A stretch of 64,000 nucleotides of DNA from NCBI RefSeq assembly GCF_001306175.1, contig NZ_LGKN01000005.1, positions 310,001-374,000 of the forward strand, written 5' to 3'. Source of the DNA: Ardenticatena maritima (lineage in GTDB: Bacteria > Chloroflexota > Anaerolineae > Ardenticatenales > Ardenticatenaceae). The notes beneath the pieces were generated by a model that was not told where the DNA came from, did no database searches, and saw nothing but the letters and a program-made list of their open reading frames with translations. Of the stretch, positions 1 to 64,000 are shown piece after piece. Numbering within the stretch: position 1 is the stretch's first letter; each line of letters begins with the position of its first letter. A program made the position numbers and the translations under genes.

Positions 1-692
1 TGCCCATCTTCCAGCAGAACAAGGTGCCACGTGCCAGCACGTTCCGGCGCCGGGCCAGGACCCAGGTAGACTTCCCAGTAGCCATCGGCCTGCGTGACGG
101 CGTCTTGTTGATAGCCGAACTCGTTGAAGACCCGCACTGTGACGCCGGGGCGCGGCGTGCCATTGTTGTTGTACACGTAGCCAAAGAACTTCATTTCATC
201 ACAGCGAACACCACCCAAGGAATTGATCACGAGATAAAGCGGCATTGGTGTCGGCGTGGGCACGGGCGGTGCGGAACTGCCACCACCTCCCCCAGTGGTG
301 CGTGGCGGCGGGGGTGGCGGCGACGTGGGGAAGGGTATCGGTGTGTCAGTTGGCAACGCCGTCAACGTCGCCACAAGGTCGGGGGTCGGCGTACCTTCAA
401 TAGCAATGGCGGTCTCAGTCGCCACAGCCTCGGCCGTCCCCGTTGGCAAGGGGGTTTCAGTCGGTGTTGCTGTAGGCGTTGGCGTCTGGGTTGGTGTGGC
501 AGTGGGGGTCCACGTCGGCGGCAATGTCGCCACTGGGCGCGGCGTGGGCGTCGGCGGGCGGCGTGCCAACCCAACCGGCGCCAGCATGCTCGGTTGCACC
601 CAAATCAAGCCAATCGCCATGAGCGCCAGCACCGTCAAGACGGCCATGATCGCAATGCCAATGTTGAGTTGTTCTTCACTCCAATTTTGCAT
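1..692 (-). CDS. Partial membrane-anchored PT-rich protein with a carboxypeptidase-regulatory-like domain
   Basis: The gene reads leftward off the window, so only the first 230 codons are visible. The start is an ATG preceded by CGGAG. One membrane helix lies at about residues 12-32 after a short acidic N-terminus. A long linker rich in Pro and Thr (repeated PT, TPTP) and a Gly/Ser run follow, to about residue 155. A beta-rich stretch then begins with a Cys and contains a G-TPRPGVTVRV...DGYWEV pattern typical of carboxypeptidase-regulatory-like or invasin-type beta sandwiches. The layout implies an anchored protein that displays a small beta domain outside the membrane across a stiff spacer. 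The function is unknown. The coding frame is clear; the domain name is inference. Confidence 0.75.
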   Translation of the reverse strand, partial: MQNWSEEQLNIGIAIMAVLTVLALMAIGLIWVQPSMLAPVGLARRPPTPTPRPVATLPPTWTPTATPTQTPTPTATPTETPLPTGTAEAVATETAIAIEGTPTPDLVATLTALPTDTPIPFPTSPPPPPPRTTGGGGGSSAPPVPTPTPMPLYLVINSLGGVRCDEMKFFGYVYNNNGTPRPGVTVRVFNEFGYQQDAVTQADGYWEVYLGPGPAPERAGTWHLVLLEDG

Positions 693-816
693 ACGAGGGC
701 TCCGTGTATGCCTTTTTTCTGTTGAAGTGGCTTATTTACAGGCGCATTTATAATGTATTGTGCCAGAGGTGCCGTGTTTCCGCAACAGACTTGCGTATCA
801 CCGCCTCATTCTTTCA

Positions 817-2160
817 CTATCGAAAGACTTCGTAGGCGTCAATTTGCCCGGTAAAGTAGCCAATAGGCAAGCGCCAATAGCGCAAATTCATGGTATCATC
901 TTCCTGCATAATCAGACGCAACCGCGCGTCCTCGGTGACCATGCCATTCACATCCGCCAGGCGCACATACAAGCCATCACGTGAGGCGCCGGGGTCGCTG
1001 AAGGTGAGCACCGCATGAAGCCGTGCTTCAAGCCACACACGCTCGGTGATGGCTTGCTCATCCGGTGAGCGGTCTTGCAACGCCAAATGAATTTCCAATT
1101 CACGCTGGTTCCACAACTGCGCGGCAATCAAATCGAACTCGGAACGGCGGGCTTCCCACAGCGGCAAATGCCCTTCACCCAACACACCCCGACTGAGCAA
1201 GCGCATTTGCTGCACCCACCGCCGATAGCGTTCCTGCCGCCCAAACGGGTTGGGTTCTTCGGGGTCGGCCAGCCACGTTTGAATAGCCGCCTCTTCCTCC
1301 ATCAGCGCCGTTTGTAGTTGGTCCCAGGCAGGCGTACCACCTGTTTGCAACGCAAAGCGAATTTCGCGGGCAATTTGCTGGCGGGCTTGTACCCGTTCCA
1401 GTACGAAGGGCGGCCAGGGCGCCGGCGCCGGGCGCGTATCAATGGGCACAGGCTTCACCGTCCCCAGGTCGCGCATGCCAATGGCTTGAAGCGCCTCTTG
1501 CACGGCGGCGACACGCGCCGTTTCTCCGCTCGCCTGATAGCGCTCCATCAACTGTTGCAACAAGGCTTCACGCACCGGCGGCGACATCTCAGGCGCAAAG
1601 CGCGCCAGAATCGAAACTTGTTGCCAGTCGCGCAGGGCGGCGGTACGTTCCCCCAAGCGGTCTAATCCGTCGCCTGTTTGCAGCAACACCTGGGCGCGTG
1701 CGATATCATCAATGTAAGGCGATGCCAACGCGACCTGCCCCGCCAGCACAAACAAGCGCGCTGCGCGGTCTTCATCTTTCTCGGCAAGCGCCTCCGCCAG
1801 GCGCACCAAAAACATCGCCTGTTCGCGATCATCCAAATCGGGCGCAAACAAAGTCAGCGCGTAAGCGGTGGCATACGCTTCGGATGCGAGGGCGGTTTCT
1901 ATGTTTTGCCCATCAGGCACACCACCAATCCAATCAAGGAGCAGCCCCGCATCCACACGCTTCAGTTCCAGCAACCCCGCCGCATCGGTCGCCAGCCAGC
2001 CGGTTGGTGGTTCGCTTCGCGCGGCGATGATACGCAGGGTGATGAGCAACGGCAATGCCAGCAAGGCAATGCCTATCACGCCAATCACCCCCCACAGCCA
2101 GGGCGAAACTCCACGGCGGCGTGGTGGTTTCGGTTCACCAACCGGTGGTCTCTGTTGCAT
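817..2160 (-). CDS. Single-pass membrane protein of unknown function
   Basis: 447 residues. An open frame continues upstream, but the ATG chosen here has GGAAG about 10 bases before it and lies just downstream of a strong promoter. The N-terminus is Pro/Arg-rich (PPRRRG), followed by one hydrophobic helix at about residues 20-44. The rest is a large, mostly alpha-helical soluble part with many Ala, Leu, Arg and Gln and repeated helix pairs, possibly TPR-like in the middle. I recognise no catalytic motif. The positive N-terminus before the helix suggests that the large C-terminal part lies outside the cytoplasm. It stands alone, between its own promoter and the leftmost gene. It may be a scaffold or sensor of the envelope; nothing more can be supported. 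Confidence 0.8.
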   Translation of the reverse strand: MQQRPPVGEPKPPRRRGVSPWLWGVIGVIGIALLALPLLITLRIIAARSEPPTGWLATDAAGLLELKRVDAGLLLDWIGGVPDGQNIETALASEAYATAYALTLFAPDLDDREQAMFLVRLAEALAEKDEDRAARLFVLAGQVALASPYIDDIARAQVLLQTGDGLDRLGERTAALRDWQQVSILARFAPEMSPPVREALLQQLMERYQASGETARVAAVQEALQAIGMRDLGTVKPVPIDTRPAPAPWPPFVLERVQARQQIAREIRFALQTGGTPAWDQLQTALMEEEAAIQTWLADPEEPNPFGRQERYRRWVQQMRLLSRGVLGEGHLPLWEARRSEFDLIAAQLWNQRELEIHLALQDRSPDEQAITERVWLEARLHAVLTFSDPGASRDGLYVRLADVNGMVTEDARLRLIMQEDDTMNLRYWRLPIGYFTGQIDAYEVFR

Positions 2161-2194
2161 TTTCTGGTCTTCCAGCGAGTTTGACGCTGCGGCG

Positions 2195-2223
2195 ATTATA
2201 CCGTTGGGCGGCAAGCAAGGCAA
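2195..2223 (-). promoter_or_regulatory. Sigma-70-type promoter for the 817-2160 gene
   Basis: On the minus strand TTGCCT and TATAAT are separated by 17 bases, and the -10 box is about 35 bases before the ATG. The consensus fit and spacing are very good. Confidence 0.75.
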
Positions 2224-2283
2224 AATGTTGCAAAATTTGTGGTGTTTTTTATACAAAATTTTGAAACTTTAGAGGCAACCTGC

Positions 2284-2324
2284 AAAAAAACAGCGTGCCA
2301 GGCAGCCCACCTGACACGCTGTTT
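2284..2324 (-). terminator. Intrinsic terminator after the ribokinase-family gene
   Basis: A 15-base stem (AAACAGCGTG(T/C)CAGG and its partner) with a 7-base loop, followed on the minus strand by seven T. The one imperfect pair becomes G-U only in the minus-strand transcript. That fits its use by the kinase gene ending just upstream. Confidence 0.85.
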
Positions 2325-2338
2325 CGTCTTTGTGGGTA

Positions 2339-3274
2339 TTACGACACGCGCCGCATCTCCACCAGCGCGAGCACTTCATCACGGCGAGGCATCGCCCTTT
2401 GTGCGCCTTGCCGCTGAACAGCGAGCGCCCCCGCAGCAGACGCCCACCGCACAGCCGTGGCCACATCGTACCCTTCGGCAAGGGCAACCGCCAAAGCGCC
2501 GTTGAACGCATCACCTGCGCCTACCGTATCCACAGCATTCACCCGAAACGGCGGCTGATGCCAGACGCCATCGGCTACGGCAACTGTTGCGCCTTTTTCG
2601 CCGCGCGTCAGTATGGCAACCTGGGCGCCGCGTGCGCGCAACGCCTCGGCGGCTTCGCTGGCTTCGACGGCTGTTTCAATCGCGCCCCCCACCAACACAG
2701 CGGCTTCATGCTCGTTGGGGGTAAGAATATCGCAGAACGCCAACAACTCGTCCGGCAGATTTTCATGCACAGGCGCGGGGTCGAGAATGGTGCGCACGCC
2801 CATTTCGCGCGCCAGACGAAGCGCCGCCAACACGGTTTCTTGCGGGATTTCCAGTTGCACTAGCAAGACGGCCGCCTGTTCGAGCAAAGGGCGCAACCGT
2901 TCGACATCGGCTTGCTCAACGCGCCCGTTCGCCCCCGGCACGACCACAATGGCGTTGTGGCCGTTTTCGGCAACGTTGATGAGCGCCACACCGGTATGCG
3001 CCTCGGTATCACGCAAGACGGCATCGGTTGCCACGCCGTTTTCAGCCAGCGACGCCAGCAATTGCTCGCCGAAGGCATCCGCCCCCACGCGCCCCACCAT
3101 TGCCGTGCGCGCGCCCATGCGCGCCGCCGCGACTGCCTGATTGGCCCCCTTGCCCCCAGGCGTCGTTTCAAAACGCTGTCCGGTCAGGGTCTCACCTGGT
3201 CGCGGCAAACGCTGAACACGGGCGACAAGGTCTATGTTGATGCTTCCGAAAACAACCACTGTCGGTTTCATCAT
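2339..3274 (-). CDS. rbsK: PfkB-family sugar kinase, probably ribokinase
   Basis: 311 residues, normal ribokinase length. The N-terminus has the family signature with FGSINIDLVARV and the first PfkB box with GGKGANQAVAAARMG. The second box near the C-terminus reads DTVGAGDAFNGALA and carries the catalytic Asp of the GAGD motif. Ribokinases phosphorylate D-ribose at O5 with ATP in the cytoplasm, but the PfkB family also covers nucleosides and other sugars, so the substrate is not certain. No ribose transporter or RbsD is near. The gene starts 15 bases after the molybdopterin oxidoreductase stop, so the two are probably cotranscribed. Two ATGs occur in tandem after GGAG and either could be used. 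Confidence 0.9.
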   Translation of the reverse strand: MMKPTVVVFGSINIDLVARVQRLPRPGETLTGQRFETTPGGKGANQAVAAARMGARTAMVGRVGADAFGEQLLASLAENGVATDAVLRDTEAHTGVALINVAENGHNAIVVVPGANGRVEQADVERLRPLLEQAAVLLVQLEIPQETVLAALRLAREMGVRTILDPAPVHENLPDELLAFCDILTPNEHEAAVLVGGAIETAVEASEAAEALRARGAQVAILTRGEKGATVAVADGVWHQPPFRVNAVDTVGAGDAFNGALAVALAEGYDVATAVRWASAAGALAVQRQGAQRAMPRRDEVLALVEMRRVS

Positions 3275-3289
3275 TGACGCTCCACTTCG

Positions 3290-5509
3290 TCAGGCAAGCG
3301 AGACCGCCTGTTGCGTGCTTTCCGGCTCCTCAGATGCGACCGCAAGCGGTTCAACACGCACCAGAACATCGTAGAAGCGCGCCCCGCCCCCCATATCGCT
3401 CTCCTCAGCGGGTGTGACCTGGTTGATATTGCGCCCATCGGGGCTCAGTTTGTTCCACCAGATGCTCGGCGCGAGCACAGTCCCGTGCACAATGTCTTCC
3501 GTCAGATGCGCACGCAAATGGACTTCGCCCCGTTCGTTCCAGACGCGCACCAGAGCGCCTTCGCGAATACCCCGCGCGGCGGCATCATCGGGGTGTATCC
3601 AGAGCGACGGCTCCCCTTCGCGACGGCGCAACCGCTCAACATTGACAAAGGTGGTGTTGAGGAACGAATGCGCCGGCGGTGAAATGCAGAAAAGCCACCC
3701 CTGTTGCCAGACGGTTGCGGCGTCGGCGTTGCGCCTGGTGGCGGGCGGCGTCCACGTCGGCAGAGGGTCATAGCCATCCTCAGCCATGCGCTCGCTGTAG
3801 AGTTCGCATTTTCCGCTGGGGGTGGGAAAACGGCCGTCCGCAAAGGGCACGAAAGGCTGCGGCAGATTGAGCCGCGCCCAGCCGTCGCGTACCAACCGCT
3901 CCCATGTGATGCCTTCAAAGACGGGGTCGGTTTGGGCTTCGACAAATTCGCGCAAAATCTCTTCGTCGCTCTGCGTGAAGCATGCCTCGGTGTACCCCAT
4001 CGCCTGCGCCAGGCGGCGAAAGATTTCGCTGTTCGGCAGGCTTTCGCCCAGCGGGGCAATCGCCGGGCGATTGAGCATGAGGTAGTAATGCCCATACGGC
4101 TTCACAATGTCCCAATGCTCGGCTTGCGTCGTGGCGGGCAAAATGTAGTCGGCGTAATCGGCGGTGTCGGTCTGAAAATGTTCCAACACCACGGTGAAGA
4201 GGTCTTCACGGCGCAACCCTTCCAGCACGGCTTGCTGGTGCGGCGCAACAGCCGCCGGGTTGCTGTTGTACACAATCAGCGCTTTGACGGGCGGTCCGGC
4301 CTCTTCGGGGCGCACAGGCGGGTCAACGGGACGTGGGCGATAGTGCGCCTGCGCCAGCCGCGCGGGGTCAAGGCTGAGCGCGTCGCCCAGGCGAATCATG
4401 TTGATGGTACGCGGCTCACGCCCTTGCAGCAGGTCGGGGCGTTCGAGTACGTTGCGGTTGAAACGAAATGCGCCGCTGGTGCTGAGTTGCAGTCCGCCGC
4501 CTTCATCGCGCCAGGCGCCCACCAGCGCTGGCAAGCACGCAATGGTGCGCACCGTCATGCCGCCGCCGGCGTGGCGCTGCAAGCCGTAGTTGATGCGAAT
4601 AGCCGCCGGGCGTGTCGTGGCGTACTCGTGCGCCAGGCGTTCGATACGCGCGGCGGGAACGCCGGTGATGGTTTCAGCCCGTTCCGGCGTCCAATCGCGC
4701 ACACGGGCGACCAGGCGGTCGAAGCCCACGGTCGCACGGGCAACATAGTCGGCGTCATAGAGCGCATCGCGGATGATGACGTGCATCATCGCCAGCGCCA
4801 GCACACCGTCTGTGCCGGGGTTGATGGCAATCCATTCATCCGCCGCGCGGGCGGTGCGGGTACGCGCCGGGTCAATCACGATGACGCGCGCGCCGTTTGC
4901 ACGCGCTTCCTGCACGAAAGGCCAGAGGTGCATGTTGCTGGTCAGCGTGTTGCTTCCCCAAATCAGGATGAAGCGCGCTTTGGCAAAGGCTTCGGTGTCC
5001 GTCGCCAGCGCCGCGCCGAGCGTGTAGGTCAACCCCTCGAAGCCCGCCGTGGCGCAAATGGTGCGCGCCAGGCGCGACGCCCCCATGCGGTTGAAAAAGC
5101 GCGACGCCATCCCTTCACCTTGCAGCAAGCCCATCGTGCCGGCGTAGGAATACGGCAAGACGGCTTCCGCGCCATACTCGGCGATAATCTGCTGTAAACG
5201 CGCCGCAATGTCGGCAATGGCTTCATCCCATGAAACCGGCACGAATTGCCCGCTTCCTTTCGGGCCAACCCGTTTGAGCGGGCGCGTCAGTCGCTCAGGG
5301 TGATAGACGCGGTCGAGATACCGTTCGACTTTCCCACACAAGCGCCCCCGTGTGATGGGGTGGTCAGGATGCCCCCAAATGTCTACCGCGCGACCAGTGC
5401 GTTCATCCACGGCAATTTGCCAGGCGCAGGTGTCGGGGCAATCATGGGGACAGGCTCCCGTGATGATGCGTATGTGTGGTTGCTGGGCGTATGTTTCATG
5501 CTTGCGCAT
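3290..5509 (-). CDS. Molybdopterin-dependent oxidoreductase (BisC/YyaE-like)
   Basis: 739 residues, normal for the single-subunit family. The start is the ATG after AAAGGAG with a 6-7 base gap. A longer open frame runs upstream antisense to the subtilase and is not used. The N-terminus holds the Fe4S4 site as CPHDCPDTC followed by RLCGK, and a Cys rather than selenocysteine or Ser is expected at molybdenum. The middle contains the molybdopterin dinucleotide-binding Rossmann parts ([20 protein letters not shown]) and the [13 protein letters not shown] stretch common in this group. The C-terminal third is the molydopterin-binding barrel with SPPAHSFLN and NERGEV. No Tat signal, electron-transfer subunit or membrane anchor is nearby, so it is probably cytoplasmic. 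The substrate is unknown. It is divergent from the subtilase gene. Confidence 0.9.
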
Positions 5510-5660
5510 ACACAACTCCTTTCTCATGTGGGTCGGCGCGGGTGCTTGTATTCTACCGCGAACAAGAGGGACAACAAAGGCAAGCCGTCGGGGTGTCTGT
5601 TGATGCGCTTCACCAACGCCCTGGCCTCTTCTCTGTTCAAACAATGTACAGGAGTCAGCC

Positions 5661-7571
5661 ATGCGTGTTTTGAGTTCGCTCTTGGTCTTTCTCTTGCTGG
5701 GTGCGCCGCTCTTCTTGAAACCGCGCGCGCCGGCACTCCCCCCCATGCTCGACGCCGCTTTTGCCGCAGGGCGCGCGGATTTCTGGGTGTTGCTCTCTCC
5801 ACCCGACACCACACCGCCGCCGATGACAGGCTCCATGGCGCAGGTGCGGCGCACGTTGACGGCACGCTGGCAAGCGCAAGCCGCCGCCGAACAAGCGCCG
5901 CTGGTCAACCTGGTGCACCACTTTGGCGCCGACGCCGAATCGTTCTGGCTGGTGAACGCGCTTTTGGTGCGCAACGGTACACGCGATCTGGCGCTGGCAC
6001 TCGCCCAACAGCCCAACGTGGTTGGCTTGACGCTCGAACGCCCGGTTGCGGCAACGTTGCCGGAACCGACGGCGGCGCCCAATCGCACCAGCGGCTCGGT
6101 GGAATGGCACGTCTCGCGCGTGGGAGCGCCCGACGTGTGGGCGAGCGGTATCACAGGCGAGGGCGTCGTGGTTGGTGTGCAAGATACCGGTATCGAAGCC
6201 ACCCATCCCGCGCTCATCACCCATGAGCGCGTGGTGAGCAGTACACACCCGCACGATTACGCCTGGCATGATGCCATTCACAGCGATGTGAGCGGCAACG
6301 GGAGCAACCCCTGCGGCTTTGACAGCCCCACCCCGTGCGACGACCACGGGCACGGCACCCACGTGACGGGGATTGCGGTCGGCGGCACACCAACCGACAA
6401 CATCGGCGTCGCCCCCGGCGCAACATGGATTGGATGCCGCAACATGGATGAAGGCGTTGGCTCGCCCGCCACATACCTGGAATGCTTCCAATGGTTTGTT
6501 TCGCCCACCAAAGTGGATGGAAGCGCGCCACGCCCAGACCTGGCGGCGGACATCATCAATAATTCGTGGGCGTGTCCGCCGTCTGAAGGGTGTGATAGCG
6601 GCAACACCATGTTGCTGCGTCGTGCGGTGGCGGCGCTCCAAGCGGCGGGGGTGCTCGTGGTGGCTTCAGCGGGCAATGAAGGACCGGGATGCGGCACGGT
6701 GAGCATGCCGCCGGGTATGTTCGTCGAAACGCTCTCGGTGGGCAGTAGCACCAGCAGCAACACGCTGAGCAGTTTCAGCAGTCGGGGTCCCGGTGAAGGG
6801 GGTGTCAAGCCGAACATCACGGCTCCGGGGAGTAGCGTGCGGAGCGCCTATGTTGGGGGCGGCTATGCCGTACTCAGCGGCACCAGCATGGCATCGCCCA
6901 ACGTGGCAGGGGTGGCGGCGCTCGTCTGGAGCGGCGCGCCCCAGGTGAAGAACAAAGTGCACTTGACGCACCACATCTTGCAATCCACCGCGACGCCCTT
7001 CACCAACACGGCATGCGGCGGCGACGACGACGCCCATCCCAACCACGCGTGGGGCTGGGGACTTGTCAACGCGCCGAACGCGGTCGCGCGGGCGCAAACC
7101 TGCGCCCAGCACGATTGGGACGGCGACGGGGCGACCACCGGCGCTGAAATCGCGCTGGTGCGCGCTCACCTCGGCGAGACAATCACACCGGAGACAAGCG
7201 CCCTTGACCTTGACGGCGACGGGGAGATTGACGCCGACGACGAAACGCTTTTGCTGGGGCACCTGGGCGAAGCCTGCGAGGGGCTGGTGGTCATCACCAC
7301 ACCACTCACAACCACCGCCATCCTCACGAACACCACGCCCTACACGCTGACCGTGCAAGCCACCTTCCTGCAAGGTGCGCAACTCGCCCATCCGGGCTTC
7401 ACCCTGACGCTTGCGCCATTTGAAAACGCCACCATCTTGCCCCCCTCCCCCATTGCCGACACCGTGCGGCTCACCGTACTCTGGATGGGGGACGAAGATG
7501 CGCCGCTCCACATCACCAGCACGAACAGACCGCCGCGCCGCTGGTTCTTCCCATTTGTATCTGCGCCCTGA
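5661..7571 (+). CDS. Secreted subtilisin-like serine protease with a dockerin-like C-terminal calcium region
   Basis: 636 residues with AGGAG upstream. A signal peptide spans about residues 1-20 and a propeptide-like stretch reaches about 145. The S8 catalytic domain shows Asp175 (QDTGIE), His231 (HGTHVTG), oxyanion Asn339 (SAGNEG) and Ser409 ([11 protein letters not shown]). Residues about 485-537 contain two EF-like loops, [12 protein letters not shown] and [12 protein letters not shown], spaced like the two halves of a type I dockerin and probably binding calcium. A final beta-rich region of about 90 residues follows. The role is extracellular proteolysis, with Ca2+ likely stabilising the tail. 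Cys residues are unusually frequent for a subtilase and may form disulfides. It is transcribed alone and ends at a strong bidirectional terminator. Confidence 0.95.
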
Positions 7572-7587
7572 AAGCGGCTCGCAATCA

Positions 7588-7624
7588 AAAAGCCCTGTCA
7601 GGCGATATGACCTGACAGGGCTTT
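7588..7624. terminator. Bidirectional terminator between the subtilase and the four-helix membrane protein
   Basis: Perfect stem AAAGCCCTGTCAGG with an 8-base loop, A-run on one side and TTT on the other, lying between two convergent genes. The same core stem recurs after recO. Confidence 0.9.
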
Positions 7625-7643
7625 CGTCGGTACGTGCTTTGGT

Positions 7644-8045
7644 TTACATGCCGGGCCACGCGGTGTAAGGCACCCCCAGGATGACAATCACCAACGCGCC
7701 CAGCAAGCCCAGCGCCACCGTGCGATGGCGTGCACCACCGCGCAACTTGCGGCTGCGGCTCATCATCATGTGCGCAAAAGCGAGCGCCGCCAGCATAATC
7801 ACCGGGTGAATGTATGCAAAAAAGATGTTTTGCCCACTCCAACGCCCTTCAAGCACCCAAATGATAATGCCCAACAGCACCTGCACATCTAGCAAGATGG
7901 TAGCAATCAAAGGCAACTTCTGGTCTTCTTTCACCCAAGCGGCGTTTTCCCTCCACTTCTTCAAACTCTGCCCTCCAGCCACCAACAACGCCAGCAACAC
8001 CAGCCAGCGCATGACATCATGCAATTCAACAAGCGCGTTCGTCAT
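7644..8045 (-). CDS. Four-helix membrane protein, cytochrome-b-like
   Basis: 133 residues. The start is the ATG with AGGAGG eight bases upstream. There are four predicted membrane helices, at about residues 12-28, 48-68, 77-95 and 107-127. His residues occur near the helix starts (LHDVMRW, IHPVIM, FAHMMM), in a layout shared with small cytochrome-b561-like or CtaA-half proteins common in Chloroflexota. Two of them could bind haem, but this is not shown. The second helix contains DVQVLLGIIIW, which I associate with this family. No electron-transfer partner is adjacent. It is transcribed alone toward the shared terminator. Confidence 0.75.
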   Translation of the reverse strand: MTNALVELHDVMRWLVLLALLVAGGQSLKKWRENAAWVKEDQKLPLIATILLDVQVLLGIIIWVLEGRWSGQNIFFAYIHPVIMLAALAFAHMMMSRSRKLRGGARHRTVALGLLGALVIVILGVPYTAWPGM

Positions 8046-8137
8046 TCTCCATGCCTCCTCACCTGTTTGCGTTGACCTTCTCCTGAAACGGCGCAACTAT
8101 ACCCTGAACCCCATGCTCGACAAGCCAGGCGCGCATG

Positions 8138-8169
8138 AAAAAGCGGCACCCGCCGGCTACGGGTGCCGC
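8138..8169 (-). terminator. Terminator after the BON/WALKP repeat gene
   Basis: Nine-base stem GCGGCACCC with a 9-base loop, followed on the minus strand by five T. It lies 16 bases after the stop. Confidence 0.85.
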
Positions 8170-8185
8170 CAAACTGCTCGCGAGA

Positions 8186-9907
8186 TTAGCCGTTGAGCGC
8201 GGCTTGCGCCTCAGCGATGATGGCTTCCGGGTCGGGACCTTCACCCTTCTTGAAGGCGCTCTTGGCTTTGGCGAACGCCTTGAACTCTTCAGCACTCCAC
8301 TGGTCTTTGGGCTTCAATGCCCATGAGGGGTACTTTTCCAGCAATTCGGGCGGAATTTCACCCGGTGCCGCTTTTGCCGCCGATGACGGCGCGGCAGTCG
8401 CCGCGGCCTTCAACGCTTCTTGCTTGGCTTTTTCCAAAGCGGCTTGTGCTTCGGCAATAATCTGCTTCGGATCGGGACCTTCACCCTTCTTGAAGGCGCT
8501 CTTGGCTTTGGCTTGCGCCTTGAAATCTTCGGCGCTCCACTGGTCTTTGGGTTTCAGCGCCCAAGCGGGGTACTGCTCGCTCAACTTGGCGATGATAGCC
8601 TGCACCTCTTCCTCGGTCAGTTCGCGCTTGGTGGCCACACCAACGCCCGGCCCTTCGCTAACTTCGCCCCGCTGCGCTTTTTCCAGCGCTTCCTGCGCTT
8701 TGGCGCGAATCTCAGCCACCGGCATGCCCTGGCCGCGCAATTCGGCGATTTTGGCTTCGGCGGCTTCGCGGAAATCGTCAGCCGTCCACTGGCGGCGTGG
8801 TTTGAGCGCCCACATGGGGAACTGCTGGCGCAACGCCATCAACGCCGCGCGGCGTGGGTCGGTTGTTTCGGCGGCCGCCGCTGCGCCCGCGCCGGCGCTC
8901 GCTTTGGCCACCGCTTCACGCAACGCCTGTTGCGCTTCGGCAATCACCTGCTTCGGGTCAGGCCCTTCGCCTTTCTTGAAGGCGCTCTTGGCTTTGGCTT
9001 GCGCCTTGAAGTCTTCGGCGCTCCACTGGTCTTTGGGTTTCAACGCCCATTCGGGGTACTTTTGCTTCAACTCAGCCAACACCTCGGCGGGCACTTTTGC
9101 CAAGTCAATAGGTCCTTCCGGAACGGCGGCTTGCACCGGCTGAGCGGCGGCGGGTTCAGCGCCAAAGCCAAACAAATCGTCTTCGTCGCCTTCGCCTTCA
9201 TCAGCGGCGGCTGCGGCCGCCTGCGCCCCTTCACGCAAAATTTTGCCTGCTTCTTCCAACTCCTTCGGGTCGGGGCCTTCACCCTTCTTGAACGCCATCT
9301 TCGCCTTGGCACGCGCCTGGAAATCTTCCTTCGTCCATTCTTCTTTGGGCTTCAGCGCCCACGCCGGCAAATCGGCTTCCGTCACAGGGCGGCCACCCAC
9401 CATCGCCTGCTTGGCTTCACCACCGGCGCTCTTCTTGCGCTTGCGGCGCTTCTTCGGCGCGAGGACGCGCTCAATCGAAACGGGGTCCACCACCATGTGA
9501 TCGTGCACATCCAACACCCCCGGCACCGCCTGCACAATGCGCACGATTTCTTCACGAGCGGCTTCGGTGGGCACAGCGCCGTAGAGCATCACATGGCCGC
9601 GCACCACGCGGATTGGCAGCGGCAAGGGCGCAAGCCAACCGCCATCCACTTCCTGCAAACGGCGCGCCACAGCCACCGTCAACTCATCGTCCGAGTACAT
9701 TTCATTGCGCACCTCGCGCACACCTTCAACCTCGCGCGCCAATTGCTCGGCGACAAATTTGAGGCTGTCGGTGCGGGCAAAACCGCGCAACACGACCGTA
9801 CCGCTCTCTTCGACATCCACAAAAATTTCACATTCCCCCGTGCGCAACGGGTCATAGGACAGCAACGAGCGTTCAACGGCTTCGCGAAGCAGTTCTACTT
9901 TGACCAT
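8186..9907 (-). CDS. Two-BON-domain protein with five WALKP repeats
   Basis: 573 residues. The start is the ATG after AGGAG with a six-base gap. Residues about 1-72 and 73-141 look like two BON domains, with the [10 protein letters not shown] and VMLYGAVPT strand-turn pattern. A basic patch PKKRRKRKK sits at 151-159. Five copies of a 45-residue unit follow at about 180-224, 284-329, 363-408, 446-491 and 526-571. Each begins (Y/F/L)P-x-WALKPK and continues W-(S/T)-x-(E/D)-(D/E)-F; most read [14 protein letters not shown]. Copy 3 is divergent. Ala-rich linkers separate them. No signal peptide is visible, so it is probably cytoplasmic. BON domains usually bind membranes or small ligands; the repeat is unknown to me. 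Two of the copies are almost identical. Confidence 0.85.
8195..9370 (-). repeat. Five coding copies of the WALKP repeat
   Basis: The copies lie at 9236-9370, 8921-9058, 8684-8821, 8435-8572 and 8195-8332. Bases as well as residues are conserved between copies 2, 4 and 5, pointing to recent duplication or gene conversion. Copy 3 has lost the FKKGEGPDP core. Confidence 0.85.
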
Positions 9908-10078
9908 TCTCGTCTCCTGCATGCTGGAATGGAACCCCTCTGTTCGACACACAGATACACTTGTGCGATTTTACACAATCCGGAAAAGCGCGCCGATTAT
10001 AACACGAGCCCTTTTCCTTGTCGAATACGAACAAGCAGACGGCCTTCCTTATCGTCACACTTTTCAAAGAAACGCGCT

Positions 10079-10107
10079 TTTTGCCCTCACATACCGTATG
10101 CTATAAT
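10079..10107 (+). promoter_or_regulatory. Probable secA promoter
   Basis: A perfect TATAAT -10 box at 10102-10107 lies about 75 bases before the secA ATG. The -35 is weaker: TTTGCC gives a 17-base spacer and TTGCCC a 15-base spacer. Confidence 0.55.
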
Positions 10108-10126
10108 CCCCACAGTCCATGTGGCG

Positions 10127-10146
10127 GAAGGGGCGCATGCCCCTTC
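10127..10146 (+). promoter_or_regulatory. Hairpin in the secA leader
   Basis: Eight-base perfect stem GAAGGGGC/GCCCCTTC around a GCAT loop, just downstream of the expected transcription start, followed by TTTC. It could slow or attenuate transcription, or simply stabilise the mRNA 5' end. Confidence 0.45.
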
Positions 10147-10180
10147 TTTCTATGCATTGAGCAGGAGGCTGAGAACTGTT

Positions 10181-13100
10181 ATGCTGAAAAAATTGATGCG
10201 CACGATTTTGGGCGACCCCAACGAGCGCGAGATTGCCAAATTACAACCCATTGTTGACCAAATCAACGCGCTTGAGCCTGAGTGGCAAAAACTGACCGAC
10301 CAGCAACTCCGCGCCAAGACAGACGAGTTTCGCAACTATCTGGCGAAATTTGACGACCCCGAAGAGCGCGAAAAGCACCTGGACGATATTTTGCCCGAGG
10401 CTTTTGCCACCGTGCGCGAAGCGGCGCGGCGTACACTCGGCATGCGCCACTACGACGTGCAGTTGATTGGTGGGATTGTGCTCCACCAGGGCAAAATCGC
10501 CGAAATGAAAACGGGTGAAGGGAAAACCCTCGTCGCGACCTTGCCGCTCTACCTGAACGCGCTGCTGGGGCGCGGCGCGCACCTTGTGACGCCGAACGAC
10601 TATCTCTCGAAAGTGGGCGTCCAATGGATGGGGCCCATCTACCACTTCCTGGGGCTTTCCGTGGCGGTCATCCAAAGCCAAACAGAAGACGGTGTGCACC
10701 AACCCGCCTTCATCTACGACCCCGATTACATGAGCACTGACGACCGCTACTTGCGCTTGCGCCCCATCCCGCGCAAAGAAGCCTACCTTGCCGACATCAC
10801 CTACGGGACAAACAACGAATTCGGCTTCGATTATCTGCGCGACAACATGGTGCGGCGTGCCGATCAGCGCGTCCAGCGTGAACTTTTCTACGCCATCATT
10901 GACGAAGTGGACAACATTCTCATTGACGAAGCCCGTACACCGCTCATCATCTCCGGCCCCGCCGACGAACCAAGCGAAATGTACCACCGCATGGCGCAAA
11001 TCGTGCGCAACTTCCGCGGCATCACCCAGCGCGAATACGATGAACTCATGGAGCGCATCAAAATGGGTGATGAAGAAGCCGCCCGTGAATTGGAGCGCTA
11101 CGATTACGTGGTGGATGAAAAAATGCGCACCACCGCCGTGCTCGAAAGCGGGGTTGCCAAAGCCGAGCGGGCGTTGGGCGTCGAAAACCTCTATGCGCCC
11201 GAAAACTTTGAACTGGCGCACTATCTCGACAACGCCATCCGCGCCAAGGCGCTCTATGAACGCGACCGCCATTACATCGTCAGCGAGGAAGGCGAAGTCA
11301 TCATCGTGGACGAATTTACCGGGCGGCTCATGTATGGTCGCCGCTTCTCCGAAGGGTTGCACCAGGCGATCGAAGCCAAGGAAGGCGTGGAAGTGCGCCG
11401 TGAAAACCTGACCCTGGCGACGATTACCTACCAGAACTTCTTCCGCATGTACAAGAAACTGGCGGGGATGACCGGTACGGCGCTGACCGAAGCCGAGGAG
11501 TTTTACGAAATCTACAACCTCGACGTGGTGGCGATTCCCACGAACAAGCCCGTCATCCGCATTGACTACCCCGACCAGATTTACAAGACCGAACGCGCCA
11601 AAGCCGACGCGGTGGTACGTGAAATCGTGCAAATGCATGTGATCGGGCGCCCGGTGCTGGTAGGGACGGCTTCGATTGAGCGTTCCGAAATGTACAGCCG
11701 CCTGCTTTCGGGCGCAGAAATTCGCCGCCTTGCCCTGCGCGACCTGGAACCGGAACGCTTGCGCCGCCACCTCGAATACCGTGAGGACGCCGATTTTGTT
11801 GCGCGCTACATTCCCGAAAATTGGGAGCAGGTGCGGCTGAGCAACAAAACGCTGACCAAGCCCGAAACGCTGAAACTGCTGGCGGCGCTCTGGGGGCTCG
11901 ACCCCGAAAATGAAGCCCACCTGCACGACCTGCAAACCGTGCTGGAACGGGGCATCCCCCATGAGGTGCTCAACGCCAAATACCACGAACGCGAAGCCGA
12001 AATCATCGCGCAGGCGGGGCGCCCCAAAGCCGTCACCATTGCGACCAACATGGCGGGGCGTGGTGTGGACATTTTGCTGGGCGGCAACCCCGAAGGGCTT
12101 GCCCGTAGCCAACTGCGCCGCGAAGGAATTGACCTGAACGCTATCCCACAAACCGAGTGGAACCACGCGCTGGACATGCTGCAAAAAGGGGAAGACCCCA
12201 CCACCGTGTACAATGAGCATTGGGCGCGTGTGCTCAAAGAAAAGTGGGAAGAAACCCAACGCGACCGTGAATTGGTCAAAAACTTGGGCGGCTTGCACAT
12301 CATCGGCACGGAACGCCACGAAGCCCGCCGCATTGACAACCAGTTGCGCGGTCGCGCCGGTCGCCAAGGCGACCCCGGTTCCAGCCGCTTCTACCTGAGC
12401 CTTGAAGACGAACTCATGCGGCGGTTCGGCGGGCAAAACCTCATCAACATCATGGACCGCCTGGGGCTGGATGACGATATTCCCATCGAGAACAAAATGG
12501 TCAGCCGCGCGGTGGAAAACGCGCAAACCAAGGTCGAGGGGCACAACTTCGACATCCGCAAGCGCGTGCTGGAATACGACGACGTGGTCAACAAGCAACG
12601 CGAAGTGATTTACCAGCAGCGCAACGAGGTGCTGGAAACAGAAAACCTGCGCCCCCAGATTGAGCGCATGATTCGCGAGCAGATCCACGAACTGGTGGAA
12701 ACCTATCTCGAAAGCGATGACGTGGACGAAGAACCCGACCCACGCGGGTTGTTTGAGGCGGTGCGGCTCATCGTCCCACTCCCACCCGACCTTGATTACG
12801 AGGCGTGGGCAAACATGACGCCTGAGGAAGTCGAAGAGCAGTTGTGGGAAATTGCCCGCACGCTCTACGACGAACGCGAGCGCCAAATCGAAGCCGAAGG
12901 CTATTCCATGCGCGAATTGGAGCGCCAGGTTATTCTGAGCGTGGTTGACCGCTTGTGGATTCACCACTTGACCGCCCTGGACGCCCTGCGCGACGGGATT
13001 GGGTTACGGGCGTTGGCGCAACAAGACCCTCTGGTGGCGTACAAGAACGAAGCGTTCCAAATGTTCAACCAGTTGGTTGAAGAAATCGAAAAGCAAGTGG

Positions 13101-13258
13101 CATCGCAGATTTTCAGCGCGCAGGAAAGCATCATCGAAGAAGCCCGCAAGCGGCGCGAAATGTACACCAATGCGACGACATCGGCGGCGACTTCAACACG
13201 CGGTGGAGGCAAAGCCCGCAAGAAGAAACGCCGCCTGAAGAAGAAAGCCAAAGCCTAA
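10181..13258 (+). CDS. secA: Preprotein translocase ATPase SecA
   Basis: 1025 residues, longer than the usual 830-900. AGGAGG lies 12 bases before the ATG. SecA drives proteins through SecYEG using ATP at the inner face of the membrane. The visible motifs are Walker A MKTGEGKT at 109-116, Walker [17 protein letters not shown] from 241, FTGRLM-GRRFS near 380, the TGTA box near 431, [13 protein letters not shown] from 627, and [13 protein letters not shown] further on. Two parts look inserted: about 164-198 between the Q motif region and [12 protein letters not shown], and about 511-589 before [11 protein letters not shown]. The C-terminus ends in a Lys/Arg-rich tail with no CxCxxxxxxxxC(H/C) zinc site. 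It is transcribed alone and followed by a terminator. Confidence 0.98.
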
Positions 13259-13281
13259 ACACGCCTCACATCTCGTTATCC

Positions 13282-13310
13282 AAACGCCCCAATTCTGATT
13301 GGGGCGTTTT
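13282..13310 (+). terminator. secA terminator
   Basis: Stem AAACGCCCCAAT with a TCTG loop, followed by four T. Confidence 0.9.
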
Positions 13311-13432
13311 GCATTGCGCAAGCATTCCCAACAAACAGATTTGCGTTTTCAGCCACATCAGGCAACTATACAATCAACCATTTTCACAAAATGAGATAGA
13401 CTTTACATGAAAAAAGACCATCCCGTGCACCC

Positions 13433-13834
13433 ATGACAACCCAGGCACCGTTTCACGACATCCCAACTGAAGAGCGAGACCGCATCCAGCGGGCATTCAA
13501 CACCTTTGCCCAATGGGACATCCTGACGGCGCTGAGCGAATCATCTTCTTCCGTTATGTCCGCTGTAATGTTAGCGCACTATACTGCGCGGCGATTCGCG
13601 CATATCGAGCAGGCGCTTGATACATTGGTGGGTTGCGGCGCTGTTGAAATGCTGGTTGATGAAAAAGAACAAGTCCTTTATCGGCTTACTCGCGATGAAG
13701 CCACCCGCCAATTGATTTTGCACATTCTGGCGGCATGCACTGATTGGGCGTTCCGCAAACGTTTAGTGCAATGGATCTTTTATCATCAAGCCACATCAGG
13801 TGTGCAGGAAACAGTATCGGGGGAATCGTCGTGA
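13433..13834 (+). CDS. Small protein with a possible winged-helix fold
   Basis: 133 residues. No good Shine-Dalgarno precedes the ATG, so it may be leaderless or start elsewhere; a run TTTACATG lies upstream. The middle contains a helix-turn-helix-like order, with ILTALSES, MLAHYTARRFAHIEQALDTLVGCGAVEML and then LYRLTRDE, which matches the recognition helix and beta wing of MarR/ArsR-like folds. The C-terminal third is helical with W and aromatic residues. Its stop overlaps the GTG start of the deaminase gene by four bases (GTGA), so translation is probably coupled. A regulator of, or partner to, the deaminase is plausible but unproven. Confidence 0.7.
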   Translation: MTTQAPFHDIPTEERDRIQRAFNTFAQWDILTALSESSSSVMSAVMLAHYTARRFAHIEQALDTLVGCGAVEMLVDEKEQVLYRLTRDEATRQLILHILAACTDWAFRKRLVQWIFYHQATSGVQETVSGESS

Positions 13835-14904
13835 CAACATCGTCGAATCGCACAACTATCCGCAAATGGTTGCAACAGTGGCCCAAAGTCGAATTGCACC
13901 GCCATCTGGAAGGGAGCGTGCGGTTTGAAACGGCTTGGGAACTCGCACAAGAAAACCCTGAATTGGCGGACTGGTCTCCCGAGCAATTGCGCCGAGCCAT
14001 CGAATTTGATGGAGAGCGCAACTTCGCCCATTTTCTTTCAAAATTCGAGACGCTACGCAAACTCTATACGCGCCCTGAGCATATCCAGCGTGTCGCCGCT
14101 GAAGCGATTGAAGACGCCGCACGCGACAACATCCGCTACATGGAACTCCGTTTCAGCCCCGACCATTTTGCCACCACAAGTGGGTTTGACCGCGACCAAA
14201 TCGCCGACTGGATTTTAGACAGCGCCAATGAATCCGCGCGTCTCCACGGTATCACCGTGCGATTCTTGCTCACCATCGGGCGGGGCTATGCGCCTGAGAT
14301 TACCACCCGTATTCTCGCCATTGCGTTGCGCACACGTGAGAAAGGCGTTGTCGGGGTTGACCTGGCCGGTGATGAGATTCGATTCCCGGCGGAACCATTT
14401 GCACCGCTCTTCACCCGCGCGTATGACGAGGGCTTGGGCATCACCATCCACGCCGGTGAAGCCGGTCCAGCATCGAGTGTTGCCCAAGCCGTGACGGCTT
14501 TACACGCGCACCGTATTGGGCACGGTATTCGCAGCATCGAAAACCCCGACGTGGTGGCTTTGCTCAAACAACGTGAAGTCGCGCTCGAAGTCTGCCCGAC
14601 CAGCAACATCCAGACCGGCGTCGTAGACTCATTCGCCACGCACCCGCTCCCCGCCCTCCTGGAAGCCGGGCTGGCGGTCGTCATCTGCTCCGACGATCCG
14701 AACATCAGCCGCATCACATTGACCGATGAATACACCACCGCCCTGATTGATATGGGCGTTGCGCCGGAAACACTTGCGCAATGCGTGATGAATGGACTTG
14801 AGCACGCCTTCTTGTCCCCCGCCGAAAAAACCCCTCTCCGCGAGCAACTCGCCGCCGAACTCGGCCATGTCTTGCTCAACAGCCCCCTTTCTCGCCCTGA
14901 ATGA
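13831..14904 (+). CDS. add: Adenosine-deaminase-family enzyme
   Basis: 357 residues from a GTG start preceded by GGGGGA; normal length for the family. Metal ligands appear as HRH in VELHRHLEGS (about residue 20), the His of ITIHAGEA and the Asp pair in ICSDDPNIS. The HRIGHGIR and EVCPTSNIQT motifs are also present. Such enzymes hydrolyse the amino group of adenosine to give inosine and ammonia in the cytoplasm with one Zn2+. Related members act on adenine or aminodeoxyfutalosine, so the substrate is only probable. The menaquinone genes later in this window are of the classical MenFDEB type, which makes a futalosine role less likely. It is coupled to the preceding small protein. Confidence 0.88.
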   Translation: MTTSSNRTTIRKWLQQWPKVELHRHLEGSVRFETAWELAQENPELADWSPEQLRRAIEFDGERNFAHFLSKFETLRKLYTRPEHIQRVAAEAIEDAARDNIRYMELRFSPDHFATTSGFDRDQIADWILDSANESARLHGITVRFLLTIGRGYAPEITTRILAIALRTREKGVVGVDLAGDEIRFPAEPFAPLFTRAYDEGLGITIHAGEAGPASSVAQAVTALHAHRIGHGIRSIENPDVVALLKQREVALEVCPTSNIQTGVVDSFATHPLPALLEAGLAVVICSDDPNISRITLTDEYTTALIDMGVAPETLAQCVMNGLEHAFLSPAEKTPLREQLAAELGHVLLNSPLSRPE

Positions 14905-14968
14905 GCGGGAACGAGCATCACCACAGCCGCTTTTTCTTCAAATGTGGTCAACTTTTGACAAGAATTGT

Positions 14969-14997
14969 TTGACGTTGTTCACCTCTTGTTTTATACT
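14969..14997 (+). promoter_or_regulatory. Promoter of the CsoR-family gene
   Basis: TTGACG and TATACT with a 17-base spacer, an excellent sigma-70 match. The -10 lies inside the palindromic operator. Confidence 0.85.
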
Positions 14998-15016
14998 CAG
15001 TAAGAGTATAAACAAG
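14985..15016 (+). promoter_or_regulatory. Operator palindrome of the CsoR-family repressor
   Basis: Arms CTTGTTTTATACTC and GAGTATAAACAAG around AGTAA, differing by one T. It covers the -10 box and runs into the Shine-Dalgarno AAGGAGG, so bound repressor should block its own transcription. It is AT-rich, unlike the G-tract sites of copper CsoR proteins. Confidence 0.75.
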
Positions 15017-15026
15017 GAGGGCGCCT

Positions 15027-15311
15027 ATGCATGTGAAAGATGAAAAAGTAAAAGAGAACTTGATTCGGCGGTTACGACGTATCGAAGGGCAAGTGCGTGG
15101 CATTCAACGCATGATTGATGAAGAGCGCAACTGCCAGGATATTTTGCAGCAAATGAGCGCCGTGCGCGCCGCCATGTACAACGCCAGTGTTGAACTGGTG
15201 CGCTCATATGCCAAAGAATGCTTGCTCGACCCCGAAAACAGCACGCCGCCGGAAGAACTCGTCGAAAATATGATTAGTGCACTCGGACGTGTCAGCCGCA
15301 CAGTTGATTGA
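15027..15311 (+). CDS. CsoR/RcnR/CstR-family repressor lacking the copper-ligand His
   Basis: 94 residues, all-helical DUF156 fold, ideal AAGGAGG site. Numbering matches the M. tuberculosis CsoR frame: Cys36 and Cys65 are present, but residue 61, His in copper-sensing CsoR, is Tyr. Persulfide-sensing CstR keeps the two Cys without that His, so a sulfur or redox signal is as likely as Cu(I). The N-terminal helix holds the basic patch RRLRRIEGQVRGIQRMI used for DNA contact. It is a single gene with its own promoter, operator and terminator; no sulfur or copper genes adjoin it. The effector is an open question. Confidence 0.92.
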   Translation: MHVKDEKVKENLIRRLRRIEGQVRGIQRMIDEERNCQDILQQMSAVRAAMYNASVELVRSYAKECLLDPENSTPPEELVENMISALGRVSRTVD

Positions 15312-15329
15312 TGCCCATTGCATATACGA

Positions 15330-15356
15330 AAAAGCCCCCGTTGCGGGGGCTTTTTT
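15330..15356. terminator. Terminator between the CsoR-family gene and the NERD-like gene
   Basis: Perfect stem AAAAGCCCCCG with a TTG loop, then six T on the plus side and A-run on the other. It serves two convergent genes. Confidence 0.95.
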
Positions 15357-15361
15357 GCTGG

Positions 15362-16108
15362 TTATGCTTCTTCGCCCAGATTTTCGAGCATGTGCACATT
15401 GAAAGCTTGGTCGAGCGTCTCTTTGAGCGCCATGTACGTTTGCCCGTTGAGCGTGCGCATCTTGGGCAACACTTGTTTGTTCAACACAGCGCGCACCTGC
15501 TTGGGGAACACCACAGGCACATCGCCACATTCACCCGTCATCCGCAACTCAACCGCATCGGGGTTGATAAACACCACCACGGCGTCCACATCCACCGCAT
15601 CGGCAATCTCCGGATTGCGGCGGCGCAACCATTCACGCACGGCTTCCACCGCCTGGCGTGCTTCGGCTGTGGGATTGCCCAGGTTCTCCGCCGTCAAGCC
15701 GCGGGTGTAGATGCGCCAAATGCCGCGCTTGCCGCGCCACTGCCCATCCACACATTCGGCTTTGCCCTCATAGCGGCGAGCGTGCAACACCACCAAGCCG
15801 CTTGGGGTGAGCAATAGGTGGCGCACAGGTTCAAAGTAGTTATAGAGCACATGGCGCTTGTCGAGCCGTTTCAGCACCTGCGCCAGCACTTCATCCGGCA
15901 TAGGGCGGCGCAGCCAACGGTTGACGTAGTACGAGCCAATGGTGGCGATGCCCAGCCCCACAAACGCCAAAAGCCAGGCAATGTTGACGTATTGCGGACG
16001 GAACGAGAGGATGATGCTCAACGCGAGAACCGCCATGCCCCCAAACAGGGTGATGGTAGCAATGCGCTGGTATCGTTTGAGTCGTGGTGCGTTGGTATAG
16101 ACTTTCAT
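15362..16108 (-). CDS. Membrane protein with a NERD-related domain
   Basis: 248 residues with GGAGTG ten bases upstream. Two membrane helices lie at about residues 18-36 and 43-62. The soluble part resembles NERD nuclease-related domains: RHLLLTPSGLVVLHARRYEGK...DGQW, then a helix and VDAVVVFINPDA. NERD domains are PD-(D/E)XK relatives found with helicases, kinases or alone; catalytic residues cannot be assigned with confidence here. It starts 9 bases after fabF and so is probably the last gene of the plsX-fabF operon. The role is unknown; it may be a membrane-associated nuclease-like protein. Confidence 0.75.
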   Translation of the reverse strand: MKVYTNAPRLKRYQRIATITLFGGMAVLALSIILSFRPQYVNIAWLLAFVGLGIATIGSYYVNRWLRRPMPDEVLAQVLKRLDKRHVLYNYFEPVRHLLLTPSGLVVLHARRYEGKAECVDGQWRGKRGIWRIYTRGLTAENLGNPTAEARQAVEAVREWLRRRNPEIADAVDVDAVVVFINPDAVELRMTGECGDVPVVFPKQVRAVLNKQVLPKMRTLNGQTYMALKETLDQAFNVHMLENLGEEA

Positions 16109-16117
16109 TGCGCTGTT

Positions 16118-17392
16118 TCACTCCGCATTGTTGTCAGGATAGCGTGCCAACACCAAACAGGCGTTCTGCCCCCCCAAACCAAACGAGTTGCTCAACGTGT
16201 AGCGCACGTTGGCTTTGCGCGGCGTCCATGGGACGTAGTCCAAATCACATTCCGGGTCGGGTTCGTCATGGTTGATGGTGGGGTGAATGGTCTGCGTTTC
16301 GATGGTTTTGACACAGGCGATGGCTTCAAACGCCCCCGCCGCACCCATGCTGTGGGCAATCATACTCTTGGTGCTGCTAATCGGAATCTGGTACGCCCGT
16401 TCGCCAAAAAGCCGCTTGATGGCTTTAGTTTCGACGACATCCCCAACCGGCGTCCCTGTGCCATGCGCGTTGATATAGTCCACATCTTCAATGGACAAGC
16501 CGGCGTTCTCCAACGCCCACCGCATGGCGCGCACAGCGCCATCGCCTTCGGGGTGCGGGGCGGCAATGTGATACGCATCACTACTTGCTGCGCCGCCAAG
16601 CACTTCCGCATAGATACGCGCACCACGCGCCAACGCGTGGTCCAGCCGTTCAAGAATGAGGATTGCCGCGCCTTCGCCCATCAAGAAACCGTCGCGGTCC
16701 TTGTCGAAGGGGCGCACAGCGCGCTCGGGTTCATCGTTGCGTGTGCTCATGCCGCGCATGGCGCTAAAGCCCGCATAGGCAATGTCCACCAGCAAGGCTT
16801 CCGCGCCGCCACTCACCACAATATCAGCCACGCCCCGGCGAATGAGTTCCGCGCCTTCGATGATGGCTTGTGTACCACTGGCGCATGCCGCCACGGTTGT
16901 GCCCAGATACCCCAACAGGCCAAAATACTGGCTGACATGGTGCGAAATCATGTTGGGCAGGGCTTCGGGCAATGCAAAGGGGGGAACACGTCGCCACCCC
17001 TTGGCGTGCAAGATATCCAACCCCTCAATCACCTTGTCGAAGCCCCCGTAAGCAGTGCCAATTTGCAACGCCACCCGCTCAGGGTCGGGAACGCCATCCG
17101 CCAGCCCGGCATCTTCCAACGCCTGGCGTGTCGCCACAATGGCGAATTGGCTACACCGCGCCAGACGTTTGGCTTCGCGGCGGTCCAAACCGTAGTCTTG
17201 TGGGTCAAAGTCGGTGATTTCAGCGCCAATTTTGGTGGGCAAGTCGGTTTCTTCAAAGCGCTCAATACGCTTCACCCCCGAACGACCGGCGAGCAACCCA
17301 TCCCAGAACAGGTCAACCGAATGCCCCAGCGGGCTTACAACGCCAAGCCCGGTCACCACCACCCGCTGGTGGGCAGGACGTTCAACAGGCAT
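16118..17392 (-). CDS. fabF: Beta-ketoacyl-ACP synthase II
   Basis: 424 residues, family length. The catalytic Cys is in TVAACASGTQAI, the first His in INAHGTGTPVGD, the Lys in SSTKSMIAHSMGAAG and the second His in the same stretch. GSG-like glycines near the C-terminus (NSFGLGGQNA) complete the thiolase fold. The enzyme condenses malonyl-ACP with acyl-ACP to elongate fatty acids in the cytoplasm. The Shine-Dalgarno AGGAGG lies in the last codons of plsX, and only three bases separate plsX stop and fabF start, so they are translationally linked. No acpP lies between them, unlike many bacteria. Confidence 0.97.
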   Translation of the reverse strand: MPVERPAHQRVVVTGLGVVSPLGHSVDLFWDGLLAGRSGVKRIERFEETDLPTKIGAEITDFDPQDYGLDRREAKRLARCSQFAIVATRQALEDAGLADGVPDPERVALQIGTAYGGFDKVIEGLDILHAKGWRRVPPFALPEALPNMISHHVSQYFGLLGYLGTTVAACASGTQAIIEGAELIRRGVADIVVSGGAEALLVDIAYAGFSAMRGMSTRNDEPERAVRPFDKDRDGFLMGEGAAILILERLDHALARGARIYAEVLGGAASSDAYHIAAPHPEGDGAVRAMRWALENAGLSIEDVDYINAHGTGTPVGDVVETKAIKRLFGERAYQIPISSTKSMIAHSMGAAGAFEAIACVKTIETQTIHPTINHDEPDPECDLDYVPWTPRKANVRYTLSNSFGLGGQNACLVLARYPDNNAE

Positions 17393-17395
17393 CGC

Positions 17396-18532
17396 TTAGC
17401 CTCCTGTGGATACTGATTGTGCTTTGGGCATCCCGGCAATACCGTCGCGGATGGCTTGCACCACGCCTTGCTCGACGGCGGTCTTTGCCACCCGCACCCC
17501 GTTCATCACGGCGTAGGGGTTGGAACGGCCATGCCCAATAATCACAACCCCATCCACGCCCAAAAGTGGCGCACCGCCATACTCGGCGTAATCGGTGCGC
17601 TGCGAAATGCGGTCCAGCGCGCGCTTGAAGCCCCAACCAATCAGCCCCGTGTTGGCGAGCAAACCGCCGATGAACCCCAACGCCACGCCTGATTGCGTCG
17701 CCAGCCACGCCAGCCCACCAGCAGCCGCCAGGCTCAAAACTGCGCCCTGCGGCGTTTTCACCAGCGCCTTGGCATCGCGCGACAATTCTTCGCGCAAGAG
17801 TTGTTTGGTCATGGCGCCCAGCCCTTCGGCAAACTTGATGATGACGTTGCCGGTGAAGCCATCCGTCACCACCACATCCACCAGCCCAGCGGGAATGTCT
17901 TTGCCTTCCACATTGCCGTAGAAATTGATGGGCATTGTTTTGAGCAACTGATGGGCTTCTTGCACAATGGGCGTGCCTTTTTTCTCTTCTTCCCCATTGC
18001 TCACCAACCCCACCGTCGGATTGCGGCGTCCCAATACACGTTCCGCATAGACCGCCCCCATCAGCCCGAATTGCGCCAGATATTCAGGCTTGACTTCGGC
18101 GTTTGCGCCCACATCCAGCAAGAGGCAATGCCCCTTGACGGTGGGGAAAATGGTGGACAATGCCGGGCGTTTGACGCCCTTGATACGCCCCAGATGGAAA
18201 ATAGCCGCCGCCAGCATACCGCCCGTATTGCCGGCACTAAAAAAGCCGTCAGCACGGCCTTCTTTGAGCATTTTCATCCCCACAACCATGGAACTGTCGG
18301 GCTTGGCCTTGACGGCGCGCGCCGGCTCATCCTCCATCTCAATCACCTGGCTCGCCGGCTCAATCTCAATCGAAAGCCCGCTGGTATCGTGTTTCTTCAA
18401 CTCCGCCTCGATTACGTCGGGTTTTCCAACCAGCACAATCGTAATGCCATAGCGTCGCGCCGCCATCACCGCCCCTTCGACAGGCGCTTGCGGCGCATGG
18501 TCGCCACCCATTGCGTCCACGATGATTTTCAT
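17396..18532 (-). CDS. plsX: Phosphate acyltransferase PlsX with a hydrophobic insert
   Basis: 378 residues; typical PlsX has about 330-345. It starts with the canonical DAMGGDHAP and contains SAGNTGGMLAAA, VGANAEVKPEYL, VSNGEEEKKGT, VTDGFTGNV and the YAEYGGAPLLG stretch. It makes acyl-phosphate from acyl-ACP, the first committed step of PlsX/PlsY phospholipid synthesis, while attached to the inner membrane face. Residues about 260-300 are an extra, very hydrophobic stretch (AVLSLAAAGGLAWLATQ followed by GFIGGLLANTGLIGWGF), placed where the membrane-docking helices lie in other PlsX proteins. It may anchor more firmly. First gene of the plsX-fabF operon; rpmF is not upstream. Confidence 0.95.
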   Translation of the reverse strand: MKIIVDAMGGDHAPQAPVEGAVMAARRYGITIVLVGKPDVIEAELKKHDTSGLSIEIEPASQVIEMEDEPARAVKAKPDSSMVVGMKMLKEGRADGFFSAGNTGGMLAAAIFHLGRIKGVKRPALSTIFPTVKGHCLLLDVGANAEVKPEYLAQFGLMGAVYAERVLGRRNPTVGLVSNGEEEKKGTPIVQEAHQLLKTMPINFYGNVEGKDIPAGLVDVVVTDGFTGNVIIKFAEGLGAMTKQLLREELSRDAKALVKTPQGAVLSLAAAGGLAWLATQSGVALGFIGGLLANTGLIGWGFKRALDRISQRTDYAEYGGAPLLGVDGVVIIGHGRSNPYAVMNGVRVAKTAVEQGVVQAIRDGIAGMPKAQSVSTGG

Positions 18533-18576
18533 CAGTCTCGCAACCTCCTTCCTTGATGACCTGAGGGATGGCGCGC

Positions 18577-18605
18577 ATTATACAGAAGGTGAACCACAGG
18601 CGCAA
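18577..18605 (-). promoter_or_regulatory. Promoter of the plsX-fabF operon
   Basis: TTGCGC and TATAAT on the minus strand with a 17-base spacer, about 45 bases before the plsX ATG. No FapR-like palindrome is obvious around it. Confidence 0.8.
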
Positions 18606-18730
18606 CACATTCCCCGCCGCCTTCAACAATCGGGCAACCGCCCCACTCGCCAAAAGCGGGCTTTTGCGCCCTTCCCAAAAAGCGTACAATCTCCCCGCCT
18701 ATCTCATCAATCAGGGACGAAAAGCGCACC

Positions 18731-19294
18731 ATGTCAGTTGATTATTTCGCCATCATCCACACCTACATTCCGCCCGATACGCCGCTCTACCGGCTCTATG
18801 TGCCGCATGTCGCCATGGTGACCGCCAAGGCGTTGCGCATTGCCCGCCGATTGGGGCTTTCACGCGAACAGGAACGCTTCATCGAGGAAGCCGCCATGCT
18901 GCACGATATCGGCATCGTCAACACCCATGACGACGTGCTTGGCACGACGGGACCCCACCCCTACATCATGCACATTGTCGAGGGGCGGCGCATTCTTGAA
19001 GCCGAGGGCTTGCCGCGCCATGCGCTGGTCGCCGAGCGGCACATTGGCGTGGGCATTACCGCCGAAGAAGTGCGCGCCCAGGGATTGCCTTTGCCTGTGC
19101 GCGATTACGTGCCGCAAACGCTGGAAGAAGAGATTATCTCCTACGCCGACCTCTTTTTCAGCAAGCACCCCGACCACCTCTGGCACGAAAAGCCGCTCGA
19201 CGTGGTGCGCCGCGCCGTGGCGCGTTATGGCGCACGCGCCCAGGCGCAGTTTGAAACGTGGGTGCGCCGCTTTGAACCGGAGGCGCTCGCATGA
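18731..19294 (+). CDS. HD-domain phosphohydrolase
   Basis: 187 residues. HD-domain metal ligands appear as the N-terminal His in VPHVAMVTAKALRIARRLG, the AAMLHDIGIV pair, further His in GPHPYIMH and ERHIGVG, and the Asp in SYADLFFSKHPD. HD proteins hydrolyse phosphate esters, often of nucleotides, with two metals; the substrate here is unknown. Its last four bases overlap the ATG of the nuclease-like gene (ATGA), so the two are translationally coupled. The Shine-Dalgarno is weak. It is divergent from plsX. Confidence 0.85.
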   Translation: MSVDYFAIIHTYIPPDTPLYRLYVPHVAMVTAKALRIARRLGLSREQERFIEEAAMLHDIGIVNTHDDVLGTTGPHPYIMHIVEGRRILEAEGLPRHALVAERHIGVGITAEEVRAQGLPLPVRDYVPQTLEEEIISYADLFFSKHPDHLWHEKPLDVVRRAVARYGARAQAQFETWVRRFEPEALA

Positions 19295-20526
19295 ACCAAC
19301 CGCTCCGCGCCAACGACCCCCGCCTGCCGGCGGTGCGCGCCCGTCTGTATGCGCTCCTGCGGCTGGCGTTGCACCGCCGCCTGCTGGACGCCGCCATTGG
19401 AGTGGGCGCACCACTGCAAACGTGGCCCTTCATCCACACCGCATGGCATCTTGCCCTGCTGGAAACGCACCTTGCCGCGCTGATTGAAACGGTGTTGCCC
19501 ACACTGGCGCACGCCCTTTCAGCCGAGAGCGAACGCCATCGGCACGAAACCGATACGCCCCACGGGCATGTGGATTGGCACGCGACGCTCCGCCACCGCT
19601 TGCACGCCCCGCAAAGCCAAAACGTCATCCAGCGCCGTGTGTTGCGCTCCTTCGACACGCCCGAAAACCGCTTTGTGGCGTTCGTGCTCGATTGGGCGGA
19701 AACCCTCGTCCGTCAGACTGCCCCACACCTGGCGGCGTTGGGTGTGGTGGAAGGGGCGCATCTGCTGAACACGTTGCGCGACCTGCGGCGTCAGCCCCCC
19801 TGGTGTTGGCTACCGGCGTCAGGCGGGGCGCTGACGCCGCAAGAACAAGCGCGCCTCTCCGCCATCACCGGACGCCATCCCGCCTACGCCGCGCTCTGGC
19901 GCTGGTGGCAACAAGCCCAGCGGTGCGCGCAGATTGAAGATGAACCGCACAAAAGCCGCCTGCCGGAAGAAGACCCCGACCGCCTGTACGAAGTGCTGGT
20001 CTTGCTGGAATTGGTGCTGGCACTCAGCGAGAACGTCCCGCTGGTGCAACAACGCCCGCTCTTCACCACCACGCCCGACTACACAGCCCCCACTTTTACC
20101 GCAGAAACACCCCACGGGGCGCTGCACCTTTTCTACCAGCGCAGTGCGCCGCTCAACACGTACCGCCGCCTGCCCACGGTGCGCGGCTTGCCGGACATCG
20201 TGTTGCAGTGGGCGGCGTCGGGGCGCATGGTGCTGGTGGACGCCAAAAACTACGCGCCGGGGCATCACAGCGAGGCGCTGTACAAAATGCTGGGGTACTT
20301 TTACAACTTCGGCTATCCCGACCGATTTGCAGCCATCGCCGGCGGGGCGCTGGCCTTTTCAACCGAAGAACGCGAAGGGCGCGGCTTGCACGCCTGGCAC
20401 ACCGGCGAGGGGCAAGCGCTCTTCTCGTTTGTTGTGCCACCGCTCCCCGATGAGACCTACACCGGTTTGCGCGAGTTTGCGGCGTGGGTGCTTTGTGCTA
20501 CGCCGGCGCCGTCAGGCGGCGAATGA
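19291..20526 (+). CDS. DUF2357/McrC-like PD-(D/E)XK nuclease-like protein
   Basis: 411 residues. The region VLRSFDTPENRFVAFVLDWAE at about 118-137 is the hallmark of DUF2357 proteins. A PD-(D/E)XK core follows: LYEVLVLLELV (Glu234), LPDIVL (Asp302) and VLVDAKNY (Asp317, Lys319), so the nuclease residues appear intact. DUF2357 proteins usually sit next to an McrB-like GTPase or other AAA partner in restriction systems. None is nearby; the partner is an upstream HD protein coupled by ATGA. The C-terminus overlaps the convergent M20 gene by 29 bases. The role is unknown; an orphan nuclease is the best description. Confidence 0.85.
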   Translation: MNQPLRANDPRLPAVRARLYALLRLALHRRLLDAAIGVGAPLQTWPFIHTAWHLALLETHLAALIETVLPTLAHALSAESERHRHETDTPHGHVDWHATLRHRLHAPQSQNVIQRRVLRSFDTPENRFVAFVLDWAETLVRQTAPHLAALGVVEGAHLLNTLRDLRRQPPWCWLPASGGALTPQEQARLSAITGRHPAYAALWRWWQQAQRCAQIEDEPHKSRLPEEDPDRLYEVLVLLELVLALSENVPLVQQRPLFTTTPDYTAPTFTAETPHGALHLFYQRSAPLNTYRRLPTVRGLPDIVLQWAASGRMVLVDAKNYAPGHHSEALYKMLGYFYNFGYPDRFAAIAGGALAFSTEEREGRGLHAWHTGEGQALFSFVVPPLPDETYTGLREFAAWVLCATPAPSGGE

Positions 20527-21658
20527 GTTCCGCCAGCAACACTGTGCGCGGCACAATGCTGTCAACGTCCAGGTACTCGTTGGGGCTGTGGTCAAGTCCA
20601 CCCACAGGTCCTAGCCCATCCAGCACAGCCAGCCCCCCCGCCACCAAAAAATTGCCATCGGACGAGCCGCCGCTGGTCGCCGCCCCAATGTCAAAGCCCA
20701 GTTCGTGGGCGATTTGGCGGGCGAGCGTGTAGAGCCGCTCGGTGCCTTCGTTTGGCGGCCAGGGTGGGCGGTCAATCTCGCCTTCCAGGCGCACCTGTGT
20801 ACCTTCAATGTAGGTATGCGCCACCGTCTCGCGGATAAGCGCCTCGATGGCTGTCCGCCCCGCCTCATCAACCACGCGCACATCAGCACCCGCTTCCGCC
20901 GTGCCGGGCACCACGTTGCGGGCGGTGCCCCCCTGCACCTGCGTGACTTTGATGGTGGTGCCGGGAACACGCCCATTGAGGGCTTCCAGGGCGATGATGT
21001 GGTGCGCCAGTTCCAGAATGGCGCTTGCGCCTTTCTCCGGTTCCACACCGGTATGCGCTTCGCGCCCTTCAACGCAGACGCGCAGGAAACCGCCCCCCTT
21101 GCGCGCCACCACCACACTGCCATCGGGACGACCGGCTTCCAGCACCAGGCCGGCATCGTAGTGGGGCGCCAGTTCTTGCAGCCAAGTGCGCGAAACGGGC
21201 GAACCGACTTCTTCTTCGGATGAGAAGAAGTAGGCAATCTCTTCAAAATGCGCCATGCCCAGCGCAAAAAGCGCCTGCAAGGCATACAGCCCGCTCAGCA
21301 AGCCGGCCTTCATGTCGGCAACGCCGGGACCCAGCAAGCGGTTGCCTTCACGGCGCAAGGGGCGTTTGGCGGCGGTGCCGATAGGGTAAACGGTGTCCAA
21401 ATGCGCCGAGAGCAAAATGCGCCCTCTACCGGTGCCGCGCCAGCGTGCCAGCAAAATGTCGCCGTAGTCGCGTTGGGGAATCCATTCCAGTGTCGCGCCC
21501 ATGTGGACCGCGAAGCGCGCGCACCAACTGCCCACTTCATCCACGCCGGGCTTGTAGGATGTGCCACAATCCACGTTCACTAGTTCGGCAAGGTCGGCGA
21601 GATAGGCGTCCAGGTGGGTTTCCATCCAGTGGGTCAATTCGTCAAGCGGGCGGGTCAT
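20498..21658 (-). CDS. M20-family metallopeptidase, glutamate-carboxypeptidase-like
   Basis: 386 residues. The start is the ATG after AGGAG with a six-base gap. Zinc ligands are visible: His-x-Asp in LSAHLDTVYP, the bridging Asp in GVADMKAG, Glu pair in SSEEEVGSP, and the C-terminal His in GLDHSPNEYLD. A dimerisation lid region lies between, around EGREAHTGVEPEKGASAI. Such enzymes release C-terminal or side amino acids from peptides or folate-like substrates. There is no signal peptide, so it is probably cytoplasmic. It begins nine bases after the upstream envelope gene and overlaps the convergent nuclease-like gene at its 3' end. Confidence 0.92.
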   Translation of the reverse strand: MTRPLDELTHWMETHLDAYLADLAELVNVDCGTSYKPGVDEVGSWCARFAVHMGATLEWIPQRDYGDILLARWRGTGRGRILLSAHLDTVYPIGTAAKRPLRREGNRLLGPGVADMKAGLLSGLYALQALFALGMAHFEEIAYFFSSEEEVGSPVSRTWLQELAPHYDAGLVLEAGRPDGSVVVARKGGGFLRVCVEGREAHTGVEPEKGASAILELAHHIIALEALNGRVPGTTIKVTQVQGGTARNVVPGTAEAGADVRVVDEAGRTAIEALIRETVAHTYIEGTQVRLEGEIDRPPWPPNEGTERLYTLARQIAHELGFDIGAATSGGSSDGNFLVAGGLAVLDGLGPVGGLDHSPNEYLDVDSIVPRTVLLAELIRRLTAPA

Positions 21659-21667
21659 TCGCAACTC

Positions 21668-23650
21668 CTACAATCGCAAGGTGATTCGTTCCGGCAAGGG
21701 CCAGCGCCAGATGAGCGCCAGCACGCCCACTACCGCCACCATCAGCACCCCCGCTACCGCCAGCCAGAAACGCACATTCGGGAAGGTCGCCTCAAAGGTC
21801 AGGCGTTCCTCGGCGGGCGGTGTGCGCGTCCATGCACGGGTCAGGGTGCGCCCGTTATGGGTGAAGAAAATTTCGTAGCGCACACTCTCGTTCTGCGCCA
21901 CGTTCAGCCAGGCGTCGGCAATGGCGTTCAACGCATCGCGCACCAGCGGCGTCTCGGCGGCTTCGGCTTGCGCGCGAATGGTCTCCGCCAGTGTGAGGGC
22001 TTGCGGCGGCAAGAGGTGAATCTCTTCGACGTAGTGCACCCGCAATGCACGCCAACCATCGCTGAGCCGCCATTCAATCGCCGACGCCTGCAACACACTG
22101 CGCAACAGGTCAAACGTGGCGTTGTCGGGAATGGTGGGCAACAGGGCGGCGGCGCGTTCGCGCCAGAGGGCGGGGTCGTTTCCGTCGAATGTGATGACGA
22201 CTTCGGCGTTGGGGAGCGGGACGGCACAGCGCACATGCGTATCCAGTGAGACAACGCGGCTCATTTCACCACACGCCCGGTCAAGCGCGATCCGGGCAGC
22301 GGCTTCATCCTGCACGTTGTAGAAGGTGAGCGTGACGGTGCGTCCGCTTGGTGTGGTTGCCACCTGCACAGCGCGCCGCTCAAACCAGGGGCGCGGCACG
22401 TCCATCAGGGGCGCGATGAGGTCGGTCGCGTTCAGGGTTTCGGCTTCGGAAAAAAGCGCCGCCACGCCCTCTTTCTGCAAGGTGGCGTGCAAGCGTTGGG
22501 TGAGAAGACGGCTCCGCAGGGATTCCAGCGCGGCGCGCTCGGACGCCGTGGCGAGTTCCCACGCATGCGCGAAACGCTCGTAGGCGCGGTCGAGGGCGTT
22601 GCGTGCCAGCCATTCTTGCGCCAGGGTGCTTTCGGCTTCGACAATGAACGCGCGTGCGGCTTCGTCGCCTGTTAGGTCGTAGAGCGCCTGCGCTTCCTGG
22701 CGGGCGAGGTCGAGCATGGCGAGGTCGGGGGGTGAACCAAGGCGGGCGACAAAGCGCTGCCACAAGCGGCGGTGCGGTTCGGGGTTTGTGGGGTCGGCGT
22801 CGCGGGCGGCAAGGTAGGCGGCTTCGGCTTGGGCGTCGTACTCGCTAGCGCCGGCGTCGGCGAGTTGGGTGTAGATGTCGCCAAGGCGCAACCAGGCGTC
22901 GGCGTTCGGTTGGGTGGCGAGCGCTGTGCGCAAGGCTTCCATTTCCCGCCAAAGCGGCGGCGCAATCAGTGTGAGGGAGACGTTGGTATCGGGAAGGTAG
23001 GAGACGAAAATCCACTCAACGCGGTCGCCGTAAAACGTGTACTCGCCGCTGTACGCAAACTCGGTCGGTGAGACGCGCACCAGTTGTTCCTGGGTGGTGA
23101 GTTCAGGCAAGTTGACGGTAATGCGCGTACTGCCGACCGCGCCACGCCAGCGGGCGGCCGGCAACAAGCCAAATTCCCACGTGACCAAGGGTCCTTCGCC
23201 GAGCAGTTGCCGCCATGAGGCTGTGAAGGTTGTGCGCTCATCGCGTGCCAGCGTTGCGGCAGTGGTCCAGACGGTGGTGGTGCGGGTTTCGCCCGCCAGG
23301 GAGAGCGGCATTTCGATGGGCGTCAAGGTCAGCGCCTGCCCGTTGCGCCGCACCTGAAAATCCACAAGCGCGGCGGGGTCGCTGTTGAGTGCGCCCCCCG
23401 ACCAGGCGGGCCAGCCAAATTGCACAAAGGCGGCGCTGGTTTTGCTGACGTTGTGCAGTTTGTACGCGGCTTCGACCGCCGCCCACGTCAACCCATTCTC
23501 GTCTGTGAAGATGTCCACGTCGGCGGTGATGGAGATGAGTTCGACGGTTGCGCCGCCCTGCACGGGGGTGGGTGTGTGCGCATGTGCCGCAGGTGCGTTC
23601 ATCAACCAGACGCCCACCAGCACCATCAAAAGCACCAGACGTTTCGGCAT
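21668..23650 (-). CDS. Secreted, C-terminally anchored protein of unknown function
   Basis: 660 residues. The start is chosen at the ATG six bases after GGAG; earlier in-frame ATGs lack a site. The signal peptide covers about residues 1-24, cleaved near AHAHT. The next 220 residues are beta-rich, then helices with a TPR-like look (AYLAARDADPTNPEPHRRL), a second mixed region, and a single membrane helix near the C-terminus followed by a short basic tail. The layout is a large extracytoplasmic protein held by a C-terminal anchor. I see no catalytic motif. It is probably cotranscribed with the M20 gene nine bases downstream. Confidence 0.8.
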   Translation of the reverse strand: MPKRLVLLMVLVGVWLMNAPAAHAHTPTPVQGGATVELISITADVDIFTDENGLTWAAVEAAYKLHNVSKTSAAFVQFGWPAWSGGALNSDPAALVDFQVRRNGQALTLTPIEMPLSLAGETRTTTVWTTAATLARDERTTFTASWRQLLGEGPLVTWEFGLLPAARWRGAVGSTRITVNLPELTTQEQLVRVSPTEFAYSGEYTFYGDRVEWIFVSYLPDTNVSLTLIAPPLWREMEALRTALATQPNADAWLRLGDIYTQLADAGASEYDAQAEAAYLAARDADPTNPEPHRRLWQRFVARLGSPPDLAMLDLARQEAQALYDLTGDEAARAFIVEAESTLAQEWLARNALDRAYERFAHAWELATASERAALESLRSRLLTQRLHATLQKEGVAALFSEAETLNATDLIAPLMDVPRPWFERRAVQVATTPSGRTVTLTFYNVQDEAAARIALDRACGEMSRVVSLDTHVRCAVPLPNAEVVITFDGNDPALWRERAAALLPTIPDNATFDLLRSVLQASAIEWRLSDGWRALRVHYVEEIHLLPPQALTLAETIRAQAEAAETPLVRDALNAIADAWLNVAQNESVRYEIFFTHNGRTLTRAWTRTPPAEERLTFEATFPNVRFWLAVAGVLMVAVVGVLALIWRWPLPERITLRL

Positions 23651-23750
23651 ATACGGCTCCATGTGTGTTGGTCGCCGAGAAAAAGGCGGCGGGCGAAGCA
23701 TGTTCACCCACCGCATCGCGTTTCATCAACGAGCGTCGTGCACGCCAGGC

Positions 23751-25976
<2,226 letters not shown>

Positions 25977-25980
<4 letters not shown>

Positions 25981-27104
25981 AACGCAGAGACAAAGGGCTG
26001 GCAACGCTGGTTGTGCTCATCCTGCTGATTGTGCTGGGCGCGCTCAGTTCGCAAGCGGAAGAAGGGAGCGAGGTGCGCCTGCTCTACGAAATTGTGCGCG
26101 AGATTGCCGCCACGTTGGGGGTTGGCACGCCGCCCCCCGCCGGCGCGCCGTCGCCCGACTGGTACACCATCGCCTTCACCACCCCCACCTGCCCGCCGGA
26201 AGAAGAACGCCACGGCGGACTGGATGAACGCATCGCCGCCGACCTTGCCGCCGCCCAAACGCGCGTGGACGTCGCCGCCTACGACCTGGACGCGCCCGCC
26301 ATTGTGGACGCGCTGATTGGGCTTGAAAAGCGAGGCGTGGCGGTGCATATCGTCACCGATACCGACAACGAAGATTTGCCCTCTATTCGCCGCCTGCGCC
26401 GCAACGGCATCAGCGTGGTGACGGACGACCGCACGGGGCTCATGCACAACAAATTCATCATCATTGACGACCACATCCTCTGGACGGGCTCCATGAACCT
26501 GACGACGAACGGGGTCTACTGCAACAACAACAATTTTGTGCGCTTTGAAAACGTCGCGCCGCTCATCGAAAATTACCGCACCGAAATGGAGGAAATGTAC
26601 ACAGAGCGGCTGTTTGGTCCCACTTCCCCCGTCAACACACCTCATCCCACCTTCACGTATGCGGGCGTAGCCATGCAAAACATCTTCGTGCCCGAAGAAA
26701 GCGCGGCGCTGGCAATTGCCCGCGCCGTCGCCGGCGCACAGGATGAGATTCTCATCATGGCGTTTTCGTTCACCAGCGAGCCGATTGGGGAAGCGGTTTT
26801 GGGGCGCGCCGCCAGTGGGGTGCGAGTGCGCGGCGTCTTCGAGACGACGGGGTCGGAGACGGAATTCAGTTACTACACCAAGTTGAAAGAAGCGGGCTAC
26901 CCCTCGGTGCAGGTGCGCCAGGACGCCAATCCGCGCATCATGCACCACAAGGTCATCGTCATTGACCGCCGCACCGTCATCTTCGGGTCGTACAATTTCA
27001 GCGACAACGCCGACCGCCGCAACGATGAAAACGTGCTCATCGTGCACGATCCCACATTCGCCGCCCCCTTCGTGGCTGAATTTGAGCGTTTGTGGAACGA
27101 ATAA
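25977..27104 (+). CDS. Secreted or anchored phospholipase-D-fold nuclease
   Basis: 375 residues. One N-terminal hydrophobic helix (about residues 8-27) is a signal anchor or signal peptide. Two HKD motifs are complete: HNKFIIIDDHILWTGSMN and HHKVIVIDRRTVIFGSYNFS, each with the downstream GS(M/Y)N. This pair forms one active site typical of bacterial PLD-fold nucleases (Nuc, endonuclease-like) and phospholipases. A non-specific extracytoplasmic nuclease is the best guess because the motif spacing and small size are closer to nucleases; a lipid hydrolase cannot be excluded. It is coupled to the small helical protein upstream. Confidence 0.9.
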
Positions 27105-27116
27105 GCCGCCAACGGC

Positions 27117-27575
27117 TCAATTGTTAGGTGCGCCGGCGGCAATCCATTCTTCGATCAACTGCACCTGCTCAGGCGAAAGTGGGGGCGCGTCGGGGGGCAT
27201 GGTCCCCTGGCGCACGTATTCGAGCAGGCGGCTCGCCTCCGGGTCGCCCGGAATGACGACGGGACCCGCAAACCCTCCGTAGAGCGTGTGCTCGTAATCG
27301 TTCAGCCACAACCCCGCCACACCGCCATGACAGCGCACGCAGTTTTGTTCCAGAATGGGCAAAATGTCGCGCCGAAAGGAAACGCGCACTGTGCCGCCCG
27401 GCGTCGCTGTGGGGGCGGGCGTGAGCGGCACAGGCGTTGTGCGCGGCGGCAGCAAACTGTAATCGTAGGTCGCGGTGGGTTTGGGGGCTGGCGCGTCGGC
27501 AGCCCGACAGGCGCTCACCAACAGAACGCCCATTCCCAAAAGCAACAGTGTCAGCATGTGCCAATAGTGTTTCAT
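27117..27575 (-). CDS. Single-haem c-type cytochrome lipoprotein
   Basis: 152 residues. The lipoprotein signal ends LVSAC, so the mature Cys at about 23 is lipidated. A PT-rich linker follows, then a cytochrome domain with one haem site CVRCH and a possible axial Met in GTMPPDAPP, a pattern shared with planctomycete-type cytochrome C domains. It would sit outside the membrane and transfer electrons. The ATG overlaps the stop of the copper ATPase gene (ATGA), so its synthesis follows that of the pump. A link between copper export and this cytochrome is suggested by context only. Confidence 0.88.
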
Positions 27576-29641
27576 AGTGCGTTCCGAAGCGTTTGTGCGT
27601 TGAGAGCCACAATCACCGTGCTCAACGACATGAACAACGCCCCCACCGCCGGCGAGAGCAAAATACCCCATGGCGCCAGAACGCCAGCCGCCAGCGGGAG
27701 CGCCACAATGTTGTAGGCGGTCGCCCAGATGAGGTTCTGCACCATTTTGCGATAGGTCGCACGGCTCAACTCAATGAGTTTGACGATATCGAGTGGGTTG
27801 CTGCGCACCAGAATAATGCCCGCCGATTCAATCGCCACATCCGTTCCGCTCCCAATGGCAACGCCCACGTCGGCTTGCGCCAAGGCGGGAGCATCGTTGA
27901 CACCATCCCCCACCATCATCACACGCTTGCCCTTGTCTTGCAACTCGCGCACCTTGGCGGCTTTGTCCTGCGGCAACACCTCGGCAAACACATAGTCAAT
28001 GCCCAGTTCTTGGGCGACGGCTTCCGCCACAGCGCGGCTGTCCCCCGTCACCATCGCGACTTCCATGCCCAACGCATGCAACTGTGCCACCGCTTCATAA
28101 CTTTCGGGGCGAATCACATCCGCCAGCGCCAAAGCCCCCACCACGTTGCCGTCCACCACCACATAGATGACGGTCTGCCCCTTGCGCCCGGCTTCTTCGG
28201 CAAAGGTTTGCAGCGCAGGCGGAACCTGGACGTGCAACTCATCAAGCAAGCGGGGCGCCCCAACATACACCTCGTGCGATTCCACGCGAGCGCGGACACC
28301 GCGCCCTTTCAGTGCCTCAAAATCGCGGCTGGCGGGGACATCAATCCCCCGCTCCTCAGCCGCCTGACGAATAGCCGCCGCAATGGAATGTTCTGAATCC
28401 CCCTCAGCCGCCGCCGCCAGGCGCAACAGCGCGGTTTCATCCATCCCTTCGACCGCCTGCACCGCCACAACGCCTTGCTCCCCTTTGGTCAGCGTCCCTG
28501 TCTTGTCGAACAAGACCACATCAACCTCGCGCGCTGCTTCCAGTGCCAGCCGGTCGCGCACGAGAATGCCATTGCGCGCCGCCAAGGAGGTGCTCATCGC
28601 CACCACAAGCGGCACCGCCAGCCCCAAGGCGTGCGGGCAGGCAATCACCAGCACCGTGGCGACACGTTCAATCACCGCAACATCAAACCCAATAGCCACA
28701 ATCCACGCCACCGCCGTCAGAAGCGCCACAACAACCGCCGCATAGAACAACCAACCCGCCGCGCGGTCAGCCAGCAACTGCGTGCGCGATTTGCTCGCTT
28801 GCGCTTCCTGCACCAGCCGCATGATGCCGGCAAGCATGGTATCGTCGCCTGTGGCGGTAATACGCACGCGCAAACTGCCACTGCCGCTGTTCACCGTGCC
28901 GCCTATGACGCGCTCACCGGGACCTTTTTTCACCGGCCTGGATTCGCCCGTCAACATGGATTCGTTGAGTTCGCTTTCCCCTTCCAGAATCTCACCATCA
29001 GCCGGCACTTTCGCCCCCGGTCGAATCAGCACAATATCCCCCGGACAGAGCGCCGAAAGTGGGACCTCTTCAACCGTTCCATCATCCCGAACCCGCTCCG
29101 CCGTCGCCGGCAACAACTTCACCAATTCGTCCAACGCGCGCGACGCCTGCCGCACGCTGCGCATCTCAATCCAGTGCCCCAACAGCATGACGTCAATCAA
29201 GGTCACCAGTTCCCAAAAGAAACTGCCGGCGTCGGGCAGAAAGAGCGCTGCCAGGCTGTACACAAACGCCACGCTAATCGCCAGCGAGATGAGCGTCATC
29301 ATGCCTGGGCGGCGCTGGCGCACTTCCGGCAGAGCCATTTGCAAGAAGGGCACGCCGCCATACAAAAAGATAATCGTGGCAAAAATCGGCGATACCCATT
29401 GACTGCCCGGAAAAGTGGGCGGCGAGAACCCGAACCACTCTTGCAACATGGGGCTGTACACCAGAACCGGCACTGTCAAGATCAAGCAGACCCAGAATCG
29501 CCGGCGAAATAACGCCTCATGACCAGTGTGGTCAACATGCGCGCCATGGTCATGTTCAGCGTGTTGTTGGTGCTGATGCGGTGTCTGTGCGTGGTGCTCG
29601 TGCTGCTTGTGGTCTTCATGCGCCTGATGGTGTTGGTGCAT
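27572..29641 (-). CDS. copB: CopB-type copper-translocating P-type ATPase
   Basis: 689 residues. The start is the ATG four bases after AAGGAGG; the upstream open frame is not used. The N-terminus is His-rich ([14 protein letters not shown] and more to residue 41), in place of CxxC metal domains. Motifs: TGES at about 231, the membrane CPH site at 335-337 (CopB type; CPC would mark CopA), the phosphorylated Asp379 in DKTGTLTKG, and [10 protein letters not shown]. It exports copper or silver from the cytoplasm with ATP. A shared palindromic operator and a good promoter lie just upstream, and the haem lipoprotein gene follows with overlap. Confidence 0.96.
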
Positions 29642-29668
29642 AATGCCTCCTTGTTTCATTCTTTCCCC

Positions 29669-29687
29669 TATACCCCAGGGGGGGATA
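29669..29687 (-). promoter_or_regulatory. Metal-repressor operator before copB
   Basis: Sequence TATACCCCAGGGGGGGATA, 28 bases before the copB ATG and just downstream of the expected transcription start. It matches the merA site at 15 of 19 positions and has the C-tract/G-tract look of CsoR sites. CueR-type use is less likely because a separate promoter with a normal spacer lies upstream. Confidence 0.75.
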
Positions 29688-29702
29688 AGAATGTTCAAAA
29701 CA

Positions 29703-29730
29703 ATTGTAACGGGACATGTGCAATGCGCAA
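29703..29730 (-). promoter_or_regulatory. copB promoter
   Basis: TTGCGC and TACAAT on the minus strand with a 16-base spacer. The expected start lies just before the operator, so a bound repressor would block elongation or promoter clearance. Confidence 0.65.
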
Positions 29731-29853
29731 AATGCAAACAAGTGGGTGAAGGTGTTTCCAACCTGCTCAGCAACGATAGATATTCGGCAAATCATGGCCT
29801 CTTCTTACAATACGCCACCCGACACACACCAACCAACACACGAGGAAGAACCC

Positions 29854-31647
29854 ATGCCCGAACCAACCGCCGATTTCATTTTCGGGACACTCGCCACCGA
29901 CGAGAAACGCCTGGCACGCCTCAAAGCCGAGCGGCGCGGGCTGTTCCACTTTCCCGAACCCCACCCGCGCGACCCCACGCCCGGCGCCCCCATCACCCTC
30001 ACCGTCACCACCGGTCCCGACGTGCCCGCCGACCGCGTTTGCCTCTACGTGACCACCGACGGCACACCACCCCGCGGCGCGCGCGGCGTCGCCCAGCACG
30101 GCATGGCGCTCCCCATGCGCCCCGTCGCCAGCGAATGGGAGACGCTCATTTGGGGCTACGTGACCCGCTGGGAAGCCACGTTGCCCCCCCAACCGGACGG
30201 CGCGCGCGTGCGCTACACCTTCGACGCCTGGCAATCCGCCGGCAGCGGCTACTGGCGCGAAGAGCACAAAGGCGCACCGCGGCTCTACGGGTTCGACGTG
30301 GACACACTCCGTGTGCCCGACTGGTTGCGCGCCGCCATCATCTACCAGATTTTCGTGGACCGCTTCGCGCCCGACCCCGGCAAATCCTTTGCACCGCCCA
30401 GCACCCCGCTGTCGGGCTTCTATGGCGGCACCCTGCGCGGCATCATCGCCAAACTCGACTACATCGCCTCACTCGGCGTCAACGCCATTTGGCTCACGCC
30501 CTTCTTCCCCAGCCCCAGCCACCACGGCTACGACGCCACCGACTACGGCAGCGTTGAACCCCGCCTGGGCACCAATGAGGACATTGACACCCTGCTCGCC
30601 GAAGCACACGCCCGCGGGTTGCGCGTCATTCTCGATTTCGTCGCCAACCACTGCTCGCACCGGCATCCCGCCTTCCTCGCCGCCCAGCAAGACCGCCACG
30701 CCCCCACGTTCGACTGGTTCACCTTTGAAGAATGGCCGCACCGCTACCGCACCTTCTTCAACGTCCAGAGCATGCCCCAATTCGACCACCAGAACCCCGG
30801 CGCGCGCGACTATCTCATCCGCCACGCCGTGCAGTGGCTGGAACGCGGCTTCGACGGCTTCCGCCTCGATTACGCCTACGGACCGCCCCACCTCTTTTGG
30901 AGCGAAATGCGCACCGCCACCCGCGCCGCCAAAGCCGACAGCGTCATGTTCGGCGAAGTGGTTGAAACCCCGCGCCTCATGCGCTCCTACGAAGGGCGCA
31001 TGGATGGGTGTCTCGATTTCCTGCTCCTGCAACACCTGCGCGCCCTCTTCGCCTTTGGGAACGAAACCGTCAGCACATTCGACGCCTTCCTGCACCGCCA
31101 CGCCGCCTACTTTGCGCAGGGCGAAAACTTTGTCCTGCCCGCCTTCCTGGACAACCACGACATGAACCGCTTTCTGTGGATTGCGTGCAACGACAAACGC
31201 CGCCTGCGGCTGGCGCTCCTCTGCCTCTTCACGCTGGCGGGACCCCCCGTTGTGTACTACGGTACCGAAGTTGGGCTGAGCCAGGTGCGCGACCTGCGCC
31301 ACCCGGACGGGCGCAACGTGCTCGAAGAATCACGCCTGCCCATGCTCTGGGGCGACGACCAGGACCGCGACCTGCTCGCCTTCTTTCGCCAACTCACGCT
31401 TTTGCGCCGCATGGGGGGCGACGTCTGGTGGCGCACCCCCCATGAGACGCGCCTGGTGGACGACACGCGCGGGCTCTACGCCTACGCCCACGGTCCCTAC
31501 ACCATCGTGCTGAACACTAGCGACGCCCCGCAAACCGCCGACATTGCCGGCGCCGGCGACGTTGTTCTGCGCACCGACGACGCCATCCACCTGCGCGGCA
31601 CCAGCATCGCCCTGCCCCCACTCAGCGGCGTTGCCTTGCTCGCCTGA
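29854..31647 (+). CDS. GH13 alpha-amylase-family glycosidase
   Basis: 597 residues. The start ATG follows GAGGAA with a six-base gap; another in-frame ATG 60 bases earlier lacks a site. There is an N-terminal beta domain of about 155 residues, then a TIM barrel. The four GH13 regions are clear: DFVANHCS, GFRLDYAYG with nucleophile Asp339, GEVVETP with acid/base Glu368, and FLDNHDMNRF with Asp436. There is no signal peptide, so it probably acts in the cytoplasm, perhaps as a maltogenic or neopullulanase-like enzyme on imported maltodextrins. A C-terminal beta domain completes the fold. Single gene; no transporter adjoins it. Confidence 0.93.
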   Translation: MPEPTADFIFGTLATDEKRLARLKAERRGLFHFPEPHPRDPTPGAPITLTVTTGPDVPADRVCLYVTTDGTPPRGARGVAQHGMALPMRPVASEWETLIWGYVTRWEATLPPQPDGARVRYTFDAWQSAGSGYWREEHKGAPRLYGFDVDTLRVPDWLRAAIIYQIFVDRFAPDPGKSFAPPSTPLSGFYGGTLRGIIAKLDYIASLGVNAIWLTPFFPSPSHHGYDATDYGSVEPRLGTNEDIDTLLAEAHARGLRVILDFVANHCSHRHPAFLAAQQDRHAPTFDWFTFEEWPHRYRTFFNVQSMPQFDHQNPGARDYLIRHAVQWLERGFDGFRLDYAYGPPHLFWSEMRTATRAAKADSVMFGEVVETPRLMRSYEGRMDGCLDFLLLQHLRALFAFGNETVSTFDAFLHRHAAYFAQGENFVLPAFLDNHDMNRFLWIACNDKRRLRLALLCLFTLAGPPVVYYGTEVGLSQVRDLRHPDGRNVLEESRLPMLWGDDQDRDLLAFFRQLTLLRRMGGDVWWRTPHETRLVDDTRGLYAYAHGPYTIVLNTSDAPQTADIAGAGDVVLRTDDAIHLRGTSIALPPLSGVALLA

Positions 31648-31651
31648 AACA

Positions 31652-31679
31652 GCGCGGCGCACGCACATGTGCGCCGCGC
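31652..31679 (+). terminator. GC-rich hairpin after the amylase gene
   Basis: Eleven-base perfect stem GCGCGGCGCAC with a six-base loop, four bases after the stop. It lacks a T-tract, so termination may be weak or factor-dependent. Confidence 0.55.
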
Positions 31680-31692
31680 GCCATCCCCCTAT

Positions 31693-31743
31693 TTGCCGCC
31701 CACCCGCTTTGTGCTATCCTTCACAACAAACCGACTAGTCGGT
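31693..31743 (+). promoter_or_regulatory. Promoter and TetR operator of the menaquinone operon
   Basis: TTGCCG and TATCCT have a 16-base spacer, and TGC before the -10 makes an extended -10. Ten bases later lies the perfect 14-base palindrome ACCGACTAGTCGGT, of the kind bound by TetR-family dimers. Repression of the following tetR gene and the genes behind it is the natural reading. Confidence 0.75.
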
Positions 31744-31772
31744 CTGTTTTGCGAGCAACAAGGAGGCGCAAC

Positions 31773-32378
31773 ATGCCCGAACCCGTCCAATCGCGTGCCC
31801 AAGCGACACGCCAACGCATTCTCGACGCCGCCATGCGCATTTTTTCCAACAAAGGCTATCACGATACGCGCGTGGACGAGATTGCCGCGGCGTCGGAAAC
31901 GTCAAAAGGCGCTATTTATTTCCACTTTCCCAGCAAGGAGCGCATTTTTCTGGCACTCATTGACCAATTCGCCGACTTGCTGGAAGCGCAACTGGAAAAA
32001 GCCCTGGCGGAAACTCCCGGCGGCATCGAACGGGTGGACGCCGCCCTGCGCGTCTGCCTGGAAACGTTCGGGCAATATCGCCATCTGGCCAAAATTGTGC
32101 TGGTGCAAGCCGTGGGGTTGGGGCAAATTTTCGAGCAGAAGCGCATCGAAGTGCATCAGCGGTTTGTGCACGTCATCAAACGCGAACTGGACAAAGCCGT
32201 CGCCGAAGGCGACATTCCCCCCATTGACACCGAAGTTGCCGCGCTGGCGTGGATGGGGGCGCTGAACGAGGTAGTCATTCAGTGGGTACACACGGGCGAA
32301 CCAGACCCCACACGCAGTTTGCCCACCTTGCGCCTCATGCTGTTGCGGAGTGTCGGCGTCAATGTTGAAACGGAGTAA
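31773..32378 (+). CDS. TetR-family regulator heading the menaquinone operon
   Basis: 201 residues. The start ATG has AAGGAGG with six bases between. The N-terminal helix-turn-helix is typical: TRQRILDAAMRIFSNKGYHDT, DEIAAASETSKGAIYFHF and SKERIFLALI (about residues 10-57). The C-terminal helical ligand-binding part has a WMGALNEVVIQWV helix of the common TetR_C type. The ligand is unknown; fatty-acyl or quinone-like compounds are possible. The palindrome before it is the likely autoregulatory site. The menF gene starts 24 bases later, so this repressor probably controls the whole operon. Confidence 0.92.
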   Translation: MPEPVQSRAQATRQRILDAAMRIFSNKGYHDTRVDEIAAASETSKGAIYFHFPSKERIFLALIDQFADLLEAQLEKALAETPGGIERVDAALRVCLETFGQYRHLAKIVLVQAVGLGQIFEQKRIEVHQRFVHVIKRELDKAVAEGDIPPIDTEVAALAWMGALNEVVIQWVHTGEPDPTRSLPTLRLMLLRSVGVNVETE

Positions 32379-32402
32379 GCGGCAATGTTGCGAGAGGAAA
32401 CG

Positions 32403-33743
32403 ATGACTTCTCATCTTTCAACCCGTCAAGGAGGACGGTTCCCCAACCTGAATACGCCTGTGGTGCTCACCCGACGGTGTGCGCCCATTGCGCCCCATGC
32501 CCTGCTGCACGTGGGGAAAGGCCACGCCCGCTTTTTCTGGCAAACGCCTCAGGGGCAAACAGTGGCGGCTTTTGGCGTCATGCACCGTTTGCAAACACGC
32601 GGCGCCGACCGTTTCGTCCACATGGCCGCCGCCGCCCAAAACGTGCTGGCAAACCTGCGCACCACAGGCGCGCCCGACGCCCCCGCCCCTCTGCTGGTTG
32701 GCGGTTTCGCCTTTGACAACCGCCAGGCGTATGGGTGGGAAGGGTTCGCCCCCGCCGATTTTATCCTGCCCCGCGTGGTACTCCGTACCGATGAGCGCGG
32801 CACATGGCTCAGTGTGTGCGCCGAAGACGAGACCAAGGCGGAGAAACTCTGGCAAGCGGTGGTAGAAGCGGTACACCGCGCGCCTGCGGTGGGCGCAACC
32901 ACGCTGCCCCGCATTCAGCACGAAACGCGCGCGCCTGATGAACACACCTGGCGGGAGATGGTGCAACAAGCCATCGAGAGCATTCGCGCCGACGTGGTGC
33001 AAAAGGTGGTGCTGGCGCGCACTTGCCGCGTGCAGACCAACGCCCCGGTTGACCCGCTGGCGGCGCTGGCGCGCCTGCAAGCGCGCTACCAGGGGTGCTT
33101 CATCTTCCTGGTCGAACCGACGCCGGGGCATGCGTTTTTTGGCGCAACCCCCGAAATCCTGGCGGACGTGCAGGGGACGACGCTCCGCACCATGGCGCTC
33201 GCCGGCTCCATCGGGCGCGGCGCCACCCCCGAAGAAGACGCCGCCCGCGCCGCCGAACTGCTCAACAGCGCCAAAGACCGCCGCGAACATGCGTTCGTCG
33301 TGCAGGCGATTTTGCGCCACCTGCGCCATCTCGCCCACGACATCACCAGCGCTCCCGCCCCCTCGCTCTTGCGCTTGCCCAACATTCAGCACTTGCACAC
33401 CCCCATCACCGCCACGCTCAACGCCGACGTGCGCATTTGGGACGTTGTGGCTCACTTGCACCCCACGCCGGCGGTGGGTGGTGTGCCGCGTGAACGGGCG
33501 CTGGCGCTCATCCACGAACTGGAACCGTTTGCGCGCGGCTGGTACGCCGCCCCGGTCGGCTGGGTGGACGCCGAGGGCGACGGCACATTCGTAGTCGCCA
33601 TTCGCTCCGCGCTGGCGGTTGCCCGCACGCTCACGCTCTACGCGGGCGCGGGCATCGTCGCCGATTCCGACCCACAACGCGAATGGCACGAAACCGGCTT
33701 GAAATTCCGCCCATTGCTCGAAGCGATTGGAATACACTCGTGA
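32403..33743 (+). CDS. menF: Isochorismate synthase
   Basis: 446 residues. ATG at 32403 with GAGAGG; an alternative ATG 18 bases earlier has GGAG nine bases upstream. The chorismate-binding fold in the C-terminal two thirds shows VEPTPGHAFFGATPEIL, TMALAGSIGRG, LLNSAKDRREHAFVV, HPTPAVGGVPRE and FARGWYAAPVGW. It converts chorismate to isochorismate with Mg2+, entering menaquinone synthesis; the family is shared with salicylate synthases, but the gene order with menD and menB fixes the role. It stands between TetR and menD. Confidence 0.95.
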   Translation: MTSHLSTRQGGRFPNLNTPVVLTRRCAPIAPHALLHVGKGHARFFWQTPQGQTVAAFGVMHRLQTRGADRFVHMAAAAQNVLANLRTTGAPDAPAPLLVGGFAFDNRQAYGWEGFAPADFILPRVVLRTDERGTWLSVCAEDETKAEKLWQAVVEAVHRAPAVGATTLPRIQHETRAPDEHTWREMVQQAIESIRADVVQKVVLARTCRVQTNAPVDPLAALARLQARYQGCFIFLVEPTPGHAFFGATPEILADVQGTTLRTMALAGSIGRGATPEEDAARAAELLNSAKDRREHAFVVQAILRHLRHLAHDITSAPAPSLLRLPNIQHLHTPITATLNADVRIWDVVAHLHPTPAVGGVPRERALALIHELEPFARGWYAAPVGWVDAEGDGTFVVAIRSALAVARTLTLYAGAGIVADSDPQREWHETGLKFRPLLEAIGIHS

Positions 33744-33753
33744 AGGATATGCC

Positions 33754-35556
33754 ATGAACGCACACGCGCACGCCAACCGCAACACCTTCTGGGCATCCAT
33801 CTTTGTGGACGAACTGGCGCGCGCCGGCGTCCAGCATGCGGTCGTCGCGCCTGGTTCGCGCTCCACACCGTTGGCGCTGGCGTTGGCGAACACACCACAC
33901 ATCCAGGTCGTCTCGTTGCTGGATGAACGCGGCGCGGCGTTCTTTGCGCTGGGCATGGCGCGCGCGACCCAACGCCCGGTTGTGGTGCTTTCGTCGTCCG
34001 GCACAGCCACCGCCAACTTTTACCCCGCGGTCATCGAAGCCGCTCAAACGCGCGTGCCGCTCATCGTCATCACAGCCGACCGCCCGCACGAACTGCGGCA
34101 AAGCGGCGCGAACCAGACGATTGACCAACTCAAACTCTACGGCGACCATGTGCGCTGGTTCTTTGACATGCCCCTGCCCGAAGCCACACCGCCCGACCAT
34201 GTGTTGCGTGCGGTGCGCCAACTTGCCGTGCGCGCCGTCGCCGAAGCCACCGGGCGCCCGCGCGGTCCCGTGCACCTGAATTTTCCATTCCGCAAACCGC
34301 TGGAACCAACCCCCGTCCCGCACGACCTGCCCACGCCCTTGCCGAACACGCTCGGCTACCGTGGGCGCTCCGACGGGACACCCTTCACACACGTGCGCCG
34401 TGGACGCCTGCATCCGGACGATGAAACAGTCGCCTGGCTCAGCACGCTCATGCAGAACACCCCGCGCGGCGTGTTCGTGCTGGGCAAACACCCCTTGTCC
34501 GAGGAAGCCGTGGACGCCCTCGCCCGCCTGGCGCGCGTGACGGGCTACCCGGTTCTGGCGGACGCCCTTTCGGGGGCGCGGTTTGGGCATCATCTCGGCT
34601 ACGCCGGCGTGGTCATTTGCACCGGCTACGAACTGTTTTTGCCCTTCTTGCCCAAAACACTCACCCCCGACCTGATTGTGCATCTGGGCGGCATGCCCGT
34701 TTCAGCCCAACTCGAAAACTTCCTGGCGCGCACGCCCGCCATGCGCATCGTGATCAGCGAAGACGGCGCCTGGGAAGACGCCGTGCATACCGCCCATCAT
34801 TGGATTGAGAGCGACGCCGCACGGCTTTTGAGCGCCATCTACGCTACACTCAGCGACCGCGGCACCGCCCTGCTGGGCTGGACATCCGCCTGGGGGGCGA
34901 TTGACGGCATGGTGCGGCTGGCGATTGAAAGCGCACGCGAAATGTACCCCGACGCTGAGGAATTTGTCATCGCCGACGTTCTCAACAGCCTGCCGGAAGA
35001 AAGCGCGCTCGTCGTGGGGAATAGCCTGCCCGTGCGCCATCTCGACCTGTTCGGGCGGGTGCTCCGCCGCCGCCTGCACATCTTCGCCAATCGGGGCGCC
35101 AGCGGCATAGACGGCGTGGTCTCGACGGCGCTGGGCGTTGCCGCCGCTCGCCCCCACCACCCCACTGTGCTGGTGATTGGCGACGTCTCGTTCTACCACG
35201 ACATGAACGCGCTGCTGGCGGTGCAACGCGCCGCTCTGCGGAACATCCACATCGTTGTCCTCAACAACGGTGGCGGCGCGATTTTCAAGCGCCTGCCCAT
35301 CGCCCAGTACGACCCACCGTTTCGCGACCTGTTCTACACCGCGCACGCCATGCACTTCAAGCCGGTTGCCGACATGTTCGGCATGGCATACGTCCACACG
35401 GCAAGCCGCGCCCGTGTGCGCACGGCGCTGGATGCGGCAATCGCCACCGAGACGCCAACGCTCATCGAATTCCAATCCGACCCGGAACTGTCCGAGCATG
35501 TGCGCCATTTCCTGCGCGACATGATGGCTGACCTGATTGACAACCAGACAAAATGA
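33754..35556 (+). CDS. menD: SEPHCHC synthase MenD
   Basis: 600 residues. The start ATG has AAGGA and a six-base gap, ten bases after menF. Thiamine-diphosphate enzyme with N-terminal VAPGSRSTPLALAL, the SSSGTATANFYPAV stretch, and the cofactor-binding region VIGDVSFYHDMNALL near the C-terminus. It adds 2-oxoglutarate-derived succinic semialdehyde to isochorismate with loss of CO2 in the cytoplasm. Its length and motifs are normal. Confidence 0.97.
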   Translation: MNAHAHANRNTFWASIFVDELARAGVQHAVVAPGSRSTPLALALANTPHIQVVSLLDERGAAFFALGMARATQRPVVVLSSSGTATANFYPAVIEAAQTRVPLIVITADRPHELRQSGANQTIDQLKLYGDHVRWFFDMPLPEATPPDHVLRAVRQLAVRAVAEATGRPRGPVHLNFPFRKPLEPTPVPHDLPTPLPNTLGYRGRSDGTPFTHVRRGRLHPDDETVAWLSTLMQNTPRGVFVLGKHPLSEEAVDALARLARVTGYPVLADALSGARFGHHLGYAGVVICTGYELFLPFLPKTLTPDLIVHLGGMPVSAQLENFLARTPAMRIVISEDGAWEDAVHTAHHWIESDAARLLSAIYATLSDRGTALLGWTSAWGAIDGMVRLAIESAREMYPDAEEFVIADVLNSLPEESALVVGNSLPVRHLDLFGRVLRRRLHIFANRGASGIDGVVSTALGVAAARPHHPTVLVIGDVSFYHDMNALLAVQRAALRNIHIVVLNNGGGAIFKRLPIAQYDPPFRDLFYTAHAMHFKPVADMFGMAYVHTASRARVRTALDAAIATETPTLIEFQSDPELSEHVRHFLRDMMADLIDNQTK

Positions 35557-35574
35557 AGAGAAGGAGCGAGCCCG

Positions 35575-36447
35575 ATGACCGAACCGCAAACCTGGAACTA
35601 CATCCGCAAAGCCGCCGATTGGCAACAGGTGAAAGCGTACAACGATATCACCTACTACAAAGCCGACGGTGTGGCGCGTATCGCCTTCAACCGTCCCGAA
35701 GTGCGCAATGCGTTTCGCCCCGAAACCATTGATGAGATGATCGAAGCCTTCCGCGACGCCTGGCTGGACACCAGCATCGGCACGATTTTGCTCACCGGCG
35801 AAGGTCCTTCCCCCAAAGATGGCGGCTGGGCGTTTTGCGCCGGGGGCGACCAACGCGTGCGTGGGCATGGCGGCTACGAGGGGGGCTACGAACTGCCGCG
35901 CCTGCACGTGCTGGAACTCCAACGCATGATTCGCTTCATGCCCAAGGTGGTGATTTGCGTGGTGCCGGGCTGGGCGGTCGGCGGGGGGCACAGCCTGCAC
36001 GTCGTCTGCGATTTGACGATTGCCAGCCGCGAGCATGCCCGCTTCCAGCAAGCCGACGCCCGCGTAGCCAGTTTCGACGGGGGCTACGGCTCGGCGTATC
36101 TCGCCAAGCAAGTCGGGCAAAAACGGGCGCGCGAAATTTTCTTCCTGGAACAGGTGTACAGCGCCGAAGAGGCGTACCAGATGGGCATGGTCAACAAGGT
36201 GGTGCCGCATGAGGAATTGGAAGAAGCGGCTTTTGAATGGGCGCAAATTATCAACAGCAAAAGCCCCACCGCTATCCGCATGCTCAAATACGCCTTCAAC
36301 CTGCTGGATGATGGGCTGGTGGGGCAACAAATCTTCGCCGGCGAAGCCACACGCCTGGCGTACATGACCGATGAAGCCAAAGAAGGGCGCGACGCCTTCC
36401 TTGAAAAACGCAAACCGCGCTTTGACAAATTCCCACGCTGGCCATGA
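35575..36447 (+). CDS. menB: 1,4-dihydroxy-2-naphthoyl-CoA synthase
   Basis: 290 residues, GAAGGAGCGAG upstream. The crotonase-fold motifs are clear: AFNRPEVRNAFRPETIDEM, GWAFCAGGDQRVRG forming the oxyanion site, VPGWAVGGGHSLH and FDGGYGSAYLA. It closes the naphthoquinol ring of o-succinylbenzoyl-CoA. MenC and MenH are not in the operon, so the o-succinylbenzoate step must be made elsewhere. Confidence 0.97.
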   Translation: MTEPQTWNYIRKAADWQQVKAYNDITYYKADGVARIAFNRPEVRNAFRPETIDEMIEAFRDAWLDTSIGTILLTGEGPSPKDGGWAFCAGGDQRVRGHGGYEGGYELPRLHVLELQRMIRFMPKVVICVVPGWAVGGGHSLHVVCDLTIASREHARFQQADARVASFDGGYGSAYLAKQVGQKRAREIFFLEQVYSAEEAYQMGMVNKVVPHEELEEAAFEWAQIINSKSPTAIRMLKYAFNLLDDGLVGQQIFAGEATRLAYMTDEAKEGRDAFLEKRKPRFDKFPRWP

Positions 36448-36463
36448 GGGGGGCACATCGGCT

Positions 36464-38005
36464 GTGAACACCAACACCAACCGACCAGACAACCCACCCA
36501 TGCTGTTGCCCACAACACCGCCAACGGATTGGCTTGCCGAACGCGCCGCCCGCTCCCCATTGCGGGCGGCGTTGTACTGGCAACAGCGCGTCTGGACGTA
36601 TGGCGACCTGCACCGCGACGCCAACCACCTCGCGGCGCGTTTGCGTGCCGCCGGTGTGGACAACGGCGCGCGCGTCGCCATGCTGCTGCCCAACACCCCC
36701 GAAGCCGTGTTGCTCATTCATGCGGTGGTCCGCGTGGGGGCAACGCTGGTGCCGCTCAACACCCGCCTGACCCCCGCCGAACTCGCCTGGCAAGTGGCGC
36801 AGACAACCCCGGCGGTACTCGTGCACAACAACAGAACCGCCGCACAGGCGGAACCGCTGGGCGTTCACGTTCCCTTGCTCAATGTGGATGAACCGGCTGC
36901 CCCGCCGCGCAACGTGCGCCCCTTTTCCCCGCTGCCCTTCGACGGTGTGCATGCCATCGTCTTCACATCGGGCACCACGGGGCGACCCAAAGGGGCGATG
37001 CTGACCCTCGCCAACCACTTTTGGAGCGCCACCGCGTCGGGGTGGCGGTTGGGCGTGCAGCGCAACGACTGCTGGCTGCTCTGCATGCCGCTCTACCACG
37101 TGGGCGGCATGGCGATTGTCCTGCGCTCGGCGCTCTACGGCACCGCCATTCTTCTGCATGAACGCTTTGACACCGACGCCGTCACCCACGCGCTCGACAG
37201 CGGGCGCGTGACGCTTGTTTCGGTGGTGCCCACCATGCTCAAACGCCTGCTCGACGCCCGCCGCGACCGCCCGCTGCCCCCTTCTGTGCGCACCGTGCTT
37301 GTCGGGGGCGCCGCCACGCCGCCCCCCCTGCTGGAACGCGCTCTCGCGGCGGGTCTTCCCGTGGCGCTCACCTACGGGCTGACCGAAGCCGCTTCGCAAG
37401 TCGCCACCGCCGCACCGGATGAAGTGCGCGCCGCACCGGGGACGGTGGGCGCTCCCCTCTGGGGCACAGAGGTGCGCATTCTGCGCGACGACGGCACGCC
37501 CGCGGCGGTCGGCGAAGTGGGCGAAATCACCGTGCGCGGGCGCACGGTGATGCGCGGCTACTGGCAAAACCCCGTCGCCACACAGCGCACCCTGCGCCAG
37601 GGCTGGCTCCACACAGGCGACATGGGCTATCTCGATGAAGTCGGGCGGCTCTGGATGATGCAACGCCGCACAGACCTGATTGTGAGCGGGGGCGAAAACG
37701 TCTATCCCTCGGAAGTCGAGGGCGTATTGTTGCGCCATCCGGCTGTGGCGGCGGTTTGTGTGGTCGGCGTTCCCGATGCCGAATGGGGGGAAGCCGTGAC
37801 AGCCGTCATCCAACTGCACCCGGAGGCGTCAGCCACACCGGAAGAGATACGGGCGTTTTGTCGCGACCATCTTGCGGGCTACAAGTGCCCCAAGCATGTT
37901 CTGTTTGTTGACGCCTTGCCGCTGACTGCCTCGGGCAAGATTGCGCGGCAAGCCGTGAAAGAACGCCTTGCCGGTGGCGCATGGCGTGAGAACCGTATGG
38001 GCTGA
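36464..38005 (+). CDS. menE: o-Succinylbenzoate-CoA ligase
   Basis: 513 residues if the GTG after GAGGGGGG is used; the first ATG, 36 bases later, has no site. It is an ANL-superfamily adenylate-forming enzyme: FTSGTTGRPKGAMLT (P-loop), YGLTEAASQVA, GEITVRGRTVMRGY, LHTGDMGYLDEVGRLWM and the catalytic Lys in LTASGKIARQ. Position after menB supports the OSB-CoA ligase role over a general fatty-acyl-CoA ligase. The start lies 16 bases after menB. Confidence 0.93.
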   Translation: MNTNTNRPDNPPMLLPTTPPTDWLAERAARSPLRAALYWQQRVWTYGDLHRDANHLAARLRAAGVDNGARVAMLLPNTPEAVLLIHAVVRVGATLVPLNTRLTPAELAWQVAQTTPAVLVHNNRTAAQAEPLGVHVPLLNVDEPAAPPRNVRPFSPLPFDGVHAIVFTSGTTGRPKGAMLTLANHFWSATASGWRLGVQRNDCWLLCMPLYHVGGMAIVLRSALYGTAILLHERFDTDAVTHALDSGRVTLVSVVPTMLKRLLDARRDRPLPPSVRTVLVGGAATPPPLLERALAAGLPVALTYGLTEAASQVATAAPDEVRAAPGTVGAPLWGTEVRILRDDGTPAAVGEVGEITVRGRTVMRGYWQNPVATQRTLRQGWLHTGDMGYLDEVGRLWMMQRRTDLIVSGGENVYPSEVEGVLLRHPAVAAVCVVGVPDAEWGEAVTAVIQLHPEASATPEEIRAFCRDHLAGYKCPKHVLFVDALPLTASGKIARQAVKERLAGGAWRENRMG

Positions 38006-38039
38006 AAAGCCAACACCTCGTTGGAGAGGAGGTCGAACC

Positions 38040-38858
38040 ATGACAGAGACGACGACAACAACCCGTCCGGTGACCATCCGCGATGACGTGGTCATTGGCG
38101 GAAACGACATTACGCTCATCCTCGGTCCCTGTTCGGTGGAATCCTACGAACAGGTGCGCGCCGTTGCCGAAGTGCTGGTGGCGCACGGTGTGCGGCTGTT
38201 GCGGGGCGGGGCGTTCAAACCGCGCACATCGCCCCACGCCTTCCAGGGGCTGGGGCGTGAAGGGCTGGAAATTTTGCGCGCCGTCGCCGATGAATTCGGC
38301 TTGCTGGTGGTGACCGAAGCGCTGGGCGTGGAACATGTGCCCCTCGTCGCCGAATACGCCGACATCATCCAGATTGGCAGCCGCAACATGCAGCACTTCC
38401 CGCTTCTGTGGGCTGTCGGTGAAACCGACAAGCCGGTTCTGCTAAAACGCGGCTTTATGGCAACCGTGCATGAATGGTTGATGGCGGCGGAACACATCGC
38501 CTCGCGCGGCAACGAGCGCATTCTCCTCTGCGAGCGGGGCATTCGCACCTTTGAGACCGCCACACGCAACACGCTCGACACCAACGCCATTGCGCTGGTC
38601 AAAGCCACCACGCCTTTCCCCGTCATCGGCGACCCCAGCCACGCCACCGGGCGCACCGACCTGGTGATTCCGGCGGCGCGTGCGGCGCTTGCCGCCGGCG
38701 CCGATGGGCTGATTGTGGAAGTTCACCCACGCCCCGAAGAAGCGCTATCGGATGGGCAGCAATCGCTCCCGCTGGAACAGGTGCCCGCGCTGGTGGACGC
38801 CGCGCGCCGTATCGCCGAAGCGCTTGGGCGTGGGGTGCCCATGCCGGCGACACGCTAA
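38040..38858 (+). CDS. aroF: 3-deoxy-7-phosphoheptulonate synthase (DAHP synthase)
   Basis: 272 residues with GGAGAGGAGG upstream, typical for the short Ibeta class without a regulatory ACT or mutase domain. Motifs: LILGPCSVES, RGGAFKPRTSPHAFQGLG, DIIQIGSRNMQ, KRGFMATVHEW, GDPSHATGRTDLV and VEVHPRPEEALSDG. It joins phosphoenolpyruvate and erythrose-4-phosphate in the first shikimate step. Its place at the end of the menaquinone operon suggests that chorismate supply is raised together with quinone demand. Confidence 0.96.
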   Translation: MTETTTTTRPVTIRDDVVIGGNDITLILGPCSVESYEQVRAVAEVLVAHGVRLLRGGAFKPRTSPHAFQGLGREGLEILRAVADEFGLLVVTEALGVEHVPLVAEYADIIQIGSRNMQHFPLLWAVGETDKPVLLKRGFMATVHEWLMAAEHIASRGNERILLCERGIRTFETATRNTLDTNAIALVKATTPFPVIGDPSHATGRTDLVIPAARAALAAGADGLIVEVHPRPEEALSDGQQSLPLEQVPALVDAARRIAEALGRGVPMPATR

Positions 38859-38871
38859 TGCACATCAAAAC

Positions 38872-38902
38872 AAAACGAGGCGACACGATGTCGCCTCGTT
38901 TT
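38872..38902. terminator. Terminator between aroF and tRNA-Pro
   Basis: Perfect 13-base stem AAAACGAGGCGAC with an ACGAT loop and TTTT on one side, AAAA on the other. It ends the men operon and probably also the convergent tRNA transcript. Confidence 0.95.
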
Positions 38903-38983
<81 letters not shown>

Positions 38984-39059
38984 AAGCAGGGCAGATTATA
39001 GCACGGTGAGCGGGAAAAGCAACCTTGAAAAGTCAGACACAACACCGCCACGGCGTTTT

Positions 39060-40712
39060 TTACCCCGCGCAACAACTCAACGTCGCCACATCTTTCTCGA
39101 ACGATTGCGCCGCCAGTTTGAGCCCTTCCGCCAGTGTCAAATAGGGGAAGATGGTTTCCGCCACGTCGCGCGTTGTCATCCCCGCCCGAATAGCCAGCAC
39201 CGCAATCTGGATGATTTCGCCCCCTTCCGGTGCCAGCAGATGCGCCCCCAGCAAACGGTCGCTCTCGGCGTCCGCCACGAGTTTGATCAGCCCGCGCGTA
39301 TCGTGCGCCGCGAGTGCACGCGGCACATGCGTCAACGGCAAAACGGACGTTTTGACGGCAAATCCTGCTTCGCGCGCCTGGCTTTCGGTCAACCCGGCCG
39401 AAGCCACCTGGGGGTCGGTGAAGGTGACTTTGGGCAAGGCGTCCAGGTCAAGCGTGCGGCGGTTGCCATGCAACGCATTTTCCGCGGCGACCGAGCCGCT
39501 GTGCGCGGCGACATAGACGAACATCGGCAAGGTGGCGCAATCGCCCGCGGCGTACACGCGGGGGTTGCTGGTCTGGGCGTACTCGTCAATGCGAATATGG
39601 CCGCGCTCGTCCAGTTCCACATGCGCCGCTTCCAACCCCAGCCCCGCCGTGTTGGCGCGCCGCCCGGTCGCCACCAACACGTGCTCGGCTTCGATGGTCT
39701 CCGCCTCGCCCTCGCGCTCAAAAGTGACGGCGACCCGTTGGGGCGCACGCCGCTCAACCCCACGCACGCGGACGCCGGCTTCAATGCGCATGCCTTCGGC
39801 TTCCAGGTAGGTTTCGAGCGCCTCGCCAATTTCGGGCTCTTCCTGCGGCACAATGCGCGGCAGCGCTTCCAGCACGGTCACGAATGTCCCCGCCCGCGCA
39901 TACACCTGCGCCAATTCCAACCCCACCGCACTACCGCCAATGACGATGAGCGAACGGGGTTGCTCTTTGGTCGCCAGGGCGTCGGTGCTCGTCCAGTAGC
40001 CCGCTTCTGCCAATCCGGGGATGGGGGGCGCCCAAGGATGCGCGCCCGTGGCAATGATGACGTGTTCGGCGCGGTAGAGCCGTTCATCCACGGCGAGCGT
40101 GGTCTCGTCAACGAAGCGCGCACGCCCACGGATAAGCGTGATGGTCGGGTAGGCCGCCAAAACGTCCACATACTTGGCTTGCCGCAATTCAGCCACCAGG
40201 GCGTCCTTCTGCTGGATGAGACGATGCCAAGCGAGGTGTCCCTGCGCCAGTTGGACACCGTCAAAACGCCGCGCGGCGTCCGCGGCATGCCACGCTTCGA
40301 CCATGCGAATGAGCGTTTTGCTGGGAACACACCCCACGTTGACGCACGTGCCCCCAATCAGCCCGCGCTCAATCAGGGCGACACGTGCGCCTGCTTCCGC
40401 CGCTTTGATGGCGGCGGCAAACCCAGCCGACCCACCACCAATCACAAGCAAGTCGTAGGTGGTGTCAGGCTCGTCGGACGCAACAGCGGGCGAGGCAACG
40501 GCGGCGACTTCGGCGCGGTATCCCGCCTGCTCCACGGCGGTTGCCAGGCGCTCCGGCGAGACGCCTTCATCCGCCTGCACGATGGCTTGTTGGCTTTCCC
40601 AGCCAGGCACTTCGACATGCGCCACACCCGGCACAGCAGACAAGGCGTCTCGGACATGGCGGGCGCATGCGTCGCAGGTCATTCCCTGGATGGCGAGTTG
40701 AATTGTTTTCAT
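39060..40712 (-). CDS. merA: Mercuric reductase
   Basis: 550 residues, AAAGGAG upstream. An N-terminal HMA domain has GMTCDACARHV (Cys13, Cys16). The FAD part begins LLVIGGGSAGFAAA; the redox disulfide is Cys123/Cys128 in GGTCVNVGCVPSK. The C-terminus ends LSCCAG, the Cys-Cys pair that takes Hg(II) in MerA and is absent from lipoamide dehydrogenases. It reduces Hg(II) to Hg(0) with NADPH in the cytoplasm. No merR, merT or merP adjoins it. Control is probably by the palindrome shared with copB rather than by a MerR operator. Confidence 0.95.
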   Translation of the reverse strand: MKTIQLAIQGMTCDACARHVRDALSAVPGVAHVEVPGWESQQAIVQADEGVSPERLATAVEQAGYRAEVAAVASPAVASDEPDTTYDLLVIGGGSAGFAAAIKAAEAGARVALIERGLIGGTCVNVGCVPSKTLIRMVEAWHAADAARRFDGVQLAQGHLAWHRLIQQKDALVAELRQAKYVDVLAAYPTITLIRGRARFVDETTLAVDERLYRAEHVIIATGAHPWAPPIPGLAEAGYWTSTDALATKEQPRSLIVIGGSAVGLELAQVYARAGTFVTVLEALPRIVPQEEPEIGEALETYLEAEGMRIEAGVRVRGVERRAPQRVAVTFEREGEAETIEAEHVLVATGRRANTAGLGLEAAHVELDERGHIRIDEYAQTSNPRVYAAGDCATLPMFVYVAAHSGSVAAENALHGNRRTLDLDALPKVTFTDPQVASAGLTESQAREAGFAVKTSVLPLTHVPRALAAHDTRGLIKLVADAESDRLLGAHLLAPEGGEIIQIAVLAIRAGMTTRDVAETIFPYLTLAEGLKLAAQSFEKDVATLSCCAG

Positions 40713-40744
40713 CAGCACGTCTCCTTTTTGCCAGCCAATCACCC

Positions 40745-40763
40745 TATCCCCCCGTAGGGGATA
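40745..40763 (-). promoter_or_regulatory. Metal-repressor operator before merA
   Basis: Perfect 7+7 palindrome TATCCCCCCGTAGGGGATA directly downstream of the -10 box and 33 bases before the ATG. It is nearly the same as the copB site. Confidence 0.78.
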
Positions 40764-40765
40764 CA

Positions 40766-40794
40766 AGCATACCACACACGTTCTTTCCACGCAA
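40766..40794 (-). promoter_or_regulatory. merA promoter
   Basis: TTGCGT and TATGCT on the minus strand with a 17-base spacer. The spacer is normal, unlike the 19-20 bases of MerR-activated promoters. Confidence 0.7.
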
Positions 40795-40805
40795 ACGCCA
40801 CACAC

Positions 40806-40835
40806 TTCACAGAGCGTTTGACTTTGTGGTATAGT
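40806..40835 (+). promoter_or_regulatory. Promoter of the amino-acid permease gene
   Basis: TTCACA and TATAGT with an 18-base spacer, divergent from the merA promoter. Moderate match. Confidence 0.5.
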
Positions 40836-40875
40836 GCATGACACCCACACGAGACTTTTGCGAAGGAGCGTTGCC

Positions 40876-41658
40876 ATGTCACAACTCGATCTCGATCCTC
40901 GGTCTGGTGCAGGTTCTCTCGCGGAGAGTGTCCAGCGTATTCCTCTCTGGCTCGTTTTGTTGTTGGTCCTGGGGCTTAGCGCCGTCATTCTGGTCGCCTC
41001 TTCGGAAAATTACAGCGATATTGCAAGTTTTATTTCGCAGGGAATCAAATTCACGATTATCCTTTCGGTGCTCGGCTACGCGCTTGCACTCGTTCTGGGG
41101 CTCATCATCGGGTTGGGACGCCTCTCCACCAACCCCATCATCTACGCGCTTTCAACGCTCTATGTCGAGGTGTTTCGCGGCGTGCCGATTCTGGTGGTCA
41201 TCTTCTACGTGGCGTTCGTCGTCGGTCCCACTGTGGGCTTGCGTTCGGACATGACTCGCGCCATTGTGGCGCTCGGATTGGTGTACGGTGCGTATCTTGC
41301 CGAAGTGTATCGCGCGGGGATTCAGGCAATTCCCAAAGGGCAACGTGAAGCCGCCGCGGCGCTGGGGCTTTCGGGGGTGCAGACCATGCGCTACATCATC
41401 TTGCCCCAGGCGATGCGTATCATTTTGCCCCCCTTGGGCAACGATTTCATCGCCATTCTCAAAGATTCGTCGCTGGCGAGTGTCCTGGGGGTTGTGGAAC
41501 TCACGCACATGACGCGCCGCTATGTTTCGCGCACATTCGACACGTTTGGCGGCTGGACAATCGCCGCCCTACTCTACCTGAGCATGACGCTCATCCTTTC
41601 AATGGCGGTGCGAGCGTTGGAGCATTACAGCGAACCCACGGGACAACACCAAAAATAA
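40876..41658 (+). CDS. Polar amino-acid ABC transporter permease
   Basis: 260 residues. Start ATG with GAAGGAG and seven bases. HisM/GlnP-type permease: TM helices at about 25-44, 58-80, 95-116, 190-210 and 222-242, and the EAA loop EVYRAGIQAIPKGQREAAAALG before the last helices. It would import a polar amino acid with an ATPase and a binding protein, but neither is adjacent, so its partners are elsewhere. The following M50 gene starts 24 bases later and may share the transcript. Confidence 0.93.
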   Translation: MSQLDLDPRSGAGSLAESVQRIPLWLVLLLVLGLSAVILVASSENYSDIASFISQGIKFTIILSVLGYALALVLGLIIGLGRLSTNPIIYALSTLYVEVFRGVPILVVIFYVAFVVGPTVGLRSDMTRAIVALGLVYGAYLAEVYRAGIQAIPKGQREAAAALGLSGVQTMRYIILPQAMRIILPPLGNDFIAILKDSSLASVLGVVELTHMTRRYVSRTFDTFGGWTIAALLYLSMTLILSMAVRALEHYSEPTGQHQK

Positions 41659-41682
41659 AGGACGTGTCTTCTGAGGAAAACG

Positions 41683-42783
41683 GTGTCTCGCTCATCAACA
41701 AGCCCCAAGTGGGCGTGGAAAATCGGGAGCATTCGCGGTATCCCGCTCCGCATTCACGCAACATTTCCGCTGGTGTTGCTCTGGGCGGCGTGGGAATGGG
41801 GGCGTAACGGCTCTCTTCACACAGCACTGTACGGAATGGCGCTGGTGGTGGCGCTTTTTGGCTGTGTGGTGCTGCACGAGTTGGGGCATGCGTTCGTGGC
41901 GCGCTGGCGCGGCATTGTTGTGGAAGAGATTTTGCTCTTGCCGCTGGGTGGGCTGGCACAGTTTCGCAGTCCGCTCGACAATCCGCGCGATGAGTTTCTG
42001 GTCGCCGTCGCGGGACCCCTGGTCAACCTGGCACTCATCGGGGTGCTGTTGCCCCCCACACTCGTCCCGCTCGTTTCACTGACCCAATTCGGGCTGATCA
42101 ACGCGCTGACCACGCCCGGCTGGCAAAGTCTGGCGTTCTACCTGCTTCTGACGAACGCCCTGCTCGCGGGCTTCAACCTGTTGCCCATCTTCCCCATGGA
42201 TGGGGGGCGCATGTTGCGCGCCACGTTGACCGCGGGGCTTTCCTACGAACGGGCGACATGGGTGGCGGTTCGTTTGGGGCAAAGCGTTGCCGTCCTGATG
42301 GGGCTTTACGGCTTCTTCCAAAACCTCTGGTTCTTGCTGATGGGGGTGTTTCTCTTTTTCGCCGCCGAACAAGAAATGCGCCGCCTCGCGCAACGTCAAC
42401 TGCTTGATACGGCGCACGTGGGCAACCACATGACGCGGCGCGGCTTGACCTTCGCGCCCTCTACGCATGTCCACAGCGCCTATCTCGTCGCACGCATGAG
42501 CCTGCAACCCATTTGGCCTGTTGTGGAACGGGGTCGCCTGTTGGGGCTGGTCAGCCGCGCGGCGATTGAGAAAGCCGCCGCATCGGCGTCCCGCATTGCG
42601 GACATCATGCAAACGTCGTACCCTGTGCTGACGCCCCGCGACACGCTCTATCGCGCCCAAACCCTGCTGGCTGAATCCAACAGCGAAGCCGCCGCCGTCA
42701 TCGAAAACGGCGTTTTTGTGGGGATCTTCTCGGTGTACGACCTCATGCACGCCCTGCGGCAGTTGGAAGAAACGCCCGCTTGA
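41683..42783 (+). CDS. M50 site-2 metalloprotease with CBS domains
   Basis: 366 residues from a GTG start with GAGG six bases upstream; no ATG start fits. Six membrane helices. The zinc site is HELGH in VVLHELGHAFVA (about residue 65) with the third ligand in FPMDGGRM (about 172). Two CBS domains follow from about residue 240 to the end. Such proteins cut substrates within the membrane, often anti-sigma factors, and the CBS pair may sense adenine nucleotides. The substrate is unknown. It ends one base before the convergent glycosyltransferase gene. Confidence 0.93.
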   Translation: MSRSSTSPKWAWKIGSIRGIPLRIHATFPLVLLWAAWEWGRNGSLHTALYGMALVVALFGCVVLHELGHAFVARWRGIVVEEILLLPLGGLAQFRSPLDNPRDEFLVAVAGPLVNLALIGVLLPPTLVPLVSLTQFGLINALTTPGWQSLAFYLLLTNALLAGFNLLPIFPMDGGRMLRATLTAGLSYERATWVAVRLGQSVAVLMGLYGFFQNLWFLLMGVFLFFAAEQEMRRLAQRQLLDTAHVGNHMTRRGLTFAPSTHVHSAYLVARMSLQPIWPVVERGRLLGLVSRAAIEKAAASASRIADIMQTSYPVLTPRDTLYRAQTLLAESNSEAAAVIENGVFVGIFSVYDLMHALRQLEETPA

Positions 42784-42784
42784 C

Positions 42785-45064
42785 TTATTCGAGGACAACC
42801 CGCCCCAACACAACGCGCTCGCCGTCCGCATCCAGCACCAGCGTGTACGCGCCCGGCGGCACGCCCGGCACAAACACCACCTGCGGGTCGCGCACCACAT
42901 CCCCCTGACGCCACGCATCCAGCGGGAAACGCCCTTCCGTGGGCGTCCAGCCCCACGCCCCCACCTCACGCCCATCGGCGTCCAGCAAGCGCAAGGTGAA
43001 CGCGGGGACGTGCGGCGCATCGCGTTCCGCCCGCCAGAAGAGCACCACCTGCATCGGCTCGCCCGCGTGCAGCGGCGTCTCCGGCGCATGGTCGAACCCC
43101 AGTTTGTTGAAGCGCCACCCCAGGAGCGTCAGGTCGCCCAGCCGCTCATGCGCTTCCACCCGGCGGTCGAGCGCATCGGGGTCGGGGGGGACGGCGGGAC
43201 GCTCCACCTGCACCGCCGCCAATGTGAGCGCGTCTGCGCCGTCGGGCAACGGCAGGCGCGCGCCCGTCGCGGCGTCGTACACCCCCACGATGAGCCGATA
43301 CGTCCCCGGCGGCGTCCCCGGAAAGATGGGCACGCCGACACGCCCGCGATACCGCTCGCCCAGACGCCACGCCGACGTTGATTGGGCGGCGGGCGGGGCG
43401 TCACGTTGCCCCACAATGTGATTGCCGCCGTCCAGCACTTGCGCAAAGAAGGTGTACGCACGTTCGGGGGGCGTCAGCGCCGACCATTCGAGTTCCAGGC
43501 GCACAATGTCGCCCGACGGCACGCTGAGCGGCGCCACCGCCGCCCGTTCCAGCCGCAACACGTCGCCAAACACGGCGTCCACCGGGCGTAGTTGGTCGCT
43601 CAGGTCACCAAATTCGTACACCACCAGCCGCACATCGCCATACCAGCGATCGCTGGCTTTGAAGGCGTGCTCATTCAGCCACTGTTCCACAATGCCCTGG
43701 GGGTCTTGCTGTTGCTGCCCCCAGAGAATGGCGTAAAGCCGTTTGTGCGTGCGCGCCAGCGTTTCGAGCGTTGCCAGCAGGCGCGCTTCATCGCGCACAT
43801 TGGCGCTGGTGATGGGGTAGCGCGGCAAATCGCCCTGGTAGTAGTAGTCGAACACTTCGATTTGCCCGCCGCCCAGCAACAAAATCGCGTCGTCGGGGCT
43901 GGCGGTGGCTTCAATCGTGCGGGCAATGCCGCGGTATTCGTCGCGCCAGTAGCGCGGGTTGCGCCATTCGTTGCGCAAAGGCGCCACAGCCGCCGCCACG
44001 AGGAACACGCTCGCAAGCGCGGTCAAGCCCCAGCGGGCGGAACGGGGCAGGCGTTGGGTCAGCGTCTGCACGCCCAGCCCCAGCACCAGATGAAAGCCCG
44101 GCGTGGCTTGAAGCAAAAACTTGGGGTTGTAGAACGGTCGGTCAAGCGCTGATAGGAGCACCATCAGAGCGGGCGGCGTCAGCCACCAGGCAAGGGCACA
44201 CCACCCCCAGCGCCCAACGCGCCACGCGCCCCACAGCCCCAGCCCCGCCAGCGCCAGAAAGCCCCACAACCAGGGCGACCACGTGGGCGGCACGCTTTCG
44301 CCCAAACTGAACACGCGCACCAATTCGCGCACCAGGAAGCCGACGCCAAACGCTTCGCTGATGGCGGGCCAGTTGAGCAACGTGGTGCGGCTGTACCAGA
44401 GCCAGGGCAGGTAGCAAAGCGCCAGCCCGGCTTGCGCCGTCAGCCAGGCAAGCGCCTGCCGGGTGCGCCGTTCGCGCCACCAGAGCAACGCCCACACCAG
44501 GTTTTGGGTGGCAATGAGCGCCACGCCGAAGTAGTGCGTGTAGGCAACGGCAAGCGCCGCCAGCCACCAGAGCGCCAAACGGCGCGGGGTGGGACGGTTC
44601 AGCCATGCGCCAAACGCCCACCACGAAAGCGCGCCCAGCAACGTCACAAGCGCGTACATGCGCACTTCTTGCGCGTAGTGGATGGCGAACGGGGAAACCG
44701 CCGCCGCCACGCCCGCCACCAGCGCCGCCCGGTCGCCAAACCAGTCGCGCGCCAGCCGCATGACGACAGCGACGGTGAGCGTGCCGTAGAAGGCGCTCAG
44801 CAGGCGCAACGCCGCCACCGAAAAGCCCGCGCCCTGCACCCAGGCGTGCAGGGTCCAGTAGTAGAGCGGCGGATGAATGTCGCGGGCGGTGTGCTGGGCA
44901 ATCGCCAGAAAACCGCGTCGCGCCATGCCGATGCTGTTGCCTTCATCGTTCCACAGGCTCTGAATCTCCAGCCCGTAGGCGCGCAAGGCAAACGCCGCCA
45001 GCACCACCAGCGCGAAAAGCCAGAAGGTGGGCGATGGGCGGCGGCGGAAGCGCGTTGCCGGCAT
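42785..45064 (-). CDS. GT-C family membrane glycosyltransferase (PMT/ArnT-like)
   Basis: 759 residues. About ten membrane helices fill the first 400 residues. The first extracytoplasmic loop has SLWNDEGNSIGMA and, after HTARDIHPPLYYW, the typical Asp-Glu and His/Pro pattern of GT-C enzymes that use a polyprenyl-phosphate sugar. The C-terminal half, from about residue 430, is extracytoplasmic with beta domains (RLELEWSALTPPERAYTFF). Probably glycosylates an envelope lipid or protein; the acceptor is unknown. It follows murA by 16 bases. Confidence 0.85.
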   Translation of the reverse strand: MPATRFRRRPSPTFWLFALVVLAAFALRAYGLEIQSLWNDEGNSIGMARRGFLAIAQHTARDIHPPLYYWTLHAWVQGAGFSVAALRLLSAFYGTLTVAVVMRLARDWFGDRAALVAGVAAAVSPFAIHYAQEVRMYALVTLLGALSWWAFGAWLNRPTPRRLALWWLAALAVAYTHYFGVALIATQNLVWALLWWRERRTRQALAWLTAQAGLALCYLPWLWYSRTTLLNWPAISEAFGVGFLVRELVRVFSLGESVPPTWSPWLWGFLALAGLGLWGAWRVGRWGWCALAWWLTPPALMVLLSALDRPFYNPKFLLQATPGFHLVLGLGVQTLTQRLPRSARWGLTALASVFLVAAAVAPLRNEWRNPRYWRDEYRGIARTIEATASPDDAILLLGGGQIEVFDYYYQGDLPRYPITSANVRDEARLLATLETLARTHKRLYAILWGQQQQDPQGIVEQWLNEHAFKASDRWYGDVRLVVYEFGDLSDQLRPVDAVFGDVLRLERAAVAPLSVPSGDIVRLELEWSALTPPERAYTFFAQVLDGGNHIVGQRDAPPAAQSTSAWRLGERYRGRVGVPIFPGTPPGTYRLIVGVYDAATGARLPLPDGADALTLAAVQVERPAVPPDPDALDRRVEAHERLGDLTLLGWRFNKLGFDHAPETPLHAGEPMQVVLFWRAERDAPHVPAFTLRLLDADGREVGAWGWTPTEGRFPLDAWRQGDVVRDPQVVFVPGVPPGAYTLVLDADGERVVLGRVVLE

Positions 45065-45080
45065 GATGCTTCACTCCATC

Positions 45081-46370
45081 TCAGACGGTGATGCGTTCGA
45101 TGTCGGCGCCCAAAGCGCGCAAGCGTTCATCCAGACGGCTGTACCCACGCTGAATTTGGTGAATGTTGTAGATGGTGCTTTCGCCCTCGGCGCAGAGCGC
45201 GGCAATCACCAGCGCCATGCCGGCGCGAATGTCGGGACTGGTGAGTTCCTGTCCGTAGAGTTTCGAGGGACCCACCACCACAGCGCGGTGTGGGTCGCAC
45301 AACACAATGCGCGCCCCCATGCTGATGAGTTTGTCTACCCAGAAGAGCCGCCCCTCGAACATCCACTCGTGAATGAGCACGGTGCCGCGCGCCTGGGTTG
45401 CCAGCACCAGCGCAATACTCGTCAGGTCGGCGGGGAAACCGGGCCAGAGTTGGTCTTTGATTTCGGGAATAGCGCCATGCAAGGCGTCTTGCACTTCCAG
45501 CGTCTGGCCGGCGGGCACGATGATGTCGTTGCCATCCACTTCCCAGCGGATGCCCAGCCGCTCGTACACAATGCGCGTCATACGGTGGTGTTCGTTCGGG
45601 TAGGCGTCCTTGATGCGCAGTTCGCCCCCCGTCACCGCCGCCAACCCGATGAAACTGCCCACTTCGATGTAGTCGGATTCGATACGCTCACGCGCGCCAC
45701 CCAGCGGCAAGCCGCCTTCAATCACCAGCGTGCTCGAACCAATGCCCTCAATGTGTCCGCCCATGGCGTTGATCATGCGGCAGAGTTGCTGAACGTGCGG
45801 CTCGGCGGCGGCGTTGCGGACGATGGTGGTGCCCTGCGCAGCGGTCGCCGCCATGACGACATTCTCCGTGCCGGTCACGCTGGCTTCGGGCAGGAAAATG
45901 TCTGCGCCGTAAAGCCCATGCGGCGCGGTGAGGATGTAGCGGTCGGGCAAGATTTCGACTTCCACGCCCAGTTGCTCAAAGGCGTAGATGTGCGTATCCA
46001 GCGGTCGCCGCCCAATCCGGTCGCCGCCGGGGCGCGGCAGCGTGGCGCGCCCTTCACGCGCCAACAAGGGTCCCGCCAGCAAGAACGAGGCGCGAATCTG
46101 GCGGCAGAGCGCGGGGTCGGGGCGGGTGCTGGTGAGCGTTTCGGCGCGAATACGCCAGACGCCGGGCGCTTCTTCAACCACCGTCGCCCCCAGATGTTCC
46201 ACCAGCGCCAGCATCACCTGCACGTCGCGAATGTCGGGCACGTTTTCGAGCACAATCTCCTGGTCGGTGAGCAAGGTGGCGGCAATCATCGGCAGGGCGG
46301 CGTTCTTGTTGCCCTGCGGCACAAACGTCCCCTGGATGGGATTCCCGCCCCGAATGCGATAGGCTTCCAT
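45081..46370 (-). CDS. murA: UDP-N-acetylglucosamine 1-carboxyvinyltransferase with Asp at the Cys site
   Basis: 429 residues. The start ATG has AGGAG eight bases upstream. EPSP-synthase-like fold: QGNKNAALP (Lys22, Asn23), [13 protein letters not shown], and [10 protein letters not shown] where other MurA proteins have PGGCAIGARP. The residue at 117 (Cys115 in E. coli) is Asp. It adds enolpyruvate to UDP-GlcNAc, the first step of peptidoglycan. Asp at this site is known to keep activity but abolish fosfomycin alkylation, so natural fosfomycin resistance is predicted. The DUF6391 gene precedes it in the same operon. Confidence 0.96.
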
Positions 46371-46415
46371 GGTCTGTACTCCTGCATGGATGACTTTGGT
46401 CGGAATATCAAACAT

Positions 46416-46934
46416 TTATCCCAGCACCTCAACAAAATGAATCGTCATGCCGCCTTTCTGCATGCGTTTGATCTCCCCCAGCCGCAAAGTTTGCGCATCG
46501 GGGCTGGTGGTGATGTTGCGCTGCACCCAGAACCCAACAGGGCGCGCCAGGAACAGCGCCGCCAACGCCGCCATAATGGCGCGCGGCACACGGTCGGCAA
46601 TGCTTTCTTTCTCATGCCAGGGTGCGGACGCCGCAAATGAAGAAAGCCCCGCCAGCACACCCGTCACGGCGATGTTGGTGCCGCAGTTGGGGTGAATCGC
46701 CAGCGTGGCTTCGCCCCGTTGCAAGCGGCGCAAGGCTTCTTCGGCGGCGCGGCGCACGTCTTCGGTTTCGACGTTGCCGTAGAGCCAGAACCCGCGCGCG
46801 GTGGAACGCCCCACCATGCGCAGGTTGGGAATGCGCATGCTCAACAAGGTGATGGTGGCGTGTTCAAGCGCATGCACACGCCGCACTTTGCCCACTACGG
46901 GCGCGTCCAGCAGTTTGGCAAGCAGATTGCTCAT
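46416..46934 (-). CDS. DUF6391-like membrane protein
   Basis: 172 residues, GGAG upstream with a seven-base gap. The signature stretches HALEHATITLL (about residue 20) and LAIHPNCGTN (about 78) are conserved in DUF6391. One or two membrane helices follow (residues 83-103 and 116-136). The conserved His, Glu and Cys residues suggest metal binding but no reaction is known. It precedes murA by 45 bases and is probably cotranscribed; its biochemical role remains undetermined. Confidence 0.8.
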   Translation of the reverse strand: MSNLLAKLLDAPVVGKVRRVHALEHATITLLSMRIPNLRMVGRSTARGFWLYGNVETEDVRRAAEEALRRLQRGEATLAIHPNCGTNIAVTGVLAGLSSFAASAPWHEKESIADRVPRAIMAALAALFLARPVGFWVQRNITTSPDAQTLRLGEIKRMQKGGMTIHFVEVLG

Positions 46935-46968
46935 GTTCCTGCTCCTTTACGTCCGATATCGAACAAGC

Positions 46969-46998
46969 GCATGGCGTCCCACCGTGGGGACGCCATGC
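46969..46998 (-). terminator. Hairpin after the transaldolase gene
   Basis: Twelve-base perfect stem GCATGGCGTCCC with a six-base loop, 28 bases after the fsa-like stop. No T-tract follows on the minus strand, so some read-through into DUF6391-murA is likely. Confidence 0.5.
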
Positions 46999-47026
46999 AA
47001 CCAGCAAGCCTGTATGATAGTCAATT

Positions 47027-47692
47027 TCAGAATGGGCGCATCTCTTCGGGGATGGACGCCCAGTCTTCAAGGAACCGCTGTAAGCCGATGTCGGTGAGGG
47101 GGTGCTTCATGATTTGCTGCAACACCTTGAAGGGCATAGTGGCAATGTCCGCGCCGAGCATCGCCGCCTGCACCACGTGCATGGGATGGCGGATACTCGC
47201 GGCAAGCACCTGTGTTTCAAAGCCGTAAGTGTGTTTGATGTGCACCAACTGCTCGATGAGTTCCATACCGTTCTGGCCGGCGTCGTCCAGCCGCCCGATG
47301 AAGGGGCTGACGTAGTAGGCGCCTGCTTTCATCGCCAGCAAGCCCTGTGTAGCGTTGAAGACCAGCGTCATGTTGACGCGAATGCCCTCTTCGGCGAGTT
47401 TGCGCGTCGCCGCCAACCCGTTGGGCGTGCAGGGAATTTTGGCAACGATGTTGGGCGCCCAAGATGTCACCAGGCGGGCTTCCTCAATCATGCCCTCCAC
47501 GTCGGTGCTCACCGTTTCCGCGCTGACCGTCCCGCGGTCGCCAATGATTTCGCTGATGGCGAGGATGTTTTCTTTGAAGGCGCGCCCGGCACGCGCCGCC
47601 AACGTTGGGTTGGTGGTGACGCCGTCCAAGACGCCCCACTCAGCGGCCTGGCGGATTTCATCCAATACGGCGGTATCCAGAAAAATTTGCAT
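47027..47692 (-). CDS. fsa: Small transaldolase or fructose-6-phosphate aldolase
   Basis: 221 residues, the length of the FSA/TalC group. The start ATG has GGAGG eight bases upstream. FLDTA at the N-terminus, DGVTTNPTL, and the Schiff-base Lys in IVAKIPCTPNGL are typical; YVSPFIGRLDD and AASIRHP follow. It either moves dihydroxyacetone units (transaldolase) or cleaves fructose 6-phosphate; sequence alone does not settle which. It starts 21 bases after the gamma carbonic anhydrase gene. Confidence 0.93.
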   Translation of the reverse strand: MQIFLDTAVLDEIRQAAEWGVLDGVTTNPTLAARAGRAFKENILAISEIIGDRGTVSAETVSTDVEGMIEEARLVTSWAPNIVAKIPCTPNGLAATRKLAEEGIRVNMTLVFNATQGLLAMKAGAYYVSPFIGRLDDAGQNGMELIEQLVHIKHTYGFETQVLAASIRHPMHVVQAAMLGADIATMPFKVLQQIMKHPLTDIGLQRFLEDWASIPEEMRPF

Positions 47693-47713
47693 GGCTCTTT
47701 CCTCCAAACTCGT

Positions 47714-48214
47714 TTACCATTTTCCTTCGCGATACTCGCGAGCATGCCGAATGTACGCCTCGGCGGCATGTTTCAGGTAGGCTTTTTTGGCGTCGTCCAG
47801 CGGTCCCACAATACGGGCGGGCACGCCGAGCGCCAGCGTGCCGGGGGGAACGTGCATCCCCGGCGGCACAAGCGCCCCTGCGCCCACCATAGCCCCCGCG
47901 CCAATGTGTGCGCCGTCCAGCACAGTGGCGCGGATGGCAATCAACGCGCCGTCTTCAACCGTTGCGCCGTGTACCACCGCCCCATGCCCAATGGTCACAT
48001 TGTTGCCAATGTGCACTGGAAAGCCTTTGGAGACGTGGATAATGACGCCGTCTTGCACGTTGGTGCGTTCGCCTATGCGCACCACGTCCACGTCGCCCCG
48101 AATGACCACCCCAAACCAGATACTGCTCTCCGCGCCAATCTCGACGTCGCCGCGGATGACGGCGCCCTCGGCGACAAAGACCGATGGATGAATGCGCGGT
48201 TCAATCTGCGGCAT
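47714..48214 (-). CDS. Gamma-class carbonic anhydrase-like protein
   Basis: 166 residues. The left-handed beta-helix repeats are visible throughout (IGERTNVQDG, IGNNVTIGHG, IGAGAMVGAG). The three zinc His are in GVIIHVSKG, TIGHGAVVHG, in the usual spacing, with Gln in NVQDG. YrdA/PaaY-like proteins of this kind may hydrate CO2 or have lost activity. It lies five bases after pepA. Confidence 0.9.
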   Translation of the reverse strand: MPQIEPRIHPSVFVAEGAVIRGDVEIGAESSIWFGVVIRGDVDVVRIGERTNVQDGVIIHVSKGFPVHIGNNVTIGHGAVVHGATVEDGALIAIRATVLDGAHIGAGAMVGAGALVPPGMHVPPGTLALGVPARIVGPLDDAKKAYLKHAAEAYIRHAREYREGKW

Positions 48215-48219
48215 GGCGC

Positions 48220-49728
48220 TTACTCCTTCCGGGCGGCTTCGCGCTGCAACAGGTAGATGAGCGTGCGCACGGGGACGCCCGTCGCGCCGTAGGGGGTCAA
48301 CGGGGGCTTGGGTTGGCGGTCGCCCTGCACGGTGGCGCTACCGGCAATGTCCAGGTGCGCCCAGGGGTACGCGCCATCCACAAAGCGGCGCAAGAAGAGC
48401 GCGGCGGTAATCGCACCACCGGCGCGAATGCCCACGTTCTTCACGTCGGCGATTTTGCTTTCCAGATAGGCGTCGTAGGCGTCCCACAGGGGCATGCGCC
48501 AGGTCGGTTCGCCGGCGTCGCGGGCGGCGGCTTCGATAGCGGCAGCGAGGTCGTCATCGGTGGCAAAGAGCGCGTTCAGGTCATAGCCCAGCGCAATCAT
48601 CTTCGCGCCGGTGAGTGTGGCAATGTCAATCGTGTAGCGCGGGTTGTAGCGCTTGGCGTATTCGAGCGCATCCGCCATGATGAGCCGCCCTTCGGCGTCG
48701 GTGTTGCCAATTTCGATGGTTTTGCCGCCCAGCGAGGTGAGGACGTCGCTCGGTCGGTAGGAATGCCCCGAAACCATGTTTTCGGTGGCGGGAATCAGCC
48801 CCACCACGGGCAGGGGCACTTCCAGTTCCGCCAATGCGGTAAAGACGCCCAGCACCGCGGCGCCGCCCGCCATGTCGCTCTTCATGTCCGCCATGCCTGC
48901 GCCGGGTTTCAGGTTGTAGCCGCCGGTGTCGAATGTGACGGCTTTCCCCACCAGCACAACGGGCGGCACATTGGGGAATTCATCCAGGCGATGTTCCAGG
49001 ATGATGAAGTAGGGGGGTGTGTCGGAGCCCATCGCGACGCCCAAAAACGCCCCCATGCCCAATTCGGCGGCGGCGTCGCGGTCCAGAATGCGCGTGACGA
49101 TGTGGGCGCACGCCGTATCAAGGTCTTGCGCCACTTGCGCCAGACGCCCAGGCGTGGCGATGTTGGGGGGTTCGTCCACCAGGGTGCGCGCCAGGTTGAC
49201 GCCCCGCGCAATCGCCAGTCCCACACTCAACCCACGGTCGGCGGCGTCGCTTTCTTCTTCACGCGCCAGCACCAGCGTCGCGCTGATCTCGCCTTCGTCT
49301 TCGGCGGGTTTGCGCAGTTCGCGGAACGACCAGTTGCCGATAACCAGCCCTTCGGCAACGGCTTGCGCGCGCGCCTCGGCGCCGACGTCATCGAGGGGGG
49401 CGCGCGCCAAGGTGGTCGCCAGCACACCGCCCCCCAACGCGCGCGCTTTGCGCACGCCCAGCGCCGCCGCGTTGCGGAGCGCGTCGCGGGTGCGCTGTTT
49501 CCCCAAGGGCGCCACCAGAATGCGGCGGTAGGGGAGTTTGCCGTGGGGGTGCAACACCGCCACTTCGTTCCCCGTGGGGTTGATTTCGCGCGTTTGGAGC
49601 GCATCCGTGAGCAAGCCGTCCAGGGCTTCGTCGAGGTCGGTGGGTGGGGTTTCATCTTTAGCCAGCCCGATGAGCAGAAAATCGGCGTCGGTTTGGCGTG
49701 GGTCGCTTGTGGCGATACGCAGTTCCAT
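48220..49728 (-). CDS. pepA: Leucyl aminopeptidase (M17)
   Basis: 502 residues; ATG after AAGGAGG with a five-base gap. The catalytic part has VGKAVTFDTGGYNLKPGAGM (metal Lys and Asp) and NTDAEGRLIMADAL (Asp, Glu and catalytic Arg), both complete. The N-terminal 170 residues form the usual alpha/beta domain. It removes N-terminal residues from peptides in the cytoplasm, normally as a hexamer. It lies 33 bases after the cinA-like gene in a long leftward operon. Confidence 0.97.
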   Translation of the reverse strand: MELRIATSDPRQTDADFLLIGLAKDETPPTDLDEALDGLLTDALQTREINPTGNEVAVLHPHGKLPYRRILVAPLGKQRTRDALRNAAALGVRKARALGGGVLATTLARAPLDDVGAEARAQAVAEGLVIGNWSFRELRKPAEDEGEISATLVLAREEESDAADRGLSVGLAIARGVNLARTLVDEPPNIATPGRLAQVAQDLDTACAHIVTRILDRDAAAELGMGAFLGVAMGSDTPPYFIILEHRLDEFPNVPPVVLVGKAVTFDTGGYNLKPGAGMADMKSDMAGGAAVLGVFTALAELEVPLPVVGLIPATENMVSGHSYRPSDVLTSLGGKTIEIGNTDAEGRLIMADALEYAKRYNPRYTIDIATLTGAKMIALGYDLNALFATDDDLAAAIEAAARDAGEPTWRMPLWDAYDAYLESKIADVKNVGIRAGGAITAALFLRRFVDGAYPWAHLDIAGSATVQGDRQPKPPLTPYGATGVPVRTLIYLLQREAARKE

Positions 49729-49761
49729 TTCAGCCTCCTTGACGTTCAAACAAGGTTTTTT

Positions 49762-50490
49762 TCAAACAACGGCGGTGCGGTCTGGTCCCTTCGCCAGATA
49801 CCACGTTTGCGTATGGGGGTCGTACACCAGTTCCCACAGACGGTTGGGCGGCGTCATCACCATGATGTGCAAACGCCCCAGGTCGTCGGTTGTTTGCCGC
49901 CCCACGTCGCCGACCACATACCGCTGACCATGCACCTCAAACGCCAGCGGGCGCAACACACCGCCGGGCGACATGTGGGCTTCCACGTGGATAGGCGTCC
50001 AATCGTTGGGCATGAGTTCCCTCGCTTCTTGCGCAATCAAATCGAGCGCGGCAAGCGCCGAATCGAGTTTATTTGCCGAGCGGTCGCCCGTTTGCCAGAC
50101 GAAACGGCGCACAACGGTGTGAACGGGGGTGCTCACGCCGATGTAAACCAGCCCGACAGGCTTTTCGGGTGTGCCGCCGCCCGGTCCGGCAATGCCTGTA
50201 ATGCCGACGCCAATGGTGCTCTGGAAGCGGGCGCGCACACCTTCGGCCATTTCGCGCGCCGTCGGCTCGCTGACGGCGCCATGTTCCGCCAGGGTGCTTT
50301 CACGCACACCCAGCAAAGCCATTTTAGCGGCGTTGCTGTAAGAGACGACGCCACCCAAAAAGTAATCGGACGAACCGGGGACTTCGGTGATGAGGTGCGC
50401 CAGCAAGCCCCCCGTGCAAGATTCAGCCGTTGCCAGCGTGGCATTCGCCAGGCGCAGCAAATGCCCCACGTGGGCGGCGCGTTCGTACAT
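49762..50490 (-). CDS. CinA C-terminal-domain amidase fused to a DUF6504-like tail
   Basis: 242 residues with GAGGAG upstream. The N-terminal 165 residues match PncC/CinA: TAESCTGGLLAHLIT, GGVVSYSNAAK, VSEPTAREMAEGVR, GITGIAGPGGGTPEKPVGLVY. This domain deamidates nicotinamide mononucleotide in the pyridine-nucleotide cycle. Residues about 175-242 are an added beta-rich tail (EVHGQRYVVGDVGRQT, then VMTPPNRLWELVYD), which resembles DUF6504-type domains and is not part of usual CinA. The N-terminal MoaB-like half of full-length CinA is absent. First gene of the cinA-pepA-CA-fsa series. Confidence 0.88.
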   Translation of the reverse strand: MYERAAHVGHLLRLANATLATAESCTGGLLAHLITEVPGSSDYFLGGVVSYSNAAKMALLGVRESTLAEHGAVSEPTAREMAEGVRARFQSTIGVGITGIAGPGGGTPEKPVGLVYIGVSTPVHTVVRRFVWQTGDRSANKLDSALAALDLIAQEARELMPNDWTPIHVEAHMSPGGVLRPLAFEVHGQRYVVGDVGRQTTDDLGRLHIMVMTPPNRLWELVYDPHTQTWYLAKGPDRTAVV

Positions 50491-50607
50491 GGCAGGCTCC
50501 TCTCGTTGCGGGTTTGTCGTCGGCTCGATTATACTGTGAGGCAAAGGCGCGGCAAAGCCCATGATGAGACGCCCCACACAGGGGCGTGTGCGAAAGGACG
50601 CCCGCTC

Positions 50608-50817
50608 ATGAATCTGAAACAAGTGGCGCTTCAATGGCTCTTTGTGTACGTCTGGATGGCGCTGGCGGCGGTGGCGGTGAAAGTGCTGACACCGTTCTGG
50701 AATGACGCTTCCTGGTCAGAGGTGCTGGTGGTACTTCCCCTTGGTGGAAGTATCGCCTGGTCGCTGTCGCAGTTTCTGGTGCGCACCATCCAGGCGCGGC
50801 TCAACCAACGCCGTTGA
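50608..50817 (+). CDS. Small two-helix membrane protein
   Basis: 69 residues, AAAGGA nine bases before the ATG. Two hydrophobic helices at about 8-28 and 37-58 and a basic tail QARLNQRR. No family recognised. It lies 15 bases before recO on the same strand and is divergent from the cinA-like gene. Confidence 0.65.
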   Translation: MNLKQVALQWLFVYVWMALAAVAVKVLTPFWNDASWSEVLVVLPLGGSIAWSLSQFLVRTIQARLNQRR

Positions 50818-50832
50818 GGAAGTGAGAGAGGC

Positions 50833-51645
50833 ATGCGACCGGAACGCGCACGCACGTATCAAACCGAAGGCATCATCCTGAACCGCCGTGATTGGGGCGA
50901 AGCCGACCGGCTCATCACGCTGTTCACGCCGGAATACGGCAAACTGCGCGTGGTGGCGGTGAGCGCCCGCAAACCGACGACCCGCAAAAGCGGCCACCTG
51001 GAACTTTTCACGCGCGGCCGGTTTGTGCTGGCGCGTGGGCGCACGTTCGACAAACTCACCCAGGCGCAGACGCTGGATTATTTCGAGGGCGTGCGGCGCG
51101 ACCTGGCGCGCATTGGGCAAGCGGGCATGCTGTGCGAACTGGTTGACCGCTTTTTTGAAGAAGCGGACGCGGCTCCCGCGGTGTATGACTTGCTCCACAA
51201 CGCATTGCTCGCCCTCAACAGCGGCGACCCCGGCGACCTGGTGTTGTTGCACTTTCAAATGCACCTGTTCGACCTGGTGGGCTACCGCCCCGCTCTGCAT
51301 GAGTGCGTGGTGTGCGGCGAACCGGTTGCGCCCGTGGCGCAATTCATCAGCGTTGAGTTGGGCGGCGTGGTGTGCCCCACCTGTCGGCAACGTTTGCGCG
51401 AGGAAGAAGGCGCAGCCGCGGAACAGTTGGTGCGCCCGCTGTCGCTGAACGCGCTCAAAGTGCTGCGGTTTCTGCAAACCGCCCCGTGGCCGCGCGTGCG
51501 CAAATTGCGCTTGCCCGACGATGTGCGCGAAGAAGTGCGCACACTGCTCGAATTGTGGGCAACGCACCATTTGGAACGGGGGTTACGGTCGGGGCGCTTT
51601 TTGCGGGAAGTGGAAGCGTGGTACGACGCCAAGAAAAAGCCCTGA
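50833..51645 (+). CDS. recO: DNA repair protein RecO
   Basis: 270 residues, normal. The N-terminal OB-fold starts YQTEGIILNRRDWGEADRLITLFT with RKSGHLELF. A CVVCGE...CPTC zinc site lies in the C-terminal half. RecO loads RecA with RecR on SSB-coated DNA and anneals strands. The stop codon is inside the terminator stem. Confidence 0.95.
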   Translation: MRPERARTYQTEGIILNRRDWGEADRLITLFTPEYGKLRVVAVSARKPTTRKSGHLELFTRGRFVLARGRTFDKLTQAQTLDYFEGVRRDLARIGQAGMLCELVDRFFEEADAAPAVYDLLHNALLALNSGDPGDLVLLHFQMHLFDLVGYRPALHECVVCGEPVAPVAQFISVELGGVVCPTCRQRLREEEGAAAEQLVRPLSLNALKVLRFLQTAPWPRVRKLRLPDDVREEVRTLLELWATHHLERGLRSGRFLREVEAWYDAKKKP

Positions 51646-51669
51646 CAGGCGGCGCGGCCTGTCAGGGCT
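51638..51669. terminator. Bidirectional terminator between recO and pheT
   Basis: Stem AGCCCTGACAGGC with a six-base loop; the recO TGA lies within the left arm. The core matches the terminator after the subtilase. Confidence 0.85.
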
Positions 51670-51678
51670 GCGTGGGCG

Positions 51679-54153
<2,475 letters not shown>

Positions 54154-54177
54154 GGCTATCTCCTTCGCTTGATCTCG

Positions 54178-55233
54178 TCAGAATTGTTCCAGGAACCGCA
54201 AATCGTTTTGCCAGAAGTAGCGGATATCTTCGATGCCATACTTCAACATGGTGATGCGTGCGGGTCCCATGCCGAAGGCGTAGCCCGTGTAGCGTTCGGG
54301 GTCGTAGCCGCCGTTGCGCAGCACGGTTGGGTGTACCATGCCGCACCCCATGATTTCGAGCCAGCCGGTGCCTTTGCAGAGGCGGCACCCTTCGCCGCCG
54401 CAGAGCAAGCAGTCCATGTCCACTTCGGCGCTTGGTTCGGTGAAGGGGAAATAACTGGCGCGGAAGCGCAAGCGCCGTTCAGGCCCGAAAAGCCGCCGCA
54501 CAAAGTATTCGATGGTGCCTTTGAGGTCGGCCATGGTGATGTGATGCCCAATCGCCAACCCTTCCACCTGCTGGAACTGGATATCGGAGCGCGGTGTAAT
54601 TTGCTCGTGCCGATAGACCATGCCGGGCAACATGATGCGCACAGGCGGCGGGTTGTCCGGGTTCATGGCGGCAAATTCGCGCATGGCGTGGATTTGCCCC
54701 GGCGAGGTGTGCGTGCGCAACAAGACGTCGTTTTCGTCCGGGCTCCGCTCGATGTAGAAGGTGTCTTGCATTTCGCGCGCCGGGTGGTGCGGGGGAATGT
54801 TGAGCAACTGGAAGTTGTATTCGTCCAATTCGACTTCGCGCGAGGCGTACACCTGGAAACCGAGGTCGGCGAAGATGCGTTCAATTTCGCGCATGACCTG
54901 TGTGCTGGGGTGCAAGCGCCCCAACGGGGGACGGCGGCCGGGGAGCGTCACGTCCACCGCGTCGGCCGCCAGGTGCGCCGCCAACTCCGCCTGACGCACG
55001 GCTTCGGCGCGCTCGGTGTAGGCCTGTTCCAGCGTTTCTTTGATGTCGTTCGCCAGTCGCCCGACAATGGGGCGTTCTTCGGGGGAAAGGTTCCCCATGC
55101 CGCGCAGCACCTGCGAAAGTTTCCCTTTCTTGCCCAGGTAGGTACTGCGCCATGCCGCCAGGTCGGCTGATGTTTGGGCGCGTTCCAGCGCCTGCAAGGC
55201 TTCTTCGCGCAAGGCATGCAATTCTTGCTGCAT
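54178..55233 (-). CDS. pheS: Phenylalanine-tRNA ligase alpha subunit
   Basis: 351 residues, GGAGG upstream with five bases. An N-terminal coiled coil (1-85) and class II synthetase motifs: HPSTQVMREIERIFADLGF, motif 2 with RTHTSPGQI and VYRHEQ, QFQQVEGLAIG, and motif 3 with GYAFGMGPARITMLKYG. An internal LLCGGEGCRLCKGTGW holds four Cys that may bind zinc. Transcribed with pheT from a T-box leader. Confidence 0.98.
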   Translation of the reverse strand: MQQELHALREEALQALERAQTSADLAAWRSTYLGKKGKLSQVLRGMGNLSPEERPIVGRLANDIKETLEQAYTERAEAVRQAELAAHLAADAVDVTLPGRRPPLGRLHPSTQVMREIERIFADLGFQVYASREVELDEYNFQLLNIPPHHPAREMQDTFYIERSPDENDVLLRTHTSPGQIHAMREFAAMNPDNPPPVRIMLPGMVYRHEQITPRSDIQFQQVEGLAIGHHITMADLKGTIEYFVRRLFGPERRLRFRASYFPFTEPSAEVDMDCLLCGGEGCRLCKGTGWLEIMGCGMVHPTVLRNGGYDPERYTGYAFGMGPARITMLKYGIEDIRYFWQNDLRFLEQF

Positions 55234-55286
55234 GGTCTCCTCCTCGTCTCGTCAACTGTTCGCGCCACCACGGACGAGCGCATACA

Positions 55287-55576
55287 AAAACGCCCGCCCC
55301 CTGAAGGGACGAGCGTTTGCCCGCGGTACCACCCTTCTTGCTTGCCGAAGCAAGCCACTTCCCCCCAACAGCGCCCACCGCGCGATTGGGTGCTCCGATA
55401 ACGGGGAGCCACCGGAGCCTGCTACTAGGCGCTGTGCGCCGTTCACAGGTCGGCTCGGGAGGGAACGTTGCACCGGCACGACACGAAGGCTTCCAGTCAC
55501 GACCTTCGCTCCCTGGGACGTGCGCTGATGGCGCAACTCGTCTCCGTCAATGCCTTTGGCGTCTGTGTTGTTGTAG
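55287..55576 (-). promoter_or_regulatory. T-box riboswitch of the pheST operon
   Basis: The minus strand carries the T-box hallmark AGGGTGGTACCGCG (55321-55335). It is followed by a terminator hairpin (AAACGCTCGTCCC against GGCGGGCGTTT, then T-run). Upstream is a long paired region fitting stem I, with a TTC triplet on its 3' side (55463-55465 in plus numbering) that may be the phenylalanine specifier. Uncharged tRNA-Phe should bind and prevent termination, raising pheST when phenylalanine is short. Confidence 0.9.
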
Positions 55577-55582
55577 GTAAAG

Positions 55583-55610
55583 AGTATATGGAAAGTGGTC
55601 AAAACGTCAA
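55583..55610 (-). promoter_or_regulatory. Promoter of the pheST leader
   Basis: TTGACG and TATACT on the minus strand with a 16-base spacer. The leader from the expected start to pheS is about 340 bases. Confidence 0.8.
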
Positions 55611-55722
55611 TGCTTTTGTGTACTTTGGCGCCAATTATGCACCAAAATGTATGAAATCCACGGCAGAATGTGCTACAATACGACATAAACAAACATGTGT
55701 GCGAACCTGTGGAGGCGGAACG

Positions 55723-56793
55723 ATGGCACGCAAAACGAAAGTAGCCAACGAGACGCTGGCTGAATATCTCGACCGCATGACGCGCGTCGGGGAATTGTGG
55801 CACCCCGAAGGGGAACGCATTCGCTGTGTGGCGTGCGGGCACCGCTGCCTGATTGGGGAAGGGTTACGCGGGGTCTGCAAAGTGCGCTTCAACAAGGATG
55901 GCAAACTCTATGTGCCCTGGGGGTATGTAGCGGCGCTGCAATGCGACCCGACGGAGAAAAAGCCCTTCTTCCACATGCTGCCGGGGAGCAAGGCGCTGAC
56001 GTTTGGCATGTTGGGATGCGACTACAAATGTCCATACTGCCAAAACTGGCTCACCAGTCAGACCCTGCGTGATGAAGCCGCCGGCGTGCTCCCGCACCCC
56101 ATCACGCCCGAACAGATGCTTCAACTGGCGCATGAATGCGGTGCGCGCGTCATGGCGTCCAGCTACAACGAGCCGCTCATCACAGCCGAATGGGCGGTTG
56201 CGAACTTCAAGCTTGCCAAAGCGGACGGGCTGCGTACGGCGTTTGTTTCCAACGGGAACGCCACCCGCGAGGCGCTGGAATACATTCGCCCCTGGACGGA
56301 CGCCTACAAGGTGGACTTGAAGAGCATGAATGACCGCAATTACCGCATTTTGGGCGGCAAATTGCAGCACGTGCTCGACACCATCAAGATGGTGCATGAA
56401 ATGGGCTTCTGGATTGAGGTAGTCACGCTGGTGGTGCCAGGCTTCAACGATAGCGAAGAAGAACTGCGCGAGGCGGCACGCTATATCGCCTCTGTCTCGC
56501 CGGAGATTCCCTGGCACGTGACCGCCTTCCACCAGGATTACAAGATGACCGACAACCGCAACACCACCGTGCGCGACCTGATTCGCGCGGCGGAAATTGG
56601 GCGTGAAGAAGGGTTGCACTTTGTGTACGCCGGCAACCTGCCCGGCATGGTCGGCGATTGGGAACACACCAAGTGCCCCGATTGCCAGGCCATGCTCATT
56701 CGCCGCTACGGATTCCTCGTGCTCGAAAATCGTCTCACACCAGAGGGGAAATGCCCCGATTGCGGGCGGCAAATTCCGGGAATCTGGTCATAA
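55723..56793 (+). CDS. amrS: AmmeMemoRadiSam-system radical SAM enzyme
   Basis: 356 residues. ATG after GTGGAGG with seven bases; a promoter ATGAAA-17-TACAAT with extended TG lies 45 bases upstream. The radical-SAM cluster is Cys99, Cys103 and Cys106 in GCDYKCPYCQNW. N-terminal Cys35, 38, 42 and 52 and a C-terminal CPDC...CPDC pair look like zinc or extra iron-sulfur sites. AmrS belongs to the three-part AMMECR1/Memo/radical-SAM system, whose exact substrate is still uncertain. AMMECR1 and Memo genes are not in this window. It is divergent from pheST. Confidence 0.92.
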   Translation: MARKTKVANETLAEYLDRMTRVGELWHPEGERIRCVACGHRCLIGEGLRGVCKVRFNKDGKLYVPWGYVAALQCDPTEKKPFFHMLPGSKALTFGMLGCDYKCPYCQNWLTSQTLRDEAAGVLPHPITPEQMLQLAHECGARVMASSYNEPLITAEWAVANFKLAKADGLRTAFVSNGNATREALEYIRPWTDAYKVDLKSMNDRNYRILGGKLQHVLDTIKMVHEMGFWIEVVTLVVPGFNDSEEELREAARYIASVSPEIPWHVTAFHQDYKMTDNRNTTVRDLIRAAEIGREEGLHFVYAGNLPGMVGDWEHTKCPDCQAMLIRRYGFLVLENRLTPEGKCPDCGRQIPGIWS

Positions 56794-56802
56794 AGCACTT
56801 GC

Positions 56803-56830
56803 AACGGGCGCCTGTGCTGGCGCCCGTTTT
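56803..56830 (+). terminator. amrS terminator
   Basis: Ten-base stem AACGGGCGCC with a six-base loop and TTTT after it. Confidence 0.9.
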
Positions 56831-56974
56831 CCAATTGCCACGCTTTTCAAGATAGCGTACACTATTCGCGCCCATCCACAGCAAAAAAACGACTTGCACA
56901 ACCCATCAACACAATCCGCCGTAGAGAGTGTGTGCCCTTTTGCCCTCAACTGACAGTCCTAAAGGAGGCCTGCC

Positions 56975-57664
56975 ATGAACAGTATCAACATTGAGCGATC
57001 ATTGCGCTTCACCTTCGATGATGAGTCCTGGATCGTCAAAATTCTGATTGGCGGCGTGGTTTCGTTTCTTGGGCAACTATTGCTCATCCCCTTGCCGCTC
57101 CTCTACGGCTATATGCTCGACACGCTCAAAAACGTCAAAGAAGGCCAAGATACGCCCTTGCCGGAATGGGATGATTTTGCCGGCTTGTTTATGCGCGGCC
57201 TGATCTTGACGCTGGGGCTTCTCGTGTATAGCTTGCCCTTGTTTCTCTTCGCCTGTTGCTTCCTTTTCCTATTGATTGCCAGCCAGAATGAAGGCGCCGA
57301 ATCGCTAGGGCTGCTGGGTCTTTGCTTTGCCTGCATAATGCCGCTGTACGGCGTGGCGTTGGGCTTCTGGGGTCCCGCCGTCATCATGCGCTTTGCCGAA
57401 GCAGGCACATTCAGCAGCATGTTCGAGTTTGGGCGCATTTGGAAGACGATTTCCGCCGATTTCGGCAAGTATTTGCTGGTCGTCATTCTCATTATTGTCG
57501 TGAATCTGCTGGCCACATTTGTGGGATTGCTGAGCGTGGGTGTGCTTGTGCCCTTCACCAGCTTCTGGGCAATGTTGGTAGCCGCCCACCTCATGGGGCA
57601 ATACATGCGCCTCATCTCGACGCCGCCTTCTGATGGAATCGTTGCCGATGGTGATGTGTTGTAA
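56975..57664 (+). CDS. DUF4013 membrane protein
   Basis: 229 residues, AAAGGAGG upstream. Starts with the DUF4013 pattern RSLRFTFDDESWIVKILIGG and PLPEWDDF near residue 62. Five to six membrane helices (about 22-48, 78-104, 110-132, 165-190, 195-215). The function of the family is not known. The DUF4126 gene follows 15 bases later on the same strand and may share the transcript. Confidence 0.85.
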   Translation: MNSINIERSLRFTFDDESWIVKILIGGVVSFLGQLLLIPLPLLYGYMLDTLKNVKEGQDTPLPEWDDFAGLFMRGLILTLGLLVYSLPLFLFACCFLFLLIASQNEGAESLGLLGLCFACIMPLYGVALGFWGPAVIMRFAEAGTFSSMFEFGRIWKTISADFGKYLLVVILIIVVNLLATFVGLLSVGVLVPFTSFWAMLVAAHLMGQYMRLISTPPSDGIVADGDVL

Positions 57665-57679
57665 AGCATATCGGGGGCG

Positions 57680-58252
57680 ATGCGCGTGGACCTGTTCAAC
57701 ACTTTGCTTACAGGCTTTGGGCTTTCATCAGCAGCTGGGTTGAACGCCTACATCCCGTTGCTCATAACGGGATTGGTGGCGCGCTACACGTCGTTGGTGC
57801 AATTACGCGCACCGTTTGACGTGCTGGAACACCCGGCTGTGCTCCTCACGCTTACGCTGCTCCTCATCGTCGAAATGGGCGCTGATAAAATCGCCCTGCT
57901 CGATTCGCTCAACGACGCCATCAACACCCTTGTCCGTCCAGCCGCTGGTGCGATTCTCTTTGCCGGCACCAGCGGCGTTGCTGACATTGACCCAAGTATT
58001 GCATTGGTGCTGGGGCTGCTTTCCGCCGGTACTGTGCATACCACCAAAAGCGCCACGCGCCCAGCCGTCACAGCCGCCAGCGGTGGGTGCGCCAACCCCA
58101 TCGTGAGCCTGCTGGAAGACGTCGTGGCTGTTGCCCTGGTGTTGCTTGCATTGCTCGCCCCCGTCTTGCTGGCGGCCTGCTTCCTCCTGGCGGCTGTTTG
58201 GTTGGCGCGGCGCTGGCAACGCCGACGGAAATCACTTTCTGCTCCCACCTGA
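57680..58252 (+). CDS. DUF4126 membrane protein
   Basis: 190 residues, four or five membrane helices. The family stretch GFGLSSAAGLNAYIPLL is at the N-terminus, then DKIALLDSLNDAINTLVRP and TVHTTKSATRPAV. DUF4126 has no settled function. The C-terminus is a basic tail. Ends at a terminator that also faces murJ. Confidence 0.87.
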   Translation: MRVDLFNTLLTGFGLSSAAGLNAYIPLLITGLVARYTSLVQLRAPFDVLEHPAVLLTLTLLLIVEMGADKIALLDSLNDAINTLVRPAAGAILFAGTSGVADIDPSIALVLGLLSAGTVHTTKSATRPAVTAASGGCANPIVSLLEDVVAVALVLLALLAPVLLAACFLLAAVWLARRWQRRRKSLSAPT

Positions 58253-58258
58253 CACATC

Positions 58259-58287
58259 AAAAGCCGCCCTTCACCGGGCGGCTTTTT
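58259..58287. terminator. Terminator between DUF4126 and murJ
   Basis: Eleven-base stem AAAAGCCGCCC with a six-base loop and five T; A-run on the other side. Convergent genes. Confidence 0.92.
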
Positions 58288-58302
58288 GCATGCTCCCGAC
58301 GT

Positions 58303-59865
58303 TCAACGCCCCACAGGCAACCGCATGCCAAACGCCGAGAGCCACGTATGCAAGCCCACCACCACACCCACCGCCGCAAACGCCACCACGCCAACAACAC
58401 TGCCCGCCAACAACAGCCCCCAGGCAGGCCAGGTGGGCACCGCCGTGTGAAACACCACCAACACCGCCACCATGCCCGCCGTCGCCAGCGCGACCCGCAC
58501 CGCCGCCTGCACCACACCGCCGACAACATCTCCCCCAACGCGCCCCCGCAGCCACCAGACGCCCAGCGCCACCTCCAGCGTGACCGCCGCCGAATTTGCC
58601 AGCGCCAGCCCGCCATGCCCCAATGAGCGCAAGAGCAGCAGAGCCAGCGCAACGTTGCCAACCATCGCAATCAGCGCCATCCACAACGGCGTCAGCGTGT
58701 CCTTGCGTGCGTAAAACGTCCGCGCCACCACTTCCAGCGCACTATGCCCAACCAGCCCCAAGGCGTAGAACCGCAAGGCTATCGTCACAGCGTCTGTTGC
58801 CGCGGCGGTAAACGCGCCCCCCTCATACACCGTCTGCACCAGAGCGCGCCCCAATATCCAGAGCCCCGCCGCTGTGGGAATGGTCAACAGCAAAATCAGG
58901 CGCATGGCGGTCTCGAACGTGCGCCGTAATCCCGCCAAATCCCCTTGTCCCGCCAGATGCGCCAACGTTGGGAAAAGCGCCGTGGCAAGCGCACTGGCAA
59001 AAATCGTCTCCGGCACCTGCACAAGATGCCATGCAAACGTCAACGCCGCCAGGCTCCCTTCTTCCAAACGCGACTCCAGGTTTGAAACCACAAGCCAATT
59101 GAGTTTGATGACGCCCAACGCCAGCACACGCGGCCCCATCAGCCGCAACACATCACGCAAGCCGCGGTCGTGCAACGCCAAATGGGGGCGAATACGCACG
59201 CCGTAGCGCCACAAGCCCGGCACTTGAATCGCAGCATGGAGCGCCGCCCCAATCACCACGCCCCACGCCAACCCAAAAATCGCTTTTTCGGGCGCCATCC
59301 GTGGGCTCAAGACCAACGCACCGAAGATGATGCCCAGGTTGTACATGACGGGGGCAAACGCGGGGAGCAAAAAATGCTGAAATGTGTTCAAAACGCCCAT
59401 GAAGAGACCACTCACGCTAAAAATGAGCGTGCTCAGCAAAATCAACCGCATGAGCGCCACCGTCAAGTGTTGCTGTGCCGCGTCGAACCCAGGCGCCACC
59501 ACCACACGCACCAGCCAGGGCGCTACCAGCGCTACCACTCCCGCCAGCAACGCCGTCAGCAAGAAGACAACCGTCAGCACGTTGCCAATCAGCCGCCAGA
59601 CCGCTTCACGTTCGCGCGTGCTCACATACTCCGCCAACACGGGAATGAACGCCGTCGCCAGCGCCCCGCCGGCAATGAGGGTGAAAATCAGGTCGGGGAT
59701 GTTGAAGGCGGCATAGTAGGCGTCCAGTTCAGCCACGGCGCCAAACGTGCGCGCCACAATGATTTCGCGCCCAATGCCGCTGACCTTCGCCGCCAGATAC
59801 CCCGCCATGACGATGAAGGTGGCGCGGGCAAGGCGACGGTTGGCGTGCGAATGCTGTTCAGACAT
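58303..59865 (-). CDS. murJ: Lipid II flippase MurJ
   Basis: 520 residues; ATG with GAGG six bases before it. About fourteen helices of the MVF fold. Starts RATFIVMAGYLAAKVSGIGREIIVARTFG, with the conserved Arg pair and AYYAAFNIPDLI. Later PETIFASALATALFP and ALEVVARTFYARKD are typical. It flips lipid II across the membrane for wall assembly. A hairpin covers its Shine-Dalgarno. It lies after the sigma and zinc-ribbon genes on the same strand. Confidence 0.95.
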   Translation of the reverse strand: MSEQHSHANRRLARATFIVMAGYLAAKVSGIGREIIVARTFGAVAELDAYYAAFNIPDLIFTLIAGGALATAFIPVLAEYVSTREREAVWRLIGNVLTVVFLLTALLAGVVALVAPWLVRVVVAPGFDAAQQHLTVALMRLILLSTLIFSVSGLFMGVLNTFQHFLLPAFAPVMYNLGIIFGALVLSPRMAPEKAIFGLAWGVVIGAALHAAIQVPGLWRYGVRIRPHLALHDRGLRDVLRLMGPRVLALGVIKLNWLVVSNLESRLEEGSLAALTFAWHLVQVPETIFASALATALFPTLAHLAGQGDLAGLRRTFETAMRLILLLTIPTAAGLWILGRALVQTVYEGGAFTAAATDAVTIALRFYALGLVGHSALEVVARTFYARKDTLTPLWMALIAMVGNVALALLLLRSLGHGGLALANSAAVTLEVALGVWWLRGRVGGDVVGGVVQAAVRVALATAGMVAVLVVFHTAVPTWPAWGLLLAGSVVGVVAFAAVGVVVGLHTWLSAFGMRLPVGR

Positions 59866-59868
59866 GCA

Positions 59869-59902
59869 AAACCTCACGCGCATATGGAGAGACGTGAGGT
59901 TT
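59869..59902 (-). promoter_or_regulatory. Hairpin sequestering the murJ Shine-Dalgarno
   Basis: Minus-strand perfect 10-base stem AAACCTCACG / CGTGAGGTTT with a 14-base loop. The 3' arm contains the GTGAGG ribosome site and ends three bases before the ATG. Such a stem would limit initiation unless opened by heat, protein or coupled ribosomes. Confidence 0.65.
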
Positions 59903-59952
59903 GTACTCGAAAGGCGGAGGCAAGGCAAAAGGAACGGCTGCGGGACATCGTC

Positions 59953-60165
59953 TCAATCCGAAGAGCGAGGTCGCTGTGGCGGCAAAAGCGCGCGCGATGA
60001 GAGCCATTCCACCCACGCCACATCAAGCGCGGGGGGCGTTGTATCGCTCAGCACCAGCATTCCCCGACAGCCGCGGCACGCCAGCACATCGCCCACTGCG
60101 AATGTGTCCGCCACAACCAGGCGCGCCCCACACAACGGGCAACGCGCGGTTTCGCGTTCGCTCAT
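59953..60165 (-). CDS. LysW-like small zinc-ribbon protein
   Basis: 70 residues. CPLCGARL and CRGCRGML give a four-Cys zinc ribbon with the FAVGDVLAC spacing of LysW. The C-terminus lacks the EDWGE tail needed for amino-group carriage, so it is not a working lysine-biosynthesis carrier. The start overlaps the sigma factor stop by four bases. It may assist the sigma factor or act alone; no evidence decides. Confidence 0.8.
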
Positions 60166-61307
60166 GCCAAAAAGTCCCGCAAGCGCCGACTGCGGCTGGG
60201 GTGGCGCAATTTGCGCAAGGCTTCCACCTCAATCTGGCGGATACGCTCGCGTGTGAGCCCATACTTTTGCCCGACTTGCTCCAACGTCATGCCCTTGCCC
60301 CCCTTGAGCCCGTAGCGCAAACGCAAAATTTGGGCTTCGCGCGGGTGGAGCGAGGCAAAGACGCGCTCCAACTCTTCACGCAAGAGGTGCTGCGAGGTGT
60401 GGTCGAGCGGTGACGGCGACGAGTCGTCTTCGATGAAGTCGCTCAGGTTGGTTTCGCCATCGTCACCGACGGGGGTTTCCAGGCTCATGGGGTGTTGCGC
60501 TACACGGATCATCTGTTGCACTTTTTCGGGGGTGGTGTTGAGCGCCGACGCCAACTCTTCCACCGTCGGCTCACGCCCCAATTCCTGCGAGAGTTGCCGC
60601 TCCACGCGCTTCATTTCGCTGATGCGTTCCGTCATGTGGACGGGCACGCGAATGGTGCGGCTCTGGTCGGCGATAGCGCGCGTAATCGCCTGGCGAATCC
60701 ACCAGGTGGCGTAGGTGCTGAATTTGTACCCCAGGTGGTAGTCGAACTTTTCGACGGCGCGCATCAAGCCAATGTTGCCTTCCTGAATGAGATCGAGCAG
60801 CGGCACGCCGCGCCCTTCGTATCGCTTGGCAATCGAAATGACGAGGCGGTAGTTTGATTCGATGAGACGCCGACGCGCTTCGCGCCCATCTTGCACCAGG
60901 GCTTCCAACTCGCGCCGTGTCGCGTCATCCAACACCTCCCCCTCGGCGCGCAAACGGGCTTCGGCGGCTTTGCCGCGCTCCATACGCTGCGCCAACTCCA
61001 CTTCTTGCTCGGCGGTCAACAAGGGGTGCTGGCAACTTTCCAGCAAGTAGAGCCCCACGGTGTCATCGGGGTTGACCAGAGACAAATCGCGCCATGCAGA
61101 CGTTGAGGCGGGACGTGGTGAGCGGGTGCGTTCAGGAACATCTGCGGTCACTTCAACACCGGCTTCTTCAAGGCGTTCGCACAAGATAAGCAACGTTTCT
61201 TCGTCAGGGGGTGGTGAAAATCGGGCGAGGATGTCTTGCATACGAAGTGAGCCGTTCTTGTCGGCCAGCGCGAGCAGTACGTCAAACATCGCGTCGATAC
61301 GCCCCAT
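60162..61307 (-). CDS. Primary-type sigma factor (RpoD/SigA)
   Basis: 381 residues, GGAGGAGAT upstream. Residues 1-62 resemble region 1.1; region 1.2 starts [25 protein letters not shown]. Region 2 is canonical: [37 protein letters not shown] and [26 protein letters not shown]. Region 4 ends [21 protein letters not shown]. It directs RNA polymerase to TTGACA/TATAAT promoters like those seen across this window. Whether it is the only group 1 sigma cannot be told here. Confidence 0.95.
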
Positions 61308-61395
61308 GTATCTCCTCCGCTATGGTTGCCAAGCGGCTTTTGTTGGTGAAGAGGTACGCTGTGCGGGGATCACATACACCGCGCAGGTATGCCGC

Positions 61396-61424
61396 ATTAT
61401 AAGACGCTGGTGCGTCAAAGTCAA
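61396..61424 (-). promoter_or_regulatory. Promoter of the sigma factor operon
   Basis: TTGACT and TATAAT on the minus strand with a 17-base spacer, one of the best matches in the window. The leader to the ATG is about 80 bases. Confidence 0.85.
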
Positions 61425-61486
61425 TAGGTTTTTTCAGGTTTTTGCCCTTTTTTCGGTAAATTCGCAAGCCTGTTTTCGATTTCAAA

Positions 61487-61520
61487 AGAAAAGTGCGGCA
61501 CACTTGCGATGTGCCGCACT
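61487..61520 (-). terminator. Terminator after the TolB/SH3 lipoprotein gene
   Basis: Ten-base stem AGTGCGGCAC with a nine-base loop, followed on the minus strand by TTTTCTTTT. Confidence 0.88.
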
Positions 61521-61544
61521 GTTGAACGCGCGCCGGCGCGTCTG

Positions 61545-62699
61545 TCAGTTGCCTTGCATGGGCGCCAGGTAAAAACTGTTCACCCAGCCTTGCACGTCGT
61601 TCCACTCAATCTGCACCCAAAACGAATCGTTGACCTGCACCGGATCGCCGACGATGCGCACTCCCTCAGCGTCGGGGGGGAGTGTGCCGACGATGTCGTA
61701 TTCGACGCCGGGACCGTTGCGCACGTTCAACACATCGTCATCTGCGACGCGCACAACGCGGTAGCGCTCTTCGGGCAGTTGTGGCGGGCGAAGCGCCTCG
61801 ATGGGAACAGGCGTGCCCGGTGGTTCAAGTCCACGTGTGCCCGTGCTGATGCTGTATTCAACACGCTGAGCGCCGTCGGCAGTGGCACAGACGAGCACAA
61901 GTTCGGCGTCGTGCGTCTCCCATGTCAGCGTGCGGCACTCTTCAACGGCGAGGTTGTCATCCACCAGCCAGGCGGTATCGGCGTCAACGTCCAGAATGTA
62001 GAGACGCACGCCTTGCGTGCCGCCAAACGAGGCGTCGCGGAAGTCGAGGAAGGCCAGCCAGCGGCCATCAGGCGACCAGGCGAGCGGGGTAAGATGAATG
62101 TCCGCGGCAAGGACGCGCTTTTCGCCCGTAGCGACGTCGTAGAGCACCAAACCGGCTTGCGGGGCAGTCGGTGGTGGTTGAATGCAGCAAGCGTTGATGC
62201 GTTCGTAGACAAACGCGCGCCCATCCGGCGCCCAGAGAAGCGCCTCACCGTTGACGGCGTCCCACTGGTCGGTGATGCGCCGCACGTCCTGCCCATCGGT
62301 GGAAATCAGATAGGCTTCGTTTTCATTTTCGATGCAGGTGAGCAAAAAGACCACGTAGTCGCCGCGCGGCGAGGGGAGAATAGTGCCACGGGAACAAGCC
62401 GGCGCGACTTCTTCGGTGTTGACCACCAGACGGTCCCCCTGCCAGAGATTGGCGCGCTCATCCACCACAAAAGGCGGCGCGGGCGTCGGTGTGGGCAGGT
62501 CGCGCGGGGGGGCAGGAGGGGTTGGGGTTGGCGTCGGCGTGTCCGGCACCGGCGAAGCCACGACTGACGGCGTGGCGGTTGGCGGTTCGATGACGGCTTC
62601 TTGCACGAGCGGCTCAGCGCCACCGCACGCGGTCAGCCAGGCGGCCAGAAAGAACCATCCCAGCATGAAAGCGATTGGCGACAGGTATTTGACGTGCAT
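61545..62699 (-). CDS. Lipoprotein with a TolB-like beta-propeller and an SH3 domain
   Basis: 384 residues; AAAGGAG six bases before the ATG. The signal ends LTACGG with the lipid Cys at about 25. A PT-rich linker runs to about 75. Beta-propeller-like blades follow (SPRGDYVVFLLTC, APDGRAFVYERI, SPDGRWLAFLDF). Residues about 318-380 are a bacterial SH3 domain with VLNVRNGPGVEYDIVGTL and FWVQIEWNDVQGWV. It is outer-face anchored and probably binds wall or partner proteins. Function unknown. Confidence 0.9.
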   Translation of the reverse strand: MHVKYLSPIAFMLGWFFLAAWLTACGGAEPLVQEAVIEPPTATPSVVASPVPDTPTPTPTPPAPPRDLPTPTPAPPFVVDERANLWQGDRLVVNTEEVAPACSRGTILPSPRGDYVVFLLTCIENENEAYLISTDGQDVRRITDQWDAVNGEALLWAPDGRAFVYERINACCIQPPPTAPQAGLVLYDVATGEKRVLAADIHLTPLAWSPDGRWLAFLDFRDASFGGTQGVRLYILDVDADTAWLVDDNLAVEECRTLTWETHDAELVLVCATADGAQRVEYSISTGTRGLEPPGTPVPIEALRPPQLPEERYRVVRVADDDVLNVRNGPGVEYDIVGTLPPDAEGVRIVGDPVQVNDSFWVQIEWNDVQGWVNSFYLAPMQGN

Positions 62700-62785
62700 A
62701 CATGACTCCTTTGGGCGTGCGCCCGTTCGGTTCGACTTTTGGCGCATGTGTACTCTACACCATGCAAGGAACAGCAACGTTATCA

Positions 62786-62799
62786 TTTCAACGTTGAAA
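62786..62799 (-). promoter_or_regulatory. Palindrome upstream of the lipoprotein gene
   Basis: Perfect 14-base palindrome TTTCAACGTTGAAA, with a second AACGTT ten bases away, between the end of mnmE and the lipoprotein start. Position suits an operator; no clear promoter overlaps it. Confidence 0.35.
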
Positions 62800-62836
62800 A
62801 GATGTTTTTTTGTTCACACACGGGGAAGGTGGGGGA

Positions 62837-64000
62837 TTATTTGCCGATGCAAAAGCGGCTGAAAATGGTGTCCAGCAGGTCTTCGGTGGCGGTTTCACCT
62901 GTAATTTCACCCAACGCGTTGACGGCGCTGTGCAGGTCAATGGTGATAAAATCGGCGGGCAAGCCGGCGGCATACGTGGATTGAGCGGCGCGCACATGGT
63001 CGAGCGCCCGTTGCAACGCGGCTTTGTGCCGCGGATTGGTCACGAGCGCGCCATGCAGTGGCATGACATGCCCCCCCGTCACCTGTTCAAAAATGGTTTC
63101 TTCCAGCCGGTCCAGCCCTTCGCCCTGTTGCGCCGACAATTCAACGCGCGGGGCGGCGGGTAAAAAGGGCACGTTGTCGGGAAAGAGACGGCGCGGCAAG
63201 TCGGTTTTGTTGAGCACAACAATCGCCGGACGCCCTTCGACTTCGGCGGCAATCGCGTGGTCTTCGTCGGTGAGGGGCTGGCTGGCGTCGAGCACGAGCA
63301 ACACCAGGTCGGCTTGGGCGATGGCGGCGCGGCTCCGTTCGACACCAATGGCTTCGACCACATCTTGCGTCTGGCGGATGCCCGCCGTATCCACCACCAC
63401 CACGGGAATGCCGCGCACGTTGAGCGTTTCTTCCAACACATCGCGCGTGGTGCCGGGAATATCGGTCACGATCGCGCGGTCGTGGCGCAACAAGCGGTTG
63501 AGCAGGCTGCTTTTGCCCACATTGGGACGCCCCACAATGGCGACGCGCACCCCTTCGCGCAGGAGCATGCCGCGGTCGGCGGTGGCAATCAAGCGTTCCA
63601 GGTGCGCCGCGACACGCTCAAGGTCGGGGGCGATGTCTTGCGGCGGCACATCGTCTTCGGGGAAGTCAATCAGCGCGGTCAGGTGTGCCAGCACATCCAG
63701 CAACATTTGCCGGGCGTGGCGAATATCGTCGGAAAGATGGCCGCCGAGTTGGCGCAAGGCGGCTTGCAAGCCGGCTTCTGTGCGAGCGCGCACCACGTCG
63801 AGCACGGCTTCGGCTTGCGCGAGGTCAATACGCCCATTGAGAAAGGCGCGCAAGGTCATTTCACCGGGTTCCGCCAGGCGCGCCCCCGCCGACAACACGA
63901 GCGAAAGCACGGCGCGCAGTGGCGCCATGCCGCCATGACCATGAATTTCGACCACATCTTGCCGCGTGTAGGTGTGGGGCGCGCGCATATAGACCGCCAT
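62837..64000 (-). CDS. mnmE: tRNA modification GTPase MnmE (N-terminus beyond the window)
   Basis: 388 codons are visible; the first 60-75 residues lie past the right edge, and the ATG at the edge is internal. The N-terminal folate-binding fold shows APHTYTRQDVVEIHGHGG. The G domain has P-loop GRPNVGKSSLLN, DIPGTTRD, DTAGIR and NKTDL. The C-terminus ends FCIGK, whose Cys is conserved in MnmE. With MnmG it makes the 5-carboxymethylaminomethyl uridine of wobble position 34. Its transcription enters the window from the right. Confidence 0.97.
   Translation of the reverse strand: MAVYMRAPHTYTRQDVVEIHGHGGMAPLRAVLSLVLSAGARLAEPGEMTLRAFLNGRIDLAQAEAVLDVVRARTEAGLQAALRQLGGHLSDDIRHARQMLLDVLAHLTALIDFPEDDVPPQDIAPDLERVAAHLERLIATADRGMLLREGVRVAIVGRPNVGKSSLLNRLLRHDRAIVTDIPGTTRDVLEETLNVRGIPVVVVDTAGIRQTQDVVEAIGVERSRAAIAQADLVLLVLDASQPLTDEDHAIAAEVEGRPAIVVLNKTDLPRRLFPDNVPFLPAAPRVELSAQQGEGLDRLEETIFEQVTGGHVMPLHGALVTNPRHKAALQRALDHVRAAQSTYAAGLPADFITIDLHSAVNALGEITGETATEDLLDTIFSRFCIGK

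Follow-up and report, generated by a model that had tools for sequence, protein, structure and literature searches.

The closest described systems are DolP (YraP) and OsmY of the Proteobacteria, in which BON domains occur as a tandem pair, and Kbp, a potassium binder that joins BON to LysM. OsmY is periplasmic and Kbp is cytoplasmic. According to the available portions of the DolP study (PMC7806268), DolP is an outer-membrane lipoprotein whose second BON domain (hereafter, BON2) binds PG and cardiolipin; the anionic lipid is bound via BON2 helix 1, for which W127 is needed, and BON domains are not general phospholipid binders. The available portion of the Kbp study (PMC9481166) places the potassium site in the BON domain, near the LysM domain. 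BON proteins with extra modules are already known, and the protein described here, judged by its sequence, is not a new system; its function is putative.

BON pair and gene structure

Within a 64,000-nucleotide stretch of the genome of Ardenticatena maritima, a heat-loving member of the Chloroflexota (hereafter, the window; genome G000), an open reading frame of 573 amino acids (8186..9907, minus strand) starts with an ATG at 9907, with AGGAG six bases upstream. The boundaries given in the original prediction stand, with the frame assigned to the minus strand; plus-strand frames in the region are unsupported, the longest being an upstream run-on of the secA frame. The protein, hereafter the WALKP protein, was predicted to combine two BON domains, a basic patch and five copies of a repeat, and a Pfam scan (PF04972) and a unit profile search confirm this arrangement. 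A promoter-like sequence, TCGACA-17-TATAAT, with 11 of 12 consensus matches and TG ahead of the second hexamer, is found at 9996..10024 (minus strand), and a terminator-like stem-loop of 12 pairs (9 of them G-C) followed by TTTT at 8142..8170 (minus strand). Promoter-like sites in the region number 3 against a shuffle mean of 0.5, in a consensus scan that is no proof of function, and terminator-like sites overall show no excess (3 versus 4.4 in shuffles). We infer transcription as a single gene.

Across the whole protein PF04972 scores 86.7 bits (E 1.3e-24; cut-off 27) in two stretches. BON domain 1 (residues ~4–72; 9692..9898, minus strand) is also recognised by the order of helices and strands in the full-length model, and BON2 (residues ~73–141; 9485..9691, minus strand) contains the best PF04972 stretch (72–141) and is matched by Foldseek to DolP, OsmY and BonA. 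The best Foldseek matches of the full-length model are the DolP/OsmY structures 7a2d and 8rjx (E 8.6e-7 and 3.4e-6), which share the tandem BON pair. The WALKP protein differs from these in its five-unit arm and in a BON2 helix 1 that, by inspection, carries no aromatic residue. Unlike the lipoprotein DolP, it has no hydrophobic N-terminal stretch or lipobox that could be recognised by eye at the N-terminus. The BON domain is also common to Kbp, for which the Foldseek match (7pvc) has a probability of 0.97 but an E of 1.0; the LysM domain of Kbp has no counterpart in a Pfam scan of the WALKP protein at E up to 10. Past BON2 lies the basic stretch PKKRRKRKK (residues 151–159; 9431..9457, minus strand), in a region of low model confidence (pLDDT <50 at 154–164); it is absent from the one-unit relative of genome G006.

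The fold match to DolP and OsmY raises the possibility of a similar membrane role, with the BON pair on anionic phospholipid at the inner membrane face and the Trp and Lys residues of the units adding contacts. The lipid preference described above for DolP BON2 would fit such a role, as would the two Trp and several Lys found in each unit and the patatin-like phospholipase or rhomboid genes that adjoin some short dual-BON relatives. We nevertheless consider it unlikely, in view of the BON pair's net charge of −10 and of the report, in the same portions of the DolP study (PMC7806268), that BON domains do not bind phospholipid in general and that W127 of helix 1 is required. By inspection, helix 1 of BON2 here (residues 73–88) contains zero aromatics; W91 lies just beyond it and is missing in G006. 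A DolP-like lipid-binding mode of BON2 is, on this inspection, possible but not favoured.

The WALKP unit and its occurrence

The five units have their WALKP Trp at W183 (unit 1; 9224..9409), W287 (unit 2; 8912..9097), W366 (unit 3; 8675..8860), W449 (unit 4; 8426..8611) and W529 (unit 5; 8189..8371), all on the minus strand. Searched against its own genome, a 52-column unit profile scores them at 89.9–99.9 bits (E 4.2e-25 to 3.1e-28), values still far beyond chance even though the five units had themselves gone into the profile. The W-to-W spacings of 104, 79, 83 and 80 show that the units are not arranged head to tail. The original prediction had described 45-residue units with an invariant WALKPK core and a GEGPDP element. 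The repeat is real, and WALKP is indeed found in all five units; WALKPK extends to only four, unit 3 reading WALKPRR, and GEGPDP likewise to four, being replaced in unit 3 by GQGMPV. The length requires revision, since the predicted folded unit spans about 60 residues and in units 2–5 includes a helix ahead of WALKP. The near-identity predicted for copies 2, 4 and 5 in both residues and bases is evident from a comparison of a 34-residue core: copies 2 and 4 have identical residues and 93% identical bases, and copy 5 shares 88% of residues with either, with base identities of 83% and 85% to copies 2 and 4, respectively.

Unit 4 modelled alone with AlphaFold2 (25 rows from five genomes) gave a mean pLDDT of 87.6 and a pTM of 0.64, with helices at 2–10, 27–41 and 48–61 and short turns at WAL and ahead of the second Trp. 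In the full-length model every unit shows the central and last helices again, units 2–5 show the first as well, and the pLDDT falls below 50 at 154–164, 233–266, 340–347, 417–428 and 504–516. The unit is probably a small helical mini-domain. Because the stretches of low pLDDT lie between the recurring unit helices, the repeat is, in the models, a bead on a string whose linkers are predicted to be disordered, and not a 45-residue tandem. Structure prediction of one unit and of the whole protein thus supports the proposal of a small folded domain, and the fully disordered outcome that had been set against it did not occur. In an alignment of 25 units, 11 of the 62 columns are invariant (P15, W17, A18, L19, K20, W25, A34, A36, A39, G43 and G45) and K37 is nearly so; these residues would form the core and perhaps a binding face.

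Linker 1, between units 1 and 2, contains the acidic-hydrophobic motif DEDDLFGF (residues 241–248; 9164..9187, minus strand) within the low-confidence stretch 233–266. E242, D244, F246, G247 and F248 are invariant in all five full-length genes and their surroundings vary; to judge from this conservation, the motif looks like a docking motif.

The basic stretch right past BON2, together with a Lys-rich unit helix, could conceivably make the arm a binder of DNA or RNA and the protein nucleoid- or ribosome-associated. The presence of yebC and ruvC downstream of the gene in a second genus, and of baeRF release-factor-like genes beside short dual-BON relatives, points the same way. The charge distribution does not: the units carry little net charge (−1 to +5), and that of linker 1 is −9. 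The unit moreover has no significant similarity to a known nucleic-acid-binding domain, and the genes seen near it in G000 and G001 are secA and others. We regard this function as doubtful.

The original prediction did not recognise the repeat, and it indeed falls in none of the families searched, as profile searches of the unit against Pfam, NCBIfam, PHROGs and PDB sequences returned nothing over the cut-off. Comparison of the unit model with the PDB using Foldseek gave 6 matches (best E 6.7, none at 0.001), with the viral folds of BFVD 28 matches (best E 2.6), and with eight chains in VIA-align none that reached a Z of 2. Fold searches have difficulty with short helical domains, and the lack of a match is no proof of a new fold. 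DUF3012 (PF11216) has a short KPKxxW stretch in common with the unit and matches 11 of 25 units at E up to 1 (best 0.0018), but only 16 of its 32 model positions are aligned, and membership was rejected at 17.5 bits for the protein and 18.7 in the genome search, against a gathering cut-off of 25. Also rejected were TelK_muzzle (E 0.00031 for the protein; 21.2 bits versus a cut-off of 27), DUF1771 and others, which were below cut-off or weak, and HP0721 (2xrh), for which the unit profile gives E 0.12 and the full profile 0.011, a match that we do not believe. Mobile elements yielded no relatives: a pattern scan of IMG/VR gave 40 pattern matches with 0 confirmed, tblastn of residues 167–573 against PLSDB gave none, and the best PHROGs match had an E of 0.053.

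The unit profile matches all seven genomes of the order Ardenticatenales. Full disorder with no conservation outside this gene, the outcome set against the prediction, did not arise. Five units are present in G000, G001, G002, G004 and G005; these full-length genes (n = 5, including that of the window) represent two genera, with G001 in the genus of G000. G006, from another family, has one unit, and G003, from a third genus, has one C-terminal fragment at a contig end. Both contigs of G003 (C882 and C526; loci L006, L021 and L059) stop within the WALKP gene, which is the outcome to be expected had near-identical units disrupted the assembly. The original prediction suggested looking for the repeat joined to other domains in related genomes, and no such fusion was seen in the seven genomes with the unit, every match being in the WALKP gene or the G003 fragment.

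Of 396 genomes of the class, 14 give a match at E up to 0.01, and seven of these belong to the order itself. The other seven (17.4–24.2 bits) look unrelated on inspection: two of these weak matches are ORFs of the solute-binding type that contain W..DDF..A or W..DDL..A, and another (L038 in G069, E 0.0098), PAWRLRPVGRWSADDF, is a 16-residue look-alike in a long enzyme-like ORF from which the rest of the unit is absent, and is taken as chance. Six of 400 genomes of the phylum match. Besides that of the window there are five (17.5–23.5 bits), which look unrelated, two being already among the class seven and three being a folate-reductase-like ORF and two short frames. A pattern scan of GTDB contigs gave 251 pattern matches and five confirmed loci, assigned to Ardenticatena, Ardenticatenaceae (2), Ardenticatenia and Ardenticatenales; it missed G006, which shows the scan to be insensitive to diverged units. 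Across the class and phylum genomes searched, the unit is lineage-restricted and found only in its order.

Descent and copying within the array

Five units occupy the same positions in two genera and, by this sequence comparison, the five-unit array predates both. The original prediction saw an array evolving by duplication. The five fixed positions do not fit simple duplication; what stands is the likeness of copies 2, 4 and 5, which arises through homogenisation of their cores (~8948–9055, ~8462–8569 and ~8222–8329, respectively; minus strand). Unit 3 is divergent and outside this homogenisation.

Tree tests were carried out on units 2, 4 and 5 of the five genomes, with 24 flanking codons set against a 36-codon core. 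For the flanks, a tree that groups units by position is accepted (p-AU 0.20) and two lineage trees are rejected (3e-6 and 1e-17). For the core, the by-position tree is rejected (p-AU 0.0009), and a tree with one group of units each for G002, G005, G004 and the G000 and G001 pair is accepted (p-AU 0.47); grouping G000 and G001 separately is rejected by the AU test (0.0002) and not by the SH test (0.14). Codon choice follows the same pattern. Where two of units 2, 4 and 5 have the same residue, their codons agree in 90 of 96 cases in G004 (0.94 versus 0.53 expected from codon use elsewhere in each gene), 68 of 80 in G002 (0.85 versus 0.64), 70 of 91 in G000 (0.77 versus 0.46), 65 of 89 in G005 (0.73 versus 0.43) and 51 of 86 in G001 (0.59 versus 0.42). 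None of 2000 label shuffles over the five genomes reaches the observed value, a count that is not a probability because the genomes are related and differ in codon bias. The value for G001 is no higher than the ortholog level (0.63), which implies that copying there is not recent. Unit 3 served as an internal control and shows a weaker excess: against units 1, 2, 4 and 5, respectively, 24, 15, 22 and 3 of 120 arrangements reach the observed codon likeness, and the within-genome likeness of units 3 and 5 indicates that codon bias contributes. Two lineage marks, a GCG Ala codon ahead of the second Trp in units 1, 2, 4 and 5 of G005 only and a TAC Tyr codon in units 2, 4 and 5 of G004 only, are what intragenic conversion would leave.

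With flanks that group by position and cores that group by lineage, silent sites included, the array appears to have been homogenised by conversion-like copying, which we infer to be confined to the 36-codon core of units 2, 4 and 5. Unequal crossing-over that keeps five units may be an alternative route. Selection for concerted change alone is insufficient, because silent sites are shared. As to the origin of the array, the lone unit of G006 resembles unit 1 most, with 32, 30, 27, 26 and 28 of 51 identities in G000, G001, G002, G005 and G004, respectively (unit 5 ties with unit 1 at 26 in G005); this similarity points to unit 1 as the oldest.

Within lineages, units 2, 4 and 5 change in concert, in their replacements as well. 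This would also be expected if the units pair across molecules to form a multivalent network or filament, with homogenisation serving to keep them fitting one another. The low-confidence linker stretches are compatible with such self-association, which is improbable given that one relative, that of G006, has a single unit and that homogenisation needs no selection. A neutral origin, in which a low-constraint Ala/Lys-rich tail grew by duplication and was homogenised only as near-identical DNA recombines, draws on the restriction of the unit to one taxon, the Ala-rich linkers and the way in which the conversion-like pattern tracks DNA identity. It is very hard to reconcile with five units at fixed positions in two genera, with the invariant columns of the unit alignment and with the confident unit model. 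Unit 3 too is conserved, having zero replacements between G000 and G001 in 32 codons, of which 14 differ silently. We give neutral spread hardly any credence.

Short dual-BON relatives and a proposed role

Searched with a BON-pair profile, 74 of 298 class genomes give matches at E up to 1e-15, and by ORF length these include short dual-BON proteins and PRC-barrel-BON-BON proteins of about 360–380 amino acids. The short stand-alone proteins (e.g. L008, L010, L011 and L015) have a BON pair 34–38% identical to that of the window, with which they share a PxR past the first helix that is invariant in the alignment; they differ in lacking the WALKP arm. Of 26 distinct dual-BON genes examined from outside the order, with duplicates taken once and with L006 (cut by a contig end), L007 and three PRC-type genes left out, 24 run no more than 9 residues past the matched BON region; the tails of the two exceptions, L091 (55 residues) and L093 (42 residues), are unlike WALKP. 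PRC-barrel-BON-BON paralogs occur in G000 (contig C3, L023, 360 amino acids, with PRC and BON identified by Pfam) and in G004 (contig C274, L022, 346 amino acids), where the gene lies between those of a MerR-type regulator and an HSP20 protein.

Around 20 short dual-BON loci (L076–L095), chosen outside the Ardenticatenales for strong score, with roughly one or two from each genus, the 133 neighbouring ORFs include hits to Rhomboid (7), baeRF_family10 (6), SDH_protease (5), MerR_1 (5), DnaJ (4), HSP20 (4), Usp (4), M41 (3) and Patatin (2), tallied per ORF and not per locus. These ORFs were picked mechanically, so that BON itself is counted in only 15 of the 133, longer opposite frames having displaced some. 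In control regions of these genomes (106 ORFs from 22 of 24 loci), none of these nine recurring families was hit by at least two ORFs; the control tally covers 25 listed families, beyond which families with a single ORF do not show. The controls cover 135,909 bases, versus 123,131 in the test set, at positions that are arbitrary and not random draws; 27 regions were asked for, of which 3 did not exist, and several of the 24 loci are cut by contig ends. Two of the 20 test genomes (G108 and G236) have no control region, and some controls lie on the dual-BON gene's own contig. Since the short dual-BON genes adjoin protease, chaperone and stress genes and the controls do not, the setting of this family suggests membrane-linked protein quality control or stress. 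The loci are possibly a stress or protein-quality-control island with a BON member. The main text of the release-factor paper, as available (PMC6514570), has no whole-word occurrence of 'BON' or 'rhomboid'. Among the literature matches listed, none concerns the WALKP protein or a BON-proteostasis link, the WALKP string being outside those searches.

The WALKP gene's own neighbours give no support to a stress link. It lies downstream of a divergent secA in G000, G001 and G004 and upstream of yebC-ruvC in G002, G004 and G005 (identified by Pfam for one yebC and one ruvC, and by likeness for the rest), and its neighbours in G006 include genes for an M50 peptidase and for a VWA protein. In G004, L058 (6179–7980, plus strand) encodes, in the interval from the WALKP gene to yebC, a PIN-domain protein and an AAA_21 ATPase, the Pfam name of whose family is that of a putative AbiEii toxin; L056 and L057 have no AAA_21/PIN genes at this position. 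A 730-amino-acid ORF in L057 (1837–4029, minus strand) appears by eye to hold two very similar substrate-binding lipoprotein-like copies in frame. In the window, an ORF at 5661–7571 (plus strand) looks by eye like a subtilisin-like protease whose N-terminus is signal-like and which has dockerin-like DxDGD stretches towards the C-terminus.

Beyond the computed anatomy, predicted fold, taxonomic restriction and mosaic history of the array, we tentatively propose that the WALKP protein is cytoplasmic and perhaps linked to stress, and that it joins its two BON domains to a multivalent arm built from a lineage-restricted domain, a reading that we hold to be possible rather than probable. The BON pair would be the anchoring or sensing part, and the units, on flexible linkers, would each bind the same kind of partner, with affinity coming from their number, so that homogenised copies would be tolerated or favoured. 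The arm would offer four like units and one different unit to its partner, and unit 3, conserved but different, might have a separate role or partner. The process served would most likely be membrane-linked stress or protein quality control, given the genes that adjoin the short dual-BON relatives. Against this reading stand the homogenisation in G001, which does not exceed the ortholog level, the contribution of codon bias seen through unit 3, and the BON pair's negative charge, which is unlike that expected of an anionic-lipid binder.

In evolutionary terms, the WALKP domain could have been born in the Ardenticatenales as one copy behind a widespread stress-linked dual-BON protein, multiplied to five, and been held alike by gene conversion confined to a functional core of 36 codons, and the resulting multivalent arm would change the specificity of its units in concert; we offer this history too with less than even confidence. 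Here a domain restricted to one lineage is present as a single unit in an outgroup and as five units in a family, and its flanks record descent and its cores record copying. This allows the birth of a multivalent domain in bacteria, and its concerted evolution, to be tested, and the comparison brings to notice the short dual-BON proteins that lie among protease, chaperone and stress genes in the Chloroflexota.
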